Shown here: piece after piece, positions 1 to 64,000 of the stretch
How the letters are laid out: the number at the start of each line of letters is the position of its first letter
How positions within the stretch are numbered: position 1 is the first letter of the stretch
Source: an uncultured Clostridia bacterium
Lineage (GTDB): Bacteria > Bacillota > Clostridia > Oscillospirales > Ruminococcaceae
DNA: 64,000 bases
NCBI GenBank assembly: GCA_945876755.1
Contig: CAMCPM010000010.1
Location: forward strand, 1-64,000
Reading direction: 5' to 3'
Position numbers and translations under genes: made by a program
Notes under the pieces: model-generated
Databases searched by the model: none
Seen by the model: only the letters and a program-made list of their open reading frames with translations
What the model was told of the DNA's origin: nothing

Positions 1-54
1 GAAATAGCTGTTTCCTCTTTGAACTATTCCTGTATCAACTTTACGATTTGCCAT
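1..54 (-). CDS. Integrase N-terminus (tyrosine recombinase), runs off left edge
   Basis: Reading the minus strand from the ATG at 54 gives MANRKVDTGIVQRGNSYF, the kind of start seen in Firmicutes element-encoded tyrosine integrases (a short Arm-type DNA-binding domain that reads RGNSY). Only 18 codons are inside the window; the catalytic domain lies to the left and cannot be seen. The start is one base after the TAG stop of the repressor gene, so the two are probably co-transcribed as repressor-integrase. Too short for the ORF track. Family call is from the N-terminal motif and the neighbouring repressor and excisionase; moderate certainty. Confidence 0.6.
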   Translation of the reverse strand, partial: MANRKVDTGIVQRGNSYF

Positions 55-55
55 T

Positions 56-601
56 CTATTCACTCTCCTTTATATCATTCCATTTTTGATAATAATCTTC
101 AAACTCTAATCTTTGCAGTTTTTCCATATGTTTCATAAACATATCAAATTCAACAGCTTTCATAGTTCTTTCTTCTCTGTAATCATCTTCTATCCAAGAA
201 ATAGTGATATTGTCAGGCACATCAATAATAATGTTTCCGTTTTTATCACACTTTGCCGAATCGTTATCTATGCTATAACCGAGTGATTCAAGCCATTGAC
301 AATATTTTTCAGTTCTTTTGATTGAATCGGCACAAAACATAAGATGATACTTTGAATCCCATTCGCCTGCTTCTCCAAGTAAAATAGAAATAGAAACGTT
401 GAAGAACTCTGCAATCATTGGCAAATATTTGTTTGACGGTGGATAAACCTTTTTATTTGGGTTGCTTTCGTTTGGTATCCAACGATTAACCGTGTTTGTT
501 GATACTTCTTTGCCAGTGCATTTTGTGAGATGTCGTGCCAAGTCTGCCTGTGTTCGTTTTTTCTTTTCGAGCAAATCTTTAATTACTTCACCTGTTGTCA
601 T
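56..601 (-). CDS. Cro/cI-type HTH repressor of the integrative element
   Basis: 181 aa. Residues 1-75 form an XRE-type helix-turn-helix domain (TQADLARHLTKCTG, then VSTNTVNRWIPNES as the recognition region, then MIAEFFNVSISILLGEAGEW). The remaining ~100 residues are acidic and of unknown fold. Position next to the integrase and divergent from the excisionase cluster is the standard arrangement for a lysogeny-type repressor controlling excision and replication genes. The 115-base divergent gap to the next gene contains a plus-strand promoter overlapped by an imperfect palindrome (661-678), a plausible operator. DNA-binding fold is clear; the exact targets are inferred. Confidence 0.8.
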   Translation of the reverse strand: MTTGEVIKDLLEKKKRTQADLARHLTKCTGKEVSTNTVNRWIPNESNPNKKVYPPSNKYLPMIAEFFNVSISILLGEAGEWDSKYHLMFCADSIKRTEKYCQWLESLGYSIDNDSAKCDKNGNIIIDVPDNITISWIEDDYREERTMKAVEFDMFMKHMEKLQRLEFEDYYQKWNDIKESE

Positions 602-641
602 AAAAAATCTCCTTATCTACATAAAATTATTTTTGTGTGGA

Positions 642-670
642 TAGACAGTAAAGTTTTGTGATGATATAAT
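642..670 (+). promoter_or_regulatory. Promoter for excisionase/primase operon with overlapping palindrome
   Basis: TAGACA, 17 bases, TATAAT in the gap between the divergent repressor and HTH genes. The -10 box sits inside ATGATATAATTGTATCAT (661-678), whose outer six bases are perfectly inverted. A repressor bound there would block the polymerase, so this is the likely operator for the neighbouring HTH repressor (inference). Confidence 0.6.
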
Positions 671-715
671 TGTATCATAAGATATGTTAAAAATCAATAG
701 GTAGGTGAGAAAAAA

Positions 716-904
716 TTGAAAAGTCTTAAAATGCTAATCAAAATGAAAGAAATTCCTATGTGGAAAATAGCAAGACAGATAGGTATTTCAGAACCAACTA
801 TTTATAGGTGGATGCGTGTGTATGATGCAGAGCATTACACAAAAATCAAAAATGCAGTTGAAGAAATCGAAAAAGGCGGTGTAAATAATGATGAAAACAA
901 TTAA
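716..904 (+). CDS. Small HTH DNA-binding protein
   Basis: 62 aa, TTG start after GGTGAG. The core (MWKIARQIGISEPTIYRWMR) is a single helix-turn-helix of the resolvase/homeodomain-like type, followed by a short charged tail. It overlaps the start of the excisionase by 14-17 bases, so the two are translated together. In comparable elements small proteins at this place regulate excision genes; that role is inferred. No enzyme domain is present. Confidence 0.65.
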   Translation: MKSLKMLIKMKEIPMWKIARQIGISEPTIYRWMRVYDAEHYTKIKNAVEEIEKGGVNNDENN

Positions 905-1052
905 ACAATGTCAGGAATTAACAGGGTTGCCGTATTCAGCAATCAGAAATCTTTGTGTACAAAACAAGATTAAATATTTCAGGTCGGGAACAAAATATTA
1001 TATCTATGTTGAAAGCCTGATTCAGTTTCTTTCAAGAGGTGAAGCTGTTTGA
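891..1052 (+). CDS. xis: Excisionase family protein (53 aa)
   Basis: Not in the ORF track because it is short. ATGAAAACAATTAAACAATG opens a 53-residue protein, MKTIKQCQELTGLPYSAIRN... ending FLSRGEAV. This is the winged-helix MerR_17/excisionase fold: KQCQELTGLPYSAIRNLCVQ as HTH, then IKYFRSGTKYYIYVESLIQFL as the wing. A second ATG directly upstream (888) is possible. Excisionases bend DNA at attachment sites and direct the integrase to excise. The stop overlaps the TTG start of the primase remnant (TTGA overlap), typical of a compact phage-like operon. Confidence 0.75.
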   Translation: MKTIKQCQELTGLPYSAIRNLCVQNKIKYFRSGTKYYIYVESLIQFLSRGEAV

Positions 1053-1770
1053 TAATAGGATATTGGAAAACAAGCGGTAAAAGACCGATTGAAAAAGAGG
1101 AAAACAGAATCTTGTATAACGAACCGCCAAGCGGTGATTATTGCGGTGTTTATGAGCAGAATACAATAGTCAGGATAGATATTGACGATTATAACCATAA
1201 TACCGAAGAATTAGAAGAACCGCTAAACGGAAAGCCAAGAAGTGAAGCTGTCATTAGCTATCTTGAAGAATACTGCTACAAGTATAATGCAATCAAGACG
1301 GAACACGGTGTTCATATAACAATGCTTCTACCGAAATCCTTTCCTATCGAAAGCAATAAACTGAATTGGTATTGTGCTATGGGAATAAAGATTGAAGCAC
1401 ACGTTACAATGAATGTTTGTCTGCATTGCTGAATATGGCTATTCAAGGATATTTCAGCTTGATTGAAAACAACGGATTTTCAGAGGGTGAAACAAGCCAA
1501 AATGCCGTTGAAAGTTTCAAGATTGAAAATGATACAGTTCTGCAATGGATAAAGGATTGTGAAATTACTGAAGATTTGCTGTTGCGTGAACCGATTAAAA
1601 ACGGTTTTAGCGGACTGTATAACGATTATAAAGCGTTTTGTATTACCATATCAGCCGAGCCAAAACAACAGAAAGATTTTTCAAGAACGATATGCAATGA
1701 ATACGGAATGGAAACGCACACAAAACGCATACAGAATATACGCTGTCAGTTCTTCAGAAAAATACACTAA
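1049..1770 (+). pseudogene. Broken P4-type DNA primase (internal deletion and frameshift)
   Basis: Two ORF-track frames belong to one decayed gene. Frame 1 (1049-1432, TTG start) encodes a bifunctional primase/polymerase-like N-terminus with the acidic pair IVRIDIDDYNHN and GVHITMLLP. At about 1395-1410 the reading switches frame to NECLSALLNMAIQGYFSL..., which continues as the C-terminal region of phage/plasmid primases (VLQWIKDCEITEDLLLREPI, YNDYKAFCI). The helicase core normally between these parts, with its Walker motifs, is missing, so several hundred residues have been deleted. After about 1705 a second frame change fits the expected tail better (METKRTQNAYRIYAVS). Replication function is almost certainly lost. 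Confidence 0.7.
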
Positions 1771-1771
1771 A

Positions 1772-1879
1772 TGTCAATCTGTCAATCTGAAATGCTATCC
1801 CTTTTATAGTATAAAAATAATGCATAGAAAAAATTGATATATAAAAAAAGAAATAGTATATATGATTGACAGCTTGACA
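1772..1879. repeat. Inverted repeat pair after primase remnant (possible element origin)
   Basis: TGTCAATCTGTCAATC (1772-1787) and GATTGACAGCTTGACA (1864-1879) are inverted copies matching at 15 of 16 positions. Each arm itself contains a doubled TGTCAA unit. They enclose 76 bases of very AT-rich DNA. Iterated repeats beside a primase gene are typical of replication origins of satellites and plasmids, which is the basis for the suggestion; a transcription-related hairpin is an alternative. Confidence 0.45.
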
Positions 1880-1898
1880 GAAAGCGAGGTGATGTGAA

Positions 1899-2084
1899 TT
1901 GAGCTATCAAGATATGCTGGATAGATACGCCTATCAGCAAAGCGAAAAAGGGGCAAAGGTGCAGTCAAAACTTGACGAAATGGCAAAAGAGTATTCAGCG
2001 ATTGTCGGGAAAAAGGTGAAAAGCGGTCGCATTGAATGTCTTAAAAGTGAAAAATCAAACAAAAAATATCTATATGAAAAATAA
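1899..2084 (+). CDS. Hypothetical small protein of integrative element
   Basis: 61 aa from TTG (LSYQDMLDRYAYQQSEKG), preceded by GAGGTGATG at good spacing. The sequence is hydrophilic, Lys/Glu-rich and probably helical, with no membrane segment and no motif I recognise. It lies just after the primase remnant and 12 bases before the next gene, so it is part of the same transcript. Function unknown. Confidence 0.6.
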   Translation: MSYQDMLDRYAYQQSEKGAKVQSKLDEMAKEYSAIVGKKVKSGRIECLKSEKSNKKYLYEK

Positions 2085-2096
2085 GGAGTAAAAACA

Positions 2097-2738
2097 ATGA
2101 TTAAAGAAAAGATTATTAGCAATTTGGAAATTTACGCAGAAACCTATAATAAAGCAACTGAACTTTGGGAAAATGTCAGAAATCAGATTATGAGAGAATA
2201 CAAAGAAGATTTTCAGGCTGACAGGCTTTCTTCTGCAAAGGATGTTTACGAAAAGACTTTAGCTGATGCAAGAAACGAAATTATGAGTGCTGTTGATGAT
2301 GTGCTGGACAGCGTGAAATCAAAGGTTGTTTCCGTTACAGAAAAGGAAATTCCTGAAGCGTTTGAATCTACACTTAACATTATTAAGAATTTGGAGAAGC
2401 CGACAAAAAGCGAGGTCGAAAGTATATCAGGAATGTATTTCAAGAATTATCTTTGCTATCGTTCTTTGTGTGATGTACTGAAGCAGAAAGGTTATAATCT
2501 GCCTGTTGTAAAGCTGGATGATATTCTTGCTGATATTGAAAGTTTGAGAAACGAAATCAAACGCAAAATAAGAGCCTCTGTGACTATTATATCACAATGG
2601 CTCTTATCAATCAATATATTCGGTTTTATTTTGTTAGATTTTCGATTTGTTCATCTGACGGATTATAAATACACAACATCATTTCGCATATATCGTCTAT
2701 CCGAACCGCCTTTGTACTTCTTGGATATTTCTTTTTAA
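2097..2738 (+). CDS. Hypothetical helical protein; ORF extends through a hairpin
   Basis: 213 aa as tracked. Residues 1-160 are a charged, helix-rich protein (TYNKATELWENVRNQIMREY, AKDVYEKTLADARNEIMSAV) of unknown function. From about base 2568 the frame runs through a 40-base hairpin and then antisense to the gene at 2626-2895, where its sequence becomes hydrophobic and unlike the first part. The natural stop was therefore probably lost, or the junction is a recombination scar; only the first ~157 codons look like evolved protein. Confidence 0.55.
   Translation: MIKEKIISNLEIYAETYNKATELWENVRNQIMREYKEDFQADRLSSAKDVYEKTLADARNEIMSAVDDVLDSVKSKVVSVTEKEIPEAFESTLNIIKNLEKPTKSEVESISGMYFKNYLCYRSLCDVLKQKGYNLPVVKLDDILADIESLRNEIKRKIRASVTIISQWLLSINIFGFILLDFRFVHLTDYKYTTSFRIYRLSEPPLYFLDISF
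2568..2607. terminator. Hairpin between convergent element genes
   Basis: ATAAGAGCC (2568-2576) pairs with GGCTCTTAT (2599-2607), and TGTGA with TCACA inside it. Placed between convergent genes it can serve as a two-way terminator, although neither side has a long T-run. Unusually it lies inside the open reading frame of the upstream gene. Confidence 0.45.
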
Positions 2739-2895
2739 GTTTACATTGTATGCGATTTCCGTACAAATCTGTAAATGATACTTTATCAAAATACTGTATT
2801 GCAAAAGGTAATTGAACATCTAAAGTTTTCATTCCTGAATTGTCCATAAACCTTTCAATATCATCTTTTGAAAACTGCTTAACGATAATATTCAT
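2626..2895 (-). CDS. Hypothetical protein (89 aa)
   Basis: ATG at 2895 follows GGGGGTG closely; the track's start six bases upstream uses GTG. MNIIVKQFSKDDIERFMDNSG begins a soluble protein with basic KKKYPRSTKAVR in the middle and a C-terminus rich in acidic residues. No recognised domain. It lies 17 bases after the stop of the other minus-strand ORF, so the pair is likely one transcript oriented against the rest of the element. Confidence 0.5.
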   Translation of the reverse strand: MNIIVKQFSKDDIERFMDNSGMKTLDVQLPFAIQYFDKVSFTDLYGNRIQCKLKKKYPRSTKAVRIDDICEMMLCIYNPSDEQIENLTK

Positions 2896-2912
2896 AAGCA
2901 CCCCCGAATTGA

Positions 2913-3122
2913 TTATTCATCATCTGACATTTCTTCAAATCGACCGTCAAGAAACATATTAAATCTGCTTTCATAGCTTTCCAACAGTTCGCCGTGCATC
3001 AATGCCTTGTATGTATATGCTTCAGGCGAACTACCGAAAACAGCTTTCTTGGTGGTGAGTTGATGTATAGAAAGTATATTCTGCTTAATGAGTGCAGAAA
3101 GGCTGATATCGAGCGTGTACAA
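2913..3122 (-). CDS. Short ORF, probably the 3' remnant of a phage-type gene
   Basis: The convincing part is KKAVFGSSPEAYTYKALMHG through the acidic end EEMSDDE (about 46 residues). The first ~22 residues are antisense to the start of the divergent regulator gene at 3063 and look like chance extension, with no clear ribosome site. I read this as the C-terminal end of a larger gene cut by recombination near 3050. Function not recognised. Confidence 0.4.
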   Translation of the reverse strand: MYTLDISLSALIKQNILSIHQLTTKKAVFGSSPEAYTYKALMHGELLESYESRFNMFLDGRFEEMSDDE

Positions 3123-3383
3123 GCATTATACGATATATCAAAAAATAAAAAATGCTTGAATTACATAAATGAAGTATCTGAAGATATAGTTGATACTGAT
3201 AATAAATTGCAAGATATTAGAGATAGAATAAGCAGTATTTCTGATGAACTATCCCGAAAAATAGTTGAATTAAAGGTATATGAGGGATATACATTTGAAA
3301 GAATTGCAGATGAACTATATTATTCACAAAGATATATTCAAATGAAATATGCCAAATGCAATGCTTTGCTAGCTGATTGCTAG
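3063..3383 (+). CDS. Phage-type transcription regulator with sigma-region-4-like HTH (ArpU/RinA-like)
   Basis: The tracked ORF starts at 2994, but ATG 3063 (MYRKYILLNECRKADIERVQ) follows GGTGGTGAG and is the better start, giving 106 aa. A helical N-terminus is followed by DELSRKIVELKVYEGYTFER and IADELYYSQRYIQMKYAKC, the layout of sigma-70 region 4 as used by ArpU/RinA-like late regulators of phages and satellites. Such proteins activate late or packaging genes. Here no structural genes follow, in line with a satellite or a decayed prophage. Confidence 0.6.
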   Translation: MYRKYILLNECRKADIERVQALYDISKNKKCLNYINEVSEDIVDTDNKLQDIRDRISSISDELSRKIVELKVYEGYTFERIADELYYSQRYIQMKYAKCNALLADC

Positions 3384-3423
3384 GTAAAAAGCTACATCAT
3401 TTATAATGTGTGAGGGTGATAAA

Positions 3424-3648
3424 ATGGCGAACAAAATTCGATATTCTGAACCAGCTGATTATTTTCCAAAAGAAATAAGAGAAAAGTTTTTTGCTGATAA
3501 AAACGAACATAAAAGCAAGGTTGAACTTGTTCTTCAAAAACAGAGAAACGGAGAAGAACTGACAGATGATGAATTAGATATTCTGTTTGAGCAAATGAGT
3601 ACAGAAACCGCTGAAGCTATGAACGGCACACATCCGAAAAATAAGTAG
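3424..3648 (+). CDS. Hypothetical protein (74 aa)
   Basis: ATG 3424 (MANKIRYSEPADYFPKEIRE) follows GAGGGTGAT and is preferred over the tracked start at 3406. The product is charged with two short predicted helices and an acidic middle (GEELTDDELDILFEQMS). No membrane segment or known motif. Located 40 bases after the sigma-like regulator, on the same strand, as the last intact gene of the element. Confidence 0.5.
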   Translation: MANKIRYSEPADYFPKEIREKFFADKNEHKSKVELVLQKQRNGEELTDDELDILFEQMSTETAEAMNGTHPKNK

Positions 3649-3901
3649 TTTATTTGATGTTTATTTGATGTTTAAAGTTACGTCAAAGTGTAAAAATTAC
3701 AAAAAGACAGAAAAATCAAAAGCACGAAAAACGGCTTAAAACCTTGCTTTTTCTGCAAATTAGAGAATAACAGAAAAGTTGGAAAAAGCGTTTAATAGAA
3801 CTCAAAGAGATAATTTCAGCCCTTACAAACCTCGTATTTCTGCGGTTTGGGGCGTGTTATTCATCAATTTGGACAACTTTTGGACAACCAAATATTGCTT
3901 T
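3649..3901. other. AT-rich non-coding end of the integrative element
   Basis: No credible gene. It begins with two tandem copies of TTTATTTGATG, then a mixed AT-rich stretch, and includes TTTGGACAACTTTTGGACAA (3871-3890). Read on the minus strand that block gives TTGTCCAAAAGTTGTCCAAA, closely resembling TTGTCCAAAATTTGACCAAA found after the other integrase remnant at about 14320. Both blocks lie just past an integrase 3' end, so an attachment-region relic is plausible. Confidence 0.35.
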
Positions 3902-3933
3902 AAAAGCCTCCCTGTTACCGCAGGGAGGTTTTT
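3902..3933. terminator. Bidirectional terminator after integrase remnant
   Basis: AAAGCCTCCCTG, loop TTACCG, CAGGGAGGTTTTTG. The eight-base GC-rich stem is followed by a T-run on both strands. It lies seven bases past the stop of the minus-strand integrase remnant and was probably its terminator. Confidence 0.7.
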
Positions 3934-3939
3934 GTATCT

Positions 3940-4125
3940 TTACTCAAGTTTTAATTCAATTAAATTTGCCACCTTTGCTTTTGTGCTTTTGAGAACATCG
4001 GCATACACGTTTGCTGTTACGCCTATATCGCAATGTCCTAAATGTTCAGATACAACTTTCAGGTCAACTCCGCTGTTCAGCAGGAGTGTAGCATTAATGT
4101 GGTTTATATGTACGTTTTGGCTTAG
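3940..4125 (-). pseudogene. Tyrosine recombinase, C-terminal remnant
   Basis: The minus strand reads HINATLLLNSGVDLKVVSEH, LGHCDIGVTANVYADVLKST and ends LIELKLE. This is the C-terminal catalytic end of a phage-type integrase: the LGH histidine and the nucleophilic Tyr of NVYADVL are kept, but the expected H-x-L-R-H block reads HINHIN, so the Arg has gone, and everything upstream is lost. Another short open stretch just upstream (about 4125-4220, KNDDVNENFIEEAKPKRTYK) may derive from the same gene in another frame. It is distinct from the integrase starting at base 54. Confidence 0.65.
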
Positions 4126-4247
4126 CTTCTTCAATAAAATTTTCATTAACATCATCATTTTTTATATGCTGGTAACATTCATGTGTAGCAATTACTGTGA
4201 ATATTACATATGGACACACTCACCAAAGCAGCTATATTTCGATATAA

Positions 4248-4282
4248 AAAGCGTTACCATTCATCCCGAATGGTAACGCTTT
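4248..4282 (-). terminator. Terminator of the GH2 gene
   Basis: Perfect 15-base inverted repeat AAAGCGTTACCATTC / GAATGGTAACGCTTT with a five-base loop. On the minus strand it is followed by TTTTTATAT, as expected for termination of transcripts from the GH2 gene ending at 4369. Confidence 0.8.
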
Positions 4283-4368
4283 GCATTGTTTGTAAGCAAA
4301 TAAGTTTCATTAGTAATATCTCTTGACATTTTCATAAAAGCAGTAAATCCAAATTAAGGACTTTATTT

Positions 4369-7300
4369 TCATTCCTGCTGAATAAACTCAATGCTCTCAA
4401 AATCAAATGCGCAGCCGGGCAGGAACTGCAGCTTCACGGTCATTTTACCCTGCACAGAGGGCAGCTTTACCGAAACTGCGGTGTAATCCTCACTGTACGG
4501 GAACTCAATTATCTCTTTAAGCACCACTCCCGTTTCGTCCGCAAAATGCAGGTGGATAGAATCGTTATCGTGGTGAGTTCTTCCCGTCAGCCGAACCTCG
4601 GAAACGCCCTTTGCAAAATCCATATCTTCAAAATCAATAAATACGTTGTTTCCGATGCCCGTTATCCTGTCACCAGATATTTCATAACTGTCGCCGTGGA
4701 TAAGGTCGCAGTCCGAAGCGTTCAGCTTTTCATAGGCTTTCAGCTTCGGTTCAAACTTAAAGCCACCGAAGTCGATGCGCAGGTCGGTCTTGTCGAACTC
4801 AAAGTAAATGTCCTGCACTCCCGTCAGCTTTCGAGGCAAAGTATAGCTGTTGTCCTGATAGGTCTGCCATATGAAATCCGCCTGATAGGTGAACTCTCCA
4901 AGACACTCCGAGCCGATTTCACCCGGTTTGCCAAGCCACAGACGGAAGCCAAATGGGTCGTTTTTATGCCAGTTTATTACACGGATAAGGAAGCTGTCCG
5001 TGCCGTATTTGCCGAAATCTGTCTTTGTAAAGCCAACAATATTGTTGTTTGCCTTGATGTTTACGCCGCCCTTTGAAACCTCGTCCATGACCGACAGGCT
5101 GTATGTATAATGACAGGCAGGGAGAAATTCGTAAGGGTCAAAGTATGCCTGACCGAAGCCTTCCGCAGTAAACTCATACTCCGAAAAGACTTCCGCCTGA
5201 GGTTTTCCGTTTGAGCAGGAACAGCGAAGTCTGAATGCTCCGTCACCCGAAGCCGTAAGCAGGGCTGTATTTCCCTCAGCGGAAACAGCGGCGGTGTTGG
5301 TGGGTATTCCGCTGTTTGTGACAACGCTCCATACAATGTCGCCAAAGCCTGCATTTTCTGGCAGAATTTTTGCAGTTATCCTGCTTGACGGACTTTCGGG
5401 AGTAAGTTTTTCTCCCGTATCACGGACAAGCTCTATCTTCCTTACGGGTACTTTTCCGTTTGTCACTTCGGTGATATTTTCCGTGCAGGACACGCCCTTG
5501 CGCACATTTCCTGCGGTTTTCTCTATAACAAGTTCTGCGCCTTCAAGACCCTCGGCAAAGGCTTTTACAATAATTTCACCTGCCTGCGTGTCAGGTACGA
5601 TATAAGCCGCAGCCTTGCCGGAGAACAGCTTGCGCTCTGCGGATTTGTAGCTTTCGTAATCGGTGCTGTCGCCGTTGTCAAAGCCAACAAGCCTGCCCCC
5701 TGCTACCTGTATTTTTACCCTGTCACGGGCATTTTCAACGGCGTGACCGTCTTTATCAACTGTGGAAATTTCCACAACTGCAATATCCTCGCCGTCTGCA
5801 AAAACGGTACGCTTTTCGCAGCTAAGTACAAGCCTTGCGCTGTCGCCGAAGGAATGCTTAACGTCCTCAATTATCTCACCCGACTTTGTTTTTCCGAAAA
5901 TGCGAAGCTCTCCCTTTTCGTAGGGGACTTTCCATGTTACGGTGTACTCCACGGGATGCTTTTTGCCAAGGCTTATGCCGTTAAGGAACAGCTCCGCTTC
6001 GGGAAGATTGGTGTAAGCCACAACATCTATCATCTGCCCCTCGTTGAAATCCCAGTAAGGCATAAGATGAAGCACAGGCTTGTCCGTCCATGCAGCCTGA
6101 TAAAGATAGAAGCTGTCCTTTTTAAGTCCTGCTGTGTCAATGCTGCCGTAGTACGAATTTTTGGTGGAGTAAGGGGTAGGCTCTCCGATATAGTCCGAGC
6201 CTGTCCAGATAAACATTCCTGCGCAGTAGTCACAGTCGCGGTCAAGGGCGATTATCTTCTGGGGCGTATCGGCGGAGATACCTGCACGGCAGTTGCCCAG
6301 AGAGCTGCATTGCAGGTCCTCATGTGTAAGAAATGCCGCATCTCTCGGGAAATGATACACTCCCCTGCTTTTTACGCCTGCGGTAGTTTCGCTGCCGTAT
6401 ATTTTCCAGTCGGGATGTGCGTTATGATGTGCTGCATAAAGGCTCTCACCGTAATTGTAGCCAACAAGGTCGACTTCCTCCGAGCAGCGCTGTGCGCCCT
6501 CCCAGGGCATATAGTTTGAACCATGTGTGGTGGGAGCATTGCAGAGAGGGTCGTGCTTTCTTACTGCGGCGTGGAGCTGCTTTATCACCTCACAGCCTCT
6601 CGGAGAAACGTGAGCGTCATATATCTCGTTTCCAACGCTCCACATAATAACGCTTGGGTGGTTTCTGTCACGCCTTACCCAGCTTGCCACGTCTTTTTCG
6701 TACCAATCGGGGAAAAAGCGAGCGTAGTCGTACTCCGTCTTGGGGCGCTCCCACATATCAAAAGCTTCGCTGTCCACAAGTATGCCCATTTCATCGCAAA
6801 GCTCCATAAATCCAATTGCAGGAGGGTTGTGTGACGTTCTCACAGCATTAACGCCCATATCAAGCATAGACTGAAGCTGACGGCGAGCCGCAGACTTGTT
6901 GAATGCTGCGCCAAGACAGCCAAGATCGTGGTGAAGGCAAACGCCGTGAAGCTTAATATGTCTGCCGTTAAGGAAAAATCCTTCATTCGGGGTGAATTTA
7001 ATATCCCTTATGCCTGTTTTCTGCTCTATGCGGTCAATTTCTTCGCCGTTTTTCAGCAGTACAGCTTCAAGGGTAAGGAGATTGGGCGAAGCAATATCCC
7101 AAATATCATTTTCGTCAAGTCCGTCAAGGGTAAACTCTGCGGAAGTTAGCTTTTCCGCAGGATATTCCCCCGAAAACAGCAGCTTTTCACCATTTTTCAA
7201 AATAAACTGCAGCTGCGCTCCCTCCGCATTTTCTGTTTCAGCGGATATATTGCAGAGCCAGCCTTCGTTCTGCTTTTCTGCGTGGAAATACACACCGTCC

Positions 7301-7725
7301 GTTACAAGATGACTTTCGGGAGAATTTATCAGCCACACATCACGGAAAATACCTGCTCCCGAATACCACCTGCTGTTAGGTGCAAGATGCCGCACAAGGA
7401 CGTATATCTCGTTTTCGCCGTCGTGAAGATAAGGTGTGATGTCCGCTTCAAAGGAGGTGTAGCCGTATTTCCAGTCAAAGGCTGCCTTGCCATTGACATA
7501 AATGGTGCAGTCCATATACACACCCTCGAAATAAAGGCGTATGCTCCTGCCGCTTACGCTGCCGAAATCATACACCTTTCGGTAGTGACCGTAGGAGCTT
7601 TCGTACAGGTCGTTTGCGTTGTAAATAAGCCAGTCATGTGGGAGCTGAACAGGGGTAAACTCCTCCGCAGCTTTTTCGGGAGAAGTCTTACTGAAACTCC
7701 AGTTGTCGTTAAATAATTCTTTCAT
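4369..7725 (-). CDS. Glycoside hydrolase family 2, beta-galactosidase-like (1118 aa)
   Basis: Hydrolyses terminal beta-linked sugars from oligosaccharides. ATG 7725 (MKELFNDNWSFSKTS) follows GAGGTG and is preferred to the tracked start nine bases upstream. The N-terminal jelly-roll carries the family signature around LPHDWLIYN. The TIM barrel has NHPSVIMWSVGNE with the acid/base Glu at about residue 365 and the nucleophile in YGSETTAG at about 445. After ~600 come Ig-like accessory domains (KVPYEKGELRIFGKTKSGE; ITAKILPENAGFGDIVWSV) and a C-terminal region with a galactose-binding-like look. No signal peptide, so the enzyme is probably cytoplasmic and acts on imported sugars. The araC gene lies 22 bases upstream on the same strand and likely controls it. 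Exact substrate cannot be read from sequence. Confidence 0.9.
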   Translation of the reverse strand: MKELFNDNWSFSKTSPEKAAEEFTPVQLPHDWLIYNANDLYESSYGHYRKVYDFGSVSGRSIRLYFEGVYMDCTIYVNGKAAFDWKYGYTSFEADITPYLHDGENEIYVLVRHLAPNSRWYSGAGIFRDVWLINSPESHLVTDGVYFHAEKQNEGWLCNISAETENAEGAQLQFILKNGEKLLFSGEYPAEKLTSAEFTLDGLDENDIWDIASPNLLTLEAVLLKNGEEIDRIEQKTGIRDIKFTPNEGFFLNGRHIKLHGVCLHHDLGCLGAAFNKSAARRQLQSMLDMGVNAVRTSHNPPAIGFMELCDEMGILVDSEAFDMWERPKTEYDYARFFPDWYEKDVASWVRRDRNHPSVIMWSVGNEIYDAHVSPRGCEVIKQLHAAVRKHDPLCNAPTTHGSNYMPWEGAQRCSEEVDLVGYNYGESLYAAHHNAHPDWKIYGSETTAGVKSRGVYHFPRDAAFLTHEDLQCSSLGNCRAGISADTPQKIIALDRDCDYCAGMFIWTGSDYIGEPTPYSTKNSYYGSIDTAGLKKDSFYLYQAAWTDKPVLHLMPYWDFNEGQMIDVVAYTNLPEAELFLNGISLGKKHPVEYTVTWKVPYEKGELRIFGKTKSGEIIEDVKHSFGDSARLVLSCEKRTVFADGEDIAVVEISTVDKDGHAVENARDRVKIQVAGGRLVGFDNGDSTDYESYKSAERKLFSGKAAAYIVPDTQAGEIIVKAFAEGLEGAELVIEKTAGNVRKGVSCTENITEVTNGKVPVRKIELVRDTGEKLTPESPSSRITAKILPENAGFGDIVWSVVTNSGIPTNTAAVSAEGNTALLTASGDGAFRLRCSCSNGKPQAEVFSEYEFTAEGFGQAYFDPYEFLPACHYTYSLSVMDEVSKGGVNIKANNNIVGFTKTDFGKYGTDSFLIRVINWHKNDPFGFRLWLGKPGEIGSECLGEFTYQADFIWQTYQDNSYTLPRKLTGVQDIYFEFDKTDLRIDFGGFKFEPKLKAYEKLNASDCDLIHGDSYEISGDRITGIGNNVFIDFEDMDFAKGVSEVRLTGRTHHDNDSIHLHFADETGVVLKEIIEFPYSEDYTAVSVKLPSVQGKMTVKLQFLPGCAFDFESIEFIQQE

Positions 7726-7747
7726 ATAGTACACCTCTTTTGTGTTT

Positions 7748-8593
7748 TTACGATAAATTGCTTGTGTTATGCAGCTTTCTGTATTCAGAAGGAGTTATTT
7801 TTTCCCGTCTGCGAAAAACGGTACAGAAATATCCTGTATCGGAAAAACCCGAATGTTCGGCAATATCCGAAACAGACAGATCGGTTTCTGCAAGCAGTCG
7901 CTTTGCCTCAGTCAATCTGCGGCACACCACATATTCATTCGGACGGATATTCATGATCTGCTTGAATACTCTGCAAAGATATTGATGTGAAACACCTGCA
8001 ATTTCCGAAAGAACTGTCATAGAAAAATTATTGCGGAAATTTTCGTCAATGTAATTCAGCACGGGCATAAGAATATTGCTTTTATCCGAGAACCCGTTTG
8101 CTTTGTCAGAATCCGCAAGCCGGTGAAATTCCATAAGATACTGATAAACAAGTCCCGCACAGGTGAAGTTACCGTATATCTTATCGGTTTTCAGAGCAAC
8201 GTACATTTTATCAAATAGTTTACTCAGCAGCTTCCCGTCCTCGGGATATATTATTACAGGCTTATTCATATTAAACTCACTCAGCATTTTCGTACAGGCA
8301 TATCCGTCAAAAACAGTCCAGCGAATGTCCCATTTTTTATCATCCGGATAGTATTCGTGGGGATAAAATGCAGGAAGAAAGAAAAAGCAGCCTGCTGATA
8401 TTTTTACGGAGATATTTCCATACAGGAGCGTTCCGCTGCCGTCGGCGCAGTATAATATCTGATGCCAGCAGTAGCCTTCGGGGCGTTTTATCCTGCCCTG
8501 ATATTCTGTCCCTCCTATTCCTGTCAGATATACGGGGAGATCTCTGACCTGCCCAATGAAGGGATAAAGATACTGATTTATCTTTGTATTCAT
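7748..8593 (-). CDS. AraC-family transcriptional regulator
   Basis: 281 aa from ATG 8593 (MNTKINQYLYPFIGQV) behind GAGGTG; the tracked start adds ten residues without a better site. The N-terminal half is a cupin sugar-sensing domain (RPEGYCWHQILYCADGSGTL, FFLPAFYPHEYYP). The C-terminal ~100 residues hold the paired HTH of AraC/XylS: FSMTVLSEIAGVSHQYLCRV and LSVSDIAEHSGFSDTGYFCT. It sits directly upstream of the GH2 gene and divergent from GH44, so it most likely induces both genes in response to a beta-glycan breakdown product (inference from position). Confidence 0.9.
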   Translation of the reverse strand: MNTKINQYLYPFIGQVRDLPVYLTGIGGTEYQGRIKRPEGYCWHQILYCADGSGTLLYGNISVKISAGCFFFLPAFYPHEYYPDDKKWDIRWTVFDGYACTKMLSEFNMNKPVIIYPEDGKLLSKLFDKMYVALKTDKIYGNFTCAGLVYQYLMEFHRLADSDKANGFSDKSNILMPVLNYIDENFRNNFSMTVLSEIAGVSHQYLCRVFKQIMNIRPNEYVVCRRLTEAKRLLAETDLSVSDIAEHSGFSDTGYFCTVFRRREKITPSEYRKLHNTSNLS

Positions 8594-8758
8594 TCCGAAC
8601 ACCTCAGTAGAAGTATAATGCATTTCTTTATGTCTGTCAATAGTTGATTTTGATTTTTTATCGGATTATCTTTTGGCGAAGTCCGATAAATTCTATATTA
8701 TTTTATTTGTATTGTAATTTTTGAAACAAAACACAAGAAAAAGGCTAATTATTTTTAA

Positions 8759-8787
8759 TTGACGGAATGACTATAAAATGTTATTAT
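8759..8787 (+). promoter_or_regulatory. Promoter of GH44 gene
   Basis: TTGACG, 17 bases, TATTAT, placed 29 bases before the start codon, with AAAGGAG as ribosome site at 8803-8809. It lies in the 223-base gap between the divergent araC and GH44 genes; no second clear feature is visible in that gap. Confidence 0.65.
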
Positions 8788-8816
8788 GATAGTAAATAAT
8801 TTAAAGGAGTACAGCC

Positions 8817-10526
8817 ATGAATATAAAAAGAATTTCAGCCGCACTTGCTGCTCTGCTGGTGTGTGCTTCACTTGGCGGAACGGTTACAGCCGAGCAGTCT
8901 GCATCAGATATCACAGTTTATCCTTCGGAAGGGCATAAAGCTGTATCGCCATACATCTATGGAGTAAACAGTGGCGTTGATCTGAGTACGGTTTCTGCAA
9001 AATCATTCCGTTTAGGCGGAAACAGAATGTCTGCATACAACTGGGAAAACAATATGTCAAATGCTGGCTCTGACTGGCATAATACTGCCGATATGTATCT
9101 GATAACCAAAGCAGCGCAGGAGTTTAAGCAGGCTCCCGGAGGAGCGGCGCTTAACGCTTTATATGAGGCAAAAAACGGAAACGTTCCATATACTTTGCTT
9201 ACGCTTCAGATGCTGGGATATGTTTCATCAAGCAAAAGAGGTCAGCTAAAGAAAGATATGACGGCTCCCTCCGAATATTGGAAGAAGGTTGTCAACCGTA
9301 AAAACGGTGATCTGTCCCTTGAACCCGATAAAAAAGACGACTGCGTTTATATGGACGAATATTTGAATTATCTCTTTGAAAATGTGGGAAAATCGGACAG
9401 CGAAACAGGCATTAAGGCGTTTGCGCTTGATAACGAACCTGCACTCTGGCACCATACCCACAGTCTTGTTCAGACTGAACCGCTTTTATGTTCGGAGCTT
9501 ATCGGAAAATCCATTGATCTTGCTTCTCTTGTGAAGGAAATGGACAGCGGAGCAGAAGTATTCGGCCCCTCTCTTTTTGGATATTCCGCTTTTGATTCTT
9601 TTGCAGGCGCATCCGACTGGACTGAACTGAAATCAGAAAACAGTTATCGCTGGTTTATAGATTATTACCTTGACGAAATGAAAAAGGCAGAACAGGAAAA
9701 AAGCACACGCCTTCTGGATGTGCTGGATATCCATTATTATACCGAAGCAAAGGGAGTGTGCGGCGAACGTTCCTGCAATCATTATGATAATGATGACTGC
9801 GTAAAGGCACGTCTTGACAGTGTGCGTTCTCTGTACGATGAAAATTATCACGAGGACAGCTGGATAACCGACACAGGTGCAGAATTCTTCCCTTTGATTC
9901 CCAATTTACAGCAGTCTATTGATACATATTACCCCGGAACCAAAATAGCCTTTACCGAGTATAATTTTGGCGGCGGAGATCACATTTCAGGAGCGGTGGC
10001 ACAGGCTGACACTCTGGGAATATTTGCGGAAAACGGAGTGTATTTTGCAACAATATGGTCATTTGATGAGAATGAATATCAGCTTGCAGCAATAAATATG
10101 TTTACTAATTACGACGGTGCAGGTAACGGCTTTGGAAATACACTTGTTAAAAGTGAGTATGATAATGAGGATATTTCCGTATATTCTTCAATTGAAGATG
10201 ACAATGAGAACATTGTTAAGATAATCGTAACGAACAGGTCTGTTCACGAGGAAACCCCTGTCCGAATTACTCTTTCTTCGGATAATAAATATTCCGATGC
10301 CGAGGTGTATTCTCTTTACGGAGATTCTTCCGAGATACATTGCCTTGACGGAATTGACAAAATATCGGACAACAGCTTTGAATATAGCTTAAAGCCATTG
10401 TCCGTTACCGAGTTTATAGTCCATAAGAAAGAGAAAAATATTGCTGTTCCGATCATAGCGGCAATATCCGCTACGGCTGCCGCTATTATAGGAATATGCA
10501 TAGCTTTAAAACGCAAAAATAAGTAA
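8817..10526 (+). CDS. GH44 endoglucanase/xyloglucanase, membrane-anchored
   Basis: 569 aa. Signal peptide at 1-25 (ISAALAALLVCASLGGTVTA). The catalytic domain shows GH44 hallmarks: SPYIYGVN, FRLGGNRMSAYNWENNMSNA, ALDNEPALWHHTH with the acid/base Glu at about residue 206, DVLDIHYYTEA, and FTEYNFGGGDHISGA with the nucleophile near 380. A beta-sandwich follows (~440-530). The C-terminus is a hydrophobic helix (IIAAISATAAAIIGICIAL) plus KRKNK, which would fix the enzyme in the membrane facing outward; no carbohydrate-binding or dockerin module is present. GH44 enzymes cut beta-1,4-glucans and xyloglucan internally. Own promoter and terminator. Anchoring is inferred from the hydrophobic tail. Confidence 0.88.
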   Translation: MNIKRISAALAALLVCASLGGTVTAEQSASDITVYPSEGHKAVSPYIYGVNSGVDLSTVSAKSFRLGGNRMSAYNWENNMSNAGSDWHNTADMYLITKAAQEFKQAPGGAALNALYEAKNGNVPYTLLTLQMLGYVSSSKRGQLKKDMTAPSEYWKKVVNRKNGDLSLEPDKKDDCVYMDEYLNYLFENVGKSDSETGIKAFALDNEPALWHHTHSLVQTEPLLCSELIGKSIDLASLVKEMDSGAEVFGPSLFGYSAFDSFAGASDWTELKSENSYRWFIDYYLDEMKKAEQEKSTRLLDVLDIHYYTEAKGVCGERSCNHYDNDDCVKARLDSVRSLYDENYHEDSWITDTGAEFFPLIPNLQQSIDTYYPGTKIAFTEYNFGGGDHISGAVAQADTLGIFAENGVYFATIWSFDENEYQLAAINMFTNYDGAGNGFGNTLVKSEYDNEDISVYSSIEDDNENIVKIIVTNRSVHEETPVRITLSSDNKYSDAEVYSLYGDSSEIHCLDGIDKISDNSFEYSLKPLSVTEFIVHKKEKNIAVPIIAAISATAAAIIGICIALKRKNK

Positions 10527-10545
10527 TAATTGATAAATATAAACG

Positions 10546-10592
10546 CAACAACCTTGACTTCGTAAAAATCCGAAAGTCAAGGTTGCTGTTTT
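10546..10592 (+). terminator. Terminator of GH44 gene
   Basis: AACCTTGACTT and AAGTCAAGGTT form an eleven-base stem around a 13-base loop, extended by CAACA/TGCTG outside with one mismatch and followed by TTTTATT. Confidence 0.8.
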
Positions 10593-10636
10593 ATTGTAAA
10601 GCAATTGATCAAGATTTATTTTAAAGATAATGATAT

Positions 10637-11026
10637 ATGGATAAAACCGCACTGGAGCTTTTGAAGCCTGTTTCGGGAAATGCTTAGTTTGTGGATAAGG
10701 TGAAAAGGCTTGAAGCTGAAATCGTGAATCAGAATTCCGAAACGGAAAAGTGGCATAAAGAATATCAGCTGTATAAAGACGAATACCATCGGCTTGTTAA
10801 AGAGAGAGAAAAATTAATCAAACATATTGACAAACTGAAATAGGAGTTTTCTGCCGAACAAGCCAAAACCTCCGAAACAGAAAAACATATAGCCGAGCTT
10901 ACGGACAAATCCGTTGCAATTGCTGAAATGGGAGAAAGGCTCAATGCTATTTTCTGGATTTTGTTAGAAACCGTCAAAACGGGTATAATAAAGAAAATCT
11001 TAAATCAGCTCACAAGAAAGTTGTAA
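10637..11026 (+). pseudogene. Coiled-coil mobilization-type gene with two in-frame TAG codons
   Basis: From ATG 10637 a single frame of 129 codons reads through with only two interruptions, both TAG: at 10685 (PVSGNA*FVDKVKRLEAE) and 10841 (IDKLK*EFSAEQAK). In both places Gln would fit, so each may be a CAG to TAG change. Between and after them the protein is a charged coiled coil (YHRLVKEREKLIKHIDKLK, TSETEKHIAELTDKSVAIAE) with a hydrophobic, basic end (KKILNQLTRKL). Such tails occur at the C-terminus of MobA/Pre-type relaxases like TnpZ of Tn4451 elements, which suits the neighbouring tnpW and serine recombinase; the relaxase domain itself is absent. Other genes in the window use TAG as a stop. 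Confidence 0.5.
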
Positions 11027-11080
11027 ACACATTGAATTAAAAAGGTTGAAAAAGAGGTTGGCAGAATGTCGCAAGTGCAG

Positions 11081-11143
11081 AAAAGGTACACCTTTTCCCG
11101 TCAAGCTCCGCTGACGGCTTGTTAGGAGCTGTCTGCCCCTAAC
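11081..11143. repeat. Cluster of three inverted repeats, candidate oriT
   Basis: Three stems follow one another: AAAAGGT/ACCTTTT (11081-11096), CCGTCA/TGACGG (11098-11117) and GTTAGG/CCTAAC (11121-11143). The block lies 55 bases past the mobilization-like pseudogene, in a non-coding gap of a Tn4451-type element. Mobilizable clostridial elements keep their transfer origin beside the mob gene, so this is a candidate; a terminator is less likely because no T-run follows. Confidence 0.4.
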
Positions 11144-11233
11144 ACCCAAATAATGTTTAAAAAAATCAGAAGTATATTTTTCTAAATGCCTATGTGAAGC
11201 AAGCATAATGCCTAAATACGGCTATCCGAAATG

Positions 11234-11379
11234 AAAACTGTACAGTTTTTCATCGCTTGCGAGTGTTTCCGAAAAGATACGTATCTTTTCCACGCTTGCG
11301 GGCTTTTACCCATAAAGTCATATGACTTTTCATCGCTTGCGGATATCTTCATCACAAATCATATTCAACCGGGTTGAAT
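11234..11379. repeat. Tandem palindrome array with shared GCTTGCG tails
   Basis: Three units about 40 bases apart, each a perfect palindrome followed by the same tail: AAAACTGTACAGTTTT (11234-11249) with CATCGCTTGCG; GAAAAGATACGTATCTTTTC (11271-11290) with CACGCTTGCG; AAAGTCATATGACTTT (11314-11329) with CATCGCTTGCG. A fourth palindrome, ATTCAACCGGGTTGAAT (11363-11379), lacks the tail. The palindrome cores differ while symmetry is exact in each, and A-rich/T-rich edges are shared. No open reading frame crosses the array. Function unknown. Confidence 0.85.
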
Positions 11380-11380
11380 C

Positions 11381-11884
11381 TCATTTTCTCCACTTTTGGA
11401 TTGGCTCACTTTTGCCGCAGCTATCGGAAGTGGCAGGAAAATTCATCATCCATTCCGCATATTCTTCTTCGGTTATGATTTTTTCACTCAGTTCTTTTCT
11501 GCGAAGCTGCCATTCTTCAAGAAATTTATTCAGCAGATGATTGTGAAATTGAAGTGCAGGCTGCGGATTTCCAAGTTCATCGGAAACTGAGATTATAGAA
11601 AAATTGTTAATGCGCAATTTTTTCGATTCCTGCTCAAGATCAAAAAGCAAATGAATGAAGTTTTCTGTATTTTCCAAAGACGGATTTTTCAGAGAATTGA
11701 TATTTACATCAAGTACGGCAGCTATCTCCGACAGCAATTCCGATTTTGGAGTTCTTGTGCCGCTTTCATATTGAGCGATCCTGACATCTGCAGATTTTTC
11801 ATCAAAGCCGAGTTTCATTCCAAGTTCTTTCTGAGTAAGCCCACGAAGATTTCTTGCATTTTTGATTTTTTCACCTATCGTCAT
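11381..11884 (-). CDS. XRE-family HTH regulator of mobile element
   Basis: 167 aa. ATG 11884 (MTIGEKIKNARNLRGLTQKE) behind GGGAGGG is the true start; the tracked ORF adds 47 upstream residues over the promoter region. Residues 1-65 are a Cro/C1 helix-turn-helix (LTQKELGMKLGF, VRIAQYESGTRTPKSELL, IAAVLDVNINSL). The C-terminal ~95 residues (ELGNPQPALQFHNHLLNKF, EEYAEWMMNFPA) are a companion domain met in clostridial transposon regulators. It is divergent from tnpW, and a consensus promoter lies in the shared gap, so it probably controls tnpW and the recombinase. Confidence 0.8.
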   Translation of the reverse strand: MTIGEKIKNARNLRGLTQKELGMKLGFDEKSADVRIAQYESGTRTPKSELLSEIAAVLDVNINSLKNPSLENTENFIHLLFDLEQESKKLRINNFSIISVSDELGNPQPALQFHNHLLNKFLEEWQLRRKELSEKIITEEEYAEWMMNFPATSDSCGKSEPIQKWRK

Positions 11885-11984
11885 AGCGCCCTCCCGTAAA
11901 AATATTCTCAAATAGATTATATCATATTTTTCGATTCCTCTCAATAACCTAATCAAAAAAGTTAAAGAAATTTTCTGAAACCTC

Positions 11985-12013
11985 TTGACAAAAGCAAATT
12001 TGTATAGTATAAT
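11985..12013 (+). promoter_or_regulatory. Consensus sigma-A promoter upstream of tnpW
   Basis: TTGACA, 17 bases, TATAAT: exact consensus at both boxes. It lies 173 bases upstream of tnpW in the divergent gap with the XRE gene and drives a long leader containing a strong hairpin. Confidence 0.8.
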
Positions 12014-12059
12014 ATAGCTAAGCATTTAAGATTAGTTATAATGTGATTGCCCAAGATTT

Positions 12060-12156
12060 ATTAAAAATTGAATAATGGCGTCCCAAAGGAGCGGGGCGGA
12101 ACAGCGAAAGAGAGCTAAGAGCAAATCTGCGGATTTGTTTCATAGCTCTCTTTTTT
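12060..12156 (+). promoter_or_regulatory. Structured leader with terminator-like hairpin before tnpW
   Basis: A G-rich block (TCCCAAAGGAGCGGGGCGGA) is followed by AAAGAGAGCTA ... TAGCTCTCTTT with CAAATC/GATTTG inside, then a T-run (TTTTTT at 12151). Sited between promoter and tnpW, it can act as an attenuator, or as the terminator of a short RNA of about 140 bases starting near 12020. Confidence 0.5.
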
Positions 12157-12185
12157 ATTTTGACGAAAAAGAAAGAGGGAACAAA

Positions 12186-12386
12186 ATGAGAGGAACAACA
12201 TTAACCGAACTGAACGAGAAATACAAAGATTCCCAGGTTCGCACAAACAGATATTTCGTGGACGGCAAGGAATACATAGTCCACAGCCATTTCTGCGGAA
12301 ACAAGGATATTGACAAGGTTATCTCAACGATTGCCTTGACTCGTGCGATGTCCGAGGTATTTGAAAAAACAGAAAAAATCGCGTAA
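12186..12386 (+). CDS. tnpW: Transposon-encoded TnpW family protein
   Basis: 66 aa from ATG 12186 (MRGTTLTELNEKYKDSQVRT) after AGAGGGA; the tracked start at 12075 runs through the leader hairpin and is rejected. The body YFVDGKEYIVHSHFCGNKDI and VISTIALTRAMSEVF matches the small TnpW protein carried by Tn4451/Tn4453-type elements and many clostridial mobile elements. Its role is not established. It lies 93 bases upstream of the serine recombinase, as in that family. Confidence 0.75.
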   Translation: MRGTTLTELNEKYKDSQVRTNRYFVDGKEYIVHSHFCGNKDIDKVISTIALTRAMSEVFEKTEKIA

Positions 12387-12403
12387 TTTATCACTTTAAA
12401 GTA

Positions 12404-12450
12404 TTGCTATCTTTTGAGATATATGATATAATATGTATATCGAAGATAGC
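12404..12450 (+). promoter_or_regulatory. Promoter of serine recombinase with nested dyads
   Basis: TTGCTA (12404-12409), 17 bases, TATAAT (12427-12432). The region is enclosed by GCTATCTT (12406-12413) and AAGATAGC (12443-12450), with GATATA/TATATC nested inside, so the -10 box lies at the centre of the symmetry. This looks like an operator for autoregulation or for the XRE regulator. AGAAAGGAG at 12461-12469 is the ribosome site for the recombinase. Confidence 0.65.
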
Positions 12451-12479
12451 TGCTTTGGAACAGAAAGGAGTTTTTTAAT

Positions 12480-14150
12480 ATGCCAAAGCAGACAATTTAC
12501 AATGCAGGGATCTATGTAAGGCTTTCCAAGGACGATGAGAGAGCAGGAGAATCCCTGTCCATAGAAAATCAGAAGCGTATTCTCACAAGCTATGTTACCG
12601 AGCAAGGTTGGAATATCGTTGATATTTATGTCGATGACGGTTACAGCGGAACAAATTTTGACCGCCCCGGTGTCACTCGTTTGCTTGAAGATGCTAAAAC
12701 AGGAAAAATCAATCTTATCATTGTTAAGGACTTATCCCGTTTCGGCAGAAACTATATTCAGGTTGGTCAGTACATCGACTACATCTTTCCAACCTACAAT
12801 ATCCGCTTTATTGCTCTGAATGATAATGTTGATACTTTCAACACCGACAGCACTGCTATGGATATGATGCCTATAATGAATGTATTCAACGAGTGGCACG
12901 CTGCCAATACGTCCAAAAAGATTCGGGCTGTTATTGAATCTAATGCGAAGTCGGGAAAGTATCGTACAACTTTTGCTCCTTATGGGTATGTCAAGGGTGA
13001 TGATGAAAATCGTCTGCCTGTTGTGGACGAGCCGGCGGCAAGTGTTGTTCGGCGAATATTTGAAATGCGTTCACAGGGTATCAGTCCAAGACACATTGCT
13101 GACACTCTAAATGCAGAAGGTATTCCGACTGCATCGGATTATATGTATTCCAAACTCGGAAAGCCCAATCCACGCAAAACGGCTCACTTGTGGGGAACAA
13201 AAACGGTAAAGCAGATACTAAATAATCCGATTTATCTCGGAAACTTATATCAGCTTCGTTCAACTACCGTATCCTATAAGAATCATAAGGTTGTAAAAAA
13301 GGACAAGGAATATTGGATAGTAATTGAGAATACTCATGAGCCGCTTGTTTCTCAAGAGATATGGGACAAATGTCAGGAAATTGCTGAATCTGTCAGTCAG
13401 GGCAAGAGGACAAAAAAGGGTGAAACAATGCCTCTCAGCGGATTAATGTACTGTGCAGACTGCGGAGAAAAGATGCGTTTGGGAACGAATAATACCACGA
13501 ACGGAAGTAAAAAGCTGCCGAGAAAGTACATTCGCCACAATTATCAATGTGGGGCATACAGCCGTTTCGGGAAATTTTACTGCACAAGTCATTATATCAA
13601 GATGAAGGATATAAATGCGGTTGTGCTTGCGGATATTCGGTCAATGGCTGAACTTGTTGTTGAGGACGAAGAATCGGCAAGACAGAGATTCCTTTCGGAG
13701 AAAGCTAAACTTAATGAACGTCAGACTGCCGATGAAGAAAAACGTCTTCGTGACGGCAAGCATCGTCTTGAAGAACTCAAAAAGTTGATACCTTCTATTT
13801 ATGAAGATAAGGTGTTAGGTAAAATCCCGGAGGACGTTTGCGTAAATTTGTTGGAAAAGTATCAAGCAGAGCAGAAGGCGTTGTCCGCAGAGGTGGAAGA
13901 GCTTGAAGCGAAGCTGTCCGCCGTAAAGAAGGACGAGGAAGATGTTGAGGAATTTATCCGCCGCTTGAAGAAATACACCGATGTGCAGGAGCTTACACGT
14001 GAAATGACTCTTGAGCTTATTGAGTACATCACCGTTGACGAGTATGCCGCCGGCAGACCGAGAGATATCCATATTTATTACAAATTGATTGAAAAGCCGC
14101 TTCCTCACAAGAAGTATCTTGAAGTGGCTAAGAATGAAGAAACCGCCTGA
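12480..14150 (+). CDS. Large serine recombinase (TnpX-type)
   Basis: 556 aa. N-terminal resolvase domain with the catalytic Ser in AGIYVRLSKDD (about residue 16) and the supporting motif IIVKDLSRFGRNYIQVGQYI. Recombinase domain at ~170-300 (APYGYVKGDDENRLP, RHIADTLNAEGIPTASDYM). A zinc ribbon follows (MYCADCGEKMRLG, NYQCGAYSRFGKFYCTSHY), then a coiled coil (~395-500). It excises and inserts its element through a Ser-linked break at short core sites. Together with tnpW it marks a Tn4451-like element; it is shorter than the ~700-residue TnpX of Tn4451 itself. The frame is intact and all core motifs are present, so it may be active even though the element is decayed. Confidence 0.9.
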   Translation: MPKQTIYNAGIYVRLSKDDERAGESLSIENQKRILTSYVTEQGWNIVDIYVDDGYSGTNFDRPGVTRLLEDAKTGKINLIIVKDLSRFGRNYIQVGQYIDYIFPTYNIRFIALNDNVDTFNTDSTAMDMMPIMNVFNEWHAANTSKKIRAVIESNAKSGKYRTTFAPYGYVKGDDENRLPVVDEPAASVVRRIFEMRSQGISPRHIADTLNAEGIPTASDYMYSKLGKPNPRKTAHLWGTKTVKQILNNPIYLGNLYQLRSTTVSYKNHKVVKKDKEYWIVIENTHEPLVSQEIWDKCQEIAESVSQGKRTKKGETMPLSGLMYCADCGEKMRLGTNNTTNGSKKLPRKYIRHNYQCGAYSRFGKFYCTSHYIKMKDINAVVLADIRSMAELVVEDEESARQRFLSEKAKLNERQTADEEKRLRDGKHRLEELKKLIPSIYEDKVLGKIPEDVCVNLLEKYQAEQKALSAEVEELEAKLSAVKKDEEDVEEFIRRLKKYTDVQELTREMTLELIEYITVDEYAAGRPRDIHIYYKLIEKPLPHKKYLEVAKNEETA

Positions 14151-14190
14151 TTTGGCGGTTTGAGAAGAATTTATTATTGTGTGACCTTTT

Positions 14191-14313
14191 GCGATGTTTG
14201 CTACTTTATCTGTATATACTCACGCATTCAACGAGGTAAAAGCCAAAGCCACAGACGAGATCGTAGATATGCTTCATCTGAACGAGAAATCCGGCTCCCG
14301 TAAGACAAGCTGA
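14191..14313 (+). pseudogene. Tyrosine integrase C-terminal remnant beside tRNA-Pro
   Basis: In the plus frame ending TGA 14313: ATLSVYTHAFNEVKAKATDE followed by IVDMLHLNEKSGSRKTS. This is the last ~40 residues of a phage/ICE integrase, keeping the nucleophilic Tyr in SVYTHAF. Upstream of about 14193 the frame is lost, so the rest was deleted or displaced when the serine-recombinase element arrived. An integrase 3' end pointing at a tRNA 3' end about 100 bases away is the usual layout of a tRNA-targeted island. Confidence 0.7.
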
Positions 14314-14360
14314 ATTCAGAGTTGTCCAAAATTTGACCAAAGCCCATAATCTGATATAAG

Positions 14361-14404
14361 AATAACCTCTCAACTGACGCATTAAAGCCATTTGAGAGGT
14401 TATT
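14361..14404. terminator. Bidirectional terminator between integrase remnant and tRNA-Pro
   Basis: AATAACCTCTCAA (14361-14373) and TTGAGAGGTTATT (14392-14404) are a perfect 13-base inverted repeat, followed by TCTTTT on the plus strand. It can stop transcripts from the integrase remnant and from the tRNA gene. Confidence 0.75.
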
Positions 14405-14409
14405 TCTTT

Positions 14410-14486
14410 TGGTCGGAGTGACGGGACTTGAACCCACGGCCTCTACCACCCCAAGGTAGCGCGCTACCAATCTGCGCCACACCCCG
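14410..14486 (-). tRNA. tRNA-Pro (anticodon GGG)
   Basis: Minus strand, 77 bases with encoded CCA. Acceptor CGGGGTG pairs with CACTCCG (one G-U), discriminator A. The anticodon arm is CTACC TTGGGGT GGTAG, giving anticodon GGG for Pro codon CCC. The T arm contains GGTTCAAGTCC. Its 3' end faces the mobile region at lower coordinates and is a natural integration target. Confidence 0.95.
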
Positions 14487-14499
14487 AACAACAGTATTA

Positions 14500-14528
14500 A
14501 TTATACCATACTGTTATTCGGTTGTCAA
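14500..14528 (-). promoter_or_regulatory. Promoter of tRNA-Pro
   Basis: Read on the minus strand: TTGACA, 17 bases, TATAAT, ending 13 bases before the tRNA 5' end. Both boxes are consensus, as expected for a stable RNA gene. Confidence 0.85.
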
Positions 14529-14633
14529 GCAATATTTTATATTTTGTGATTTTTCACAAAAATAAATTAAAAATGTTCAAAAATACAATGCTACAAATTC
14601 AATAATATTGCAAAAATATTTTTGCATATCAAA

Positions 14634-15848
14634 TTATTTAATTCCGTATTGTGCCAAAGCCTTTTTCATATCAGCGCCAACATCGGCATCTTTACTGAAA
14701 TAGTGGTCTAAATCTGTATCCTCATAGAAAATATATACGCTTATTATATATTGGGTATCATTGAAGCCATATGAATAAATAGTCGGTATAAGGTCGCTGT
14801 TAGTTTTTTTCTGAACGCTTTCCAGTACCTTGCACATCTTATCAACATCCAATACATATGTCTTCATTTTTTCGTAAAGCGATTTTGACGAACATTTAAA
14901 ATCAATACTGATTTTTTCTTTTTTAGCAGCTGATGTAAGCTGATTTTTTATTAAACTTTTTGCCGAATCAAAATCCTCTGCATATTTTTTATTTACAATA
15001 TAATAATTTTTAGAATTATCTGTAGCAGCAGGTACTTCAAAGCTGAGATTATCTTCTTTATGAGAACCTGCCAATGACTTATCGCTTACCATAAAGTAAT
15101 CATACTGAAGATTATTTTTAACATTGCTTATAGGGTCATCCCATGTAACGTCAACATTATACCACTTCTTGTTATAATAAACCTTATTCCACATATGAAG
15201 CGTATCATCTTTATTATTTACGTCATCTCCTATTACAGTTACAGTACGGATACCTGCCTGACCGCAAATATATGTAAAAGTTTTGGCATATCCGTCACAC
15301 TTTGCCTTATTTTTTACCAGCGCGCCATAAACTGTATCATTTGTTTTGCTATCAAGGTCATACACTGTATTTTTAATTATAGAATCATGGATCGTTCTGA
15401 TTTTTTTATATGTTGACATATCTTCTGTAAGTTTTGATAAAATTTCATCTGCTTCTTTTTCATATGATTTTACCATTTTATCATATGTTTCTTTATTATA
15501 CCGGTAAGTCATTTTAAAAGTTACCGATTTTCTGGATGACGAAGTTGCTTCAATATCTTTTAAATTAAATGTCATTGGGTCGTGAAGAATAAGAAGCTCT
15601 GAGATTTTGTTGAAATCTTCCTGATCTATTTCATAATTGATCTTTAATGTTTTTTTACATTCAATTACAGCTTCTTTCAATGATTTATATGCCTTTTTCG
15701 CATTATCTGTAAGCTGATTATAATAATAAGGAGTCTCATAAACCTTTGCGGCTTCCGCAATACTATAATCGCTTGTTGCGAGTGTTGTTGCTGTAACTGC
15801 CAACGACATTACAAAACACAACATGAATGAAATAAATTTTTTAAACAT
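14634..15848 (-). CDS. Secreted transglutaminase-like protein
   Basis: 404 aa. Signal peptide 1-25 (FISFMLCFVMSLAVTATTLA). Central transglutaminase/protease-like fold at about 130-255 with the expected triad: Cys in NKAKCDGYAKTFTYIC, His in DDTLHMWNKVY, Asp in WYNVDVTWDDP. Flanking regions are Lys-rich and helical. Proteins of this type are secreted or surface-held in Clostridia and may act as proteases or cross-linkers; the substrate is unknown. RBS AGGGGAG precedes the ATG. A monocistronic gene, with strongly AT-rich codon use compared with the housekeeping genes to the right. Confidence 0.85.
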   Translation of the reverse strand: MFKKFISFMLCFVMSLAVTATTLATSDYSIAEAAKVYETPYYYNQLTDNAKKAYKSLKEAVIECKKTLKINYEIDQEDFNKISELLILHDPMTFNLKDIEATSSSRKSVTFKMTYRYNKETYDKMVKSYEKEADEILSKLTEDMSTYKKIRTIHDSIIKNTVYDLDSKTNDTVYGALVKNKAKCDGYAKTFTYICGQAGIRTVTVIGDDVNNKDDTLHMWNKVYYNKKWYNVDVTWDDPISNVKNNLQYDYFMVSDKSLAGSHKEDNLSFEVPAATDNSKNYYIVNKKYAEDFDSAKSLIKNQLTSAAKKEKISIDFKCSSKSLYEKMKTYVLDVDKMCKVLESVQKKTNSDLIPTIYSYGFNDTQYIISVYIFYEDTDLDHYFSKDADVGADMKKALAQYGIK

Positions 15849-15918
15849 AATAACTCCCCTTTAACAAATAATTTTATTTATTATAACATATTTATAATTA
15901 ATTTGCAATATTTTTTCC

Positions 15919-17202
15919 TTAAACATAAATATAATTCCATATAGCTGACAGTTTATCATTTGTCATTTTATCGGCAAAGCTTAGTTCTTCAATTTTGATA
16001 AAGTAACCTAATTCATTTCTTAATGCAAGTATATTTTCAGCAAGCTCCTCATCAATTCCGGGAAGCTGCATTAAATCTGCTTTTCCGCAAGTATTTATAT
16101 TTACACGATAAATTTCATTTGAAGAACTGTATATCTCTGAATTTTCAGTATTATTATCTGTTACTGAACTTATTGTAATATTACCGTCACCTTCTGATGT
16201 CGTAAATAAGCTGTCCGAGCCACTGTCATATGTAGTAAAAGCAGGGTCAACATAAACATAAGGCGCTATCATCGCAAGCTTACTGCTGCCTATTCCGCTT
16301 ATATTCAGCAAATCTTCAACGCTGTGGAATCCTACGGTTCTTGCATATTCAACTATTTTATTTGCCGTAGCCTTACCTATTCCTTTAATATACATAAGGT
16401 CTTCTGCGGAAGCTTTGTTAAGATCAAGCGGGAAATCAGGATAATATTCTTCTGTTGTAACCGAAACAGATTTCTTAGTGCTGTAAAAATATTCGTCATC
16501 TTCGTCGTATTCTTCTGTATCATCATCAGAATCCGTAATAAATTCTTCTGTCTCCATAGCAAAATCTTCCGTTGCTTCTGTCGTAACCACAACAGTTTGA
16601 CGTTCTTCTTTTTCGGTCACAGTGCCCGGAACAGATGTAGTTACAGGAATTTCATATTCTGTACCTGCAACACTTGAAACTTGAGACCGAGCCAAAGTTT
16701 CAGGAAGATATTCATAATTAATATAAAAATAATCCTTTATCAAATCAAGCTTCTTTTCGCCTATACCGTCAACATTCAAAAGCTCATCAAGAGAATAAAA
16801 ATATCCGTTAAGATTTCTGTAATCAACTATTCTTTCTGCAAGTACCTCTCCTATTCCCCTGACAAATACAAGTTCATTTTTACTTGCCGAATTAATATCT
16901 AAAGGAAAAACAACTGTAACGCAGGTAACTTCAGCAGCTTCAGATACCATTACAGTTGTTTTTGATACATCATTATTTTCGGTTTCCCAAATATCCGAGT
17001 TATCGGTACGCTCTTTTGTTGTGCCGCTAAATGCAGCCGTTTCTTCGTTTGATAATACTTTTACAACAGGCGCCGATATCTCATTTCTTCCTATTGCGAT
17101 AGGTATAATAAAAATCAAAAAATACAAAGCAAGAAAAGCACTTATACGAATAATATTATTTTTCTTTTGCCTTTCTTTTTTAGTTTCTTCATTTTTTTCC
17201 AT
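15919..17202 (-). CDS. Membrane protein with three ComEA-type helix-hairpin-helix modules
   Basis: 427 aa from ATG 17202 (MEKNEETKKERQKK), which has AAGG at proper spacing; the tracked start is nine bases earlier. A basic N-terminus and one membrane segment (ISAFLALYFLIFIIPIAI) place the rest outside. Three HhH modules follow: DINSASKNELVFVRGIGEVL with LLNVDGIGEKKLDLI; DLNKASAEDLMYIKGIGKAT with LLNISGIGSSKLAMI; NINTCGKADLMQLPGIDEEL with a degenerate second hairpin. Thr/Glu-rich linkers join them. ComEA binds incoming DNA in transformation with one such module; here there are three. DNA binding is inferred, and the comEC partner is not in the window. Confidence 0.8.
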   Translation of the reverse strand: MEKNEETKKERQKKNNIIRISAFLALYFLIFIIPIAIGRNEISAPVVKVLSNEETAAFSGTTKERTDNSDIWETENNDVSKTTVMVSEAAEVTCVTVVFPLDINSASKNELVFVRGIGEVLAERIVDYRNLNGYFYSLDELLNVDGIGEKKLDLIKDYFYINYEYLPETLARSQVSSVAGTEYEIPVTTSVPGTVTEKEERQTVVVTTEATEDFAMETEEFITDSDDDTEEYDEDDEYFYSTKKSVSVTTEEYYPDFPLDLNKASAEDLMYIKGIGKATANKIVEYARTVGFHSVEDLLNISGIGSSKLAMIAPYVYVDPAFTTYDSGSDSLFTTSEGDGNITISSVTDNNTENSEIYSSSNEIYRVNINTCGKADLMQLPGIDEELAENILALRNELGYFIKIEELSFADKMTNDKLSAIWNYIYV

Positions 17203-17362
17203 GATTTTCATCCTTGCTATAAATAGTTATATATAATTATATCATATTACACAGTATCAAGGCAATATTTTTCAGAAATATTTTTTAGGCAATCAATTAA
17301 AATATATAAAGTAATATCACTATACTTTTTATAAGACTGTTTCAAAAAGGAGAAAATACAAA

Positions 17363-17707
17363 ATGAAAATTACAGCACACTTTGATTCACCTGACAGTGC
17401 AGATTTTGCCGCAGGTGCCCTCAGAAGAGCCGTTTCACCGCTGTCTTCAATAAAAATAAGCAAATCGTCCCCCGATTCAGATAAAATAGGCATGAACATT
17501 TTTTCATCTTATAATCCGGCAGTTACCACGCCGACATATTCCATACCGGTCTATATCCCCGCTGCTTTTTCGAATAATAACGTTCAAGACCATAACGACA
17601 ATATAAAAAACGACTATATTATTGAGGTCATATGCCGAAAAGAGGACTACCCTGCCGCTTCAAAAATAATAATAAATCACGGCGGCAGAAACATATCAAA
17701 ATTATAG
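17363..17707 (+). CDS. Hypothetical protein (114 aa)
   Basis: RBS AAAAGGAG precedes ATG 17363 (MKITAHFDSPDSADFAAGAL). The N-terminal half resembles a small alpha/beta domain, with SADFAAGALRRAVSPLSSIK as helix and strand. The middle is rich in Ser, Pro and Tyr, and the end (YIIEVICRKEDYPAASKIII) again reads as alpha/beta. Comparable small proteins in Firmicutes detect conformational or spore-coat partners, but I do not recognise the family. It lies 70 bases upstream of the S1-domain gene on the same strand. Confidence 0.6.
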   Translation: MKITAHFDSPDSADFAAGALRRAVSPLSSIKISKSSPDSDKIGMNIFSSYNPAVTTPTYSIPVYIPAAFSNNNVQDHNDNIKNDYIIEVICRKEDYPAASKIIINHGGRNISKL

Positions 17708-17777
17708 AATAACTTATACCTCGCCGGCATAAGATTGAAAAGCAGATACAATCTTATTAAAACTCGGGAGGTACAAA

Positions 17778-18710
17778 ATGAAAAATTACTATCCGGAGGG
17801 TGAGCTTTTCCTTTCACCCGATAATCAGAACTGTATTAAGTCAATTTTTACGCTGCAGGAAGCAATGCTTCAGAGAAAAATTCTTGAAGCACGGGTCCTG
17901 CTGTGCGACAACGACCACAATCTTCACGTTGACTTACCATGTGCAAATGTTAAGGGAATAATTTACCGTGAGGACGGCGCTATTGGAATCGCAGAAGGTA
18001 CGACAAAGGATATAGCACTGATAACAAAGGTAAACAAGCCTGTTTGCTTTATAGTCAAGCAGATACAAAAGGATGAAAACGGCAGCTATACTGCCGTTCT
18101 TTCCAGACGCGCTGTTCAGGAAGAATGTATAGAAAATTATATTTCCGAACTGACCCTGGGCGATGTAATTCCGGCAAAGGTCACTCATCTTGAACAGTTT
18201 GGTGCGTTTGTTGACATAGGCTGCGGTATCCCGTCGCTTATCCCTATAGACGCAATATCCATTTCACGAATCTCTCACCCGTCCGACCGCTTTCAGCCAG
18301 GTCAGAGTATTTTCGTCGTTATCAAGGATATCAGCGACGGCAAGGTATGGCTTTCTCACAAGGAGCTTCTCGGCACATGGGAGGAAAATGCTGAAAGATT
18401 CCACTATGGAGAAACCGTTTCGGGAATTATACGAAGCGTTGAGGATTACGGAATTTTTGTTGAGCTTGCGCCTAATCTGGCGGGTCTTGCCGAACCAAAA
18501 GAGGGCGTAACAGTCGGTCAGCACGCAAGCGTATACATAAAGGCGCTTATCCCCGAAAAAATGAAGGTAAAACTGATAATTGTAGATGTTTTCAGCGGAA
18601 CGCATATTCACCGTCCGCCCGAATATTTTATTACAGAAGGACATATTTCGCACTGGCGCTATTCTTCTGAATTATCGTCAAAGATTATTGAAAGCCGTTT
18701 CAGTCTTTGA
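17778..18710 (+). CDS. S1-domain RNA-binding protein
   Basis: 310 aa, RBS GGGAGG. Two clear S1 domains: about 126-197 (LGDVIPAKVTHLEQFGAFVD, RFQPGQSIFVVIKDI, VWLSHKELLGTWEEN) and about 210-280 (YGETVSGIIRSVEDYGIFVE, LAGLAEPKEGV). An earlier region (~40-110) looks like a diverged S1-like fold. In Firmicutes such shortened S1 homologues replace the long ribosomal protein S1 of Proteobacteria and are thought to assist mRNA handling. The 3' end overlaps the convergent rarA gene by 11 bases. Confidence 0.8.
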   Translation: MKNYYPEGELFLSPDNQNCIKSIFTLQEAMLQRKILEARVLLCDNDHNLHVDLPCANVKGIIYREDGAIGIAEGTTKDIALITKVNKPVCFIVKQIQKDENGSYTAVLSRRAVQEECIENYISELTLGDVIPAKVTHLEQFGAFVDIGCGIPSLIPIDAISISRISHPSDRFQPGQSIFVVIKDISDGKVWLSHKELLGTWEENAERFHYGETVSGIIRSVEDYGIFVELAPNLAGLAEPKEGVTVGQHASVYIKALIPEKMKVKLIIVDVFSGTHIHRPPEYFITEGHISHWRYSSELSSKIIESRFSL

Positions 18711-19962
18711 TTTTCTGCCAATACAGCTTTGCCGCCTGTTCGGTTTTATTGTCGCCGTATTCATAATACACCCTGTCCTTTATCGGGTCAGGAAGATACT
18801 GCTGTTTAACATAATGATTCGGATAGTCATGCGGATACAGATAATGCTGTCCTACAACTTCTGCGCCTTCTCCGTCAAAATGCTTATTCTGCAAATGACG
18901 TGGGAAGTCACCGCACTCACGATTTTTAACGTCGTCAAGCGCAGCATTTATTGCATTATATGCCGAATTGGATTTAGGCGCGGTAGCAAGAAGTATCACC
19001 GCATTGGCAAGAGGTATTCTCGCTTCGGGAAGTCCAAGCTGCATTGCGCTGTCAACGCAGGCTTTCACGATTGGTATCGCCTGCGGATAAGCAAGTCCTA
19101 TATCCTCGGCGGCAATTACAAGCAAACGGCGTGAAAGAGAAATAATATCCCCTGCCTCAATAAGTCTTGCAGCATAGTGGATTGCAGCGTTTTCGTCCGA
19201 ACCACGTATTGACTTCTGAAGCGCAGATAAAATATCATAATGGGAATCGCCGTCACGGTCGTAGCGCATATTACTGCGCTGTGTAAGCACTTCGGCGGTT
19301 TCCATTTTTATTATTATCTCATCGTCCGTACTTGCCGCAGAAAGCACGCAAAGTTCTGCGGTATTTATGGATTTTCTCACATCGCCTCCGCAGCCGTGGG
19401 CAATATGTTCCACAACGCCTTTTTCTACTTTGACCTTTACGCCCAGCTCGTCCGCAACGATGCGGAATGCACGGCTTATGGCAGGGACAAGCTCCTCAGC
19501 GGTAATATGCTTGAACTCGAAAACTGTTGAACGGCTTATTATTGCGTTGTACACATAAAAATACGGGTTTTCGGTAGTTGAGGCAATAAGCGTTATCTGT
19601 CCGTTTTCTATATATTCAAGTAAAGACTGCTGCTGTTTTTTGTTAAGGTACTGTATCTCATCAAGATATAGCAGAACGCCGTTCATTCCGTCTATAGTAT
19701 TAGTATCGGCGATAACGTCCTTAATATCAGAAATTGAAGCGGATGTACCGTTCAGCTTATGCAGCTTCATATGTGCATTTTCGGCGATAATACGTGCAAC
19801 AGTGGTTTTTCCTATGCCCGAGCTGCCGTAAAAAATCATGTTGGGTATCTTTCCGCTTTCTATTATACGGCGGAGGGGCTTTCCCTCGCCCAGCAGGTGG
19901 GACTGTCCAACAACATCGTCAAGCGTTTTGGGGCGTATTCTGTCTGCAAGTGGGGCTGACAT
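18700..19962 (-). CDS. rarA: Replication-associated recombination protein A
   Basis: 420 aa AAA+ ATPase of the RarA/MgsA/WRNIP1 family, which acts at stalled replication forks. N-terminal LADRIRPKTLDDVVGQSHLL; Walker A in IFYGSSGIGKTTVARIIAEN; Walker B in VLLYLDEIQYLNKKQQ; sensor 1 in IASTTENPYF. The C-terminal domain carries IHYAARLIEAGDIISLSRRL, AEDIGLAYPQAI and PNHYVKQQYLPD, specific for the family. Length is normal. Its gene is followed by the convergent S1-domain gene with a short overlap. Confidence 0.95.
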   Translation of the reverse strand: MSAPLADRIRPKTLDDVVGQSHLLGEGKPLRRIIESGKIPNMIFYGSSGIGKTTVARIIAENAHMKLHKLNGTSASISDIKDVIADTNTIDGMNGVLLYLDEIQYLNKKQQQSLLEYIENGQITLIASTTENPYFYVYNAIISRSTVFEFKHITAEELVPAISRAFRIVADELGVKVKVEKGVVEHIAHGCGGDVRKSINTAELCVLSAASTDDEIIIKMETAEVLTQRSNMRYDRDGDSHYDILSALQKSIRGSDENAAIHYAARLIEAGDIISLSRRLLVIAAEDIGLAYPQAIPIVKACVDSAMQLGLPEARIPLANAVILLATAPKSNSAYNAINAALDDVKNRECGDFPRHLQNKHFDGEGAEVVGQHYLYPHDYPNHYVKQQYLPDPIKDRVYYEYGDNKTEQAAKLYWQKIKD

Positions 19963-19981
19963 AATTTATTCTCCTAATCAT

Positions 19982-20024
19982 AAAAGCGGCGCAAAACGGC
20001 ATATGCTGCCATTTGCACCGCTTT
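19982..20024 (-). terminator. Terminator of glyA
   Basis: On the minus strand AAAGCGGTGCAAA pairs with TTTTGCGCCGCTTTT around a loop containing GGCAGCATATGCC, itself a hairpin; four Ts at the 3' end. Confidence 0.7.
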
Positions 20025-20042
20025 GGTTTTTAATATTAATTA

Positions 20043-21299
20043 TTACTCATAAAGAGGATATTTAGCGCAGATAGCATTTACACCTGCACGGATCTCGTCT
20101 GCCTTGTTCTCGAAATCTGTTGCGCAGAGGTAAATGTACTCAGCGATCTTCTCCATCTCCTCAACGCCGAGACCTCTTGTTGTTACAGCAGGTGTACCGA
20201 TTCTGATACCGCTTGTTACGAAAGGCTTTTCGGGGTCGTTATGGATAGCGTTCTTGTTAACTGTGATGTAAACCTCGTCAAGACGGTGTTCAAGCTCCTT
20301 GCCTGTGATGTTGAACGGACGAAGATCAACAAGCATAAGGTGGTTGTCCGTACCGCCGGAAACAAGATTAAAGCCTCTCTTGAGAAGACCTGCCGCAAGA
20401 GCCTGTGCATTCTCAACGACCTTTCTGCCGTACTCCTTGAACTCCGGCTTGAGAGCTTCACCAAAGCATACAGCCTTAGCCGCAATAGTGTGCATAAGAG
20501 GTCCGCCCTGTGTACCGGGGAAAATTGCGGAATTTATCTTCTTTGCAAGAGCCTCGTCATTTGTAAGGATAAGACCGCCTCTCGGTCCGCGGAGAGTCTT
20601 GTGTGTAGTTGTTGTTACAATATCGGCATAAGGAACGGGAGACTGGTGCATACCTGCCGCAACAAGACCTGCAATGTGCGCCATATCAACCATAAGAAGC
20701 GCGCCAACGGACTTTGCAATTTTGGAAAGTCTTTCAAAGTCAATAGCTCTTGGATATGCGCTTGCACCTGCTACGATAAGCTTAGGCTTGTGTTCTTCGG
20801 CAAGCTTCTGAACTGTATCGTAATTTATCATTTCGGTTTCGTCATCAAGACCGTATGAAACAAAGTTGAAATATTTACCGGAAATATTTACAGGCGAACC
20901 GTGTGTAAGGTGTCCGCCGTCGGCAAGGCTCATACCAAGAACTGTGTCTCCGGGGTTAAGAACTGCAACATAAACGGCTGTGTTAGCCTGTGCGCCCGAA
21001 TGAGGCTGAACGTTTGCATAGCCTGCACCAAAAAGCTTCTTGGCACGCTCGATTGCAATATTCTCAACAATATCGACGCATTCGCAGCCGCCGTAATAAC
21101 GCTTTCCGGGATAGCCCTCGGCGTACTTATTTGTAAGCACCGAACCCATTGCAGCCATTACTGCGGGAGAAACAAGGTTTTCGCTTGCGATAAGCTCAAG
21201 ATTTCTGCGCTGTCTTGCAAGCTCCTTTTTCATGCCCTCTCCCACTTCGGGGTCAACCGATGCAACAAAGCCTACTGTATCCATAATATCGTTGTACAT
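20043..21299 (-). CDS. glyA: Serine hydroxymethyltransferase
   Basis: 418 aa, PLP enzyme converting serine and tetrahydrofolate to glycine and methylene-tetrahydrofolate, the main one-carbon source. Motifs: [40 protein letters not shown], and the PLP-lysine site [29 protein letters not shown] eight bases before ATG. Full length for the bacterial family. Has its own promoter (21334-21362) and terminator. Confidence 0.97.
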
Positions 21300-21333
21300 G
21301 GCGATTACTCCTTTATAAAAATATATTGATTTA

Positions 21334-21362
21334 ATTATACACGATATTTCAGATTATTTCAA
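21334..21362 (-). promoter_or_regulatory. Promoter of glyA
   Basis: Minus strand: TTGAAA, 17 bases, TATAAT, about 34 bases before the start codon. No riboswitch is evident in the short leader. Confidence 0.7.
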
Positions 21363-21442
21363 CTGTATTTGTAAATTTTGTTCAGAAAAACATAAAAGAT
21401 TATTGTTTTTAATGGAAACATCACATTAAAAGATTGCGCTAT

Positions 21443-22366
21443 TTATTCTTCCTCATATTCTTCATCAGCAAAAGTTTCCGGCCAGGGCGCAAATATATCT
21501 ATTGCCTTGCAGTCGTTTTTTATAGTTACATTGCGGCAGTTTCCGCCGAACTCGCCGTCAAGAGTCCACGGAAGGTCGTTATCCGAATGGAACTCTACCT
21601 GCGACGCTTTAAAGGAAATAAAACATTTTGCGTCAAGCTCATGCTTCAGAAGCGAATTTATCGTAAACTGAAATTCTGCAAGATTTTTAGGAGTCTTTAT
21701 AAGAAATATTTCAAACAGACCATCGTCAAGCTTTACCTCTGTTCCGCCAAAATCTTTGATTCCCGCAACCGATGTGGAATTTGAAGCCATACCGAAAATA
21801 AAGTCGTCCTCTACGGTCTCACCATCGTGCATAACCGTTACATGGTATGATTTTGCCGTGTTAAGACGCTTCATGCCTTCCATAATATAGGCAAGACTTC
21901 CAAACATATTCTTCATTTGCTGCGGAGTTTCATAGCTGACATCTGTAAAGGCTCCGAAGGCGGCAATATATGTGAAATAGTCCTCATTAAAAGAGCCTAC
22001 GTCAACAGTTACAAGGTTGCCGGCGGTAATTCTTTGGGCTGCCTCCTGCATATCTTTTGGGATACCATGGCTCGAAGCAAAATCATTCATTGTCCCCGAC
22101 GGGATATATCCCAGAGGAATACGGCGGTTGCTTGTCATTATAGCCTTGATCGTTTCATTAAGCGTACCGTCTCCTCCGCTGCAAACGACAACATCAAAAT
22201 CATCGCAGCGCGCCGCAGTTTTTTCATAGGCATCATTTTTCGCCTGAGTAGGATGCACTGTTACCTCATAACCGCCCTTTACAAAAATATCTATAATAGT
22301 CATAAGATGCTGACGGATCTGCCCTTTTCCCGAATGAGGATTAAATACAAACATCAGCTTTTTCAT
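21443..22366 (-). CDS. Diacylglycerol/lipid kinase family protein (YegS/DgkB-like)
   Basis: 307 aa. Nucleotide-binding motifs of the DAGK catalytic family: FVFNPHSGKGQIRQHLM, DVVVCSGGDGTLNETIKAIM, RIPLGYIPSGTMNDFASSHG. The C-terminal beta-sandwich holds FEIFLIKTPKNLAEFQ and LPWTLDGEFGG, where the family has its metal and lipid contacts. Members phosphorylate diacylglycerol or related lipids to recycle them into phospholipid synthesis; which lipid is used here is not readable. A single gene between glyA and the convergent-facing cellulase region, no clear operon partners. Confidence 0.9.
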   Translation of the reverse strand: MKKLMFVFNPHSGKGQIRQHLMTIIDIFVKGGYEVTVHPTQAKNDAYEKTAARCDDFDVVVCSGGDGTLNETIKAIMTSNRRIPLGYIPSGTMNDFASSHGIPKDMQEAAQRITAGNLVTVDVGSFNEDYFTYIAAFGAFTDVSYETPQQMKNMFGSLAYIMEGMKRLNTAKSYHVTVMHDGETVEDDFIFGMASNSTSVAGIKDFGGTEVKLDDGLFEIFLIKTPKNLAEFQFTINSLLKHELDAKCFISFKASQVEFHSDNDLPWTLDGEFGGNCRNVTIKNDCKAIDIFAPWPETFADEEYEEE

Positions 22367-22535
22367 AGGATCATGCTCCTTCTGTAATTTTTTCCAAACG
22401 TTTTATTGATTGACCAAAGTATTTTAAATTAAAAGTTATTATATCAGAATAATTTTAAATTTTCAACCAAATTTTTTATGTTTCATTTGCTTTTCATTTA
22501 ATTGTCACTTTAAAATATAATTTGCACAAAGCCTA

Positions 22536-22564
22536 TTGAATTACATGAAAAAATATGTTAAAAT
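22536..22564 (+). promoter_or_regulatory. Promoter of GH5 gene
   Basis: TTGAAT, 17 bases, TAAAAT, 26 bases before the ATG; ribosome site GGAGG at 22579-22583. The remaining ~170 bases back to the divergent lipid kinase gene are AT-rich with no other recognised element. Confidence 0.65.
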
Positions 22565-22590
22565 AATATAAAAATGTTGGAGGTAGTACC

Positions 22591-23985
22591 ATGAAATTCA
22601 AAAAAATAGCGGCACTGTTCTTTGCTGTTTTAATGTGTGTGTTTGCTGTTTCGGCAAATGTTTCCGCAGCTTCCGCAAAGAAAAGCATCAAGCTTAACAA
22701 AAGCAAGATCACTCTTACAGTCAACGACACCTTTACTCTGAAGCCGACTGTAACGGGATATAACAAATACACCATACAGTGGAGTACGTCTGACAAAACC
22801 GTAGCCACCGTAAAAAAGGGCGGAATCGTTACTGCCAAGAAAGCCGGTACTGCCACAATTACCGCTAAAATCAAAGGTACAAATTATAAAGCGACCTGCA
22901 AGGTAACCGTAACAAAGAAGTCTTCATCCAAGAATAGCAGTTCTTCAAACAAATCGTCGGGAAGTGCTCAGGATTTTGTTGACAATCTTAATATCGGCTG
23001 GAACTTAGGCAACACTCTTGACTGCGCAGGCTGCAAATCATGGATAAGCAACGAGCTTGATTTTGAATCCGCATGGGGCAACCCCAAGACCACAAAGGCT
23101 ATGATATCAGCAGTAAAAAAAGCCGGATTCAATACTATACGCATTCCCGTTTCATGGGGCGAACACATGGACTCTAACGGCAAGATAAACGAAAAATGGC
23201 TTGACCGCATCCAGACGGTAGTTGATTACGCATATGACAATGATATGTATGTCATACTCAACACTCACCACGAAAACAGCTGGATAAAGCTTGACGAAAA
23301 AAATGAAAAAGCTGTAACCAAAAAGTTCAAATATCTCTGGAAACAAATATCCGAGCGCTTCAAGGACTATGATGAAAAGCTTATTTTCGAGGGTCTGAAC
23401 GAACCCAGAACCGAAGGCTCTGCACAAGAATGGAACGGCGGAACAGCTGCAGAACGCAAGATACTGAACAATTATCTTTCAGCATTTGTTGATACCGTTC
23501 GCAGCACAGGAGGAAACAACAAGACACGCTATCTTATGCTTACGCCTTATGGTGCTTCCACAAACGCTTCGGCAATGTCAGATTTGAAGCTTCCCGATGA
23601 CGACAGGATCATAATTTCCGTTCATGCTTACCTGCCGTACAATGTTGCTCTGAACAGAGGCTCTAAGGACACAAAGCTTACTGATAATTACAAAAAGGAA
23701 ATCGACAACGCATTTTCTAACATCAACAAGGTATTTACAAGCAAGGGTATCCCCGTAATCATGGGCGAGTTCGGAACAATAAACAAATCAAATACAGCTG
23801 AACGCGTTGAGATTGCAAAGTATTACCTTTCCGTTGCAAATAAATACGGCGTACCTTGCTGCTGGTGGGATAACGGCACGATCTGTTCGCCGTCCGAGGG
23901 CGAGGGCTTTGGTCTGCTGAACAGAAAAACGCTTGAATGGTATTATCCCGAAATAGTCAAAGCGCTTATTGACTCAGCAAAATAA
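22591..23985 (+). CDS. Secreted GH5 endoglucanase with N-terminal Ig-like (Big_2) domain
   Basis: 464 aa. Signal peptide 1-27 (IAALFFAVLMCVFAVSANVS), then a Big_2 domain at ~30-110 (LNKSKITLTVNDTFTLKPTV, VATVKKGGIVTAKKAGTATI), a Ser/Lys linker (KKSSSKNSSSSNKSSGS), then the GH5 barrel. Barrel motifs: NIGWNLGNTLDCAG, FNTIRIPVSWGEHM, VILNTHHENSWI, IFEGLNEPRTEGS with acid/base Glu near residue 270, ISVHAYLPYN, IPVIMGEFGTIN with nucleophile near 391, and CCWWDNGT. It cuts beta-1,4-glucans outside the cell. No dockerin or CBM, so it is probably free or held by the Ig-like domain. Own promoter and terminator. Confidence 0.93.
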   Translation: MKFKKIAALFFAVLMCVFAVSANVSAASAKKSIKLNKSKITLTVNDTFTLKPTVTGYNKYTIQWSTSDKTVATVKKGGIVTAKKAGTATITAKIKGTNYKATCKVTVTKKSSSKNSSSSNKSSGSAQDFVDNLNIGWNLGNTLDCAGCKSWISNELDFESAWGNPKTTKAMISAVKKAGFNTIRIPVSWGEHMDSNGKINEKWLDRIQTVVDYAYDNDMYVILNTHHENSWIKLDEKNEKAVTKKFKYLWKQISERFKDYDEKLIFEGLNEPRTEGSAQEWNGGTAAERKILNNYLSAFVDTVRSTGGNNKTRYLMLTPYGASTNASAMSDLKLPDDDRIIISVHAYLPYNVALNRGSKDTKLTDNYKKEIDNAFSNINKVFTSKGIPVIMGEFGTINKSNTAERVEIAKYYLSVANKYGVPCCWWDNGTICSPSEGEGFGLLNRKTLEWYYPEIVKALIDSAK

Positions 23986-23990
23986 AATTT

Positions 23991-24020
23991 AAGGGTATCG
24001 TTTTGAGCGATACCCTTTTT
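23991..24020. terminator. Bidirectional terminator between GH5 and metK
   Basis: AAGGGTATCG, loop TTTTGAG, CGATACCCTT then TTTT. The convergent genes end on both sides and the stem is flanked by A- and T-runs. Confidence 0.9.
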
Positions 24021-24028
24021 TCTATGCT

Positions 24029-25207
24029 TTACTTTACAGCAGCTTTCAACGCATCAACACGGTCTGTACGTTCCCATGCAACGCCCAGATCCTCACGTCC
24101 CATATGTCCGTATGCCGCAAGCTGGCGGTACTGAGGCTTTCTAAGCTCAAGAGTCTTGATGATAGCCGCAGGACGCAGGTCGAATACCTTATCCACCGCT
24201 TCTGCAAGCTTTTCATCTGAAACATTGCCTGTACCGAATGTATCAACCATAATTGAAACAGGCTTTGCAACGCCGATAGCATAAGCAAGTTCTACCTCGC
24301 ATTTATCAGCAAGTCCTGCTGCAACGATATTCTTTGCAACATATCTTGCCGCATATGCAGCGCTGCGGTCAACCTTTGTGGGGTCCTTTCCGCTGAATGC
24401 TCCGCCGCCGTGACGTGCATATCCGCCGTAGGTATCAACTATGATTTTTCTTCCGGTAAGTCCGCTGTCACCCTGAGGACCGCCGATCACAAAACGTCCT
24501 GTGGGGTTTACGAAGTATTTTGTATCAACAAGCAGCTCTGCGGGAACAACAGGCTTGATGACCTTTTCTATAATATCCGCACGGATTTTCTCCAGCGGTA
24601 CCTCTGCGGCGTGCTGTGATGACACAACAATTGTATCGACTCTTACAGGTTTGCCGTCCTCATACTCAACAGTAACCTGAGTTTTTCCATCGGGACGAAG
24701 ATAAGGCAACACTCCTGTTTTTCTGACATCGGTAAGCTTCTTTGCAAGCTTATGAGCAAGAGAGATCGGCATAGGCATAAGCTCGGCAGTTTCGTTGCAG
24801 GCATAGCCGAACATCATTCCCTGGTCGCCTGCGCCTGTCATAAAGTCGTCTGTGTTCTCTCCTGATTTATGTTCAAGCGCCTCGTCAACGCCCATTGCAA
24901 TGTCCGAGGACTGCTCGTCGATTGACTGAAGTACAGAACAGGTATGTCCATCAAAGCCGTATTTTGCGCGGTCGTAGCCGATATCAATTACGACCTGTCT
25001 AACAATTTTAGGAATATCCACATAGCAGCTTGTAGATATTTCACCCATACAAAGAACCATTCCTGTTGTTGTAGCAGTTTCGCAGGCAACACGTCCCATA
25101 GGATCCTGAGCGAGAATTGCGTCAAGTATAGCGTCGGAAATCTGGTCGCATATTTTGTCAGGATGTCCCTCTGTTACCGACTCAGATGTAAAAAGCATTT
25201 TTGACAT
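24029..25207 (-). CDS. metK: S-adenosylmethionine synthetase
   Basis: 392 aa from ATG 25207 ([20 protein letters not shown]), eight bases after AAGGA; the tracked start at 25216 is less well placed. Makes SAM from methionine and ATP. Motifs: [76 protein letters not shown]. Preceded by an S-box riboswitch and terminator that shut the gene off when SAM is plentiful. Confidence 0.97.
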
Positions 25208-25223
25208 ACAAATCATCCTTTCT

Positions 25224-25263
25224 TAAAAAAACAAGAACAGCGCCCGGAATACTCCAAGCGCTG
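25224..25263 (-). terminator. Riboswitch-controlled terminator of metK
   Basis: CAGCGC/GCGCTG stem with inner GGA/TCC and then TTCTTGTTTTTTT on the minus strand. It is the expression platform of the S-box; the hairpin GAATTTTTAC/GTAAAAATTC just upstream belongs to the alternative fold. Confidence 0.8.
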
Positions 25264-25274
25264 CGAATTTTTAC

Positions 25275-25397
25275 TGTAAAAATTCCTCATCTCTCGGATA
25301 ACTCCGCAGGATTTAGCACCTTTCCTGACAAGCAAGCGCTTGCAATTAGGTTGCCGGGCTTCACAGGACCAGTTCCTCCGCCACTCTTGATAAGGTT
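25275..25397 (-). promoter_or_regulatory. SAM-I (S-box) riboswitch
   Basis: The minus strand shows the S-box consensus in order: CTTATCAAGAGTGGCGGAGG, GGTCCTGTGAAGCCCGGCAA, CCTAATTGCAAGCGCTTG, AGGAAAGGTGCTAAATCC, then GATGAG closing helix P1. It binds SAM and promotes the downstream terminator. Placement directly before metK matches its usual target. Confidence 0.95.
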
Positions 25398-25450
25398 ATT
25401 TAATTCATATAACAAGTATATCACTGTTTACGACGTTTGTCAACACATTT

Positions 25451-26137
25451 TTACAAATTCCAAATAATGATAACAGCTGTGCAGGTTGCTACAAGAAAAG
25501 CTGCTATAATGTAAACGAAAGCATATTTCTTCATATGTCCTCCGCTTTCTCCTGCAGTCGGCGCTTCGGGAAGAACGTGAGCTTTTTTCATAATCGTTGA
25601 AAGTGGTTTATACAGCAGCATAGTAATAGCACTGTTGAGTACGGCTTTTATCAAGTTAAACGGCAGGAAAACAGGAATAAGCATACCTGCAACTGTTTCT
25701 CTGGGAGTACCCATATACAAAGGTGTAATAAGATAATTCCACGCCAGCATAAGTACAGTCATAAGAATCGTTCCGCTTGCAAGACCTATAACTGCGCCTT
25801 TTATCGTATGTATTTTTTTGTAAACTATCGCAGCTGTACACGCAAAAGCAGAAGTAGAAATAAAGTTCATCAGCGCACCTATAGGACCTGTGCTGCTTAT
25901 CGTTACCATTTCGACAAGCGAGACAACCGCAGACATAAGCAGTGAAGCAAGCGGTCCGAACATAAAACCGCCGACCGTTATTATAACGTCCTTTGGCTCA
26001 TATTTCAGAAAGAGAACAACAGGTATTCTGAAAATGAATACTGCTATGTAAGCAAGTGCAGTCATTACCGACAGAACAACAAGCTTTTTTGTGTTCATTC
26101 GTGAATTGCTTTCGTTTTTAAGTACTGTGTTTTCCAT
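25451..26137 (-). CDS. ribU: Riboflavin ECF transporter substrate-binding subunit
   Basis: 228 aa, about six membrane helices (LVVLSVMTALAYIAVFIFRI at 20-40, FVYIIAAFLVATCTAVIIIW at the end). The family core PVVLFLKYEPKDVIITVGGF and FGPLASLLMSAVVSLVEM matches the S component RibU, which captures riboflavin for the shared EcfAAT energy module (not in the window). The upstream FMN riboswitch independently supports riboflavin. A cytoplasmic linker rich in Pro/Glu (LPEAPTAGESGGHMKK) precedes an extra C-terminal helix, longer than typical RibU. Confidence 0.92.
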   Translation of the reverse strand: MENTVLKNESNSRMNTKKLVVLSVMTALAYIAVFIFRIPVVLFLKYEPKDVIITVGGFMFGPLASLLMSAVVSLVEMVTISSTGPIGALMNFISTSAFACTAAIVYKKIHTIKGAVIGLASGTILMTVLMLAWNYLITPLYMGTPRETVAGMLIPVFLPFNLIKAVLNSAITMLLYKPLSTIMKKAHVLPEAPTAGESGGHMKKYAFVYIIAAFLVATCTAVIIIWNL

Positions 26138-26183
26138 AAGATTACCACCTTAATAAATTTATTAATAAGAGCAATCCGTAACA

Positions 26184-26217
26184 GAAAACGCCTGCGGAAA
26201 ATACATTCCACAGGCGT
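26184..26217 (-). terminator. Terminator of FMN riboswitch
   Basis: ACGCCTGTGGAATGTATTTTCCGCAGGCGTTTTCT on the minus strand: an eleven-base stem and a short T-run, between the aptamer and ribU. Confidence 0.8.
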
Positions 26218-26252
26218 ACTCGCGCAAAAATCTTGCTGAAATTTCGCGTTTG

Positions 26253-26387
26253 TTTCTTTCATCCGGACTATACCGTCGGTTCTGGAATTTCACCAGATCG
26301 GCAGAAGCTTTCGCTCTGCTCGTGGACTCAAACTATTCATGAGAATGTTTTTACCACCGGTGAGGACTTGCACCTCGCCCTGAAACA
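26253..26387 (-). promoter_or_regulatory. FMN riboswitch (RFN element)
   Basis: Conserved blocks in order on the minus strand: TTTCAGGGCGAGGTGCAAGT, CCTCACCGGTGGTAAA, GAGTCCACGAGC, GATCTGGTGAAATTCCAGAA, CCGACGGTATAGTCCGGATG, AAAGAA. It senses FMN and, with the terminator downstream, represses ribU when flavin is abundant. Confidence 0.96.
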
Positions 26388-26416
26388 GGTTGCTGATATT
26401 CAATTTTTATGAGGAA

Positions 26417-26860
26417 TTATTCCTCTGTATCTTCGTCCTCTTCTTCAAAATCAAATTCGAGAAGCTCGCCGCAGCCGGGACAGGTCATAGAACCTTCCTC
26501 AAGCATACCCTCGTTAAGACAGATAGTGTCGCCGCAGCTTGGGCATACAACCTCGTAAAGCTCGTCGTCATCATCGTCGTAACAGTCACAGTCATCGTCA
26601 TAGCAATCGCAGTCATCATCGCAGCAGCAGTCATCGTCAATTTCATAGAAATCGCGCTCAACTTCGCCAAGATCCTCATCAATTGTATCGACTACCTCAA
26701 CGATCTCATCGATCTGATCCTGAATATCCTCTGCTGCAAGAGCCATATCCTGAAGAATATCAGCCATTGCGAGAATAACTTTGCCTTCCTTTGTGGACTC
26801 GTCGATCTGAAGTCCCTCAATAAGGCCTTTAAGATAAGCAGTCTTTTCACCAAGCTTCAT
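26417..26860 (-). CDS. CD1247 N-terminal-domain protein with Asp/Cys repeats and zinc ribbon
   Basis: 147 aa. Residues 1-75 form a conserved helical domain of Clostridia (KTAYLKGLIEGLQIDESTKE, ILQDMALAAEDIQDQIDEIV). A short acidic, cysteine-rich section follows (DCCCDDDCDCYDDDCDCYDD), where the eight-residue DCYDDDCD pattern repeats. The C-terminus is a rubredoxin/TFIIB-type zinc ribbon, CPSCGDTICL...CPGCGELL. Function is not known; metal binding is inferred. It lies 53 bases downstream of efp on the same strand and is likely co-transcribed. Confidence 0.8.
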   Translation of the reverse strand: MKLGEKTAYLKGLIEGLQIDESTKEGKVILAMADILQDMALAAEDIQDQIDEIVEVVDTIDEDLGEVERDFYEIDDDCCCDDDCDCYDDDCDCYDDDDDELYEVVCPSCGDTICLNEGMLEEGSMTCPGCGELLEFDFEEEDEDTEE

Positions 26861-26913
26861 AGGTTAATCCTCCTTTACGGACATATAATTTAAATTATGC
26901 ACAAAGAGCAGAA

Positions 26914-27471
26914 TTATGCACGCTCCATGTACTCGCCTGTTCTTGTGTCGATTCTGATTGTCTCGCCCTCGTTGATAAAGAGAGGAACCTTAACTTCTGC
27001 ACCTGTTTCGAGGGTTGCGGGCTTTGTAGCATTTGTAGCTGTATTGCCTGCAAAACCGGGGTCTGTCTGAGCAACCACAAGGTCAACAAAGTTCGGGGGC
27101 TCTACTGCAAATACCTTGCCCTTGTAAGAGCAAACCTTGCACATCATTTCTTCCTTAACGAACTTGAAGTTGTCGGAAAGCTCAGCGCTGCTGATAGGAA
27201 CCTGCTCGTAAGTCTCGGGATCCATAAAGTAGTAAAGATCGCCGTCTGTGTAGGAATACTGCATATCCTTTCTCTCAACAAAAGCTGTAGGGAACTTTGC
27301 GGAAGGGTTGTAGCTCTTTTCAATTACGGAGCCTGTAATAACGTTCTTGATCTTGGTTCTTACGAAAGCAGCGCCTTTACCGGGCTTAACGTGCTGGAAT
27401 TCAACTACCTGCAATACGTTGCCGTCTTCTTCAAAGGTAACGCCGTTTCTGAAATCGCCTGCTGTAATCAT
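26914..27471 (-). CDS. efp: Elongation factor P
   Basis: 185 aa. Relieves ribosome stalling at consecutive prolines. ATG 27471 ([20 protein letters not shown]) is chosen over the tracked start because AAGGATGG lies at workable distance and family proteins begin here. The modified-residue loop reads [16 protein letters not shown] with the Lys at about residue 32. Three beta-barrel domains; C-terminus [15 protein letters not shown] is typical. Followed by the CD1247-type gene. Confidence 0.96.
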
Positions 27472-27483
27472 AAAATTAACCAT

Positions 27484-27631
27484 CCTTAGAATAAATTTTT
27501 TCGCACATACATAGCTTACATATATTTTACTACATATTTTTCAATTTTGCAAGTGTTTTTCGCATTTTTTCCGAATTGGCGGTAATATTTTTTGCCGCGC
27601 ACGAAAATTAATACGTTCTTGCCGCAAATTT
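27484..27631. other. Intergenic stretch upstream of efp
   Basis: About 150 bases of AT-rich DNA between rpsU's terminator and efp with no gene or structured element I can support. Within it, TTGCAAGT and AATTTTTC repeats are low-complexity; the efp promoter is presumably here but no pair of boxes stands out. Confidence 0.4.
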
Positions 27632-27663
27632 AAAAGCGGACAGATTTTATTCTGCCCGCTTTC
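27632..27663 (-). terminator. Terminator of rpsU
   Basis: Minus strand: AAAGCGGGCAGA...TCTGTCCGCTTTT, a 12-base stem with one G-U pair and a short T-run, 28 bases after the rpsU stop. Confidence 0.65.
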
Positions 27664-27690
27664 TTGCAACTAAGCGTTAATAATTAACAA

Positions 27691-27864
27691 TTAATACTTA
27701 CGCTTACGAGCAGCTTCGGACTTCTTCTTACGCTTAACCGAAGGCTTCTCATAGTGTTCTCTTTTACGAACTTCAGCGATAACGCCGTCCTTAGCGCAGC
27801 TTCTCTTGAAGCGCTTGAGAGCGGTATCCAAAGATTCGTTTTTACCAACACGAATTTCTGCCAA
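27691..27864 (-). CDS. rpsU: 30S ribosomal protein S21
   Basis: 57 aa, too short for the ORF track. TTG start behind AAAGGGAGGG: (M)[18 protein letters not shown] then [20 protein letters not shown] and the basic tail [19 protein letters not shown]21 sits near the mRNA exit region of the small subunit. Monocistronic with a consensus promoter just upstream and its own terminator. The TTG start is unusual for such a highly expressed protein but no ATG is available. Confidence 0.96.
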
Positions 27865-27921
27865 TTTAATTCCCTCCCTTTGCCATGCGGCAGAGGTTTA
27901 TATACAAGATATAACTATTTA

Positions 27922-27951
27922 ATTATACCGTATATACCCTTAGCTTGTCAA
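27922..27951 (-). promoter_or_regulatory. Promoter of rpsU
   Basis: Minus strand: TTGACA, 18 bases, TATAAT, followed by a ~55-base leader. Both boxes match consensus. Confidence 0.8.
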
Positions 27952-28015
27952 GAGTAATTCAAAAAAAACTAAACAAAAAATGCTGATATTTTTCAGTAAG
28001 GTTACATAAAGGGAA

Positions 28016-30421
28016 TTATTTTACAACAATATTTACAAGTCTGCCCTTTACATAAATTTCCTTAACTATATTTTTGCCGTCTATTGCAGCCGCAACCGCA
28101 CCGTCAGCCTTTGCAATTTCAAGAACTTCAGGCTGTTCTGCATCGGCGGGGATCATTATCTTTGCCTTGATCTTGCCGTTTACCTGTACTGCGACCTCGA
28201 TAGTGCTGTCAACGCAGAGTGCTTCATCGTACTTGACCCATTCCTGCTCGCTGAGTATGCCGCCGAAGATACTGTTATACATTTCCTCGGTAATATGCGG
28301 AGCAAACGGATTGAGAATAATAAGCAAGCTTCTCAGTTCAGCCTTGTTGATGCTGCCGAGAGCGTAAATTTCGTTCAGCAGACTCATCATTGCGGCAACG
28401 GCAGTATTGAACTTCATTGACTCAATATCTTCGCTGACCTTTTTAATGGTCTTGTGCATTGAGGACATAAGCTCGCTGCGGTATTCATCGCCGTCAACAA
28501 GAATGTCCTGCAAGCCCCAAACCCTGTCAAGGAAACGCTTGCAGCCCTTCATGCTGCTGTCGTTCCAAGGTGCAGCCTGCTCATAGTCGCCCATAAACAG
28601 AACGTAAACGCGAAGTACATCCGCACCGTAATTATCAACAACATCGTTGGGGTCAATGGTATTTCCTCTCGACTTGCTCATCTTCTCGCCGTCCGGTCCG
28701 AGGATAAGACCCTGTGCGGTACGCTTTGCATAAGGCTCGTCAACAGGCACTTCTCCGATATCGTAGAGGAATCTGTGCCAGAAACGGGAGTAGATCATAT
28801 GACGTGTAACGTGCTCCATACCGCCGTTGTACCAATCAACGGGAAGCCAATATTTCAGTGCCTCCTTGGAAGCGAACTCTTTATCATTGTTCGGGTCACA
28901 GTAGCGGAGGAAGTACCATGATGAACCTGCCCACTGAGGCATTGTATCGGTTTCACGCTTTGCATCGCCGCCGCACTTGGGGCACTTGCAGTTCACGAAA
29001 GAATCAATTTTAGCAAGAGGACTTTCGCCGTCCGAACCGGGCTGGAAATTGTCCACGGGTGGAAGCTTCAGCGGAAGCTCATCATATGGAACGGGAACCA
29101 TTCCACAGTGAGGACAATGCACGATAGGAATAGGTTCGCCCCAGTATCTTTGACGGTTGAACGCCCAGTCCTTCATTTTGTACTGAACGCCCTTTTCGCC
29201 TACGCCCTTTTCGGCAAGGATGCCGAGAACCTTTTCGATAGCATCCTTCTTGTTCGTAATACCGTTAAGTATACCTGAGTTGACCATTTCACCGTCGCCC
29301 GTATAGGCTTCCTTGGAAATGTCGCCTCCCTTGATTACTTCGATAATGTCGATACCGAATTTCTTTGCAAAGTCGTAGTCACGGGTATCGTGAGCAGGCA
29401 CCGCCATGATTGCGCCTGTGCCGTAGCCCATCATTACATAGTCTGCAACATACACGGGAATTTCCTTACCGGTAAGAGGGTTGATCGCCGTAAGTCCCTC
29501 TATCTTAACGCCTGTTTTATCCTTGACAAGCTGGGTTCTCTCGAACTCGCTCTTCTTTGCACACTCAGCCTTATAAGCGTCAAGAGCGTCAATATTTGCG
29601 ATTTTATCTCTATACTTCTCGATGATTGGGTGTTCGGGAGCGATAACCATAAATGTTACGCCGTAAAGAGTATCGGGACGTGTAGTATAAATACGGAGCT
29701 TCTCACCGTTTTCCTTTATCTCAAAATTAACGAATGCGCCTGTAGACTTGCCTATCCAGTTCTCCTGCTGGAGACGGATATTAGGCAGGTAGTTTACCTC
29801 ATCAAGTCCCTGAAGCAGCTTGTCGGCATACTCGGTAATGCGGAGGTACCATACTTCCTTAGTCTTCTGCACGATATCGCTGTGACAGATATCGCACTTG
29901 CCGCCCTGTGAGTCCTCATTGGAAAGGACTACCTTACAGCTTGGGCAGTAGTTTACCAGTGTTTTATCTCTGAAAACAAGACCGTTCTCAAACATTTTGA
30001 GGAATATCCACTGAGTCCACTTATAGTAATTTTCATCGGTGGTATCAACAACTCTTGACCAATCAAAGGAGAAGCCTACACGTTTGAGCTGGTTTGTAAA
30101 CTTTACGATATTGTTATCGGTAACGATCCTTGGGTGTACGCCCGTTTTAACGGCAGTATTCTCGGTAGGCAGACCGTATGCGTCAAAGCCTATGGGGAAC
30201 AGAACGTTATAGCCCTGAAGTCTGCGCTTGCGGCTTACAACTTCAAGTCCCGAATAAGCCTTTATGTGACCGACGTGCATACCTGCTCCGGACGGATAAG
30301 GAAACTCTACAAGAGCGTAAAACTTCGGCTTTTTGCTGCCTGTTTCCGCTTTGAAAGTACCATGCTCATCCCAGTATTCCTGCCACTTTTTTTCTGTGGC
30401 GGCGAAATCGTATCTTTCCAA
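28016..30421 (-). CDS. leuS: Leucyl-tRNA synthetase
   Basis: 801 aa from TTG 30421 (MERYDFAATEKKWQEYW); the tracked ATG three codons upstream lies almost on top of the AAAGGA ribosome site, so the TTG with eight-base spacing is preferred. Class I synthetase charging tRNA-Leu. HIGH motif as EFPYPSGAGMHVGHIKAYSG, KMSKS as DGEKMSKSRGNTIDPNDVV. A zinc-binding region (VNYCPSCKVVLSNEDSQGGK), the CP1 editing domain (TTRPDTLYGVTFMVIAPEHP) and the anticodon-binding and C-terminal domains are all present. Full length. Confidence 0.97.
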   Translation of the reverse strand: MERYDFAATEKKWQEYWDEHGTFKAETGSKKPKFYALVEFPYPSGAGMHVGHIKAYSGLEVVSRKRRLQGYNVLFPIGFDAYGLPTENTAVKTGVHPRIVTDNNIVKFTNQLKRVGFSFDWSRVVDTTDENYYKWTQWIFLKMFENGLVFRDKTLVNYCPSCKVVLSNEDSQGGKCDICHSDIVQKTKEVWYLRITEYADKLLQGLDEVNYLPNIRLQQENWIGKSTGAFVNFEIKENGEKLRIYTTRPDTLYGVTFMVIAPEHPIIEKYRDKIANIDALDAYKAECAKKSEFERTQLVKDKTGVKIEGLTAINPLTGKEIPVYVADYVMMGYGTGAIMAVPAHDTRDYDFAKKFGIDIIEVIKGGDISKEAYTGDGEMVNSGILNGITNKKDAIEKVLGILAEKGVGEKGVQYKMKDWAFNRQRYWGEPIPIVHCPHCGMVPVPYDELPLKLPPVDNFQPGSDGESPLAKIDSFVNCKCPKCGGDAKRETDTMPQWAGSSWYFLRYCDPNNDKEFASKEALKYWLPVDWYNGGMEHVTRHMIYSRFWHRFLYDIGEVPVDEPYAKRTAQGLILGPDGEKMSKSRGNTIDPNDVVDNYGADVLRVYVLFMGDYEQAAPWNDSSMKGCKRFLDRVWGLQDILVDGDEYRSELMSSMHKTIKKVSEDIESMKFNTAVAAMMSLLNEIYALGSINKAELRSLLIILNPFAPHITEEMYNSIFGGILSEQEWVKYDEALCVDSTIEVAVQVNGKIKAKIMIPADAEQPEVLEIAKADGAVAAAIDGKNIVKEIYVKGRLVNIVVK

Positions 30422-30479
30422 AAAAATCATTCCTTTGCTATATTAATGCGGATATTTCCGCTTATTATCATTTGCAAGC

Positions 30480-30878
30480 TTACTGCGTACCGTTGTCCGC
30501 GGCATTTTCTCCCGAAGCCGCATATGTTTCCTTGAAATACGCATTTATGTTACTGCCGAATATTAATATCAGCAGCACAATAACGTCAAGTAATGCCGTT
30601 ACACCTACAGCTATTACATACGCAGGAAGGAAATCCCCTGTAAACTTAGCCGCAACTGCGCTTATCAATGCAAGCGCAGGTACGTCCGCAATGCGAAGTA
30701 TCACCGTAAAATTACGGGCAGTAAGGCTTCCCTTTTTTATGTAGTAGGCGGCAGCAAAGCCCATTGCCGCCATCAGTATATTGAAAGTGAACAGAGAAAA
30801 AGCAGATATTAAAAAGCACATGACCGACACAACGGCAGCTGTCCTTCTGCCCTTTTCTGCGTTGTCCGACAGCATCAT
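30480..30878 (-). CDS. Hypothetical membrane protein
   Basis: 132 aa with four predicted membrane segments (VVSVMCFLISAFSLFTFNIL, MAAMGFAAAYYI, IADVPALALISAVAA, AYVIAVGVTALLDVIVLLIL). Short polar tails at both ends. No family recognised. It begins six bases past the rsfS stop, with TGGAG as ribosome site, so it belongs to the nadD-yqeK-rsfS transcript, and it ends 49 bases before leuS. Confidence 0.7.
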   Translation of the reverse strand: MMLSDNAEKGRRTAAVVSVMCFLISAFSLFTFNILMAAMGFAAAYYIKKGSLTARNFTVILRIADVPALALISAVAAKFTGDFLPAYVIAVGVTALLDVIVLLILIFGSNINAYFKETYAASGENAADNGTQ

Positions 30879-30884
30879 CAGGCA

Positions 30885-31238
30885 TCACTCCAGATATTGT
30901 TTTATGTCAACCTCGTGACCATCGCTCCAAAGGCGCTCCAGATTATAAAAATCACGGGTCTCCTTATAGAAAATATGAACAACAATGTCGGAATAATCAA
31001 GTATTATCCAATTTGAGCCGTTATTGCCCTGGACCTGCTTAGGCTCTCTGCCCATTTCCTTGAGTCTGAACTCAAGCTCGTCCGCAAGAGATTTGGTATG
31101 GGTTGAAGAAGTACCGTCTGCAATTATAAAATAATCCGCAAGGATTGTCAAGTCCCCTATTCCTATTACACGGATATCCTCCGCTTTTTTGCTGTCGAGA
31201 ATTTTTACCGCCGAAGCAATAAGTTCTTCCTGAGTCAT
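30885..31238 (-). CDS. rsfS: Ribosomal silencing factor RsfS
   Basis: 117 aa, RsfS/YbeB/IojAP family. Binds L14 on the 50S subunit and blocks subunit joining under starvation. Motifs: ILDSKKAEDIRVIGIGDLTI, ADYFIIADGTSSTHTKSLAD, EGNNGSNW-like GNNGSNWIILDYSDIVVHIF, YNLERLWSD. Start codon overlaps the yqeK stop (ATGA). The nadD-yqeK-rsfS order is conserved in Firmicutes and supports all three calls. Confidence 0.95.
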   Translation of the reverse strand: MTQEELIASAVKILDSKKAEDIRVIGIGDLTILADYFIIADGTSSTHTKSLADELEFRLKEMGREPKQVQGNNGSNWIILDYSDIVVHIFYKETRDFYNLERLWSDGHEVDIKQYLE

Positions 31239-31834
31239 TGAATTTCAGCCCTTTCCTTTTCTTTTTTCTTTTCATTGGCATATTGATTATACGCATTTAT
31301 TGTGTGATAAGGCAGCATTGAGCCTTTTGCGACCACATCCGTTATTGAAAATCTCAGCGCCTCCAGCATTGCCTTTTCTATGCTCTGGTATGCCGTTTTG
31401 CGCATTTTATTAACGTCCTTATAGGTTCTGTCCGCAGAAATAAGATCCGCAAGATATATTATCTCTTCAAGTCTGCTCATTTCCGACCTGCCAACAGTAT
31501 GATATCTGACTGCGTTCAGCATATCGTCATCATGGATATTCAGAACGTGTTCGGCATACCACGCTCCTGCAATGGCATGGTAAAGCGGCGGAGTAACAAG
31601 TTCAACGTCAGAAACGCTCATAGAGGATTTTTTAACCATTTCAAGCTGTTCGTCCTTTGGGATCTCTTTGCAGATATCGTGCATAAGTCCTGCAAGATAC
31701 GCCTTTTCAGGTTCGGAATAATCATAATGCAGAGCAAGCTTTTCAGCCTCTTCCGCAACATTAAGGCTATGCTGGAATCTTTTTTTCGATAATCTTATGT
31801 CAAGGATATCTGTCAGCTCGGCAGCGGAATACAT
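31235..31834 (-). CDS. yqeK: HD-domain protein YqeK (Ap4A hydrolase-like)
   Basis: 199 aa. HD metal-binding motif in KRFQHSLNVAEEAEKLALHY and AYLAGLMHDICKE, with further metal ligands at LYHAIAGAWYAEHVL. YqeK enzymes hydrolyse diadenosine tetraphosphate symmetrically in Firmicutes. RBS AAGGGGG. Lies 13 bases after nadD and overlaps rsfS by four bases. C-terminus Lys/Glu-rich (NEKKKEKERAEIQ). Confidence 0.92.
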   Translation of the reverse strand: MYSAAELTDILDIRLSKKRFQHSLNVAEEAEKLALHYDYSEPEKAYLAGLMHDICKEIPKDEQLEMVKKSSMSVSDVELVTPPLYHAIAGAWYAEHVLNIHDDDMLNAVRYHTVGRSEMSRLEEIIYLADLISADRTYKDVNKMRKTAYQSIEKAMLEALRFSITDVVAKGSMLPYHTINAYNQYANEKKKEKERAEIQ

Positions 31835-31847
31835 TTAAAATTCCCCC

Positions 31848-32459
31848 TTATCGGACGGTATAGAGCTTATGCTCCAAAATATATTTTACTACATTTTCGG
31901 GAACATAGCAAGATATATTGCAATTTTTTTTGATTTTTTCCCGTATTTCCGTAGATGACATCTCATAAGCGTCGGTATTAATAAGCAATATCTCTCCGAA
32001 GCTGCGGAGCCTTTCCGCCTGCGCTTCAAGCTTGTCCATGTCCATTTCACCGTTCTCACGGGAGGCAGCAATAATGGTACACATAGAAAGTATCTCTCTG
32101 TAATTGCGCCATCTTTCAAATGACAGCAGCATATCGCTGCCCATGATGAAAAACAGCTTGTCATCGGGATAAGCTTCACGAAAATGCCGCAGTGTATTGA
32201 CCGTATAGCTCACCTCGGGAAGTGATATCTCATAATCGCTGACGGTGACGAATGGCATATCCGCAAAGGCAAGTCTGCACATTTCAAAGCGGTCTGCACA
32301 GGATGCAGGCTTGCGCTCGTTATTCTGCTTGAACGGAGAAATCGCCGTTGGCATAACGATTACCTCATCAAGCTCCACCTTGCTGTAAATCTGCCTGACA
32401 AGATTAACGTGACCGTTGTGTATCGGGTCGAAGCTTCCGCCGAAAATCGCCCTGCGCAT
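31848..32459 (-). CDS. nadD: Nicotinate-nucleotide adenylyltransferase
   Basis: 203 aa from ATG 32459 (MRRAIFGGSFDPIHNGHVNL); the tracked ORF extends 46 residues into yhbY and is rejected. Transfers AMP to nicotinate mononucleotide for NAD synthesis. Motifs: FGGSFDPIHNGHVN nucleotide site, FFIMGSDMLLSFERW, and the C-terminal EMSSTEIREKIKK. Its start shares one base with the yhbY stop (TGATG), so translation is coupled. Confidence 0.96.
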   Translation of the reverse strand: MRRAIFGGSFDPIHNGHVNLVRQIYSKVELDEVIVMPTAISPFKQNNERKPASCADRFEMCRLAFADMPFVTVSDYEISLPEVSYTVNTLRHFREAYPDDKLFFIMGSDMLLSFERWRNYREILSMCTIIAASRENGEMDMDKLEAQAERLRSFGEILLINTDAYEMSSTEIREKIKKNCNISCYVPENVVKYILEHKLYTVR

Positions 32460-32752
32460 CACTTGACCTTCAGGTCGATTTTCGGATTCTGAGGATTGCG
32501 CTTGAAAAGCACGAACTTGTTTCCGATGACCTGCACTACCTCGGATTTTGTTTTTTCCGCAAGCTCGTTTGCCGCCTCGGCAGGAGACAGCATACAACCG
32601 TCCTGCACCTTCATTTTGATAAGCTCTCTCGCTTTAAGTGCGTCGAAAACCTGAGTCACCAGCGTGTCGATTATACCGTTTTTGCCTACCTGCAAAATTG
32701 TATCCTCGGTTGAAGCAATGCTTCTGAGTTTTGCTCTCTGTTTACTGTTCAT
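32459..32752 (-). CDS. yhbY: CRM-domain RNA-binding protein YhbY
   Basis: 97 aa. The fold has KQRAKLRSIASTEDTILQVG, the GxxG-type loop in GKNGIIDTLVTQVFDALKAR, and ELIKMKVQDGC. It associates with pre-50S ribosomal particles. First gene of the yhbY-nadD-yqeK-rsfS string, 12 bases after tsaD. Full length. Confidence 0.93.
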   Translation of the reverse strand: MNSKQRAKLRSIASTEDTILQVGKNGIIDTLVTQVFDALKARELIKMKVQDGCMLSPAEAANELAEKTKSEVVQVIGNKFVLFKRNPQNPKIDLKVK

Positions 32753-32764
32753 ATAATCAATCCT

Positions 32765-33799
32765 TTACTGTTTAATGGAAATATCATCAAGTGAAAGCGT
32801 TGCAACTGCATTAAGGCTTTCGTCGGCACGTCTGCCTGCAAGATAGTCGTAATATGCCTGACAGCCTATCATTGCCGCATTATCGCCGCAAAGAAACATT
32901 GCAGGCATATAAAGCTTGAAGCCGTTTTCCGCACACTTTTTTTCAAGCAGCGCCCTTACCGCAGAGTTTGCCGAAACGCCTCCCGCAAGTGCAACTGTTT
33001 TATATCCGTACTCCTTGGCGGCGTTTATTGTACGCTCCACAAGAATTTCCGAAATTGTTTTCTGGAAAGCTGCCGCAAGGTCGTTTCTGTTGACGGTTTC
33101 CCCTTTCTGCTCTGCGTTGTGGACGATGTTTATCACCGCAGTTTTAAGTCCCGAAAAAGAAAAATCAAACTCATTTCCCGTAACCTTCGGGTGCGGAAGC
33201 TTATAGGCTTCGGGGTTGCCTTCCTTAGCCGCCTTGTCTATATGCACGCCGCCGGGATATGGAAATCCCAGCACTCTTGCCGCCTTGTCAAAGGCTTCTC
33301 CTGCGGCGTCGTCGCGAGTCCTGCCGATAACGCGGAATTTCGTGTAGTCCAGCACCTCGATAATGTGTGAATGTCCGCCGCTTGCCACAAGGCAAAGATA
33401 AGGCGGTTTAAGCGGCTCGGGGCTGTCCGCGCTTGTAAGGTAGTTTGCAGCAATATGTCCTGCGATATGATGTGTGGGAATAAGCGGCTTTCCCGTAGCC
33501 ATTGCCAGTCCCTTGGCAAAGCTTGTGCCCACAAGAAGCGCGCCGATAAGTCCCGGAGCGTAGGTCACCGCAAAAGCGTCAATATCGTCAAGAGTGCATT
33601 TCGCCTCGTCAAGCGCACGGGTAACAACATCGAGAATGTTTTCGCAGTGCCGCCTTGAAGCAATCTCGGGAACAACGCCGCCGTACTTTTTATGCTCCTC
33701 GATTTGGGAAGCGACAATGTTGGAGTGAATGATTTTTCCGTCCTCCACGACTGCCGCCGCAGTCTCGTCACAGGAGCTTTCTATTGCAAGAATTTTCAT
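32765..33799 (-). CDS. tsaD: tRNA N6-threonylcarbamoyladenosine transferase TsaD
   Basis: 344 aa, ASKHA-fold subunit that transfers threonylcarbamoyl to A37 of ANN-decoding tRNAs. Motifs: MKILAIESSCDETAAAVVED, HSNIVASQIEEHKKYGGVVP, metal-binding THHIAGHIAANYL, LVASGGHSHIIEV, FSFSGLKTAVINIV, VALAGGVSANSAVRALL, DNAAMIGCQAYYDY. Followed immediately upstream by rimI (four bases), a classic arrangement; the partners tsaB and tsaE are not in the window. Confidence 0.97.
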   Translation of the reverse strand: MKILAIESSCDETAAAVVEDGKIIHSNIVASQIEEHKKYGGVVPEIASRRHCENILDVVTRALDEAKCTLDDIDAFAVTYAPGLIGALLVGTSFAKGLAMATGKPLIPTHHIAGHIAANYLTSADSPEPLKPPYLCLVASGGHSHIIEVLDYTKFRVIGRTRDDAAGEAFDKAARVLGFPYPGGVHIDKAAKEGNPEAYKLPHPKVTGNEFDFSFSGLKTAVINIVHNAEQKGETVNRNDLAAAFQKTISEILVERTINAAKEYGYKTVALAGGVSANSAVRALLEKKCAENGFKLYMPAMFLCGDNAAMIGCQAYYDYLAGRRADESLNAVATLSLDDISIKQ

Positions 33800-33803
33800 A
33801 CTA

Positions 33804-34250
33804 TCATTTCCTTATAAATTTAGTCATCAGCACAGCGTTTTCTTTCGGGTCGGAGTAGAAATTCTTACGCAGTCCCACACGCTCAAAGCCGTTTTTTTCG
33901 TAAAGCGAAATTGCCGCAAGATTGCTTTCACGGACTTCAAGCCCGACAGTAAAGGCCTCATCGGGAAGCGCTCCGAAAAAGGCTTCAAGAAGTTTTCCGC
34001 CGACTCCTTTTCTGCGGTACTCCTCCGCCGTTGCTACGCTGTAAATATCGGCGCTGTCGAGAACGTATACGCCTGTTATAAATCCGCAGACCGCACCATC
34101 ACAGACAGCCGCAAGAGTTACCGCATTTTCCTGAGCAAGTGCATTTGCAAAAGCCGCCTCGCTCCACGGCTGGGGTATGCTCATACGCTCAATTTCGGCA
34201 ATTGCGGAAACATCCTCCAAAACCGCTTTTCTTACTATTATATCACTCAT
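33804..34250 (-). CDS. rimI: Ribosomal-protein-alanine acetyltransferase
   Basis: 148 aa from ATG 34250 (MSDIIVRKAVLEDVSAIAEI), five bases after AAGG; the tracked start adds five residues. GNAT fold with acetyl-CoA loop in TAEEYRRKGVGGKLLEAFF and LEVRESNLAAISLYEKNGFE. RimI acetylates the N-terminus of ribosomal protein S18 in E. coli. It overlaps the dihydrouridine-synthase gene by eight bases and abuts tsaD, the usual context. Confidence 0.9.
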   Translation of the reverse strand: MSDIIVRKAVLEDVSAIAEIERMSIPQPWSEAAFANALAQENAVTLAAVCDGAVCGFITGVYVLDSADIYSVATAEEYRRKGVGGKLLEAFFGALPDEAFTVGLEVRESNLAAISLYEKNGFERVGLRKNFYSDPKENAVLMTKFIRK

Positions 34251-35220
34251 TGCACCTTTTCGCAACCTCTTCGCAAAGTTCTCTCAAATCGTCCGTACTG
34301 CTAAGCTTTCCGCAGCGGTTTCTAAGTCCCGCCGCACCCGGCATACCCTTTAAATAATATGCGCACTGCCGCCTTGCCTCGCTCATGCCGATACGTTCGC
34401 CCTTGTATTTTACCGCAAGCTCCACCTGCCTGCACATCATATCAAGACGTTCGTTAAGCGTCGGCTCAGGCAGTATCTCGCCCGTTTCAAGGTAATGCTT
34501 TATCTGCCCGAAAAGCCACGGCTTTCCGTAGCTTCCCCTGCCTATCATAACAAGGTCGCAACCCGTTTGACGGTACATTTTCGCTGCCGTTTCGGGAGAA
34601 TTTACATCGCCGTTTCCTATGACGGGAATTTTCACCGCTTCCTTTACCTGACGAATTATATTCCAATCGGCTTTGCCGTGATACATCTGATTTTTCGTAC
34701 GCCCGTGTACCGCAACTGCCGCTGCGCCTGCCTGTTCCATTGCCTTGGCAAACTCAACAGCGTTGACGTTTTGCTCGTCCCAGCCCTTGCGAAATTTTAC
34801 CGTAACGGGCACGGGTACTGCCTTTGCCGCCGCTTCAACGATTTCCGCCGCAAGCCTTATATCCTTCATAAGTGCGCTGCCTGCGCCGTTTCCTGCGACC
34901 TTAGGCACGGGGCAGCCCATGTTTATGTCGATAATGTCGGGGCGGTACTCCATAAGCCGTTTTGCCGCCTCGGCGATAAACTCGGGCTCGCTGCCGAAAA
35001 GCTGCAGGGCATAGGGACGCTCGCTTTCCAGAACGGTGCAAAGCTCCTCGGTTTTGCGGTCGGAATAGCACAAGCCTTTTGCGGAGATCATCTCCGACAC
35101 CATGTATGCACAGCCGTTTTCCTTGCACAGCGCGCGGTATGCTCTGTCCGCAACCGAAGCCATAGGCGCAAGCGCCGCCGTTTTTTCAATTTTTACGTTT
35201 CCTATGCAGATGTATTCCAA
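34243..35220 (-). CDS. dusB: tRNA-dihydrouridine synthase
   Basis: 325 aa flavoenzyme reducing uridine to dihydrouridine in tRNA. Motifs: LAPMASVADRAYRALCKENG, YALQLFGSEPEFIAEAAKRL, DIINDMGCPVPK-like IDINMGCPVPKVAGNGAG, the catalytic Cys region in that loop, VKFRKGWDEQ, VHGRTKNQMYHGKADW, IPVIGNGDVNS, MIGRGSYGKPWLF. Family membership is certain; the DusB label is by overall similarity and Firmicutes usage. Overlaps rimI. Confidence 0.92.
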   Translation of the reverse strand: MEYICIGNVKIEKTAALAPMASVADRAYRALCKENGCAYMVSEMISAKGLCYSDRKTEELCTVLESERPYALQLFGSEPEFIAEAAKRLMEYRPDIIDINMGCPVPKVAGNGAGSALMKDIRLAAEIVEAAAKAVPVPVTVKFRKGWDEQNVNAVEFAKAMEQAGAAAVAVHGRTKNQMYHGKADWNIIRQVKEAVKIPVIGNGDVNSPETAAKMYRQTGCDLVMIGRGSYGKPWLFGQIKHYLETGEILPEPTLNERLDMMCRQVELAVKYKGERIGMSEARRQCAYYLKGMPGAAGLRNRCGKLSSTDDLRELCEEVAKRCNE

Positions 35221-35255
35221 GCAGGTACTTCCTTTCAGTTCCCGATAAGATTTTT

Positions 35256-35338
35256 TAATGCGTAATTCGTAATGCTTAATTCGTAATTAATGTGGCACAT
35301 ACCGCTCTTTTTTATCTTAAATTCCGCATTACGCATTA
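35256..35338. repeat. REP-like inverted repeat (TAATGCGTAAT)
   Basis: TAATGCGTAAT (35256-35266) and ATTACGCATTA (35328-35338) are perfect inverted copies. The first is followed by TCGTAATGCTTAATTCGTAA, so AATTCGTAA-type units are tandem. A close relative overlaps the end of smc at 40789-40807. The rest of this 150-base gap between dus and the CmpB-type gene has no other feature. Confidence 0.6.
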
Positions 35339-35373
35339 TATTAAATTCCGATTTACCAACACGCCGTAAATCA

Positions 35374-35883
35374 TCACCGTAATAATATCACAACATCAAT
35401 TAGAATTGCCCCGATAAGTACGGCGGCGGTAATTTTCAACGCTCTGCCGCTCATTCTGTCCGTAACGTATTTAGCTACAGGGTGCAGAAGCTTTACCAGA
35501 AGCACGCACAGTACCCCTAAAATAAAGCTGCTGCCAAGAGCTATCCTGCCGTCAAAATTGAACTTCCAGTCATAGTAATCCCAAAGCCGTTCCTCTGTGA
35601 AAAAATCCAGCAGATACGATGCAGCAAGCTCGGCGGCAGTGGTAAGCAGAGTACCGAAAACAAATATTTTCAGCACGCTTTTTTCCTTGCGGAAAATCAG
35701 CAGCAAAGCCATTGCACAGAAGCCGTATATCGGGCAAATCGGCAGGTGAAGCCAGCCGCGCTCCGCAAATCTTCCCCACACAATTGAAGTGAGAATTGTT
35801 TCGTATGCCCAGCCGATAAAGCCGTAAAACACGAACTCAATCGCAAGCGCCGAAATCGTTTCGGACTTAGCCCTTGGCGTCAT
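35374..35883 (-). CDS. CmpB-family membrane protein (PF06541-type)
   Basis: 169 aa, about five membrane helices. Family features: FVFYGFIGWAYETILTSIVW near the N-terminus, GWLHLPICPIYGFCAM, TTAAELAASYLLDFFTEE and LWDYYDWKFNFDGRIALGSS. These proteins are annotated as putative ABC transporter membrane subunits, though no ATPase lies nearby and the true role is unsettled. Its start overlaps the polA 3' end by 17 bases, so it is translated from the polA transcript. Confidence 0.8.
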   Translation of the reverse strand: MTPRAKSETISALAIEFVFYGFIGWAYETILTSIVWGRFAERGWLHLPICPIYGFCAMALLLIFRKEKSVLKIFVFGTLLTTAAELAASYLLDFFTEERLWDYYDWKFNFDGRIALGSSFILGVLCVLLVKLLHPVAKYVTDRMSGRALKITAAVLIGAILIDVVILLR

Positions 35884-38404
35884 ACCATGTCCTGCCCTTT
35901 GAAACGTCGGCGGTAAGCGGAATATCCAGCTTTGCCGCGCTGCGCATTTCCTCGCCCAGCACCGCCGAGGCGCGCTCTGCGTCCTTTTCGCTTACCTCGA
36001 TGATAAGCTCGTCGTGTACCTGCAAGATAAGCCGCGCGTCAAGCTTTTCCGCTTTCAGCCGCTTGTAAACCTTTATCATCGCAATTTTGATTATGTCCGC
36101 CGCAGTACCTTGAATAGGAGCGTTCATTGCGGCTCGCTTGCCGAATGCCTGAATATTCTTGTTGGAATTTTTCAGCTCGGGAATAGGTCTGCGCCTGCCG
36201 AACATCGTTACCGCATAACCCTTTTCCTGCGCATCGGCAACGGTTTGCTCCATAAAGCTTTTAACGCCGGGGTATTTCGCAAGGTAATTCTTGATATATC
36301 TGTCCGCCTCGGCAACTGATACGCCGATATCCTTTGAAAGTGAGAACGCACCAATACCGTAGACAATACCGAAGTTTACCGCTTTTGCCGCACGGCGCAT
36401 CTCTGATGTGACCATATCCGCAGGCATATCAAAAACCTGCGCAGCGGTCGCAGTATGGATATCCATGCCCTTGTTGAAGCCGTCCTGCATATTTTTATCA
36501 CCGCTCATGTGAGAGAGTATACGCAGCTCGATCTGGCTGTAATCCGCATCAAGAAGCACATAACCCTCCTCGGCAACAAAAAATTTACGCATATTTCTTC
36601 CCAGCTCGGTTCGTACGGGAATATTCTGCACATTCGGCTCGGCAGAGGAAATTCGTCCCGTTCTGGTCTCCGTCTGCTTGAATACCGAATGGACTCTGCC
36701 GTCATCTGCAATGACCTTGAGCAGTCCCTCCACATAAGTTGAATTAAGCTTTGAAAGCTGGCGGTACTGCAAAATCGCGTCAACTATCTCATGCTTGTCG
36801 CGGAGATTTTCCAGAACGTCCGCATTGGTGGAGTAGCCCGTTTTAGTCTTCTTGCCTGCGGGAAGTCCCATTTCCTCAAAAAGCACGACACCAAGCTGTT
36901 TTGGCGAACCAATGTTGAACTCGTGTCCTGCCATAAAACAAATCTGCTGTTCAAGTCCTGTCATTTCCTCGGTAAGCTTTTCGCCGAACGCCTTTATACC
37001 TTCGCAGTCAACACGCACACCGTAATGCTCCATCGAAGCCAGCACCTCGGTAAGCGGCAGTTCAACCTCGTCAAGAAGCCATGTCATGCCCTGCTTTTCC
37101 GTTTCCGCAAGCATTGTGGGGATAAGCGTGTCAAGGGCGGCAATTTCGGAAAATTCCCCTAAATCCTCATATGTTGGCGAGCCGTACTCGGCGCACATTC
37201 TCTCCGTTGTATACTCAGACGAATTTGTGTTTAGAATGTACCCAAGAATGTCCGCGTCGGCGGCAATATTTTTAAGTTCTGTGCCGTTTTTGATACAGAA
37301 GCGGTACACCGGTTTTGCGTTTGCAGTATACTTTTTGCACCCCGAAGAAAGAAAATCAAGCTGCATTTTTTTGTCCGAAACGGTGTAGATTTTGCCCTCC
37401 GAAATAAGCTGCATTACGCCGTCTTTAATCAGGAAGGAAGCCTGTTTAAGAGCAGTAATATCCCCCGAAAATTCGCCGCATACCGCATACTCCTTTTTAG
37501 TCGGAGCAGCAATTTCCGCCGCCGTTTCGGTTACGGCAGCAGGCTTGATTTTAAGGCGTTCAAGCAGCTTGAACATTTCAAGCTCTGTAAGCAGCGACGA
37601 GATTTTTCCCTCGTCTGCTTCGCCTGTTTTGTACGCCGAAATATCCGTTTCGATTGGCGCATTTTTTACGATAGTTGCAAGCCACTTGCTCTGCTCCGCA
37701 TCGGCTTTTCCGGCTTCAAGCTTTGCAAGCACGGACTTTGTAGCTATTACCGCTCCGCTTTCAAGGGCGGAATAAAGTTCCTCAATGGTGTGATAGTCCT
37801 TGATAAGCTGGGTAGCGGTTTTCTCGCCAATACCCTTAACGCCGCTAATGTTGTCGGAGCTGTCACCCATCAGCGCTTTCAGGTCGATAAGTTCAATTGG
37901 CTTGATGCCATAATCCTCGATAAATTTCGCCTCGTCGTATTTAATCGTACCCTTTGTTGTGTGGAGCATGACTGTCGTTCCGCCGCCGATAAGCTGGAGG
38001 GAATCCCTATCCCCAGTGAGAATATAGCACTCGCCGTTTTCGTCGACGCAAAGCTTTGAAAGCGTGCCGAGAATGTCGTCCGCCTCGTACCCCTCGCACT
38101 CGATGACCCTTGTACCCATAGCCTTCAGCAGTTCCTTTATCATCGGCATCTGCTGTGCAAGCTCGTCGGGCATACCGTGGCGGTTTGCCTTGTAGCTTTC
38201 CACAGCTTTATGTCGAAACGTGGGCGCACGCAGGTCAAAGGCAACAGCTATACCGTCGGGGTGCAATTCGCCGACCATAGCAAGGTAAATATTCATAAAA
38301 CCCGTCACGGCGTTGGTATAAACGCCCTTTTTGTTGGACAGCATTTTTATTCCGTAAAACGCGCGGTTCATAATGCTGTTACCGTCTATGGCAAGCAGTT
38401 TCAT
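35867..38404 (-). CDS. polA: DNA polymerase I
   Basis: 845 aa. N-terminal 5'-nuclease domain (LLAIDGNSIMNRAFYGIKML; GDSSDNISGVKGIGEKTATQ). The middle (~295-460) has the 3'-5' exonuclease fold length, but I see no DxE or Tyr/Asp active-site motifs, so proofreading is probably absent, as in Bacillus and Thermus. Polymerase motifs A (DADYSQIELRILSHMSG), B (RRAAKAVNFGIVYGIGAFSL) and C (LQVHDELIIEV) are intact. RBS AAAAGGAG. Acts in repair and Okazaki-fragment processing. The gene is followed by the CmpB-type gene with a short overlap. Confidence 0.97.
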   Translation of the reverse strand: MKLLAIDGNSIMNRAFYGIKMLSNKKGVYTNAVTGFMNIYLAMVGELHPDGIAVAFDLRAPTFRHKAVESYKANRHGMPDELAQQMPMIKELLKAMGTRVIECEGYEADDILGTLSKLCVDENGECYILTGDRDSLQLIGGGTTVMLHTTKGTIKYDEAKFIEDYGIKPIELIDLKALMGDSSDNISGVKGIGEKTATQLIKDYHTIEELYSALESGAVIATKSVLAKLEAGKADAEQSKWLATIVKNAPIETDISAYKTGEADEGKISSLLTELEMFKLLERLKIKPAAVTETAAEIAAPTKKEYAVCGEFSGDITALKQASFLIKDGVMQLISEGKIYTVSDKKMQLDFLSSGCKKYTANAKPVYRFCIKNGTELKNIAADADILGYILNTNSSEYTTERMCAEYGSPTYEDLGEFSEIAALDTLIPTMLAETEKQGMTWLLDEVELPLTEVLASMEHYGVRVDCEGIKAFGEKLTEEMTGLEQQICFMAGHEFNIGSPKQLGVVLFEEMGLPAGKKTKTGYSTNADVLENLRDKHEIVDAILQYRQLSKLNSTYVEGLLKVIADDGRVHSVFKQTETRTGRISSAEPNVQNIPVRTELGRNMRKFFVAEEGYVLLDADYSQIELRILSHMSGDKNMQDGFNKGMDIHTATAAQVFDMPADMVTSEMRRAAKAVNFGIVYGIGAFSLSKDIGVSVAEADRYIKNYLAKYPGVKSFMEQTVADAQEKGYAVTMFGRRRPIPELKNSNKNIQAFGKRAAMNAPIQGTAADIIKIAMIKVYKRLKAEKLDARLILQVHDELIIEVSEKDAERASAVLGEEMRSAAKLDIPLTADVSKGRTWYDAKG

Positions 38405-38441
38405 AGCTTTATACTCCTTTTATTTTATCCGCAGAAAGCGG

Positions 38442-39008
38442 TTACTTTACAAAAAATTCTTTCAGCTTTTTCAGAGCAAGTGCCCTGTGGCTGACAGCGT
38501 TTTTCTCCTCTGCGGAAAGCTCGGCAAAGGATTTTTCGCCGTACATAAATATCGGGTCGTAGCCAAAACCGTTAGTACCACGATTTTCGTAACCTATCTT
38601 CCCGAAGCATTTTCCCTCGAAATAGCGTTCCCTGCCCTGCTTGTCAATATAGCAGATGCAGCAGGCAAAATCCGCCGTGCGCTTCTCGTCAGGAACGTCC
38701 TTCATTTCCGCAAGCACCTTCGCTTTGCGCTGTCCCTCTGGAGCGTATCTTGCAGAGTAAATTCCGGGCGCTCCGTTCAAGGCTTCGATTTCAAGTCCGC
38801 TGTCGTCGGCAAGAACAGGAAGTCCCGTTAAATCATATACTGCTTTCGCTTTCAGGTAAGCATTTTCGGCAAAGGTTTTTCCCGTTTCTTCAACCTCGAT
38901 ATCAGCGCCCGATTCCGCCTGCGAAATGACCTCAATTCCCGCAGGTTCAAGAATTTCACGGATCTCACGGAGCTTGTTTTTATTGTTTGACGCAAGAATT
39001 ATTTTCAT
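38442..39008 (-). CDS. rdgB: XTP/dITP pyrophosphatase (RdgB/HAM1)
   Basis: 188 aa. Removes deaminated purine nucleotides from the pool. Motifs: IILASNNKNKLREIREILEP, VLADDSGLEIEALNGAPGIY with catalytic Asp, GYDPIFMYGEKSFAELSAEE, NAVSHRALALKKL. Lies three bases after ftsY on the same strand and 37 bases before polA. Confidence 0.96.
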   Translation of the reverse strand: MKIILASNNKNKLREIREILEPAGIEVISQAESGADIEVEETGKTFAENAYLKAKAVYDLTGLPVLADDSGLEIEALNGAPGIYSARYAPEGQRKAKVLAEMKDVPDEKRTADFACCICYIDKQGRERYFEGKCFGKIGYENRGTNGFGYDPIFMYGEKSFAELSAEEKNAVSHRALALKKLKEFFVK

Positions 39009-39011
39009 ATA

Positions 39012-40244
39012 TTATTCCTCAGTATCGGTGTCTTCTTTTTTCTTTTTGCCAAAGGAAATTTCCTTAAACAAAAATCCGAATTTGCCGTTCTTCAAATCCT
39101 TTTTCTCCTGCACTTCTTCCTCTGCTTCGGCGGTTTCCTCTGCTTCCGTTACAGACTCTTCTTCCGCTTCGGGAACGATTTCCTCTGCTTCCGGAGTTGT
39201 CTCTGTTTCTTCCGCAATTTCCGTAACAGCCTCTTCCGTTTCGTGAATTTCTTCGGTAACTTCTTCCGCAAATTCCTCGGGAATATCTTCTTTCTCACCG
39301 TCGGTCAGGCGCTCATAGTTGTACTCAAAATCGGTTTCTGTTTCAAAGAGAGCATCTGCAAAATCTTTTGCATGGAAGTCCTGCAAATCGTCAAGCTTTT
39401 CGCCTACGCCCACAAGCTTAACAGGTATGCCAAGCTCACGGTGAATGGAAATGATTATGCCGCCCTTTGCGGTGCCGTCAAGCTTTGTGAGGACAATTCC
39501 CGTAATTTCCGCAGCCTCGCTAAAAAGCTTCGCCTGATTGACCGCGTTTTGTCCCGTTGTTGAGTCCAGAACAAGCAGCGTTTCAAGAGAGCAGCCCTCC
39601 GCCTGCTGGTGTACGATACGGCTGATTTTTTTCAGCTCGTCCATAAGATTTTTCTTGTTGTGGAGACGTCCTGCTGTGTCGCAGATAAGCACGTCCGTCC
39701 CCCTCGCCTTTGCCGCAGTTACCGCGTCAAAAACTACCGAAGCAGGGTCAGAGCCTTCGGCGTGCTTCACGATATCGACTCCTGCACGCTCCGTCCAAAC
39801 CTCAAGCTGCTCGATAGCAGCCGCACGGAAGGTATCCGCCGCCGCAACAAGAACGCTCTTTCCCTCGTTTTTGTAACGTGCTGCAAGCTTGCCGATGGTA
39901 GTGGTTTTTCCTGCGCCGTTCACACCAATAACAAGAATGACCGCAGGCTTTGCGGAAGTGTCAATACCCTTGTCCTCGCCCAGCATTTCGATGATTATCT
40001 CTTTAAGCTCGGTTTTTATTTGAGCAGGGTCGGTAATACCCTTTTCCTTGACTTTTTTGCGAAGCTCGCCGCAGATATCGAGAGAGGTCTCCACACCGAT
40101 ATCGCAGGTGATGAGCAACTCCTCAAGCTCCTCGAAAAACTCCTCGTCGATTTTTGTAAAAGAATTCATCAGCGATTCAAGCTTGCCCATCATTGAATCC
40201 TTGGTCTTTTTCAGACCTGCGGCAATTTTGCTGAAAATGTTCAT
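39012..40244 (-). CDS. ftsY: SRP receptor FtsY with C-terminal acidic extension
   Basis: 410 aa GTPase that docks signal-recognition-particle/ribosome complexes at the membrane. NG domain at 1-300: amphipathic start MNIFSKIAAGLKKTKDSMMG, N-domain helices, G1 in VIGVNGAGKTTTIGKLAARY, ADTFRAAAIEQLEVW, G3 in LICDTAGRLHNKKNLMDEL, G4 in VLTKLDGTAKGG, and GVGEKLDDLQDFHAKDFADA. The remaining ~105 residues are Glu/Thr/Val-rich (EEFAEEVTEEIHETEEAVTE) and end in FGFLFKEISFGKKKKED, a basic-hydrophobic patch. Family members with an acidic A domain normally carry it before the NG domain; here it follows. The GTPase core looks complete. Confidence 0.95.
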   Translation of the reverse strand: MNIFSKIAAGLKKTKDSMMGKLESLMNSFTKIDEEFFEELEELLITCDIGVETSLDICGELRKKVKEKGITDPAQIKTELKEIIIEMLGEDKGIDTSAKPAVILVIGVNGAGKTTTIGKLAARYKNEGKSVLVAAADTFRAAAIEQLEVWTERAGVDIVKHAEGSDPASVVFDAVTAAKARGTDVLICDTAGRLHNKKNLMDELKKISRIVHQQAEGCSLETLLVLDSTTGQNAVNQAKLFSEAAEITGIVLTKLDGTAKGGIIISIHRELGIPVKLVGVGEKLDDLQDFHAKDFADALFETETDFEYNYERLTDGEKEDIPEEFAEEVTEEIHETEEAVTEIAEETETTPEAEEIVPEAEEESVTEAEETAEAEEEVQEKKDLKNGKFGFLFKEISFGKKKKEDTDTEE

Positions 40245-40304
40245 TGCCAGAACCTCCTTGATTATTTAAATATATAAACTTCTGTTTTTACGAAGAAATA
40301 ATTC

Positions 40305-40733
40305 TTAGTTCTCATACCTTGAAAGCACCGACAGCATTTCTTCAAGTTCCTGCTGCTGATTCGTGAAGCCTGACCCTAAAATCTTAGGGGCGACCTGAAA
40401 TTTCAGCTTTAAGTCCTTTCTTTCCATCAGAAATACCGCTTCTATCATATACTGTCCGAAAAGACTTTTATGTATTTTCAGCTTTTTCACAAAACTCATT
40501 TCAAAGGCACTTTTTTCGCAATCGCAAAGGAAATATAGCAAACTCGGAAATCTTGCGGTAAGAAGCCTCCCCCTGTCCGTACAAGCTGCAAATCCGGGAA
40601 GCACGTTTCTTGTTCCGACTCCGGCAAAAAAATCCGTACGCTTGAAAACGCAATAAACCGAAGCGGTGCAGCTTTCACCCGGCAAAAGCATTGCCGCGAA
40701 AGCCTCGTCCATATTCTGCTGATTGAATTTCAT
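40305..40733 (-). CDS. Hypothetical protein (142 aa)
   Basis: ATG 40733 (MKFNQQNMDEAFAAMLLPGE) follows AGGAGG seven bases upstream and replaces the tracked start. The protein reads as a mixed alpha/beta fold with SCTASVYCVFKRTDFFAGVG, FAACTDRGRLLTARFPSLLY and EMSFVKKLKIHKSLFGQYMI, and a Gln/Glu-rich tail. This resembles the PH-like fold of some bacterial proteins (a small barrel with a helix), but no family is certain. Located between smc and ftsY on the same strand. Confidence 0.65.
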   Translation of the reverse strand: MKFNQQNMDEAFAAMLLPGESCTASVYCVFKRTDFFAGVGTRNVLPGFAACTDRGRLLTARFPSLLYFLCDCEKSAFEMSFVKKLKIHKSLFGQYMIEAVFLMERKDLKLKFQVAPKILGSGFTNQQQELEEMLSVLSRYEN

Positions 40734-40788
40734 TGTACGAACCTCCTTGATAGTTGCATTGAATGTTAAGCTGTACAAAACAATTCCG

Positions 40789-40807
40789 AATTACGCATTA
40801 CGAATTA
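40789..40807. repeat. REP-like unit overlapping the smc stop codon
   Basis: ATTACGCATTACGAATTA-type sequence matching the repeat at 35256-35338. The smc stop codon TAA (40798-40800) lies within it, so the repeat end now defines the protein's last residues (DVNS). Confidence 0.5.
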
Positions 40808-43800
40808 ACATCAATATCCGCAGGCGGTTGGTCAAGACGCAGTACCTTTGAAATACCCTTTTCCTGCATAGTCACGCCGTACATAACATCTGCCTCGTCC
40901 ATGGTGCCGCGGCGGTGCGTAACAAGAATAAACTGAGTCGTATCGGTAAAGTTGCGCAGATATTGTGCGTACTTCGTAACATTTATATCATCAAGCGCCG
41001 CTTCGATTTCATCAAGGATACAGAACGGCGCAGGCTTGATTTTAAGTATCGCAAAATAAATCGCAATTGCAACAAACGCCTGCTCGCCGCCCGAAAGAAG
41101 CGACAGATTTTTTATTACCTTGCCCGGAGGCGCAACATTTATCTCAATTCCCGATTCAAGCACGTCATCAGGGTCGGTGAGAGTAAGCTCTGCTTTGCCG
41201 CCACCGAAAAGCTCCACGAAAATCTGCTTGAAGTTCTCGTTGATAAGGCTGAAGCTTTCGCTGAACTGACGGCGCATATTGTCTGTCAGCTCCTCGATAA
41301 GCTTTTCAAGCTCACGCTTTGAAGTCTCAACGTCGTCAAGCTGTTCTTTCATAAAGGTGTAACGTTCGGAGACCTCCTTGTACTCCTCAATTGCCGCAAC
41401 GTTTACGCTGCCCAGACCGCGTATCTTCTGCTTTATTTCGTTCAGGTCACGCTGAACGACAAGCAGGTCGTCAACAGGCTTTGCGATATCCTTTGCTTCG
41501 GAAAGATACATTCCGTACTGCTCGTGCATATCGGCAACAATGCCGTCATAGCTGCTCTGAACGGACACACGGCGTTCCTCCAGCCTTGTCATTTCACGGG
41601 AGAATTTTTCTTTCTGCTCGTTCAGTTCCCGTATCTTCACACGTCCCTCGTTGGACTTCTGCTCCATTGCACGGTGTTCGGACTGCTCATCAAGAATTTT
41701 GGCATTGATGTCCGAAACTGCGTCCGCAGAATTAACGAGAGCCGCCTTGCGCTCCTCGATAAGCTCCTGCTTTTCCGCAATAATTTTGTTTTGTTCTTCA
41801 AGCGCAAGAGCAAGCCTTGCGGTGTTGTCACCCAGCGCCGAGAACTGCTCCTCAAGCTGCTTTATCTCAGTGTTGAGAGCGTCCTTGTCCTTGCTGCGTT
41901 CAAGCTGATAAAGCTTCATTTCCGACAGCTTAGCAGACAGTTCCTCACGCTTTTCACGGAGAGAATTTCTCTGCTCGTCGCTGTCTGCGGCAAGCTTTTC
42001 AAGCTCTGCGATCTCCACTTCGCAGGACTTTAACTGTTCTGCGGCTTCCGCTGCGTTTTTCTCGGTTTCTGCAATTTTTTCCGTGTACCGCTTTGCATTT
42101 TCCGCAGTACCTTCAAGCTGACGGACATTCTGTTCAAACAAAGCTTCAATGCGCTTTATTTCAGCGTCAAAACGTATCTTGTCCTCGCCGATAATGCGCA
42201 GTTCATCCTTTGCGCCCTCAATGTCAAAATGCAGCTTGTCGGTTTCCGACTGAAGCTTGTCAACCGTCTGCTTAACGGTATTGAGCCGTTCGGAAAGCTG
42301 CTCTTTTTCGGAGTTCAGCTTTTCAATGTCATTCTTTCGTGTAAGTACACCGCTTGACTTCGCCGCAGAGCCGCCCGTAAAGGAACCGCCTGCGTTGATA
42401 ACCTGACCGTCAAGGGTCACGATTTTAAATTTATAGCCGTACTTTTTCGCAATGACCGCTGCAGAATCAATATCCTCGGCAACAGCAATACGTCCCAGAA
42501 GCGAAGCGAAAATTCCACCAAGTTCCTGCTGATAACCAACCAGATCTACCGCAAGAGAAACAAATCCGCCGCAGTCTTCAAGACCCTTTTCCGCAAGACG
42601 GTTTCCCTTTACAGACGTAACAGGAAGAAAGGTTGCACGTCCGGATTTTGTTTCCTGCAAAAGCCTGATTCCGCGCTTTGCAGTCTCTTCGTTATCAACA
42701 ACAATGTTCTGAAGCGCACCACCCAGAGCAGTTTCAATTGCAACACTGTATTTCTGCTCAACGCTTATAAGCTGTGCAACAGAGCCGTACACACCGCGAA
42801 GCTGTCCCGTTTTTGAAGCTTTAAGCACCTGTTTTACCGAATGTGCAAAACCCTCCATGCTGTTCTCCAGATCGGTCAGCAAACGTATACGCTGCTCCTT
42901 GTCACGTATTGAAAAGCTTATGTCCTCAAATTCTTTTTTCGCAAGAGCAAGCTTTTCGGCACGTCCCGAATGAAGCTTGGAAAGTCCCGAAACACGGTTG
43001 TTTGCCTCGCTTGTTTTTTCGTCAAGCAGACGAATATCATCCTCAGTCTCCTTCTTCTCCCTTGCAAGCTCCTCGCTGTTTATGCGGAGCTGCTCCTCCA
43101 GCGCACGGCACTGTTTAAGCTGTTCCGCAAGCTCGGCTTTGCCCGAATCGCCGGACGTTATCGCAATGTTCAGCTCCGACTGCCTGATATACAGCTTATT
43201 AAGCGTACCGCTTACGTCTGAGTATCTGCTGTCAAAACTGTCCTGCTCGGAAATAAGTGCGTTCAGTTCTTCGCTTGCAGCCGTATATTTCTTTTCCGTT
43301 TCAGAGATATCATCGTCCGCTTTCTTGACAAGAGCAAGCTTTTCCTCAATGATTCTGCGATTTTCTTCACCGGAATTTTCAGCATTTTTCTGCTGGTTTT
43401 CAATGTCCGCAATAGTCTCTCTGCAATGAACTATATCATTTTCATAAACTGCAATATCCGAGTGAAGCTGAGTGTTTGAACGCTCCGCCTCAAGGATCCT
43501 TGCACGCATTTCCTCAATTCGTATCGCTGAAGCCTGCATCTGATTCTGAAGTTCCTCGGACTCGGCTTCAAGACGTGCAATATCCGCTTCAACTCCGTCG
43601 TACTCATTGGTATTTATAAGTATTTTATCCGAAAGTTCGGAAAGCTTTTCTTTCAGATCGTCAAGCTGCTTGACCCAGACCGTTATTTCAAGCGATTTTT
43701 TCTGCTCGGAATATTCAAGGAATTTTGCCGCCTTTTCTGACTGTATACGAAGCGGCTCAACACGACTTTCCAGCTCGCCCATAATATCACGCAAACGGAG

Positions 43801-44364
43801 AATATTCTCCTGCGCAGCCGCAAGCCGCCTTTCTGCTTCCGCCTTTTTATAGCGGAACTTGGAAATTCCTGCTGCTTCCTCAAAAATCTCACGGCGCTCG
43901 CCGGACTTTGCCGAAACTATTTCAGCAACACGACCCTGACCGATTATAGAGTAGCCGTCACGTCCCAGACCTGTGTCCATAAAAAGTTCGTAAATGTCCT
44001 TCAAGCGCACCTGCGAACCGTTGATAAGGTACTCGCTTTCGCCGCTGCGGTAAAGCTTTCTCGTTACCGAAACTCTGTCGGAGGGAATTTGCAGAATACC
44101 TCTGTTGTTAACGATATTCAGCGTTACCTGAGCAAAGCCAACCGCCTTACGCTGAGTAGTACCTGCAAAAATTACGTCCTCCATTTTTCCGCCGCGGAGG
44201 TTTTTGGACGACTGCTCGCCCAGTACCCAGCGCACAGCGTCGCCTATGTTCGACTTGCCGCTTCCGTTAGGTCCGACAACAGCGGTAAGTCCCTTATGGA
44301 AGTCCAGTTTTATTTTATCGGGGAAGGATTTAAACCCCTGCATTTCAAGTGATTCAAGATACAT
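40798..44364 (-). CDS. smc: Chromosome segregation protein SMC
   Basis: 1188 aa condensin ATPase. Walker A in VVGPNGSGKSNIGDAVRWVL; two long coiled coils (~165-500 and ~670-1015) flanking a hinge at ~520-640 (TGQLRGVYGSVAQLI, GRIAVAEDIDSAAVIAKKYG); ABC signature KNLSLLSGGEQAFVAIAIYF; Walker B FCILDEIEAALDDINV; His loop ILVTHRRGTMDEADVMYGV. Full length. Works with ScpA/ScpB, which are not in the window. Starts one base after the radical-SAM gene stop, and the 3' end overlaps a REP-like repeat. Confidence 0.97.
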   Translation of the reverse strand: MYLESLEMQGFKSFPDKIKLDFHKGLTAVVGPNGSGKSNIGDAVRWVLGEQSSKNLRGGKMEDVIFAGTTQRKAVGFAQVTLNIVNNRGILQIPSDRVSVTRKLYRSGESEYLINGSQVRLKDIYELFMDTGLGRDGYSIIGQGRVAEIVSAKSGERREIFEEAAGISKFRYKKAEAERRLAAAQENILRLRDIMGELESRVEPLRIQSEKAAKFLEYSEQKKSLEITVWVKQLDDLKEKLSELSDKILINTNEYDGVEADIARLEAESEELQNQMQASAIRIEEMRARILEAERSNTQLHSDIAVYENDIVHCRETIADIENQQKNAENSGEENRRIIEEKLALVKKADDDISETEKKYTAASEELNALISEQDSFDSRYSDVSGTLNKLYIRQSELNIAITSGDSGKAELAEQLKQCRALEEQLRINSEELAREKKETEDDIRLLDEKTSEANNRVSGLSKLHSGRAEKLALAKKEFEDISFSIRDKEQRIRLLTDLENSMEGFAHSVKQVLKASKTGQLRGVYGSVAQLISVEQKYSVAIETALGGALQNIVVDNEETAKRGIRLLQETKSGRATFLPVTSVKGNRLAEKGLEDCGGFVSLAVDLVGYQQELGGIFASLLGRIAVAEDIDSAAVIAKKYGYKFKIVTLDGQVINAGGSFTGGSAAKSSGVLTRKNDIEKLNSEKEQLSERLNTVKQTVDKLQSETDKLHFDIEGAKDELRIIGEDKIRFDAEIKRIEALFEQNVRQLEGTAENAKRYTEKIAETEKNAAEAAEQLKSCEVEIAELEKLAADSDEQRNSLREKREELSAKLSEMKLYQLERSKDKDALNTEIKQLEEQFSALGDNTARLALALEEQNKIIAEKQELIEERKAALVNSADAVSDINAKILDEQSEHRAMEQKSNEGRVKIRELNEQKEKFSREMTRLEERRVSVQSSYDGIVADMHEQYGMYLSEAKDIAKPVDDLLVVQRDLNEIKQKIRGLGSVNVAAIEEYKEVSERYTFMKEQLDDVETSKRELEKLIEELTDNMRRQFSESFSLINENFKQIFVELFGGGKAELTLTDPDDVLESGIEINVAPPGKVIKNLSLLSGGEQAFVAIAIYFAILKIKPAPFCILDEIEAALDDINVTKYAQYLRNFTDTTQFILVTHRRGTMDEADVMYGVTMQEKGISKVLRLDQPPADIDVNS

Positions 44365-44365
44365 T

Positions 44366-45358
44366 TCATTCGTCCTTTTTTATTATAATTTCACGGTTTT
44401 TAAGCTTTTCATCGGGGCGGATTTTTAACATTACCCCTTTTTCCCCGAAGTAATCCACGTTGCAGCGCTTATGTCCTGCCGCCTTGCTTACGGCGTTGGG
44501 AGCAGTATAAACGGTGAAGCTTTTTCCGTCCGTAAGTTTCTCTTCAATTGCCCTGCGGAAGAGTATTCCTTCGCAAATCTCACGGAAAGCCGGGTGATAA
44601 AATCCTCCCAGCATATCTTCCTCGACCGTTTCCGATGCGTGCAGACCAAGCTTGATGACCCGTATGCCGCTTTGCTCGAACATTTCCAGCATATCCGCGC
44701 AGATTTCTGCCGCAGTTTCAAAGCTGTACGGCACAAAATCTCCGCGCACATAAAGTTCTCCGAGACGAGTCCCTTTCAGTATAACCGTAGGGTAGATGCG
44801 CACTGTTTCGGGGTTTATCAAAATAATTTCCCGTGCTGTCTGCAAATCTTTTTCCGGGTCGGACTTATACAGTCCCGTCATCATCTGCAAGCCAAGCTCA
44901 AATCCATATTCTTTTATCAGCGCAGAGGCTTTCCGCACATCATCGACGGTATGACCTCTGTCGTTCGCCGCAAGTACAGAATCGTCCATTGACTGCGCTC
45001 CAAGCTCAATCGCAGTCACGCCGTATTTTTTCAGTACACCAAGCACGTCTCTGTCAATGCAGTCGGGACGGGTCGAAATTCTTATGCCGCTTACCGCTCC
45101 ACCTTGCACGAACGGGTACGACACTTCAAGCAGAGATGTCATATATCCCCGTTCAATTGCAGTAAAGCTTCCTCCGAAAAATGCGATCTCAGCCGTACCG
45201 TCGGGAAGATTTTCACAAGCGGTTTCAAGCGTTGCTTTTATCTCGTCAGCCGAAGGCGCGGAAACTGTATGGCTTATCGTCCGCTGGTTGCAGAACGAGC
45301 ACATATTCGGACAGCCCAAATGCGGAATAAAAATTGAAATATTGCTATGCTTTTTCAT
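44366..45358 (-). CDS. Elp3-like radical SAM protein
   Basis: 330 aa. Radical-SAM CxxxCxxC cluster in PHLGCPNMCSFCNQRTISHT, followed by GGSFTAIERGYMTSLLEVSY and SGIRISTRPDCIDRDVLGVL, ELGAQSMDDSVLAANDRGHT, the Elp3/MiaB-oxidoreductase-like core. Unlike true Elp3 there is no acetyltransferase domain. The C-terminus (HKRCNVDYFGEKGVMLKIRP) is distinctive for a group found beside rnc and smc in Clostridia. Reaction unknown; tRNA-related chemistry is an inference. Confidence 0.85.
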   Translation of the reverse strand: MKKHSNISIFIPHLGCPNMCSFCNQRTISHTVSAPSADEIKATLETACENLPDGTAEIAFFGGSFTAIERGYMTSLLEVSYPFVQGGAVSGIRISTRPDCIDRDVLGVLKKYGVTAIELGAQSMDDSVLAANDRGHTVDDVRKASALIKEYGFELGLQMMTGLYKSDPEKDLQTAREIILINPETVRIYPTVILKGTRLGELYVRGDFVPYSFETAAEICADMLEMFEQSGIRVIKLGLHASETVEEDMLGGFYHPAFREICEGILFRRAIEEKLTDGKSFTVYTAPNAVSKAAGHKRCNVDYFGEKGVMLKIRPDEKLKNREIIIKKDE

Positions 45359-45360
45359 TT

Positions 45361-46047
45361 TTAAATTTTATAACCCATAAGCCGCAGAGCTTCTCTCGCA
45401 GCAGCCTGTTCAGCCTGCTTTTTGCTGTGGCCCTCGCCTGTACCGATAATATTGCTGTTCAGCTGTACATTTACCACAAAACGTCTGTCGTGGTCTGGAC
45501 CTATCTGCTCGGCAAGGACGTATTCCACGCGCTCCTCGGGATTGCGCTGAATAATTTCCTGAAGCATGGTTTTATAGTCGTGAAGCGCCTTTGAACTGTT
45601 GGCGTCAAGATTTTTCGGAATAAACGAGAGGACGTATTTTTCCGCTGCGTCCATTCCCCCATCAAGAAAAATTGCCGCAATGACAGCCTCAAAAGCGTCG
45701 GAAACGATTGACGGACGCTCTCTGCCGCCGCTGTTTTCTTCGCCCTTTCCAAGCAGGATATGCTGTCCCAGATCAATCTTTTTCGAGAACTCAAACAACG
45801 CCTTTTCGCACACAAGTGAGGCTCTTATCTTAGTCAGTTCCCCCTCCGGAAGATGCTTAAAGTGAGTAAAAAGATGCTTTGAAACAACGATTGAAAGCAC
45901 ACTGTCGCCAAGGAATTCAAGGCGTTCGTTTGAGTTTCTGCCGTGCTTGCTTTCGTTGGCGTAGGAAGAATGTGAAAGCGCCTCGTGCAGAAGCTCTTTA
46001 TTTTTAAAAGTGTAGCCGATTTTACGTTCAAATTCGGTGAAATCCAT
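45361..46047 (-). CDS. rnc: Ribonuclease III
   Basis: 228 aa from ATG 46047 (MDFTEFERKIGYTFKNKELL), eight bases after GAGG; the tracked start is two codons earlier. Cleaves double-stranded RNA in rRNA and mRNA processing. Signature NERLEFLGDSVLSIVVS, second acidic site SDAFEAVIAAIFLDGG, and C-terminal dsRNA-binding domain (TMLQEIIQRNPEERVEYVLA, GTGEGHSKKQAEQAAAREAL). Followed by the radical-SAM gene and smc, the common Firmicutes order. Confidence 0.97.
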   Translation of the reverse strand: MDFTEFERKIGYTFKNKELLHEALSHSSYANESKHGRNSNERLEFLGDSVLSIVVSKHLFTHFKHLPEGELTKIRASLVCEKALFEFSKKIDLGQHILLGKGEENSGGRERPSIVSDAFEAVIAAIFLDGGMDAAEKYVLSFIPKNLDANSSKALHDYKTMLQEIIQRNPEERVEYVLAEQIGPDHDRRFVVNVQLNSNIIGTGEGHSKKQAEQAAAREALRLMGYKI

Positions 46048-46067
46048 TTTCATTTCCTCACAAAAAA

Positions 46068-47084
46068 TTACTTTGTTTCCGCAGCGCTTTTTTCGTTAAG
46101 AGAAGCAAGTGAAGCGGTTATTTCTTCAACTACCTTGCCCTCAACGCAGTTTTTAGCCTGACGTATAGCGTTATAAAAAGCGGTTGCATTGGACGAGCCA
46201 TGCGCCTTGATAACAGGCTTTGAGATACCGAGAAGCACTGCTCCGCCTACCTCAGTGTAGTCCATCTTTTTGCGGAACGCCTTGATTTTTTTCATTATCA
46301 TAAGCGCCGCAAGCTTTCCGCCAAAGCTTGTCATAAGCATATCCTTGAGAGTATGACTGAAATAAGAACCCATACCCTCGTAAAGCTTCAGAACAACGTT
46401 TCCGGTAAACCCGTCGGAAACAACGACCTCGCAGGCGCCGAAAGGAATTTCTCTTGCTTCGAGATTTCCGTAAAAGCTTACGGGAGCATTTTTGAACTGC
46501 TTGTAAGCTTCAAGCTCAAGTTCTCTGCCCTTGGTGTCCTCAGAGCCAACGTTCACCAAACCAACCTTAGGCGAAGCAACACCCATGACTTTGTTCATAT
46601 AGCAGCTGCCCATAATACCGAACTGTACCAGCATTTCGGGGCGGCAGTCAACATTTGCGCCCCCGTCAACAAGTATCATGTGACCCTTGTCCGTAGGCAT
46701 TATCGGAGCCAAAGCTGCACGCTTTACACCCTTGATTCGCTTTGCTATAAAGGTTGCGCCGACTACCAGAGCGCCGGTACTTCCTGCGGATACAAAAGCG
46801 TCGCCCTGACCCTCGGCAAGAGCTTTCAAGCCCACAGCCATCGAGCAGTCGGACTTTTCTTTGATTACCATTGTAGGCTCTTCGTGAATGTCTATGACCG
46901 ACTCGGTATGTATTATGGATATTTTGTCAAGACTTATGCCGTTTTCGGCGGCAGTATCCCTGATTATCTTTTCGTTTCCCGTGAGGACTACCTCAACATC
47001 AAGCTTTGCAACAGCCTCGGCTGCGCCCTTAATGACCTCAAGCGGAGCGTTATCGCCGCCAAATGCGTCAACAATTATTTTCAT
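46068..47084 (-). CDS. plsX: Phosphate acyltransferase PlsX
   Basis: 338 aa. Converts acyl-ACP to acyl-phosphate at the start of phospholipid synthesis. Motifs: MKIIVDAFGGDNAPLEVIKG, KSDCSMAVGLKALAEGQGDA, FVSAGSTGALVVGATFI, DGFTGNVVLKLYEGMGSYFS, HGSSNATAFYNAIRQA. RBS AAAGGAAG. In many Firmicutes plsX is followed by fabD/fabG or acpP before rnc; here rnc follows at once, with no acyl-carrier gene between them. Confidence 0.96.
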   Translation of the reverse strand: MKIIVDAFGGDNAPLEVIKGAAEAVAKLDVEVVLTGNEKIIRDTAAENGISLDKISIIHTESVIDIHEEPTMVIKEKSDCSMAVGLKALAEGQGDAFVSAGSTGALVVGATFIAKRIKGVKRAALAPIMPTDKGHMILVDGGANVDCRPEMLVQFGIMGSCYMNKVMGVASPKVGLVNVGSEDTKGRELELEAYKQFKNAPVSFYGNLEAREIPFGACEVVVSDGFTGNVVLKLYEGMGSYFSHTLKDMLMTSFGGKLAALMIMKKIKAFRKKMDYTEVGGAVLLGISKPVIKAHGSSNATAFYNAIRQAKNCVEGKVVEEITASLASLNEKSAAETK

Positions 47085-47116
47085 AGCTTTACTTCCTTTC
47101 GGTTAGTTACTTTATT

Positions 47117-48439
47117 TTACCGTTCTTTCATGTACCCCTCAAACGCTTCAAGCGCCCTGTCGGCAATGACCTGATAGCGTTCCTGCTTGTCCTTTATGCG
47201 GACGCCGATGTCGGGGAGTATTCCCATATTTGCCCCCATAGGCTGGAAATTCTCTACCGTTTCATCAGAAATATATCTCGCCAAAGCACCTATCATTGTT
47301 TCCTGAGGAAGAATAAGCGTACTCTTCCCCTGTAAGCTTCTCGCCATGTTCAGACCTGCCATAATGCCGCTTGCCGCTGACTCCATGTAACCCTCAACGC
47401 CTGTTATCTGTCCTGCAAAGAAAAGATTTTTCCGAGCTTTGAGGGAGAAATCACCGTTAAGCACCTTTGGCGAATTAATAAACGAGTTGCGGTGCATTAC
47501 GCCGTACCGCACAAACTCTGCGTTGGCAAGTCCGGGAATCATCGAGAAAACCCGCTTCTGCTCACCAAATTTCAGATTTGTCTGAAAGCCCACAATATTA
47601 TAAAGCGTGCCGCCGCTGTTCTCCTTGCGAAGCTGTACGACAGCATACGGACGTTTTCCCGTCACGGGGTCGTTAAGTCCAACAGGCTTCATTGCCCCGT
47701 AGCGCATGGTTTCCTCGCCGCGCTTTGCAAGCACTTCAATAGGCATACAGCCCTCATAAACTGTAAAATCATCTCCGCCCTTGGGCTTTTGCATATCAAA
47801 CTCATGAAGCGGAGCAGATTCCGCATTTTTCAGCTCATTCCAGAAATCAAGGTACTCCTCTTTTGTGAACGGGCAGTTGATGTAGTCGTCATCGCCCCTG
47901 CCGTAACGTGCCGCAAAGAAAATTCTGTCCTTGTCCAAAGATTCATAGGTAACTATAGGCGCAGCCGCGTCGTGAAAGCTAAGATATCCTCCGCAGAGCT
48001 TTTCAATGCTCTCGGCAAGACCTCCCGAGGTAAGCGGACCCGTTGCGATAATGACGTTCCCATCGGGGATTTCGGTGACCTCGCCGCACTTGACGGTAAT
48101 ATTCGGCTCGGACTTGATTTTCTCCGTCACAAGATTGGAAAATCTCTCTCTGTCAACAGCAAGCGCTCCACCTGCCGGGACCTTGGTCTCCTCGGCACAG
48201 GGAACAGTCAGCGAACCAAGCCTGCGCATTTCCTCTTTGAGAAGTCCTGCCGCCGAATTGATACGAGAAGCTTTCAGCGAATTCGAGCAGACAAGCTCCG
48301 CAAAGCCGTTGTATTTATGCGCAGGGGTGAATTTCACAGGCTTCATTTCCCACAAGTCCACCTGAAATCCTGCCTTTGCAAGCTGCCAAGCCGCTTCACA
48401 GCCTGCCAAACCTGCACCTATTACGGTAATTTTATCCAT
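47117..48439 (-). CDS. trmFO: Methylenetetrahydrofolate-tRNA-(uracil-5-)-methyltransferase
   Basis: 440 aa from ATG 48439 (MDKITVIGAGLAGCEAAWQL), with AAGGA eight bases before; the tracked start is two codons earlier. Folate- and FAD-dependent enzyme making m5U54 in tRNA, characteristic of Firmicutes. Motifs: VIGAGLAGCEAAWQLAKAGF dinucleotide site, NGFAELVCSNSLKASRINSA, FFAGQITGVEGYMESAASGI. Spaced six bases from the small zinc-ribbon gene and downstream of topA, a conserved pairing. Confidence 0.96.
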   Translation of the reverse strand: MDKITVIGAGLAGCEAAWQLAKAGFQVDLWEMKPVKFTPAHKYNGFAELVCSNSLKASRINSAAGLLKEEMRRLGSLTVPCAEETKVPAGGALAVDRERFSNLVTEKIKSEPNITVKCGEVTEIPDGNVIIATGPLTSGGLAESIEKLCGGYLSFHDAAAPIVTYESLDKDRIFFAARYGRGDDDYINCPFTKEEYLDFWNELKNAESAPLHEFDMQKPKGGDDFTVYEGCMPIEVLAKRGEETMRYGAMKPVGLNDPVTGKRPYAVVQLRKENSGGTLYNIVGFQTNLKFGEQKRVFSMIPGLANAEFVRYGVMHRNSFINSPKVLNGDFSLKARKNLFFAGQITGVEGYMESAASGIMAGLNMARSLQGKSTLILPQETMIGALARYISDETVENFQPMGANMGILPDIGVRIKDKQERYQVIADRALEAFEGYMKER

Positions 48440-48445
48440 ATTCAT

Positions 48446-48637
48446 TTATCCTTGTTTTCTAAAAACCTTTGGGTCTTCAGCATAAAATTCAATATATCCA
48501 CACTTGGGACAACCATAACAATTTACCGCACTTGCCTTGTTGTCGTCAATCAGCTTTCGTGATGTGTTCTCAACCCGAAACGGCATCATTATCATCGTAT
48601 CACTGCACAATTCTGTATTACATTTGGGACAATTCAT
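48446..48637 (-). CDS. Small zinc-ribbon protein
   Basis: 63 aa, RBS AAAAGGGG. Two CxxC pairs: MNCPKCNTELCSDT and NCYGCPKCGYIEFYAEDPKV, forming a single zinc ribbon around a polar insert. Function unknown. It is inserted in the topA-trmFO string with 18- and 6-base gaps, so it is translated with them. Confidence 0.7.
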   Translation of the reverse strand: MNCPKCNTELCSDTMIMMPFRVENTSRKLIDDNKASAVNCYGCPKCGYIEFYAEDPKVFRKQG

Positions 48638-48655
48638 ATCAATACCCCTTTTAGA

Positions 48656-50734
48656 TTACTTTTCCCTTTTAATAGCAACCTCGTAGCCGCAGCCGTCTTT
48701 TAAGCAGAACATTTTGCCGCCCTTTTTAAACAGCGTCGTGCCGTCGTTGCACTTGGGACACTTGTCGGAAACGGGAGTATCCCACGTCATAAAATCGCAG
48801 GTCGGATTATCCTCACAGCCGAAATATTTCTTGCCCTTTTTGGACTTTTTCTGAAGCACCTTTTTGTGGCACTTGGGACAAACTCCGCCTGTGTCCTTGA
48901 CGATACGCTTGGTGTTGGTACAATCGGGAAAACCGCTGCACGCAAGGAATTTGCCGAAACGTCCGATTTTGATGACCATAGGCTTTCCGCAGACCTCGCA
49001 GACCTCGCTTGTTTCCTCGTCGGGAACTTTTACACGCTTGCCGTCCATAGCCTTTTCAGCCTTTTCGAGAGTCACGGAAAAATCGCCGTAAAAGTCACTG
49101 AGAGTATCGACCCAATTTCTTTCGCCGACTTCTATCTGGTCAAGATTGCTTTCCATATTCGCCGTAAATTTCGAGTCCACGATATGCTTGAAGTGCTGCT
49201 TCATAAGGTCGGTTGTCACCTCGCCCAGTCCCGTTGGACGAAGCTGCTTTCCGTCGCGTTCAACGTAAAAACGGTTTATGATTGTTGATATAGTCGGCGC
49301 ATATGTGGACGGACGTCCAATGCCGTTTTCTTCAAGCGCCTTGATGAGAGTTGCTTCGGTATAGCGTGCAGGGGGCTGTGTGAAATGCTGGTGACCCTCG
49401 ATATTTTTAAGCTTCAGCACGTCCCCCGTCTCAATATTTGGAAGTACCTTGCCCTCTTCCTCATTTTTGGATTCCTCATAAAGCACAGTAAAGCCGTCAA
49501 ACTTTACAGAGAAGCCTGTTGCTCTGAAATTGCAGCCGTTTGCGTCAATATCTACCGAAACTGTATCAAGAACTGCATTTGCCATCTGGCTTGCGATGAA
49601 GCGTTCCCAGATAAGCTTGTAAAGCTTATACTGCTCGGTGGTAAGGCTGTCCTTTACACGTTCGGGAGTGAGTCCGGGCATGGACGGTCTTATCGCTTCG
49701 TGAGCGTCCTGAGCATTGGATTTGGATTTATAAATTTTCGGCGTAGTCGGAACATAGTTCTTGCCGTAAGTTTCGTTGATATAATCATATGCCGCAGCTC
49801 TTGCTTCATCGGAAATACGCAAACTGTCTGTTCTCATGTATGTGATAAGACCGACTGCGCCCATTCCCTCAATGTCAACGCCTTCATAAAGAGTCTGAGC
49901 GGCTTTCATGGTTTTCGCTGCCGCAAAGCCAAGCTTTTTGGAAGCCTCCTGCTGCATTGTAGAAGTGGTGAACGGAGGTGCAGGAGATTTTCTGCGGACG
50001 GATTTTTTTACGTCCGTGACCTTATATTCGGCACCCTCTATGCGCTTGAGTACCGCATCGGTATCAGCCTGAGAGTGAAGCTCGGTCTTTTCGCCGTTTA
50101 TACCAGTAAAAGAAGCGTCAAACTGTTTCTTTGATGAGGGCGCAGTCATTTTCGCGTCAATAGACCAATACTCCTCGGGCTTGAAGCTGTTTATCTGCTT
50201 TTCACGGTCAACGATAAGCGAAACCGCAACCGACTGTACACGTCCAGCCGAAAGACCGCGGCGAACCTTTTTCCAAAGGAACGGTGAAAGCTTATATCCC
50301 ACGATCCTGTCCAGAATACGGCGTGCCTGCTGTGCGTTGACAAGGTCGATATCAATTGAACGTGGATGCGCCATACCGTTCTGTACACCTGTTTTTGTTA
50401 TCTCGTTAAATGTCACACGGTTTACCTCGTCAACCGGAAGTCCAAGTACCTGCGCAAGATGCCAGGAAATAGCTTCTCCCTCACGGTCGGGGTCGGTTGC
50501 GAGGTAGACAAAATCGGACTTTTCCGCTTCCTTTTTAAGGCTTGCGATAAGCTCCTCCTTGCCTTTGATGTCGGTATATACAGGTTCAAAACCGTTGTCA
50601 ACATCAACCCCCAGCTTTGATTTGGGCAGGTCGCGGACGTGTCCCATTGAAGCGACGACTTCATATCCGCTTCCGAGATATTTTTTTATGGTTTTTGCCT
50701 TTGCAGGCGACTCAACAATTACAAGTTTTGACAT
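48656..50734 (-). CDS. topA: DNA topoisomerase I
   Basis: 692 aa type IA enzyme relaxing negative supercoils. Toprim domain (SKLVIVESPAKAKTIKKYLG, VYLATDPDREGEAISWHLAQ), active-site Tyr in VGLITYMRTDSLRISDEARA, and C-terminal C4 zinc fingers (CEVCGKPMVIKIGRFGKFLA; CPKCHKKVLQKKSKKGKKYF; CPKCNDGTTLFKKGGKMFCL). Full length. Directly downstream of dprA, the usual Firmicutes order dprA-topA-trmFO. Confidence 0.97.
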   Translation of the reverse strand: MSKLVIVESPAKAKTIKKYLGSGYEVVASMGHVRDLPKSKLGVDVDNGFEPVYTDIKGKEELIASLKKEAEKSDFVYLATDPDREGEAISWHLAQVLGLPVDEVNRVTFNEITKTGVQNGMAHPRSIDIDLVNAQQARRILDRIVGYKLSPFLWKKVRRGLSAGRVQSVAVSLIVDREKQINSFKPEEYWSIDAKMTAPSSKKQFDASFTGINGEKTELHSQADTDAVLKRIEGAEYKVTDVKKSVRRKSPAPPFTTSTMQQEASKKLGFAAAKTMKAAQTLYEGVDIEGMGAVGLITYMRTDSLRISDEARAAAYDYINETYGKNYVPTTPKIYKSKSNAQDAHEAIRPSMPGLTPERVKDSLTTEQYKLYKLIWERFIASQMANAVLDTVSVDIDANGCNFRATGFSVKFDGFTVLYEESKNEEEGKVLPNIETGDVLKLKNIEGHQHFTQPPARYTEATLIKALEENGIGRPSTYAPTISTIINRFYVERDGKQLRPTGLGEVTTDLMKQHFKHIVDSKFTANMESNLDQIEVGERNWVDTLSDFYGDFSVTLEKAEKAMDGKRVKVPDEETSEVCEVCGKPMVIKIGRFGKFLACSGFPDCTNTKRIVKDTGGVCPKCHKKVLQKKSKKGKKYFGCEDNPTCDFMTWDTPVSDKCPKCNDGTTLFKKGGKMFCLKDGCGYEVAIKREK

Positions 50735-50789
50735 TCAATTCAATCCTTTCAATCTATGAAAATCCGCTTTGCGGAATAAATTTACTTTT

Positions 50790-52028
50790 TTAAACAATAT
50801 ATCTTTGTCCGGGAGCAGACCTTACCACGCCCTCAATTTCAAGGTCGGTCAGCAGCATAAGCATATCGGAAATATCCATCTCACACTCCGCTGCAAGCTC
50901 GTCTGCCAGAAGCGGCTTGCCTGCCTTTTTCAATATATTGCAGACCATTGCTTCGTCCTCGTTAAGTACAGATACGTCAAAATCTTCGGCATCATCTTCA
51001 GTCTGCACAGGAGGGTTAAACGTTTCAGTTTTTTCCTGTACTTCAGCATAAGGGTCAATGCGCATCGCCTGCTTGTACACCGTGCTTGTTCTTCCGTTGG
51101 GAAGCTTCGCCGTAACCGCTGCGTGTGCATTTGCTATTTTATGTCCGTAATTTTCATAATATTCATACACAATATCCCTTACGCCGCAAAGACATACAGC
51201 ACCGTCCCTTATCAGAGAAACATTTCCTCCGTAGCGTTTGTCAAACAGGTCGTGGGGAGCAAGCGCAAATATATCCTTGCCCTGACTGAGCGCAAGATTT
51301 GCGGTAATAAGTGCGCCGCTTTTCACCGCTGCCTCTGCAACTATCGTACCGAGAGAAAGTCCCGAAAGTATTCTGTTCCGTGCAGGAAAAGATACAGGAT
51401 TCCCCCCTGTCAGCGGATAATATTCCGAAATAAACAGACCGTTTGCTTCGATTTCCTCACGGTAACAGGTATTTTCCTTAGGGTAATCACGGTCGAGTCC
51501 GCAGCCGAGAACTGCAATTGTTTTTCCGCCGTTTCTTACAGCTGCAAGGTTTGCGGTAATATCAATACCCACTGCAAAACCGCTTACAATTGTTATTCCA
51601 AGACTGCAAAGCTCCTTAACAAGCGCCGCAGTTACCTTTACGCTGTACTCGGACGGTTTTCTCGTACCTACTACCGACAGACTGAAATCATTCTCAAGGC
51701 AGCTCAAATCTCCGCGGCAGAAAAGCACCGCAGGAGGATTATATATGTTTTTCAGTCTTTCGGGGTACGCCTCGTCATCAAAAGTAAGAATATAAATATT
51801 GTGCTTTTCGCAGTATGAAACAAGCTCGTTTAACTGTTCGGGAGTTGTTCTTTCATCCGCTTTTCTTTCTTTTTCGGTCAGCATTTTTTTACGAAAGTCC
51901 GCATTATCAAGCGCACTGCAAGCTTCCGAAACTGTACCGAAGCCGGAAACAGCTTCCCATATTCTGCTGTTTCCGCAGCCGAAGCAGTTTACGATACGAA
52001 GCCATTCTAAAACATTCTGTCCGTTCAT
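50790..52028 (-). CDS. dprA: DNA processing protein DprA
   Basis: 412 aa. Loads RecA on incoming single-stranded DNA in transformation. N-terminal SAM-like region (EWLRIVNCFGCGNSRIWEAV), then the Rossmann core SVVGTRKPSEYSVKVTAALV, VSGFAVGIDITANLAAVRNG, FPARNRILSGLSLGTIVAEA, SGALITANLALSQGKDIFAL, and a C-terminal winged helix (VLNEDEAMVCNILKKAGKPL). With the ComEA-like gene at 15.9-17.2 kb it hints at natural competence, though no comEC or pilus genes are in the window. Confidence 0.95.
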   Translation of the reverse strand: MNGQNVLEWLRIVNCFGCGNSRIWEAVSGFGTVSEACSALDNADFRKKMLTEKERKADERTTPEQLNELVSYCEKHNIYILTFDDEAYPERLKNIYNPPAVLFCRGDLSCLENDFSLSVVGTRKPSEYSVKVTAALVKELCSLGITIVSGFAVGIDITANLAAVRNGGKTIAVLGCGLDRDYPKENTCYREEIEANGLFISEYYPLTGGNPVSFPARNRILSGLSLGTIVAEAAVKSGALITANLALSQGKDIFALAPHDLFDKRYGGNVSLIRDGAVCLCGVRDIVYEYYENYGHKIANAHAAVTAKLPNGRTSTVYKQAMRIDPYAEVQEKTETFNPPVQTEDDAEDFDVSVLNEDEAMVCNILKKAGKPLLADELAAECEMDISDMLMLLTDLEIEGVVRSAPGQRYIV

Positions 52029-52044
52029 TTTGCAGCTCCTTTCG

Positions 52045-52830
52045 TCACTTCATAAGCTCCCACATAATAATTCCGGCAGCCATTGCAGCATTGAGAGAAT
52101 TAACATTTCCCTGCATTTTTATTGTAACTCTTTCACTGCACATAGAACTTACCTCCCGAGGCAGACCGTTTCCTTCGTTGCCTATCAGAACAGCACCGCC
52201 TTTAGAGAAATCACATTCGGTAAGCGAAACTGCGTCAGGATCTATTACAGCAGCAAATGTGGGTACTCCCCTTTTCTCAAACAACGGAAAAACCTCGTCA
52301 AACTTAACCTCGGAAACGTTCAGTCTGAACAGGCTTCCCATAGTAGAACGCACGACCTTAGGATTATACAGGTCGCAGCAGTCAGCGAGGAAAACAGCGT
52401 CAACTCCTACTGCATCGGCGGTACGGATAACAGTACCAAGATTTCCGGGATCCTGCAGCGAATGGAGCAGCAGGTACTTTCCCCCGTTTTTTATTGTATC
52501 AGAAAATAACGGTTTGTCAAGAGTCCTGCATATTGCAAAAATCCCCTGCGAATTTTCCGTTGCGGACATTTTATCAGCCAATTCGTCTGAGATGAGAAAA
52601 ACTCTTTCACGATCCTGAAAATTCAATGCTTCGCCATGCTGTGAAAGCCGTTCAAGGCAGTTCTCAGTCACAAAAACAGAGTGAAGCTCTGCATTTTCAG
52701 CAATTGCGTCGGCAACGAGCCGCACACCCTCAAGAGTAAACATACCGTTTTCCCTGCGATATTTTTTTCCGCTTAAAAGCTTCTGATAAAGCCTGATATT
52801 GGGGTTGTCCTTCGACGTGATCTCCTGCAT
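52045..52830 (-). CDS. SpoU/TrmH-family RNA 2'-O-methyltransferase
   Basis: 261 aa. An N-terminal substrate-binding domain (IRLYQKLLSGKKYRRENGMF, EGVRLVADAIAENAELHSVF) precedes the SPOUT knot domain: HSLQDPGNLGTVIRTADAVG, VFLADCCDLYNPKVVRSTMG, VLIGNEGNGLPREV, VTIKMQGNVNSLNAAMAAGI. Members methylate ribose in rRNA or tRNA with SAM; the target here is not identifiable. RBS AGGTG. Lies between dprA and rplT. Confidence 0.9.
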   Translation of the reverse strand: MQEITSKDNPNIRLYQKLLSGKKYRRENGMFTLEGVRLVADAIAENAELHSVFVTENCLERLSQHGEALNFQDRERVFLISDELADKMSATENSQGIFAICRTLDKPLFSDTIKNGGKYLLLHSLQDPGNLGTVIRTADAVGVDAVFLADCCDLYNPKVVRSTMGSLFRLNVSEVKFDEVFPLFEKRGVPTFAAVIDPDAVSLTECDFSKGGAVLIGNEGNGLPREVSSMCSERVTIKMQGNVNSLNAAMAAGIIMWELMK

Positions 52831-52863
52831 AACTCACCTTCCTAAAATATCACAATAAACTGC

Positions 52864-52900
52864 AAAAGTCAGAAGCAAAAAATTCACTTCTGACCTTTAA
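52864..52900 (-). terminator. Terminator of the infC-rpmI-rplT operon
   Basis: Minus strand: AAAGGTCAGAAG ... CTTCTGACTTTT, a ten-base stem with an AT loop, 12 bases past the rplT stop. Confidence 0.75.
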
Positions 52901-52911
52901 GCAATTTTCAA

Positions 52912-53265
52912 TTAAAGAGCAGCCTTTGCCTTTTCGGTAAGAGCTGTGAAACCTGCAGCATCGTTAATTGCAATCTCGGAAAGCATCTTTCTGTTGAGAG
53001 TGATGCCAGCCTTTTTAAGACCGTTCATGAATGTGGAATAGTTCATGCCGTTCATCTTGCAAGCTGCGGAAATTCTTGTGATCCAGAGCTTTCTGAAATC
53101 ACGCTTCTTGAGACGTCTGCCAACATAAGCGTAATTGCCGGATTTCATAACGGCTTCCTTAGCCATCTTGAAATGCTTGCTCTTAGCGCCCCAGTAACCC
53201 TTAGCAAGCTTTAATGTTTTATTTCTTCTCTTACGAGTAGCCATTGCTCCCTTAACACGAGCCAT
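52912..53265 (-). CDS. rplT: 50S ribosomal protein L20
   Basis: 117 aa, very basic. [80 protein letters not shown] are the family signatures. Early assembly protein and, in Firmicutes, the repressor that binds the infC leader. Third gene of infC-rpmI-rplT. Confidence 0.98.
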
Positions 53266-53316
53266 AATCTTTTACCTCCGTTTAATTAGTTGTAGTTGAT
53301 GTACAGCCGTTACCTA

Positions 53317-53514
53317 TTATTTGTAAGGGATAAGCTGCTTTACTGTTGCTGTATTTGCAGAGCCTGTATAGCCTGCTGCTCTGTTGATTCTCTTGCGCTT
53401 TGTAGCTTTCTGAGTAAGTCTGTGACGTCTGTTGGTCTTCTGGTACTTTACCATACCGCTCTTAGTGAGCTTGAAACGCTTTTTAGCGCCGGAATGTGTC
53501 TTCTGCTTTGGCAT
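53317..53514 (-). CDS. rpmI: 50S ribosomal protein L35
   Basis: 65 aa, basic: [61 protein letters not shown]. Lies between infC and rplT in the conserved translation-initiation operon. Confidence 0.98.
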
Positions 53515-53556
53515 AATATATCCTCCTTTAATTTAGACAAAAGCTGTCCTTGCTGT

Positions 53557-54081
53557 TTATTTTGAAGCCTTCGGGGAAACGAACATAACAAGTGCACGTC
53601 CCTCCATTTTGCACGGCTTTTCAACAATACCTGCTTCCGAGCAAGCCTCCTTGAACTTTTCAAGAAGCTCCTCGCCGAGGTGCGGATGAGCAATAGCACG
53701 CTTTCTGAAACGAACGGAAACCTTTATCTTGTCGCCTGATTTCAAGAACTTGATCGCCTGATTCACCTTAGTATTGAAATCGTTGGTATCAATTGTGGAA
53801 AACATTCTGATCTCCTTGATCTCAACGACCTTCTGGTTCTTTCTGGCTTCCTTTTCACGCTTGCTCTGTTCAAAAACATACTTGCCGTAGTCCATGATCT
53901 TACACACGGGCGGAACCGCCTGCGGTGCGATCTTGACCAGATCAAATTCCTTTTCTTCCGCAAGCTTTAAAGCTTCTTTAGCCGACATAACGCCGAGCTG
54001 TGTTCCGTCATTATCGATAACACGGATTTCCTTGTCTCGGATTTCTTCATTGATCTGAACTTCTTTGCTGCTGTTGCTTAT
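53557..54081 (-). CDS. infC: Translation initiation factor IF-3, probable AUA start
   Basis: 174 aa. No ATG is usable before the conserved N-terminus (SSKEVQINEEIRDKEIRVID). GGGGGTG lies six bases before an ATA codon at 54081, so AUA is the likely start; IF-3 discriminates against such codons and thereby autoregulates, as shown for AUU in E. coli. The tracked ATG start at 54129 lies in the leader. N-domain (QLGVMSAKEALKLAEEKEFD, PPVCKIMDYGKYVFEQSKRE) and C-domain (FLKSGDKIKVSVRFRKRAIA, PKMEGRALVMFVSP-like end) are complete. Confidence 0.93.
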   Translation of the reverse strand: MSNSSKEVQINEEIRDKEIRVIDNDGTQLGVMSAKEALKLAEEKEFDLVKIAPQAVPPVCKIMDYGKYVFEQSKREKEARKNQKVVEIKEIRMFSTIDTNDFNTKVNQAIKFLKSGDKIKVSVRFRKRAIAHPHLGEELLEKFKEACSEAGIVEKPCKMEGRALVMFVSPKASK

Positions 54082-54099
54082 GGTAAGCACCCCCAAAAT

Positions 54100-54136
54100 A
54101 AATAAAAAATGAGCGGAACAGAACTGCACCGCTCAT
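54100..54136 (-). terminator. Terminator in infC leader
   Basis: Minus strand: ATGAGCGG ... CCGCTCATTTTTTATTTATTTT. The stem lies 19 bases before the infC ribosome site, as expected for an attenuator controlled by L20. Confidence 0.85.
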
Positions 54137-54270
54137 ACTGATATCATAATCCATGCGCACAGATTCCCCAATGCGCCGAAATTCAATCAAGTATTGACCT
54201 CTGCGCGCCGGTGCGGCAGGGTGAGAACGGAAAGTTCTGCTTTATTTTCATCAAGGCAAATTGCCAACGA
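54137..54270 (-). ncRNA. L20-type infC leader RNA
   Basis: The minus strand contains AGCAGAACTTTCCGTTCTCA, CCCTGCCGCACCGGCGCGCA, GAGGTCAATACTTGATTG and a terminator ahead of infC: the components of the Firmicutes L20 leader, in which L20 binding leads to premature termination. Spacing between the blocks agrees by eye; the fold was not computed. Confidence 0.8.
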
Positions 54271-54322
54271 ATATTATTATAACCCATTCAGTTCCGTTTG
54301 TCAATACCTTTTTTAAATTTTT

Positions 54323-54754
54323 TTATTCAGCCGCAGTTGTCTCTTCCGGAGCAGCCATAGCGTTGGTTTTCAGCTTGGTCTGATAAGCTTCGTTATCGAA
54401 CCACGAATCCAGGACCTCCACCGAAATGGAATAACCGTTATCGGTCTTGACATACTCGGTTATTTCTCCGCTTGTGATAAGAGACACGATTTTTTCTGTA
54501 GACAGATTAAGATACTCGCCTGCCTCTGCCTCGGTAAGATACTTATTGTCGCCGAGAGCCATTTCAGACGGCATTGTTATGTTGTTGTTTGCCGCAAACT
54601 GGGTTTCGGTCATAGTTTTGTTAAGCTTTTTAATGTTTCCGCCGATATTAAGACCTGCGATAAGAATACAGATGCCGAGGAAAATCATTCCGAGAAATGT
54701 TGCGTTGATACCGCCCGAGCGCTTTACCGGACGTGGGTTTGACTTATTAGCCAT
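54323..54754 (-). CDS. Membrane-anchored protein with excisionase-type HTH
   Basis: 143 aa, RBS AGGAGG. A basic N-terminus (MANKSNPRPVKRSGG) precedes one membrane helix (ATFLGMIFLGICILIAGLNI), which by the positive-inside rule places the rest outside the cell. That part has NKYLTEAEAGEYLNLSTEKI, VSLITSGEITEYVKTDNGYS and ISVEVLDSWF: the MerR_17/excisionase fold used for DNA binding in the cytoplasm. Its location between addA and infC has no clear functional link. Either the topology is reversed or the fold has another role. Confidence 0.7.
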   Translation of the reverse strand: MANKSNPRPVKRSGGINATFLGMIFLGICILIAGLNIGGNIKKLNKTMTETQFAANNNITMPSEMALGDNKYLTEAEAGEYLNLSTEKIVSLITSGEITEYVKTDNGYSISVEVLDSWFDNEAYQTKLKTNAMAAPEETTAAE

Positions 54755-54781
54755 CAGAAAGCCTCCTTAAACGTCTTGAAA

Positions 54782-57700
54782 TTACACCACCCTTACCGCC
54801 TTGCCCAAAGCAAAGGAGTAAAGATAAGCTTCTTTTACGCGCCTGCCGAAGATCCTGCCCAAAGCGGCGCTGTAAAGCTTCAATTGCAGGTCATACCGCA
54901 AAACCAGCGTTTTTTCGCTTGAAACACGGTCGGTTTTGTAGTCGATAAGAACAATCTCGCCGTCCTCGTCAAACATACAGTCGGCAATACCCTGAAGCAT
55001 ACTACTATTATTATACTCCATAAGCCGCTCATCGTCAATAGCAGTGTCGGATTTTTTGATTAAAAATTTCTGTTCCCGTCGGACGCTGTCGGATTTTTTC
55101 ATTCTGCGGTACAGTTCCGAGTCAAAAAACGCCGAAAGCTGTTCAAGGTCAAGACTTGCGCACTCCTCTGAACTGATAAGACCGTTTTCGGCAAGTCTTT
55201 CAGCTTCAGCGGCAGGGTCTTTCTCAGCGGCAGAATAATCAGCATACTGCATAAAGGTGTGCATTGCAGTACCCTTTTCCGCAGCTGTAAGCGCTCCTCG
55301 TTCCGCAGCAAATTCGGGTCTGCGGAGATAAAGTTTTCCCTCATCAGCGCTTTTGGCGATTTCGGTTACGGTAATTTTTGCAGACTTGTCGGTAAGTCCG
55401 CTGCCGTAACTGAAAGCGAAAAAGCTTTCAAGCCGTTTTACCTGCTCATTGTCGGGAACAGCCTGTACAGCCTGTTCGCCGCTGTCTTCATTATTTTCAA
55501 ACGCCGCCTTGCAGACTCTTACCGCTGCGGCTTTTTTCACGATAGGCAGAAATTCGCCGTCACGGAACCATTCTCCGTCCGGGTGAACAAGCATTACCAT
55601 AGATATCCAGTCAAGCATAGAACGTGCCCCTGCCGCAATTTCCGGAGTAATTCCGCCGGCAGTCATAATTTCAGAGCGCACCGAATCAATGGTTCTGCGG
55701 CTTTTTTCGTTGTCGGGAACAGTTATGAAAAGCTGCTCTCTCGCACGGGTCAGCGCAACATAAAAAAGACGCATTTCCTCGCTTCGGGAATCCGCACGGC
55801 TGATTTCTTTAAGCACGTCCTGCGGAAAGGAGTTATACAGCTTCAGCTTTTCTCTGTCCTGAATTTTGAACCCTATGCCGTACTCCGAATTAATCTGCAT
55901 ACGTCGTTTAAGGTCGTCATCGTTGAAGCGCTTTGAAGTACCGCAGAGAAACACAAACGGATACTCCAGGCCCTTTGACTTGTGTATCGTCTTGACCGCA
56001 ACAGCGTTTTCCGCCGATGACACAGTTGACGCACGTTTCAGGTCGCCGCTTCTGTTTATTATCATATCTATATACCGCACAAAGCCGGACAATCCTCCAC
56101 CTGAATTCTTTTCATAGCTTTCGGCAACGTCAAGCAAAAGTCTCAGATTAGCACGCTTCTGACTGCCGTCCTTATAGACCTGTACTGCGGAAAGGAAGTC
56201 TGTGCTGTCGTAAATCGTGCGGATAAGACGTTCAAGCCTTTGTGAAGCAGCGCAGTATCTCAGCTTGTCAAACAGCTTCATAAAACGTGATAACTTCATA
56301 TAAAGCGGCGAATTTTCCGCAATATCCGTACCTCCCTCAAGCACAAGCTTTACAGCACGGAAATACTGTTCTTCATCCTTCCCCTTTACCTCTGCAAGCT
56401 TTGCCATATCCTCAGCGGTAAGCATAAACATCGGCGACATCAGCACAGCAGTAAGCGGAATATTCTGCATCGGGTTGTCAATTACCGCAAGCATACTTGT
56501 CAGCACCGAAATTTCCCGTGATTCAAGATAGCCTGCCGGCTCCTCGGCATAAGCCTTTATACCTGCCGCAGAGAGCTCCTTAACATACATTTCCGCCTGA
56601 TTGTTGTTTCGCAGAAGAATACAGAAATCTCTCGGCTCGCAGGGACGCTCCTCACCCTTGTCGAAGACCTTTTTCACTCCAAGCATAGATTTGATTTTCA
56701 GAGCAGCGGCATGAGCTTCACCATTTATCATACCCTCGTCCTCGGCTTCATCGCTGACGTTTTCGTCCGAGGGAGCAATTATAATTTCCGTGGTTCTGTC
56801 ACCCTCGGGGTAGTCAAGTCCGCGAACAAGAGCCTCGGACTCGGTATAATCTATCTCGCCTGCTTCACGGCTCATAATACTGCCGAAAACATAGTTTACA
56901 AAGTCAATTACCTCGCCGCTGCTGCGGAAGTTCCTATTAAGAAAAATCGCCGCATTTGTCCCCGAAAAATCCACGCCCGTATATTCATTGGAAACCGAAA
57001 GCGCATTAAGGAACAGCTTCGGATTTGCAAGCCTGAAACGGTAGATAGACTGCTTTACATCTCCGACCGTGAACAGATTTGTTCCGCCTTTTTCGGCTTT
57101 ACCGTTCTTTGACAGCATTTTGAAAATCAAGTCCTGATTGTTGTTTGCGTCCTGAAATTCGTCTATCATTATCATGCTGTAATAATCTGACAGCTCACGG
57201 GCAAGAGCAGTTTTCACTATGCCGCCGTTTTCGTCTCTTTTTGCAAGAAGCTTTATTGCAAGCTGCTCGGCATCGGAAAAGCCAAGAGCATTTTTGCCGA
57301 TTTTAAGACTGTACAGTTCTTCGGAAAAAGTTTCGATGACCTCGTACAAATCCCTTAAAATTTCTGCGTGGACTTTGTAATCGTCCTTGATTTCATCAAG
57401 CAGAAAAATACTTTTCTCCGCCTTTTCAAGTTCTTTTTTGTACTTGCCACGAATCTCCTTGATTTTCTCGGAAACGGCTTTTTCCTCATCGTTCATACCG
57501 CGAGGAAAGCTTATTCTTGTTTTGACCTGCTCAGGCGGTGAAACTCTTTCGTCCCAGCCATACTCAGTACAGCCGAGATTTTTTATCATCAGCTTAATGC
57601 GGTCAGTTTCCGCTTCAATAGCATCGGAAGATGCTCCACACAGTTCGGCATAAAGTCTGCCTGCATACTCCGCCTGACCAAGTATTTTACGGTACTTCCC

Positions 57701-58357
57701 GTCAAGACGTTTTATGTACTCACGGGCAAGCATATCCGTTTCGGGATCAAAGCCTGCCGAATAACGCTCTGCCTGCTCCCGTACCCAATCGCCGTAAAAC
57801 GGCACCGACATGAGAAAATCGTAAATTTTCAGCACCGCTTCTTCAAGCTCGTCATCGCCCCGTTTGGCACCGCTGAAAAAGTCCGCAAGACGTTCTGTTT
57901 TCTCGGGCTGTTCCGCATAAAATTTTTCAAGAGTATTTTCCGCAGCACGCCTTTTTAACAGCATTTCTTCGGTATCGTCAAGAATACGGAAGCCTGCGGA
58001 AATGTCCAGCGACTGAATATTCTCCCGTATCATATCAAAGCAGAATGAATGTATGGTTGAAATTTTCGCTGTCTGCAATAAAGCCTGCTGACGACAAAGC
58101 CAAAGGTTATCGGGTTCTTTTTCGATTTTAGCGGACAGCGCCGCTGCCAGTCGCTGCTTCATTTGCGCGGCTGCGTCGTTAGTAAAGGTTACGACAACAA
58201 GCCTGTCGGCAGGAGTTTTATTCTCGGTATCGGAAAGTATGCCGATAAGCCGTTCAACAAGGACTGAGGTCTTGCCGCTTCCTGCGGCTGCGGAAACGAT
58301 TATTCCCGTGCCTCTCGCCGTAATAGCGTCAAGCTGTTCTTTTGTCCAGTCAGACAT
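54782..58357 (-). CDS. addA: ATP-dependent helicase/nuclease subunit A
   Basis: 1191 aa from ATG 58357 (MSDWTKEQLDAITARGTGII), seven bases after GGAGGT; the tracked GTG start is nine bases earlier. Processes double-strand breaks with AddB. UvrD-type motifs: VSAAAGSGKTSVLVERLIGI (Walker A), YSMIMIDEFQDANNNQDLIF (II), FTVGDVKQSIYRFRLANP (III), AVKTIHKSKGLEYPFVFLCG, EMRLFYVALTRAREQLFITV. The C-terminal RecB-type nuclease carries IADCMFDEDGEIVLIDYKTD. It overlaps addB by eight bases. Confidence 0.96.
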   Translation of the reverse strand: MSDWTKEQLDAITARGTGIIVSAAAGSGKTSVLVERLIGILSDTENKTPADRLVVVTFTNDAAAQMKQRLAAALSAKIEKEPDNLWLCRQQALLQTAKISTIHSFCFDMIRENIQSLDISAGFRILDDTEEMLLKRRAAENTLEKFYAEQPEKTERLADFFSGAKRGDDELEEAVLKIYDFLMSVPFYGDWVREQAERYSAGFDPETDMLAREYIKRLDGKYRKILGQAEYAGRLYAELCGASSDAIEAETDRIKLMIKNLGCTEYGWDERVSPPEQVKTRISFPRGMNDEEKAVSEKIKEIRGKYKKELEKAEKSIFLLDEIKDDYKVHAEILRDLYEVIETFSEELYSLKIGKNALGFSDAEQLAIKLLAKRDENGGIVKTALARELSDYYSMIMIDEFQDANNNQDLIFKMLSKNGKAEKGGTNLFTVGDVKQSIYRFRLANPKLFLNALSVSNEYTGVDFSGTNAAIFLNRNFRSSGEVIDFVNYVFGSIMSREAGEIDYTESEALVRGLDYPEGDRTTEIIIAPSDENVSDEAEDEGMINGEAHAAALKIKSMLGVKKVFDKGEERPCEPRDFCILLRNNNQAEMYVKELSAAGIKAYAEEPAGYLESREISVLTSMLAVIDNPMQNIPLTAVLMSPMFMLTAEDMAKLAEVKGKDEEQYFRAVKLVLEGGTDIAENSPLYMKLSRFMKLFDKLRYCAASQRLERLIRTIYDSTDFLSAVQVYKDGSQKRANLRLLLDVAESYEKNSGGGLSGFVRYIDMIINRSGDLKRASTVSSAENAVAVKTIHKSKGLEYPFVFLCGTSKRFNDDDLKRRMQINSEYGIGFKIQDREKLKLYNSFPQDVLKEISRADSRSEEMRLFYVALTRAREQLFITVPDNEKSRRTIDSVRSEIMTAGGITPEIAAGARSMLDWISMVMLVHPDGEWFRDGEFLPIVKKAAAVRVCKAAFENNEDSGEQAVQAVPDNEQVKRLESFFAFSYGSGLTDKSAKITVTEIAKSADEGKLYLRRPEFAAERGALTAAEKGTAMHTFMQYADYSAAEKDPAAEAERLAENGLISSEECASLDLEQLSAFFDSELYRRMKKSDSVRREQKFLIKKSDTAIDDERLMEYNNSSMLQGIADCMFDEDGEIVLIDYKTDRVSSEKTLVLRYDLQLKLYSAALGRIFGRRVKEAYLYSFALGKAVRVV

Positions 58358-61300
58358 TTTCCGCACCTCCGTTCATGATTTCCTTTATCTGTTCCGCCGA
58401 GTCAGGAGCATACTCACGCACTTTTGACGGCGGATAATTTCCGCATATGCTTCGGTAATCGCAGTATGAGCATGGAAGAAATCCGCCGCCGTCCATAAGC
58501 GGAACAGCTTCGATTTTTCCGCGCACAAGATTATCGGCAGTTTCCTCCAGAAGCTTATATGAATACCTGCGGAGATTTTCAAGCTGCTCCGCAGTGATAA
58601 GCTTTGAGTAAGCATAATAACCGCTTGAAGAACGCTTCACGGGAATAAACCTTCCGCCGCAGTCAGCCTCCATTGCCGTGATAACTTCATCGTCCAGCAG
58701 GACGGCTCCCTTCATTTTGTATGTATCGTTTAGAACGCCGTTCAGAGCCGCCTCGTCGTCAGAACGCCCCAAACCTGCGGCAGCGTCCTTGGCAGGCATA
58801 TACAGTACGCCCGACGGTACAGCGTCTCTGAATCTGCCCTTGTGGTTCAAGTCGGTAAGCGCAAAAAGGTACAAAAGCATCTGCATATTAACGCCGTAAA
58901 GCAGGTCCTCATACCGAAAATCCTTTGTACCCGATTTGTAGTCAATAACACGGATATAAGCCGTACCATCCTTTCGGTAAAGGTCAACACGGTCGACCGT
59001 TCCCTCAAAATAAACGGTTATTCCGCCCGGAGTAACCAGCTTCAGCGGAGGCTCGTCACCGTCTCTTTTTAAAGTGTACTCAAACTCTTCAGGTACAAAG
59101 CCGCTCTGAGCAAGCTCCTCAGAAAGTCTTTGCAAAATATCCGTCAGCGTATCGGAAAGCCTTGAAAACGCCGCTTTATAGCGCCGTGTCTTTCCATAAT
59201 CGCCGCCGACTGCATCGCTTTTGTAATATTCGTCAAGATGTTTTTTGACCTGAGCCGTGATTTCCGCACGGCTCATATTAACAAATTCCTGCTTGCTTTT
59301 TTCACGAAGTATTCCGCACAGGCAGTAGTGTATCGCGTTTCCTCTTGACGGACTGTCAAGCTCGATTTTTTCGGGCGGATATATGTGCAGACCCTTTTCG
59401 CAGTAATACATAAACGGGCATTTGCGGTAATCCTCAAATCGGGAAGCCGACATTGAAACGGTACTTCCGAAAAGCTTTTTTCCCGTTTCAGCAGAAAGCG
59501 AGTGCCCCACGGAATTTTCAACAGCTTTAAGGTATGCAAGCCGCTCCGAATATTCGGGAATTTCGTCAAGTGCCGCAAAAAGACTTGCAGACTCTGTATC
59601 GCTGCGCTTATAGCAGCGGACATACTGATAATAAGCCGCCCCTGCCGTAGTACAGAACGAAAGCAGTCCCCTGCCGTTAAAATCGGTTACTGACTCTGCA
59701 CCGAACATTTCGGCAGTCTGTGCGATTATCACCGACGAATAAAGCGGCTTGCCCGAAACGTCCGACATTGCATATGACATATAAAGCTTTTCCGAAGCGC
59801 CCGAAAGCACGGAATACGCCACAAAGCGCTCTTCTGCAAGCTTATCCTTGACTCCGCCCGAAAGGGTGATTCCCGCATTTTCAAGAGCAAGGCGGTCACG
59901 GTCGCTGAAAAGTCCCTCAGGCTTTGCCGCATAAGGGAAGATACCCTCATTTACCCCCACCGCAAAGATAACCTTCGGCTCGGCAAGACGCGCCGTATGC
60001 GCCGCCATGAACTGCACGCAGTCAAGAGTCTGAGGCGGAGAAGAAAGCTTCAGCTTTGACACAGCCGATGAAAAAATTTCCGCAAAATCCGCAAGACTGA
60101 GTTTTGTATCGGCAAGCACCCTGTTCAAAGTCTCCAGCAGACCGCAAAGCAGCTCCCAAAGCTGTTTAACCTCACGAACCGCCGCAAGCGCAGCGGCGTC
60201 CTCGGTAGTGCAGTTATCGTACATTGCGCACAGATTTTCAAATAGTCCCACATCGTCAAAAAGAGTCAGTAATGCGGCACAGATGGTTTTACCGTCAGCA
60301 TTTTCACAGGTACTTCCAAACTTGAAAATCGGCTCGGCAACACACTGTCTGACCTGCTCTGCGCCATATCTTACATCATCATACACAAACGGCTCTCTCC
60401 ACATTTTTCCGTCAACGTTCCATTTGTAGCAGTAGCTTTCCGCTGCGGCAATTTCGCTTTCGTCAAGACCGAGCATACCCGTTTTCATATAGCGGAGCCA
60501 GTCCTCGGAGGAAGCATTTTTGTCCGCCGCAAGAGCAAGTGCAGACTTTACAAAAATAAACAGAGCCTTATGGGCAGCAGTATGATTTTCGTCGGTATAA
60601 AAAGGTATGTCATAACGTTCAAAAGCGCTTTCCATTACCGAGGAATAGCTTTCTTTCTGCCGTGCGAGAACAGCTATATCGTTGTAACGATAGCCCTCCT
60701 CCATGACAAGACGGCGTATCTCAGAGCAGACAAAGTCCCCCTCGTCATAGCCGTCGGCGGCACGGTAAACCTTTACCGCACTGCATTTTCCGTTAAATTT
60801 CTCTCTGACGTAACGCAGAACGTTTTCGCTGAAAAATGCAAGCTCAGGCGCACGGAAGCGCTTTTGCTCCGTAAGCATATCATTTTTCACGGGAATGTTG
60901 TAGTCAGCAGCAGTCTGCATAAGTTTGCTTATTGTCCTGTTTACCGTTTCAAAAATTGAGTAATTCACCGGTTTACGGTCAGCCGTTGCAAGGCATATCG
61001 TTACGCTCTCGCTCTGTGTTATAACCGCTTTGAGAAAAGCGTGTTCGTCCGCAGTAAAGCTTTTGAATGCGTCGATAAACACGGTTTTTCCGCAGAAATA
61101 ACCGTTTTTCGAGGCACGCCTCGCCGCTTCTGCGATATCTCCTTCGCCGTCCTTATAGCCGCTTTCGGAGAGCATTTTCCCGTACTCGGAATAAATTAAC
61201 GCAATGTCCGAAACCTTATCCCTTACGCTTTCGTCAAGTCCGTCTGTACAGGCTGCAAGCTGTTCGGCAGTAATTCCGCTGAGAGTAAGCTCCTTTACAA

Positions 61301-61670
61301 TGTCAAGTCCGCTGTCAACAAAAGCAGACGACTTCGCCTGACGGTTGTAAAAGCAAAGTCCCTCTCTTGCGATAAGTTCCTTTAGGGTACGGAACATCAG
61401 CACATTTTTTACCGTATCATCGGCATATCTGCCCTTTAAGCCGCCATGCTTAATAAAAATATCCCTTGCAGTTCTTGCAAAGGAAAGCACGTTCACACGG
61501 TTGAAAAGCTCCATGCCAAGACGCTCGTAAAGAGCGCGGTCGAACTCAAATGAAAACTGGTCAGGAATTATGACAAGAACGTCCTTATCCGCTTTTACTG
61601 CGGATTCTATACGGTTCATCATCTCATAGGTTTTTCCGCAGCCTGCGCCGCCTGTTATCAGATCAAGCAT
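58350..61670 (-). CDS. addB: ATP-dependent helicase/nuclease subunit B
   Basis: 1106 aa. Walker A in MLDLITGGAGCGKTYEMMNR; the helicase-like domains have diverged, as usual in AddB. The C-terminal iron-sulfur nuclease is complete: first Cys in FEDYRKCPFMYYCEKGLHIY, nuclease FEGTVDRVDLYRKDGTAYIR and IDYKSGTKDF, and the last three ligands in FLPCSYCDYRSICGNYPPS. With addA it forms the Firmicutes counterpart of RecBCD. Begins six bases after the mpg stop. Confidence 0.96.
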   Translation of the reverse strand: MLDLITGGAGCGKTYEMMNRIESAVKADKDVLVIIPDQFSFEFDRALYERLGMELFNRVNVLSFARTARDIFIKHGGLKGRYADDTVKNVLMFRTLKELIAREGLCFYNRQAKSSAFVDSGLDIVKELTLSGITAEQLAACTDGLDESVRDKVSDIALIYSEYGKMLSESGYKDGEGDIAEAARRASKNGYFCGKTVFIDAFKSFTADEHAFLKAVITQSESVTICLATADRKPVNYSIFETVNRTISKLMQTAADYNIPVKNDMLTEQKRFRAPELAFFSENVLRYVREKFNGKCSAVKVYRAADGYDEGDFVCSEIRRLVMEEGYRYNDIAVLARQKESYSSVMESAFERYDIPFYTDENHTAAHKALFIFVKSALALAADKNASSEDWLRYMKTGMLGLDESEIAAAESYCYKWNVDGKMWREPFVYDDVRYGAEQVRQCVAEPIFKFGSTCENADGKTICAALLTLFDDVGLFENLCAMYDNCTTEDAAALAAVREVKQLWELLCGLLETLNRVLADTKLSLADFAEIFSSAVSKLKLSSPPQTLDCVQFMAAHTARLAEPKVIFAVGVNEGIFPYAAKPEGLFSDRDRLALENAGITLSGGVKDKLAEERFVAYSVLSGASEKLYMSYAMSDVSGKPLYSSVIIAQTAEMFGAESVTDFNGRGLLSFCTTAGAAYYQYVRCYKRSDTESASLFAALDEIPEYSERLAYLKAVENSVGHSLSAETGKKLFGSTVSMSASRFEDYRKCPFMYYCEKGLHIYPPEKIELDSPSRGNAIHYCLCGILREKSKQEFVNMSRAEITAQVKKHLDEYYKSDAVGGDYGKTRRYKAAFSRLSDTLTDILQRLSEELAQSGFVPEEFEYTLKRDGDEPPLKLVTPGGITVYFEGTVDRVDLYRKDGTAYIRVIDYKSGTKDFRYEDLLYGVNMQMLLYLFALTDLNHKGRFRDAVPSGVLYMPAKDAAAGLGRSDDEAALNGVLNDTYKMKGAVLLDDEVITAMEADCGGRFIPVKRSSSGYYAYSKLITAEQLENLRRYSYKLLEETADNLVRGKIEAVPLMDGGGFLPCSYCDYRSICGNYPPSKVREYAPDSAEQIKEIMNGGAENV

Positions 61671-61676
61671 AGCATT

Positions 61677-62210
61677 TTACCTCTTCCCGTTACGTTTAAT
61701 ATCAGCAAACCGCCACGGAATATCCCTGTATTCAGGCGTTGCATAGTTGATTCCTACTCTCGGCAAAGTCTCGATTTCGGGACAGTAACCGTCGTACTCT
61801 ATCCTTATTCTCGGATTTCCGCAAATCGGCTCACCGTTGAAGCTTTTGTCGATTCCAAGCCTTTTGGTAAGCTTGGCAGGACCGTCATAAACCTCGCAGG
61901 CACGAAAAAGCACACCCTGAGGCTGATTCTCCTCACCTGTGATAACATTCATCAGCCAGTGCATTCCGTAGCAAAGATAAACATAAATTATCCCGGATTT
62001 TCCGTACAGCAGCTCCGTCCTCGGAGTACGTCCCTTGCAGGCGTGACAAGCAGTATCCTCCTCACCCCGATACGCCTCGGTCTCGGTAATTCGCAGAGCA
62101 ATTTCAGAACCGTCCTCAAACGTGCGGACGATAAGCTTTCCAACTAAATCGGGAGCGACTTCAAGGCAGTCACGGTGAAAAAATTTTTCTGTAAGAACTG
62201 TATTTTTCAT
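61677..62210 (-). CDS. mpg: 3-methyladenine DNA glycosylase (AAG/Mpg family)
   Basis: 177 aa. Removes alkylated purines. Motifs: LGKLIVRTFEDGSEIALRIT-type core LVGKLIVRTF, ITETEAYRGEEDTACHACKG, GKSGIIYVYLCYGMHWLMNV, GVLFRACEV, GPAKLTKRLGI. Slightly shorter than the human enzyme but normal for bacteria. Located upstream of addAB, forming a DNA-repair cluster, and overlapping the GNAT gene by 41 bases. Confidence 0.93.
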   Translation of the reverse strand: MKNTVLTEKFFHRDCLEVAPDLVGKLIVRTFEDGSEIALRITETEAYRGEEDTACHACKGRTPRTELLYGKSGIIYVYLCYGMHWLMNVITGEENQPQGVLFRACEVYDGPAKLTKRLGIDKSFNGEPICGNPRIRIEYDGYCPEIETLPRVGINYATPEYRDIPWRFADIKRNGKR

Positions 62211-62643
62211 TAATAATATCTCCGTTTTCCCACTTCATAAAAATTTCATTTTCACAAGTATCAAGGTCAAGCTGTTCTCTTACTTCGGTAAAATTCTCTC
62301 GTTGGTAAAATTCAACTGCCCTGACGTTTTTTCTGTAAACGCACAAAGTAAGCTTTGGATATAAAGCCTTTACATGATCGAGAAGAGCTTTTCCCACACC
62401 TTGCGAACGGTACTCGCCGTCAACGAAAATCCCCTCTATGTGTCTGTTTTTTACGCCTACAAAACCGATAACTTTTCCGTCACGTTCAAAGACGTAAACC
62501 TCTGCCTCCGGAATTGCCTTTGCGGCAAAAGCAAAGCGCTCCTGCCAGTAATCGGGATTTATGAAGCTGTGTGTTTCAAGATTTGAAGCAAGCCATATTT
62601 CCATGACTGTTTGCAGATCCTGTTCCGTAAATTTTCTTATCAT
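62170..62643 (-). CDS. GNAT-family acetyltransferase
   Basis: 157 aa. Acetyl-CoA binding in IEGIFVDGEYRSQGVGKALL, followed by LCVYRKNVRAVEFYQRENFT. The N-terminus (MIRKFTEQDLQTVMEIWLAS) and THSFINPDYWQERFAFAAKA are typical of the YjaB-like group. Substrate unknown. The last 41 bases overlap mpg; residues from about EKYSSYRKIFSP onward therefore lie in the overlap, and mpg translation may be coupled. Confidence 0.85.
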   Translation of the reverse strand: MIRKFTEQDLQTVMEIWLASNLETHSFINPDYWQERFAFAAKAIPEAEVYVFERDGKVIGFVGVKNRHIEGIFVDGEYRSQGVGKALLDHVKALYPKLTLCVYRKNVRAVEFYQRENFTEVREQLDLDTCENEIFMKWENGDIINEKYSSYRKIFSP

Positions 62644-62710
62644 TACTTTATCTCCGTAATATTACATATTATATTAAATTATAACACAAAACATTTTTTT
62701 TGTAAATATA

Positions 62711-62747
62711 AAAAGCGCAGATACCGAAATACAGTATCTGCGCTTTT
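62711..62747 (-). terminator. Terminator of the GGDEF gene
   Basis: AAAAGCGCAGATAC, loop CGAAATACA, GTATCTGCGCTTTT: a 14-base perfect stem, 16 bases downstream of the GGDEF gene end. It works for minus-strand transcripts. Confidence 0.85.
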
Positions 62748-62762
62748 GCGCTCGTATTTTCT

Positions 62763-64000
62763 TTAAAGCAAATGGCTGATGTCGTTCACATAGCCGTTAT
62801 CAGGTATCTGCTCCTGCGTCTCCTGCACAGGCTCCGCAGCCTGCTTCTGAGGCGATTTCGCATACGCATATGCAGATTTGCCGTGTTTTTTGATATTGTA
62901 CATTGCTTCGTCCGCAGCAGCAATAACCTCTTCAGTAGTTTTGCCGCTCTCACGCAGGAACGCAATACCTATCGAACAATGAACATTAAGCTTAAGTCCG
63001 GTAGATTCCGACGTAAAGCCCTTTCCGAGGATGTCAATAATTTCCTGAGCAATTTTACCCGAATCTCCGTAAAGCGTAAGGTTTGTAAGACAAGCCACAA
63101 ATTCGTCGCCGCCAAAACGTCCGGCAAAGCCGTGTTCAAAGCATATCTCTTTAAGGGTATCCGCAACAAATTTAAGAACCTCATCGCCGCAGGCATGTCC
63201 GTATTCGTCATTAAAGAACTTGAAATCGTCCAAATCAATAAAAAGCATTGCATCAAGAGTTTTCTTCATAGATGAATTTTCGATCTCGGCAGCAAGACTC
63301 TTGAGGAAGGTTTCTCTATTATAAAGCTGAGTAAGTGCATCATAGCTTGCACGCTGGAGCAGATGCATTTCGCTCTTCTTTTCCTTGTCGATATCCATGA
63401 TAACGCCGACGATCTTTGTCGGAACCTCGTCACGGTTAAAGAACTTGGTAGCTTTTATCATTATCCATACAAAGTCGCCGTAAATGCTCTTTACACGGTA
63501 TTCTCCCTGCATGAAATTTGCAGGACCCAGAATACGTTCAAGGTCATTCATATAGCGCTCTTTGTCATCCTTATGTACACGTATCTTGTAGAAAAAGCTT
63601 TCTTTCATGCTGTCGTCCTTCGGGCGGTAGCTGAATTTCTTGTTAAAGTTTTTGGAAACAAACACTGTACCCTTTTTAAAGCTTATCTCAAATACGATAT
63701 TATTAGTAATTTCAACAATAGTCCGATAACGCTGTTCACTTTCAAAAACGTCATCAAACATTGCATTGAACGCATTTCCTATAGCACGGAACTCATCATT
63801 GCTTTTTATATCAAACCTGGCGTTCATATCGCCCTTCTGTTTTTTCTGGAAGACTTTCATTATCTCGCCTATCGGCTTTGTAAAGTAATAAACAAACAAA
63901 ACCGTTCCTATACAGGAAATAATAAGCACGATAGTAGAAATATTCCTCATAGCTCCGCTGACCTTTTCAGCCTCGCTTTTAAGGCTGTACTTGTCTGAAA
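62763..64000 (-). CDS. Membrane diguanylate cyclase (HAMP-PAS-GGDEF), 5' end outside window
   Basis: The frame stays open to the right edge (SDKYSLKSEAEKVSGAMRNI), so the tracked ATG at 63950 is internal and the N-terminal sensor is cut off. Visible: a membrane helix (ISTIVLIISCIGTVLFVYYF), HAMP (TKPIGEIMKVFQKKQKGDMN), PAS (VEITNNIVFEISFKKGTVFV, EYRVKSIYGDFVWIMIKATK) and GGDEF with intact GRFGGDEFVACLTN and SIGIAFLRESGKTTEEVIA. It makes cyclic di-GMP in response to a signal sensed outside. No RxxD inhibitory site is evident just before the GGDEF motif. The Gln/Glu-rich tail is unusual. Confidence 0.93.
   Translation of the reverse strand, partial: SDKYSLKSEAEKVSGAMRNISTIVLIISCIGTVLFVYYFTKPIGEIMKVFQKKQKGDMNARFDIKSNDEFRAIGNAFNAMFDDVFESEQRYRTIVEITNNIVFEISFKKGTVFVSKNFNKKFSYRPKDDSMKESFFYKIRVHKDDKERYMNDLERILGPANFMQGEYRVKSIYGDFVWIMIKATKFFNRDEVPTKIVGVIMDIDKEKKSEMHLLQRASYDALTQLYNRETFLKSLAAEIENSSMKKTLDAMLFIDLDDFKFFNDEYGHACGDEVLKFVADTLKEICFEHGFAGRFGGDEFVACLTNLTLYGDSGKIAQEIIDILGKGFTSESTGLKLNVHCSIGIAFLRESGKTTEEVIAAADEAMYNIKKHGKSAYAYAKSPQKQAAEPVQETQEQIPDNGYVNDISHLL

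Follow-up and report, generated by a model that had tools for sequence, protein, structure and literature searches.

What a close succession of different perfect palindromes sharing one tail might be for is the question raised by this locus. In the window, that is the whole 64,000-nucleotide stretch of DNA that was analysed, positions 11234-11341 contain three perfect palindromes of 16, 20 and 16 bp, 39 and 41 bp apart from tail to tail, and each is followed by the same tail CGCTTGCG (Table 1). An earlier sequence-only reading had described exact dyad symmetry in units of ~40 bases, which these lengths and spacings bear out. It had also taken the GCTTGCG tail and the A/T edges as constant parts: the tail is constant in the window units, while the edges vary in length. 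In each of the three units, exactly 13 nt separate the dyad centre from GCTTGC. The 64-kb window has six perfect palindromes of at least 16 bp, whereas 30 Markov sequences had a mean of 1.3 and a maximum of 3. Half of these six are the array units, inside 96 bp, and the sole 20-bp palindrome of the window is one of these. Our answer, drawn from sequence comparison, is that the array very probably corresponds to tandem oriTs on a relaxase-less integrative mobilizable element, usable by several helpers. Such an element codes for no cutting enzyme and, to move between gut bacteria, probably relies on those of several other mobile elements.

Table 1. Features of the array and its surroundings (positions in the window).
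Feature	Position	Strand	Description
Pseudogene of coiled-coil gene ("ORF-U")	10637..11026	+	two in-frame stops; the intact gene flanks oriT in relaxase elements
Older inverted oriT-like unit Q	11071..11097	-	GAAAAGGTGTACCTTTTC then TGCACTTGCG; conserved in L037 and L033
Putative oriT unit P3	11232..11261	+	palindrome AAAACTGTACAGTTTT 11234-11249 (20-bp frame 11232-11251), spacer, GCTTG|CG; dyad centre 11241/11242; tail at 11254, GCTTGC at 11255; predicted nic 11259/11260
Putative oriT unit P2	11271..11300	+	perfect 20-bp palindrome GAAAAGATACGTATCTTTTC 11271-11290, CAC, GCTTG|CG; dyad centre 11280/11281; tail at 11293, GCTTGC at 11294; predicted nic 11298/11299
Putative oriT unit P1	11312..11341	+	palindrome AAAGTCATATGACTTT 11314-11329, spacer, GCTTG|CG; dyad centre 11321/11322; tail at 11334, GCTTGC at 11335; predicted nic 11339/11340
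Odd inverted repeat	11363..11377		TTCAACCCGGTTGAA; adjoins the XRE stop codon, no nic tail, conserved in sister copies
XRE-family regulator, 167 aa	11381..11884	-	constant neighbour of arrays
Large serine recombinase of the element	12480..14150	+	element end ~14205-14215, inside a tyrosine-integrase 3' remnant

The units are more numerous than had been counted, as the older inverted unit Q and additional units in sister copies have to be included. The geometry of Q deviates from that of the others (12 nt instead of 13, core CACTTGC). The TTCAACCCGGTTGAA repeat is probably a feature separate from the array. On the 3' side of the array the order is XRE gene (minus strand), divergent small ORF and large serine recombinase, and the right end of the element is found at 14205-14340 within the 3' remnant of a tyrosine integrase gene, in agreement with the earlier assignment of the locus to a mobile element. 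This same site is also used by another serine-recombinase element in genome G407 (L089). Divergent from the XRE gene, positions 12040-12160 hold a conserved untranslated stretch, GGCGTCCCAAAGGAGCGGGGCGGAACAGCGAAAGAGAGCTAAG, with a terminal terminator-like hairpin; it is also present in L001 (reverse strand, ~690-780) and L034 (~2340-2440), and had no match in Rfam.

In sequence, the units have the architecture of an oriT. The array tail agrees with the published nic sites of Tn1549 (RYGCTTG|C), pRS01 (CTTG|CA) and pRJ6 (TGCTTG|CCA) (PMC7755788). The pRS01 oriT oligonucleotide used for nic determination contains GTAAGATGCTATCATCTTACTATGCTTGCAAAAGG (PMC4256276) and reads GTAAGATGCTATCATCTTAC-TAT-GCTTGC, a 20-bp inverted repeat centred 13 nt before GCTTGC. 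An inverted repeat directly 5' of the nic core, at fixed spacing, is thus found in the array, in pRS01 and at relaxase-linked sites, as is characteristic of MOBP oriTs of the Tn1549/pRS01/pRJ6 type. The nic core RYGCTTG|C is fully matched by P2 and the sister units, and P1 and P3 carry a T two bases before GCTTG, where the consensus has a purine. The locus had been said to fit no known type of element; its spacing, its nic consensus, the linkage to relaxases and the identity of inverted repeats place it with the Tn1549/pRS01-type MOBP oriTs. A MOBQ-type oriT (TAAGTGCG|CCC) was the first idea and was rejected because a MOBQ-like site of the same genome, beside MobA/MobL, has that tail, which differs from the tail of the array. 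The site in question (L079, G000:C7, ~4080-4140) is a canonical MOBQ-like oriT, with an inverted repeat followed by ATAAGTGCGCCC just 5' of the MobA/MobL gene.

Linkage of such units to one class of relaxase was surveyed in the same bacterial family at 112 loci with a PF03432 relaxase, where every GCTTGC on both strands was scored for a dyad centre, with 105 loci having equally many GCTTGC as controls. At the relaxase loci the near-perfect dyads clustered at offset 13.0, with 17 cases against no more than 4 at each other offset, while the control loci had a single one at 13.0. For the core [AG]CTTGC, 77 loci of the same genus gave 18 dyads at 13.0, 10 at 14.0, 6 at 12.5 and at most 3 elsewhere. 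The units are located 5' of the relaxase in 53 of 54 cases in the listed loci, 43 of these on the opposite strand; their distance from the relaxase domain is mostly ~420-530 bp. The genes at relaxase loci follow the order coiled-coil ORF, oriT, MobC/NikA-like gene, relaxase gene. Base pairs that had been excluded from the selection of units are still paired in the 66 distinct units (pair 10 in 55/66; pairs 1 and 2 in 44/66 and 43/66). The two bases before GCTTGC are R in 58/66 and Y in 64/66 of these units, which reproduces the published Tn1549 consensus. The identity of MobC proteins tracks that of the inverted repeats (Spearman 0.63; 0/1000 permutations), a correlation that partly reflects shared ancestry.

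Confinement of the pattern to this single site had been named as the finding that would speak against it. The arrangement is kept in six XRE-linked relatives (L001/L071, L037/L074, L034/L076, L049/L073, L033/L077 and L103), of which L001/L071 is a second copy in the same genome (contig C1) and the other five are from other genomes. The unit closest to the XRE gene has GTCATATGAC, followed by GATACGTATC or the double-compensated GGTATATACC, then CTGTACAG and then others, e.g., GTAATATTAC; some copies have lost one or other unit, and L103 carries GGTATATACC and GTACGTAC. At one position of the array the core changes from GATACGTATC to GGTATATACC (the variant found in L049) through two compensatory pairs. 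P3 is kept in L037, L049 and L071 and is degraded to ATGTACAG in L034, which belongs to another genus. The proposal that symmetry is preserved while sequence changes therefore stands, and what is conserved is structure, namely inverted repeats able to form ssDNA hairpins. XRE proteins beside arrays are 86-90% identical; among the matches listed, those of at most 66% identity have no array alongside, and a scan of genome contigs for the XRE gene gave only one further array, that of L103. The arrays accompany different serine recombinases, which indicates a module that is not part of one recombinase system. The region had no blastn match to plasmids or phages.

Several further features were observed in these and other loci. 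L103 has at ~940-990 a 23-bp direct duplication, AATTATATGCAGATACTCGCAAG, whose joints are at CTTG, as if from relaxase cutting. The cargo of L071 (9439-18740) resembles a defence region, coding for a helicase with an HNH motif, a small invertase, a restriction-endonuclease-like protein and a large restriction-methylase-like protein with an inverted specificity-like fragment; the array may thus also govern the spread of such restriction-type genes. L424 (G371:C4) has two oriT units with different repeats, at 4801 and 4978; they are inverted relative to each other at a distance of 177 bp, and no relaxase was found near them. This pair is possibly a second kind of multi-oriT site.

Many mobilizable elements have no relaxase, and the array-bearing elements appear to be among them. 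Matches to PF03432 and PF03389 in the genome of the window are found only on contigs C37, C12 and C7, and the contigs that carry the arrays, C10 and C1, have none. PF03432 gave no match on G240:C4 or C19, nor, among the matches listed, in G192 and G125. What had been called a mob remnant (10637-11026) is what is left of the coiled-coil gene usually found beside oriT, now a pseudogene, and does not derive from a relaxase. Its region has 72% DNA identity over 529 bp to L361, 5' of the mobC-relaxase genes of that locus, and the region homologous to unit Q is located in L361 between the coiled-coil gene and mobC-relaxase. The orientation of Q is the one expected if a mobC-relaxase operon were on its right; by this comparison the operon is missing and the array occupies its position. 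In L102/L075 the tail of unit 1 is joined to the palindrome of unit 3. Such a joint is the product expected of relaxase-mediated nic-to-nic recombination, and ordinary recombination at the repeated tail could possibly have yielded it as well. Recombination between distinct oriTs mediated by pWBG749 is documented and is a known by-product of multi-oriT plasmids (PMC4652767).

Repeats of sister units recur, identical in sequence, at oriTs linked to relaxases. The GAAAAGTAATATTACTTTTC palindrome and the GTAATATTAC repeat are common to the array copies L071/L074 and the relaxase locus L359, whose oriT tail GCTTGCTGTCCT is the same as in L074; GAAAAAGTACGTACTTTTTC and the GTACGTAC repeat of array L103 are identical to those of the oriT of relaxase locus L352, and the oriT tail TACGCTTGCGAGTATCT of L360 is identical to the tail of an L103 unit. 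Single oriTs with two of the three window repeats are present in other elements of the genus, all at sites that lack a relaxase: the P2 palindrome (GATACGTATC core) at G402:C87 (L425), beside a MobC gene and with no relaxase nearby, and the P1 core (GTCATATGAC) at G408:C38, C50 and C100 and at G371:C27. In the genus searched no relaxase-linked oriT was found that matches CTGTACAG, GATACGTATC or GTCATATGAC exactly, and CTGTACAG was not found there as a single relaxase-linked oriT. The MobC and relaxase coded by contig C37 of the same genome are a candidate helper. This relaxase is 74% identical to that of L360 and ~50% to others; it has 341 aa vs 505 aa in its best relative and may be truncated. 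The C37 MobC, coded before the relaxase, is most similar to that of L425 (68%). Contig C37 is cut before its oriT, which is predicted to have a repeat close to GATACGTATC or GTGCGCAC and a GCTTGCGRGTATCT tail.

If the array is a set of oriTs, each unit would combine an inverted repeat of 16-20 bp with the nic core GCTTG|C, the two being separated by a short spacer. The MobC/NikA-like accessory protein of a helper would recognize the inverted repeat, its PF03432 (MOBP) relaxase would nick at GCTTG|C, and the excised element, mobilized in trans, would exit through the conjugation pore of the helper. Different repeats combined with one nic would make several helpers usable, or would allow helpers whose repeat specificity changes to be tracked. 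A more tentative proposal, to which we give somewhat less than even weight, is that the element traded its own mobC-relaxase for a compact modular set of oriTs with different helper specificities, whose units are gained, lost and reshuffled through cutting at the nic core, so that the array would in effect keep a record of the helpers that its lineage has met and serve as a key ring for them.

Two insertions exactly at palindrome centres could suggest that the array is instead a tandem of attB landing pads for large serine recombinases, in which palindromes with a central TA host other elements. In L075/L102 the distance between the end of the serine recombinase R1 and CTG-TA|GG is 39 bp, and the R1 element end (..AATACCTA|) is fixed by a 98% identical R1 in L181 (G112:C115) that ends at the same AATACCTA; L033/L077 break at GTCA-TA|GGG, with an arm similar to that of R1. 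Landing pads would, however, leave unexplained the constant GCTTGCG at fixed distance, the match to nic sites and the relaxase linkage; two cores have CG rather than TA at the centre, the other R1 insertion site is no palindrome, and the recombinase of the window uses the tyrosine integrase gene. This makes landing pads very unlikely. Integration of IMEs into oriTs of ICEs has precedents (PMC7563843); the insertions are thus explained by the units being oriTs, and we consider them a side effect (R1 in L075, probably also L033). That the recombinase of the window itself uses the array as its att site was rejected, the right end of its element being in the integrase gene remnant, outside any palindrome. 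R1 itself is a 540-aa serine recombinase whose element is found at the central TA of the oriT palindrome in L075/L102 (G240:C19), with the junction after CGCAAGCGATGAAAAACTGTA. In L033/L077 (G192:C31, ~13874-13895) the GTCATATGAC palindrome is cut at the central TA and joined to the R1-arm-like GGGTTTAGTTTTATTGTGC, one flank being visible.

Palindromes also suit dimeric DNA-binding proteins, the XRE gene always adjoins the array and MobC-like proteins probably bind the inverted repeats, as would be expected of an operator array (decoys or a specificity set) for dimeric repressors such as XRE or MobC proteins, acting without nicking. Yet the cores are unrelated, so that one XRE protein, of 86-90% identity, cannot have them all as its operator, and the nic core is invariant and in register, the same units being found 5' of relaxase genes; we hold operators to be about as improbable as landing pads. 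The least probable alternative is a structured non-coding RNA or terminators 3' of the XRE gene, close to the RNA hairpins that had been envisaged from the sequence. The units are located in the 3' region of the XRE transcript and their pairing is kept by compensatory changes, but no Rfam family matched above chance, the A/T-rich stems do not have the form of terminators, the same units are oriented opposite to the neighbouring genes at relaxase loci, and the constant, non-palindromic part of the units is a DNA nic consensus.

Taken as oriTs, the units imply that the choice of helper by relaxase-less elements may be readable in DNA, where ~110 bp accommodate several different oriTs and the helper specificity of each can be read. 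Searching for a palindrome centred 13 nt before RYGCTTG|C locates oriTs in gut Oscillospiraceae independently of a nearby relaxase, and identical inverted repeats tie helper to hitch-hiker from sequence alone.

The closest known system is the oriT of pRS01 (LtrB relaxase) and Tn1549, which shares with the array the 20-bp inverted repeat centred 13 nt before GCTTGC and the core RYGCTTG|C; it is a single oriT beside its own relaxase, whereas the array has three or more in tandem and is relaxase-less. The oriT mimics of the staphylococcal pWBG749 family (OT49, OT45, OTUNa and others) are carried, 2-3 oriTs together, by relaxase-less elements (PMC4652767, PMC8136818). In these, too, the inverted repeats differ while the core is conserved, the repeat is tracked by an accessory protein (SmpO there, MobC/NikA here), and recombination joins one oriT to another; they differ in their core CTTATGCTCTT, in the IR1-IR3/AR architecture and in being plasmids, while the array of the window belongs to a chromosomal element. 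Relaxase-less IMEs with an iOriT (hitcher elements) are similarly integrative and have a recombinase and an oriT without relaxase (PMC11389934), but they are described with an oriT, and several different oriTs side by side are undescribed in the papers searched. The IME_oriT elements are paralleled by the serine-recombinase element in an oriT palindrome in L075, probably also in L033, although the known ones target MobT-type oriTs in streptococci (PMC7563843). No tandem oriT array of ~40-bp period in an integrative element was found in the open literature that was searched. Mimics of oriT are known from relaxase-less elements, and some plasmids have two or three different ones; the compact tandem array looks like a new form.
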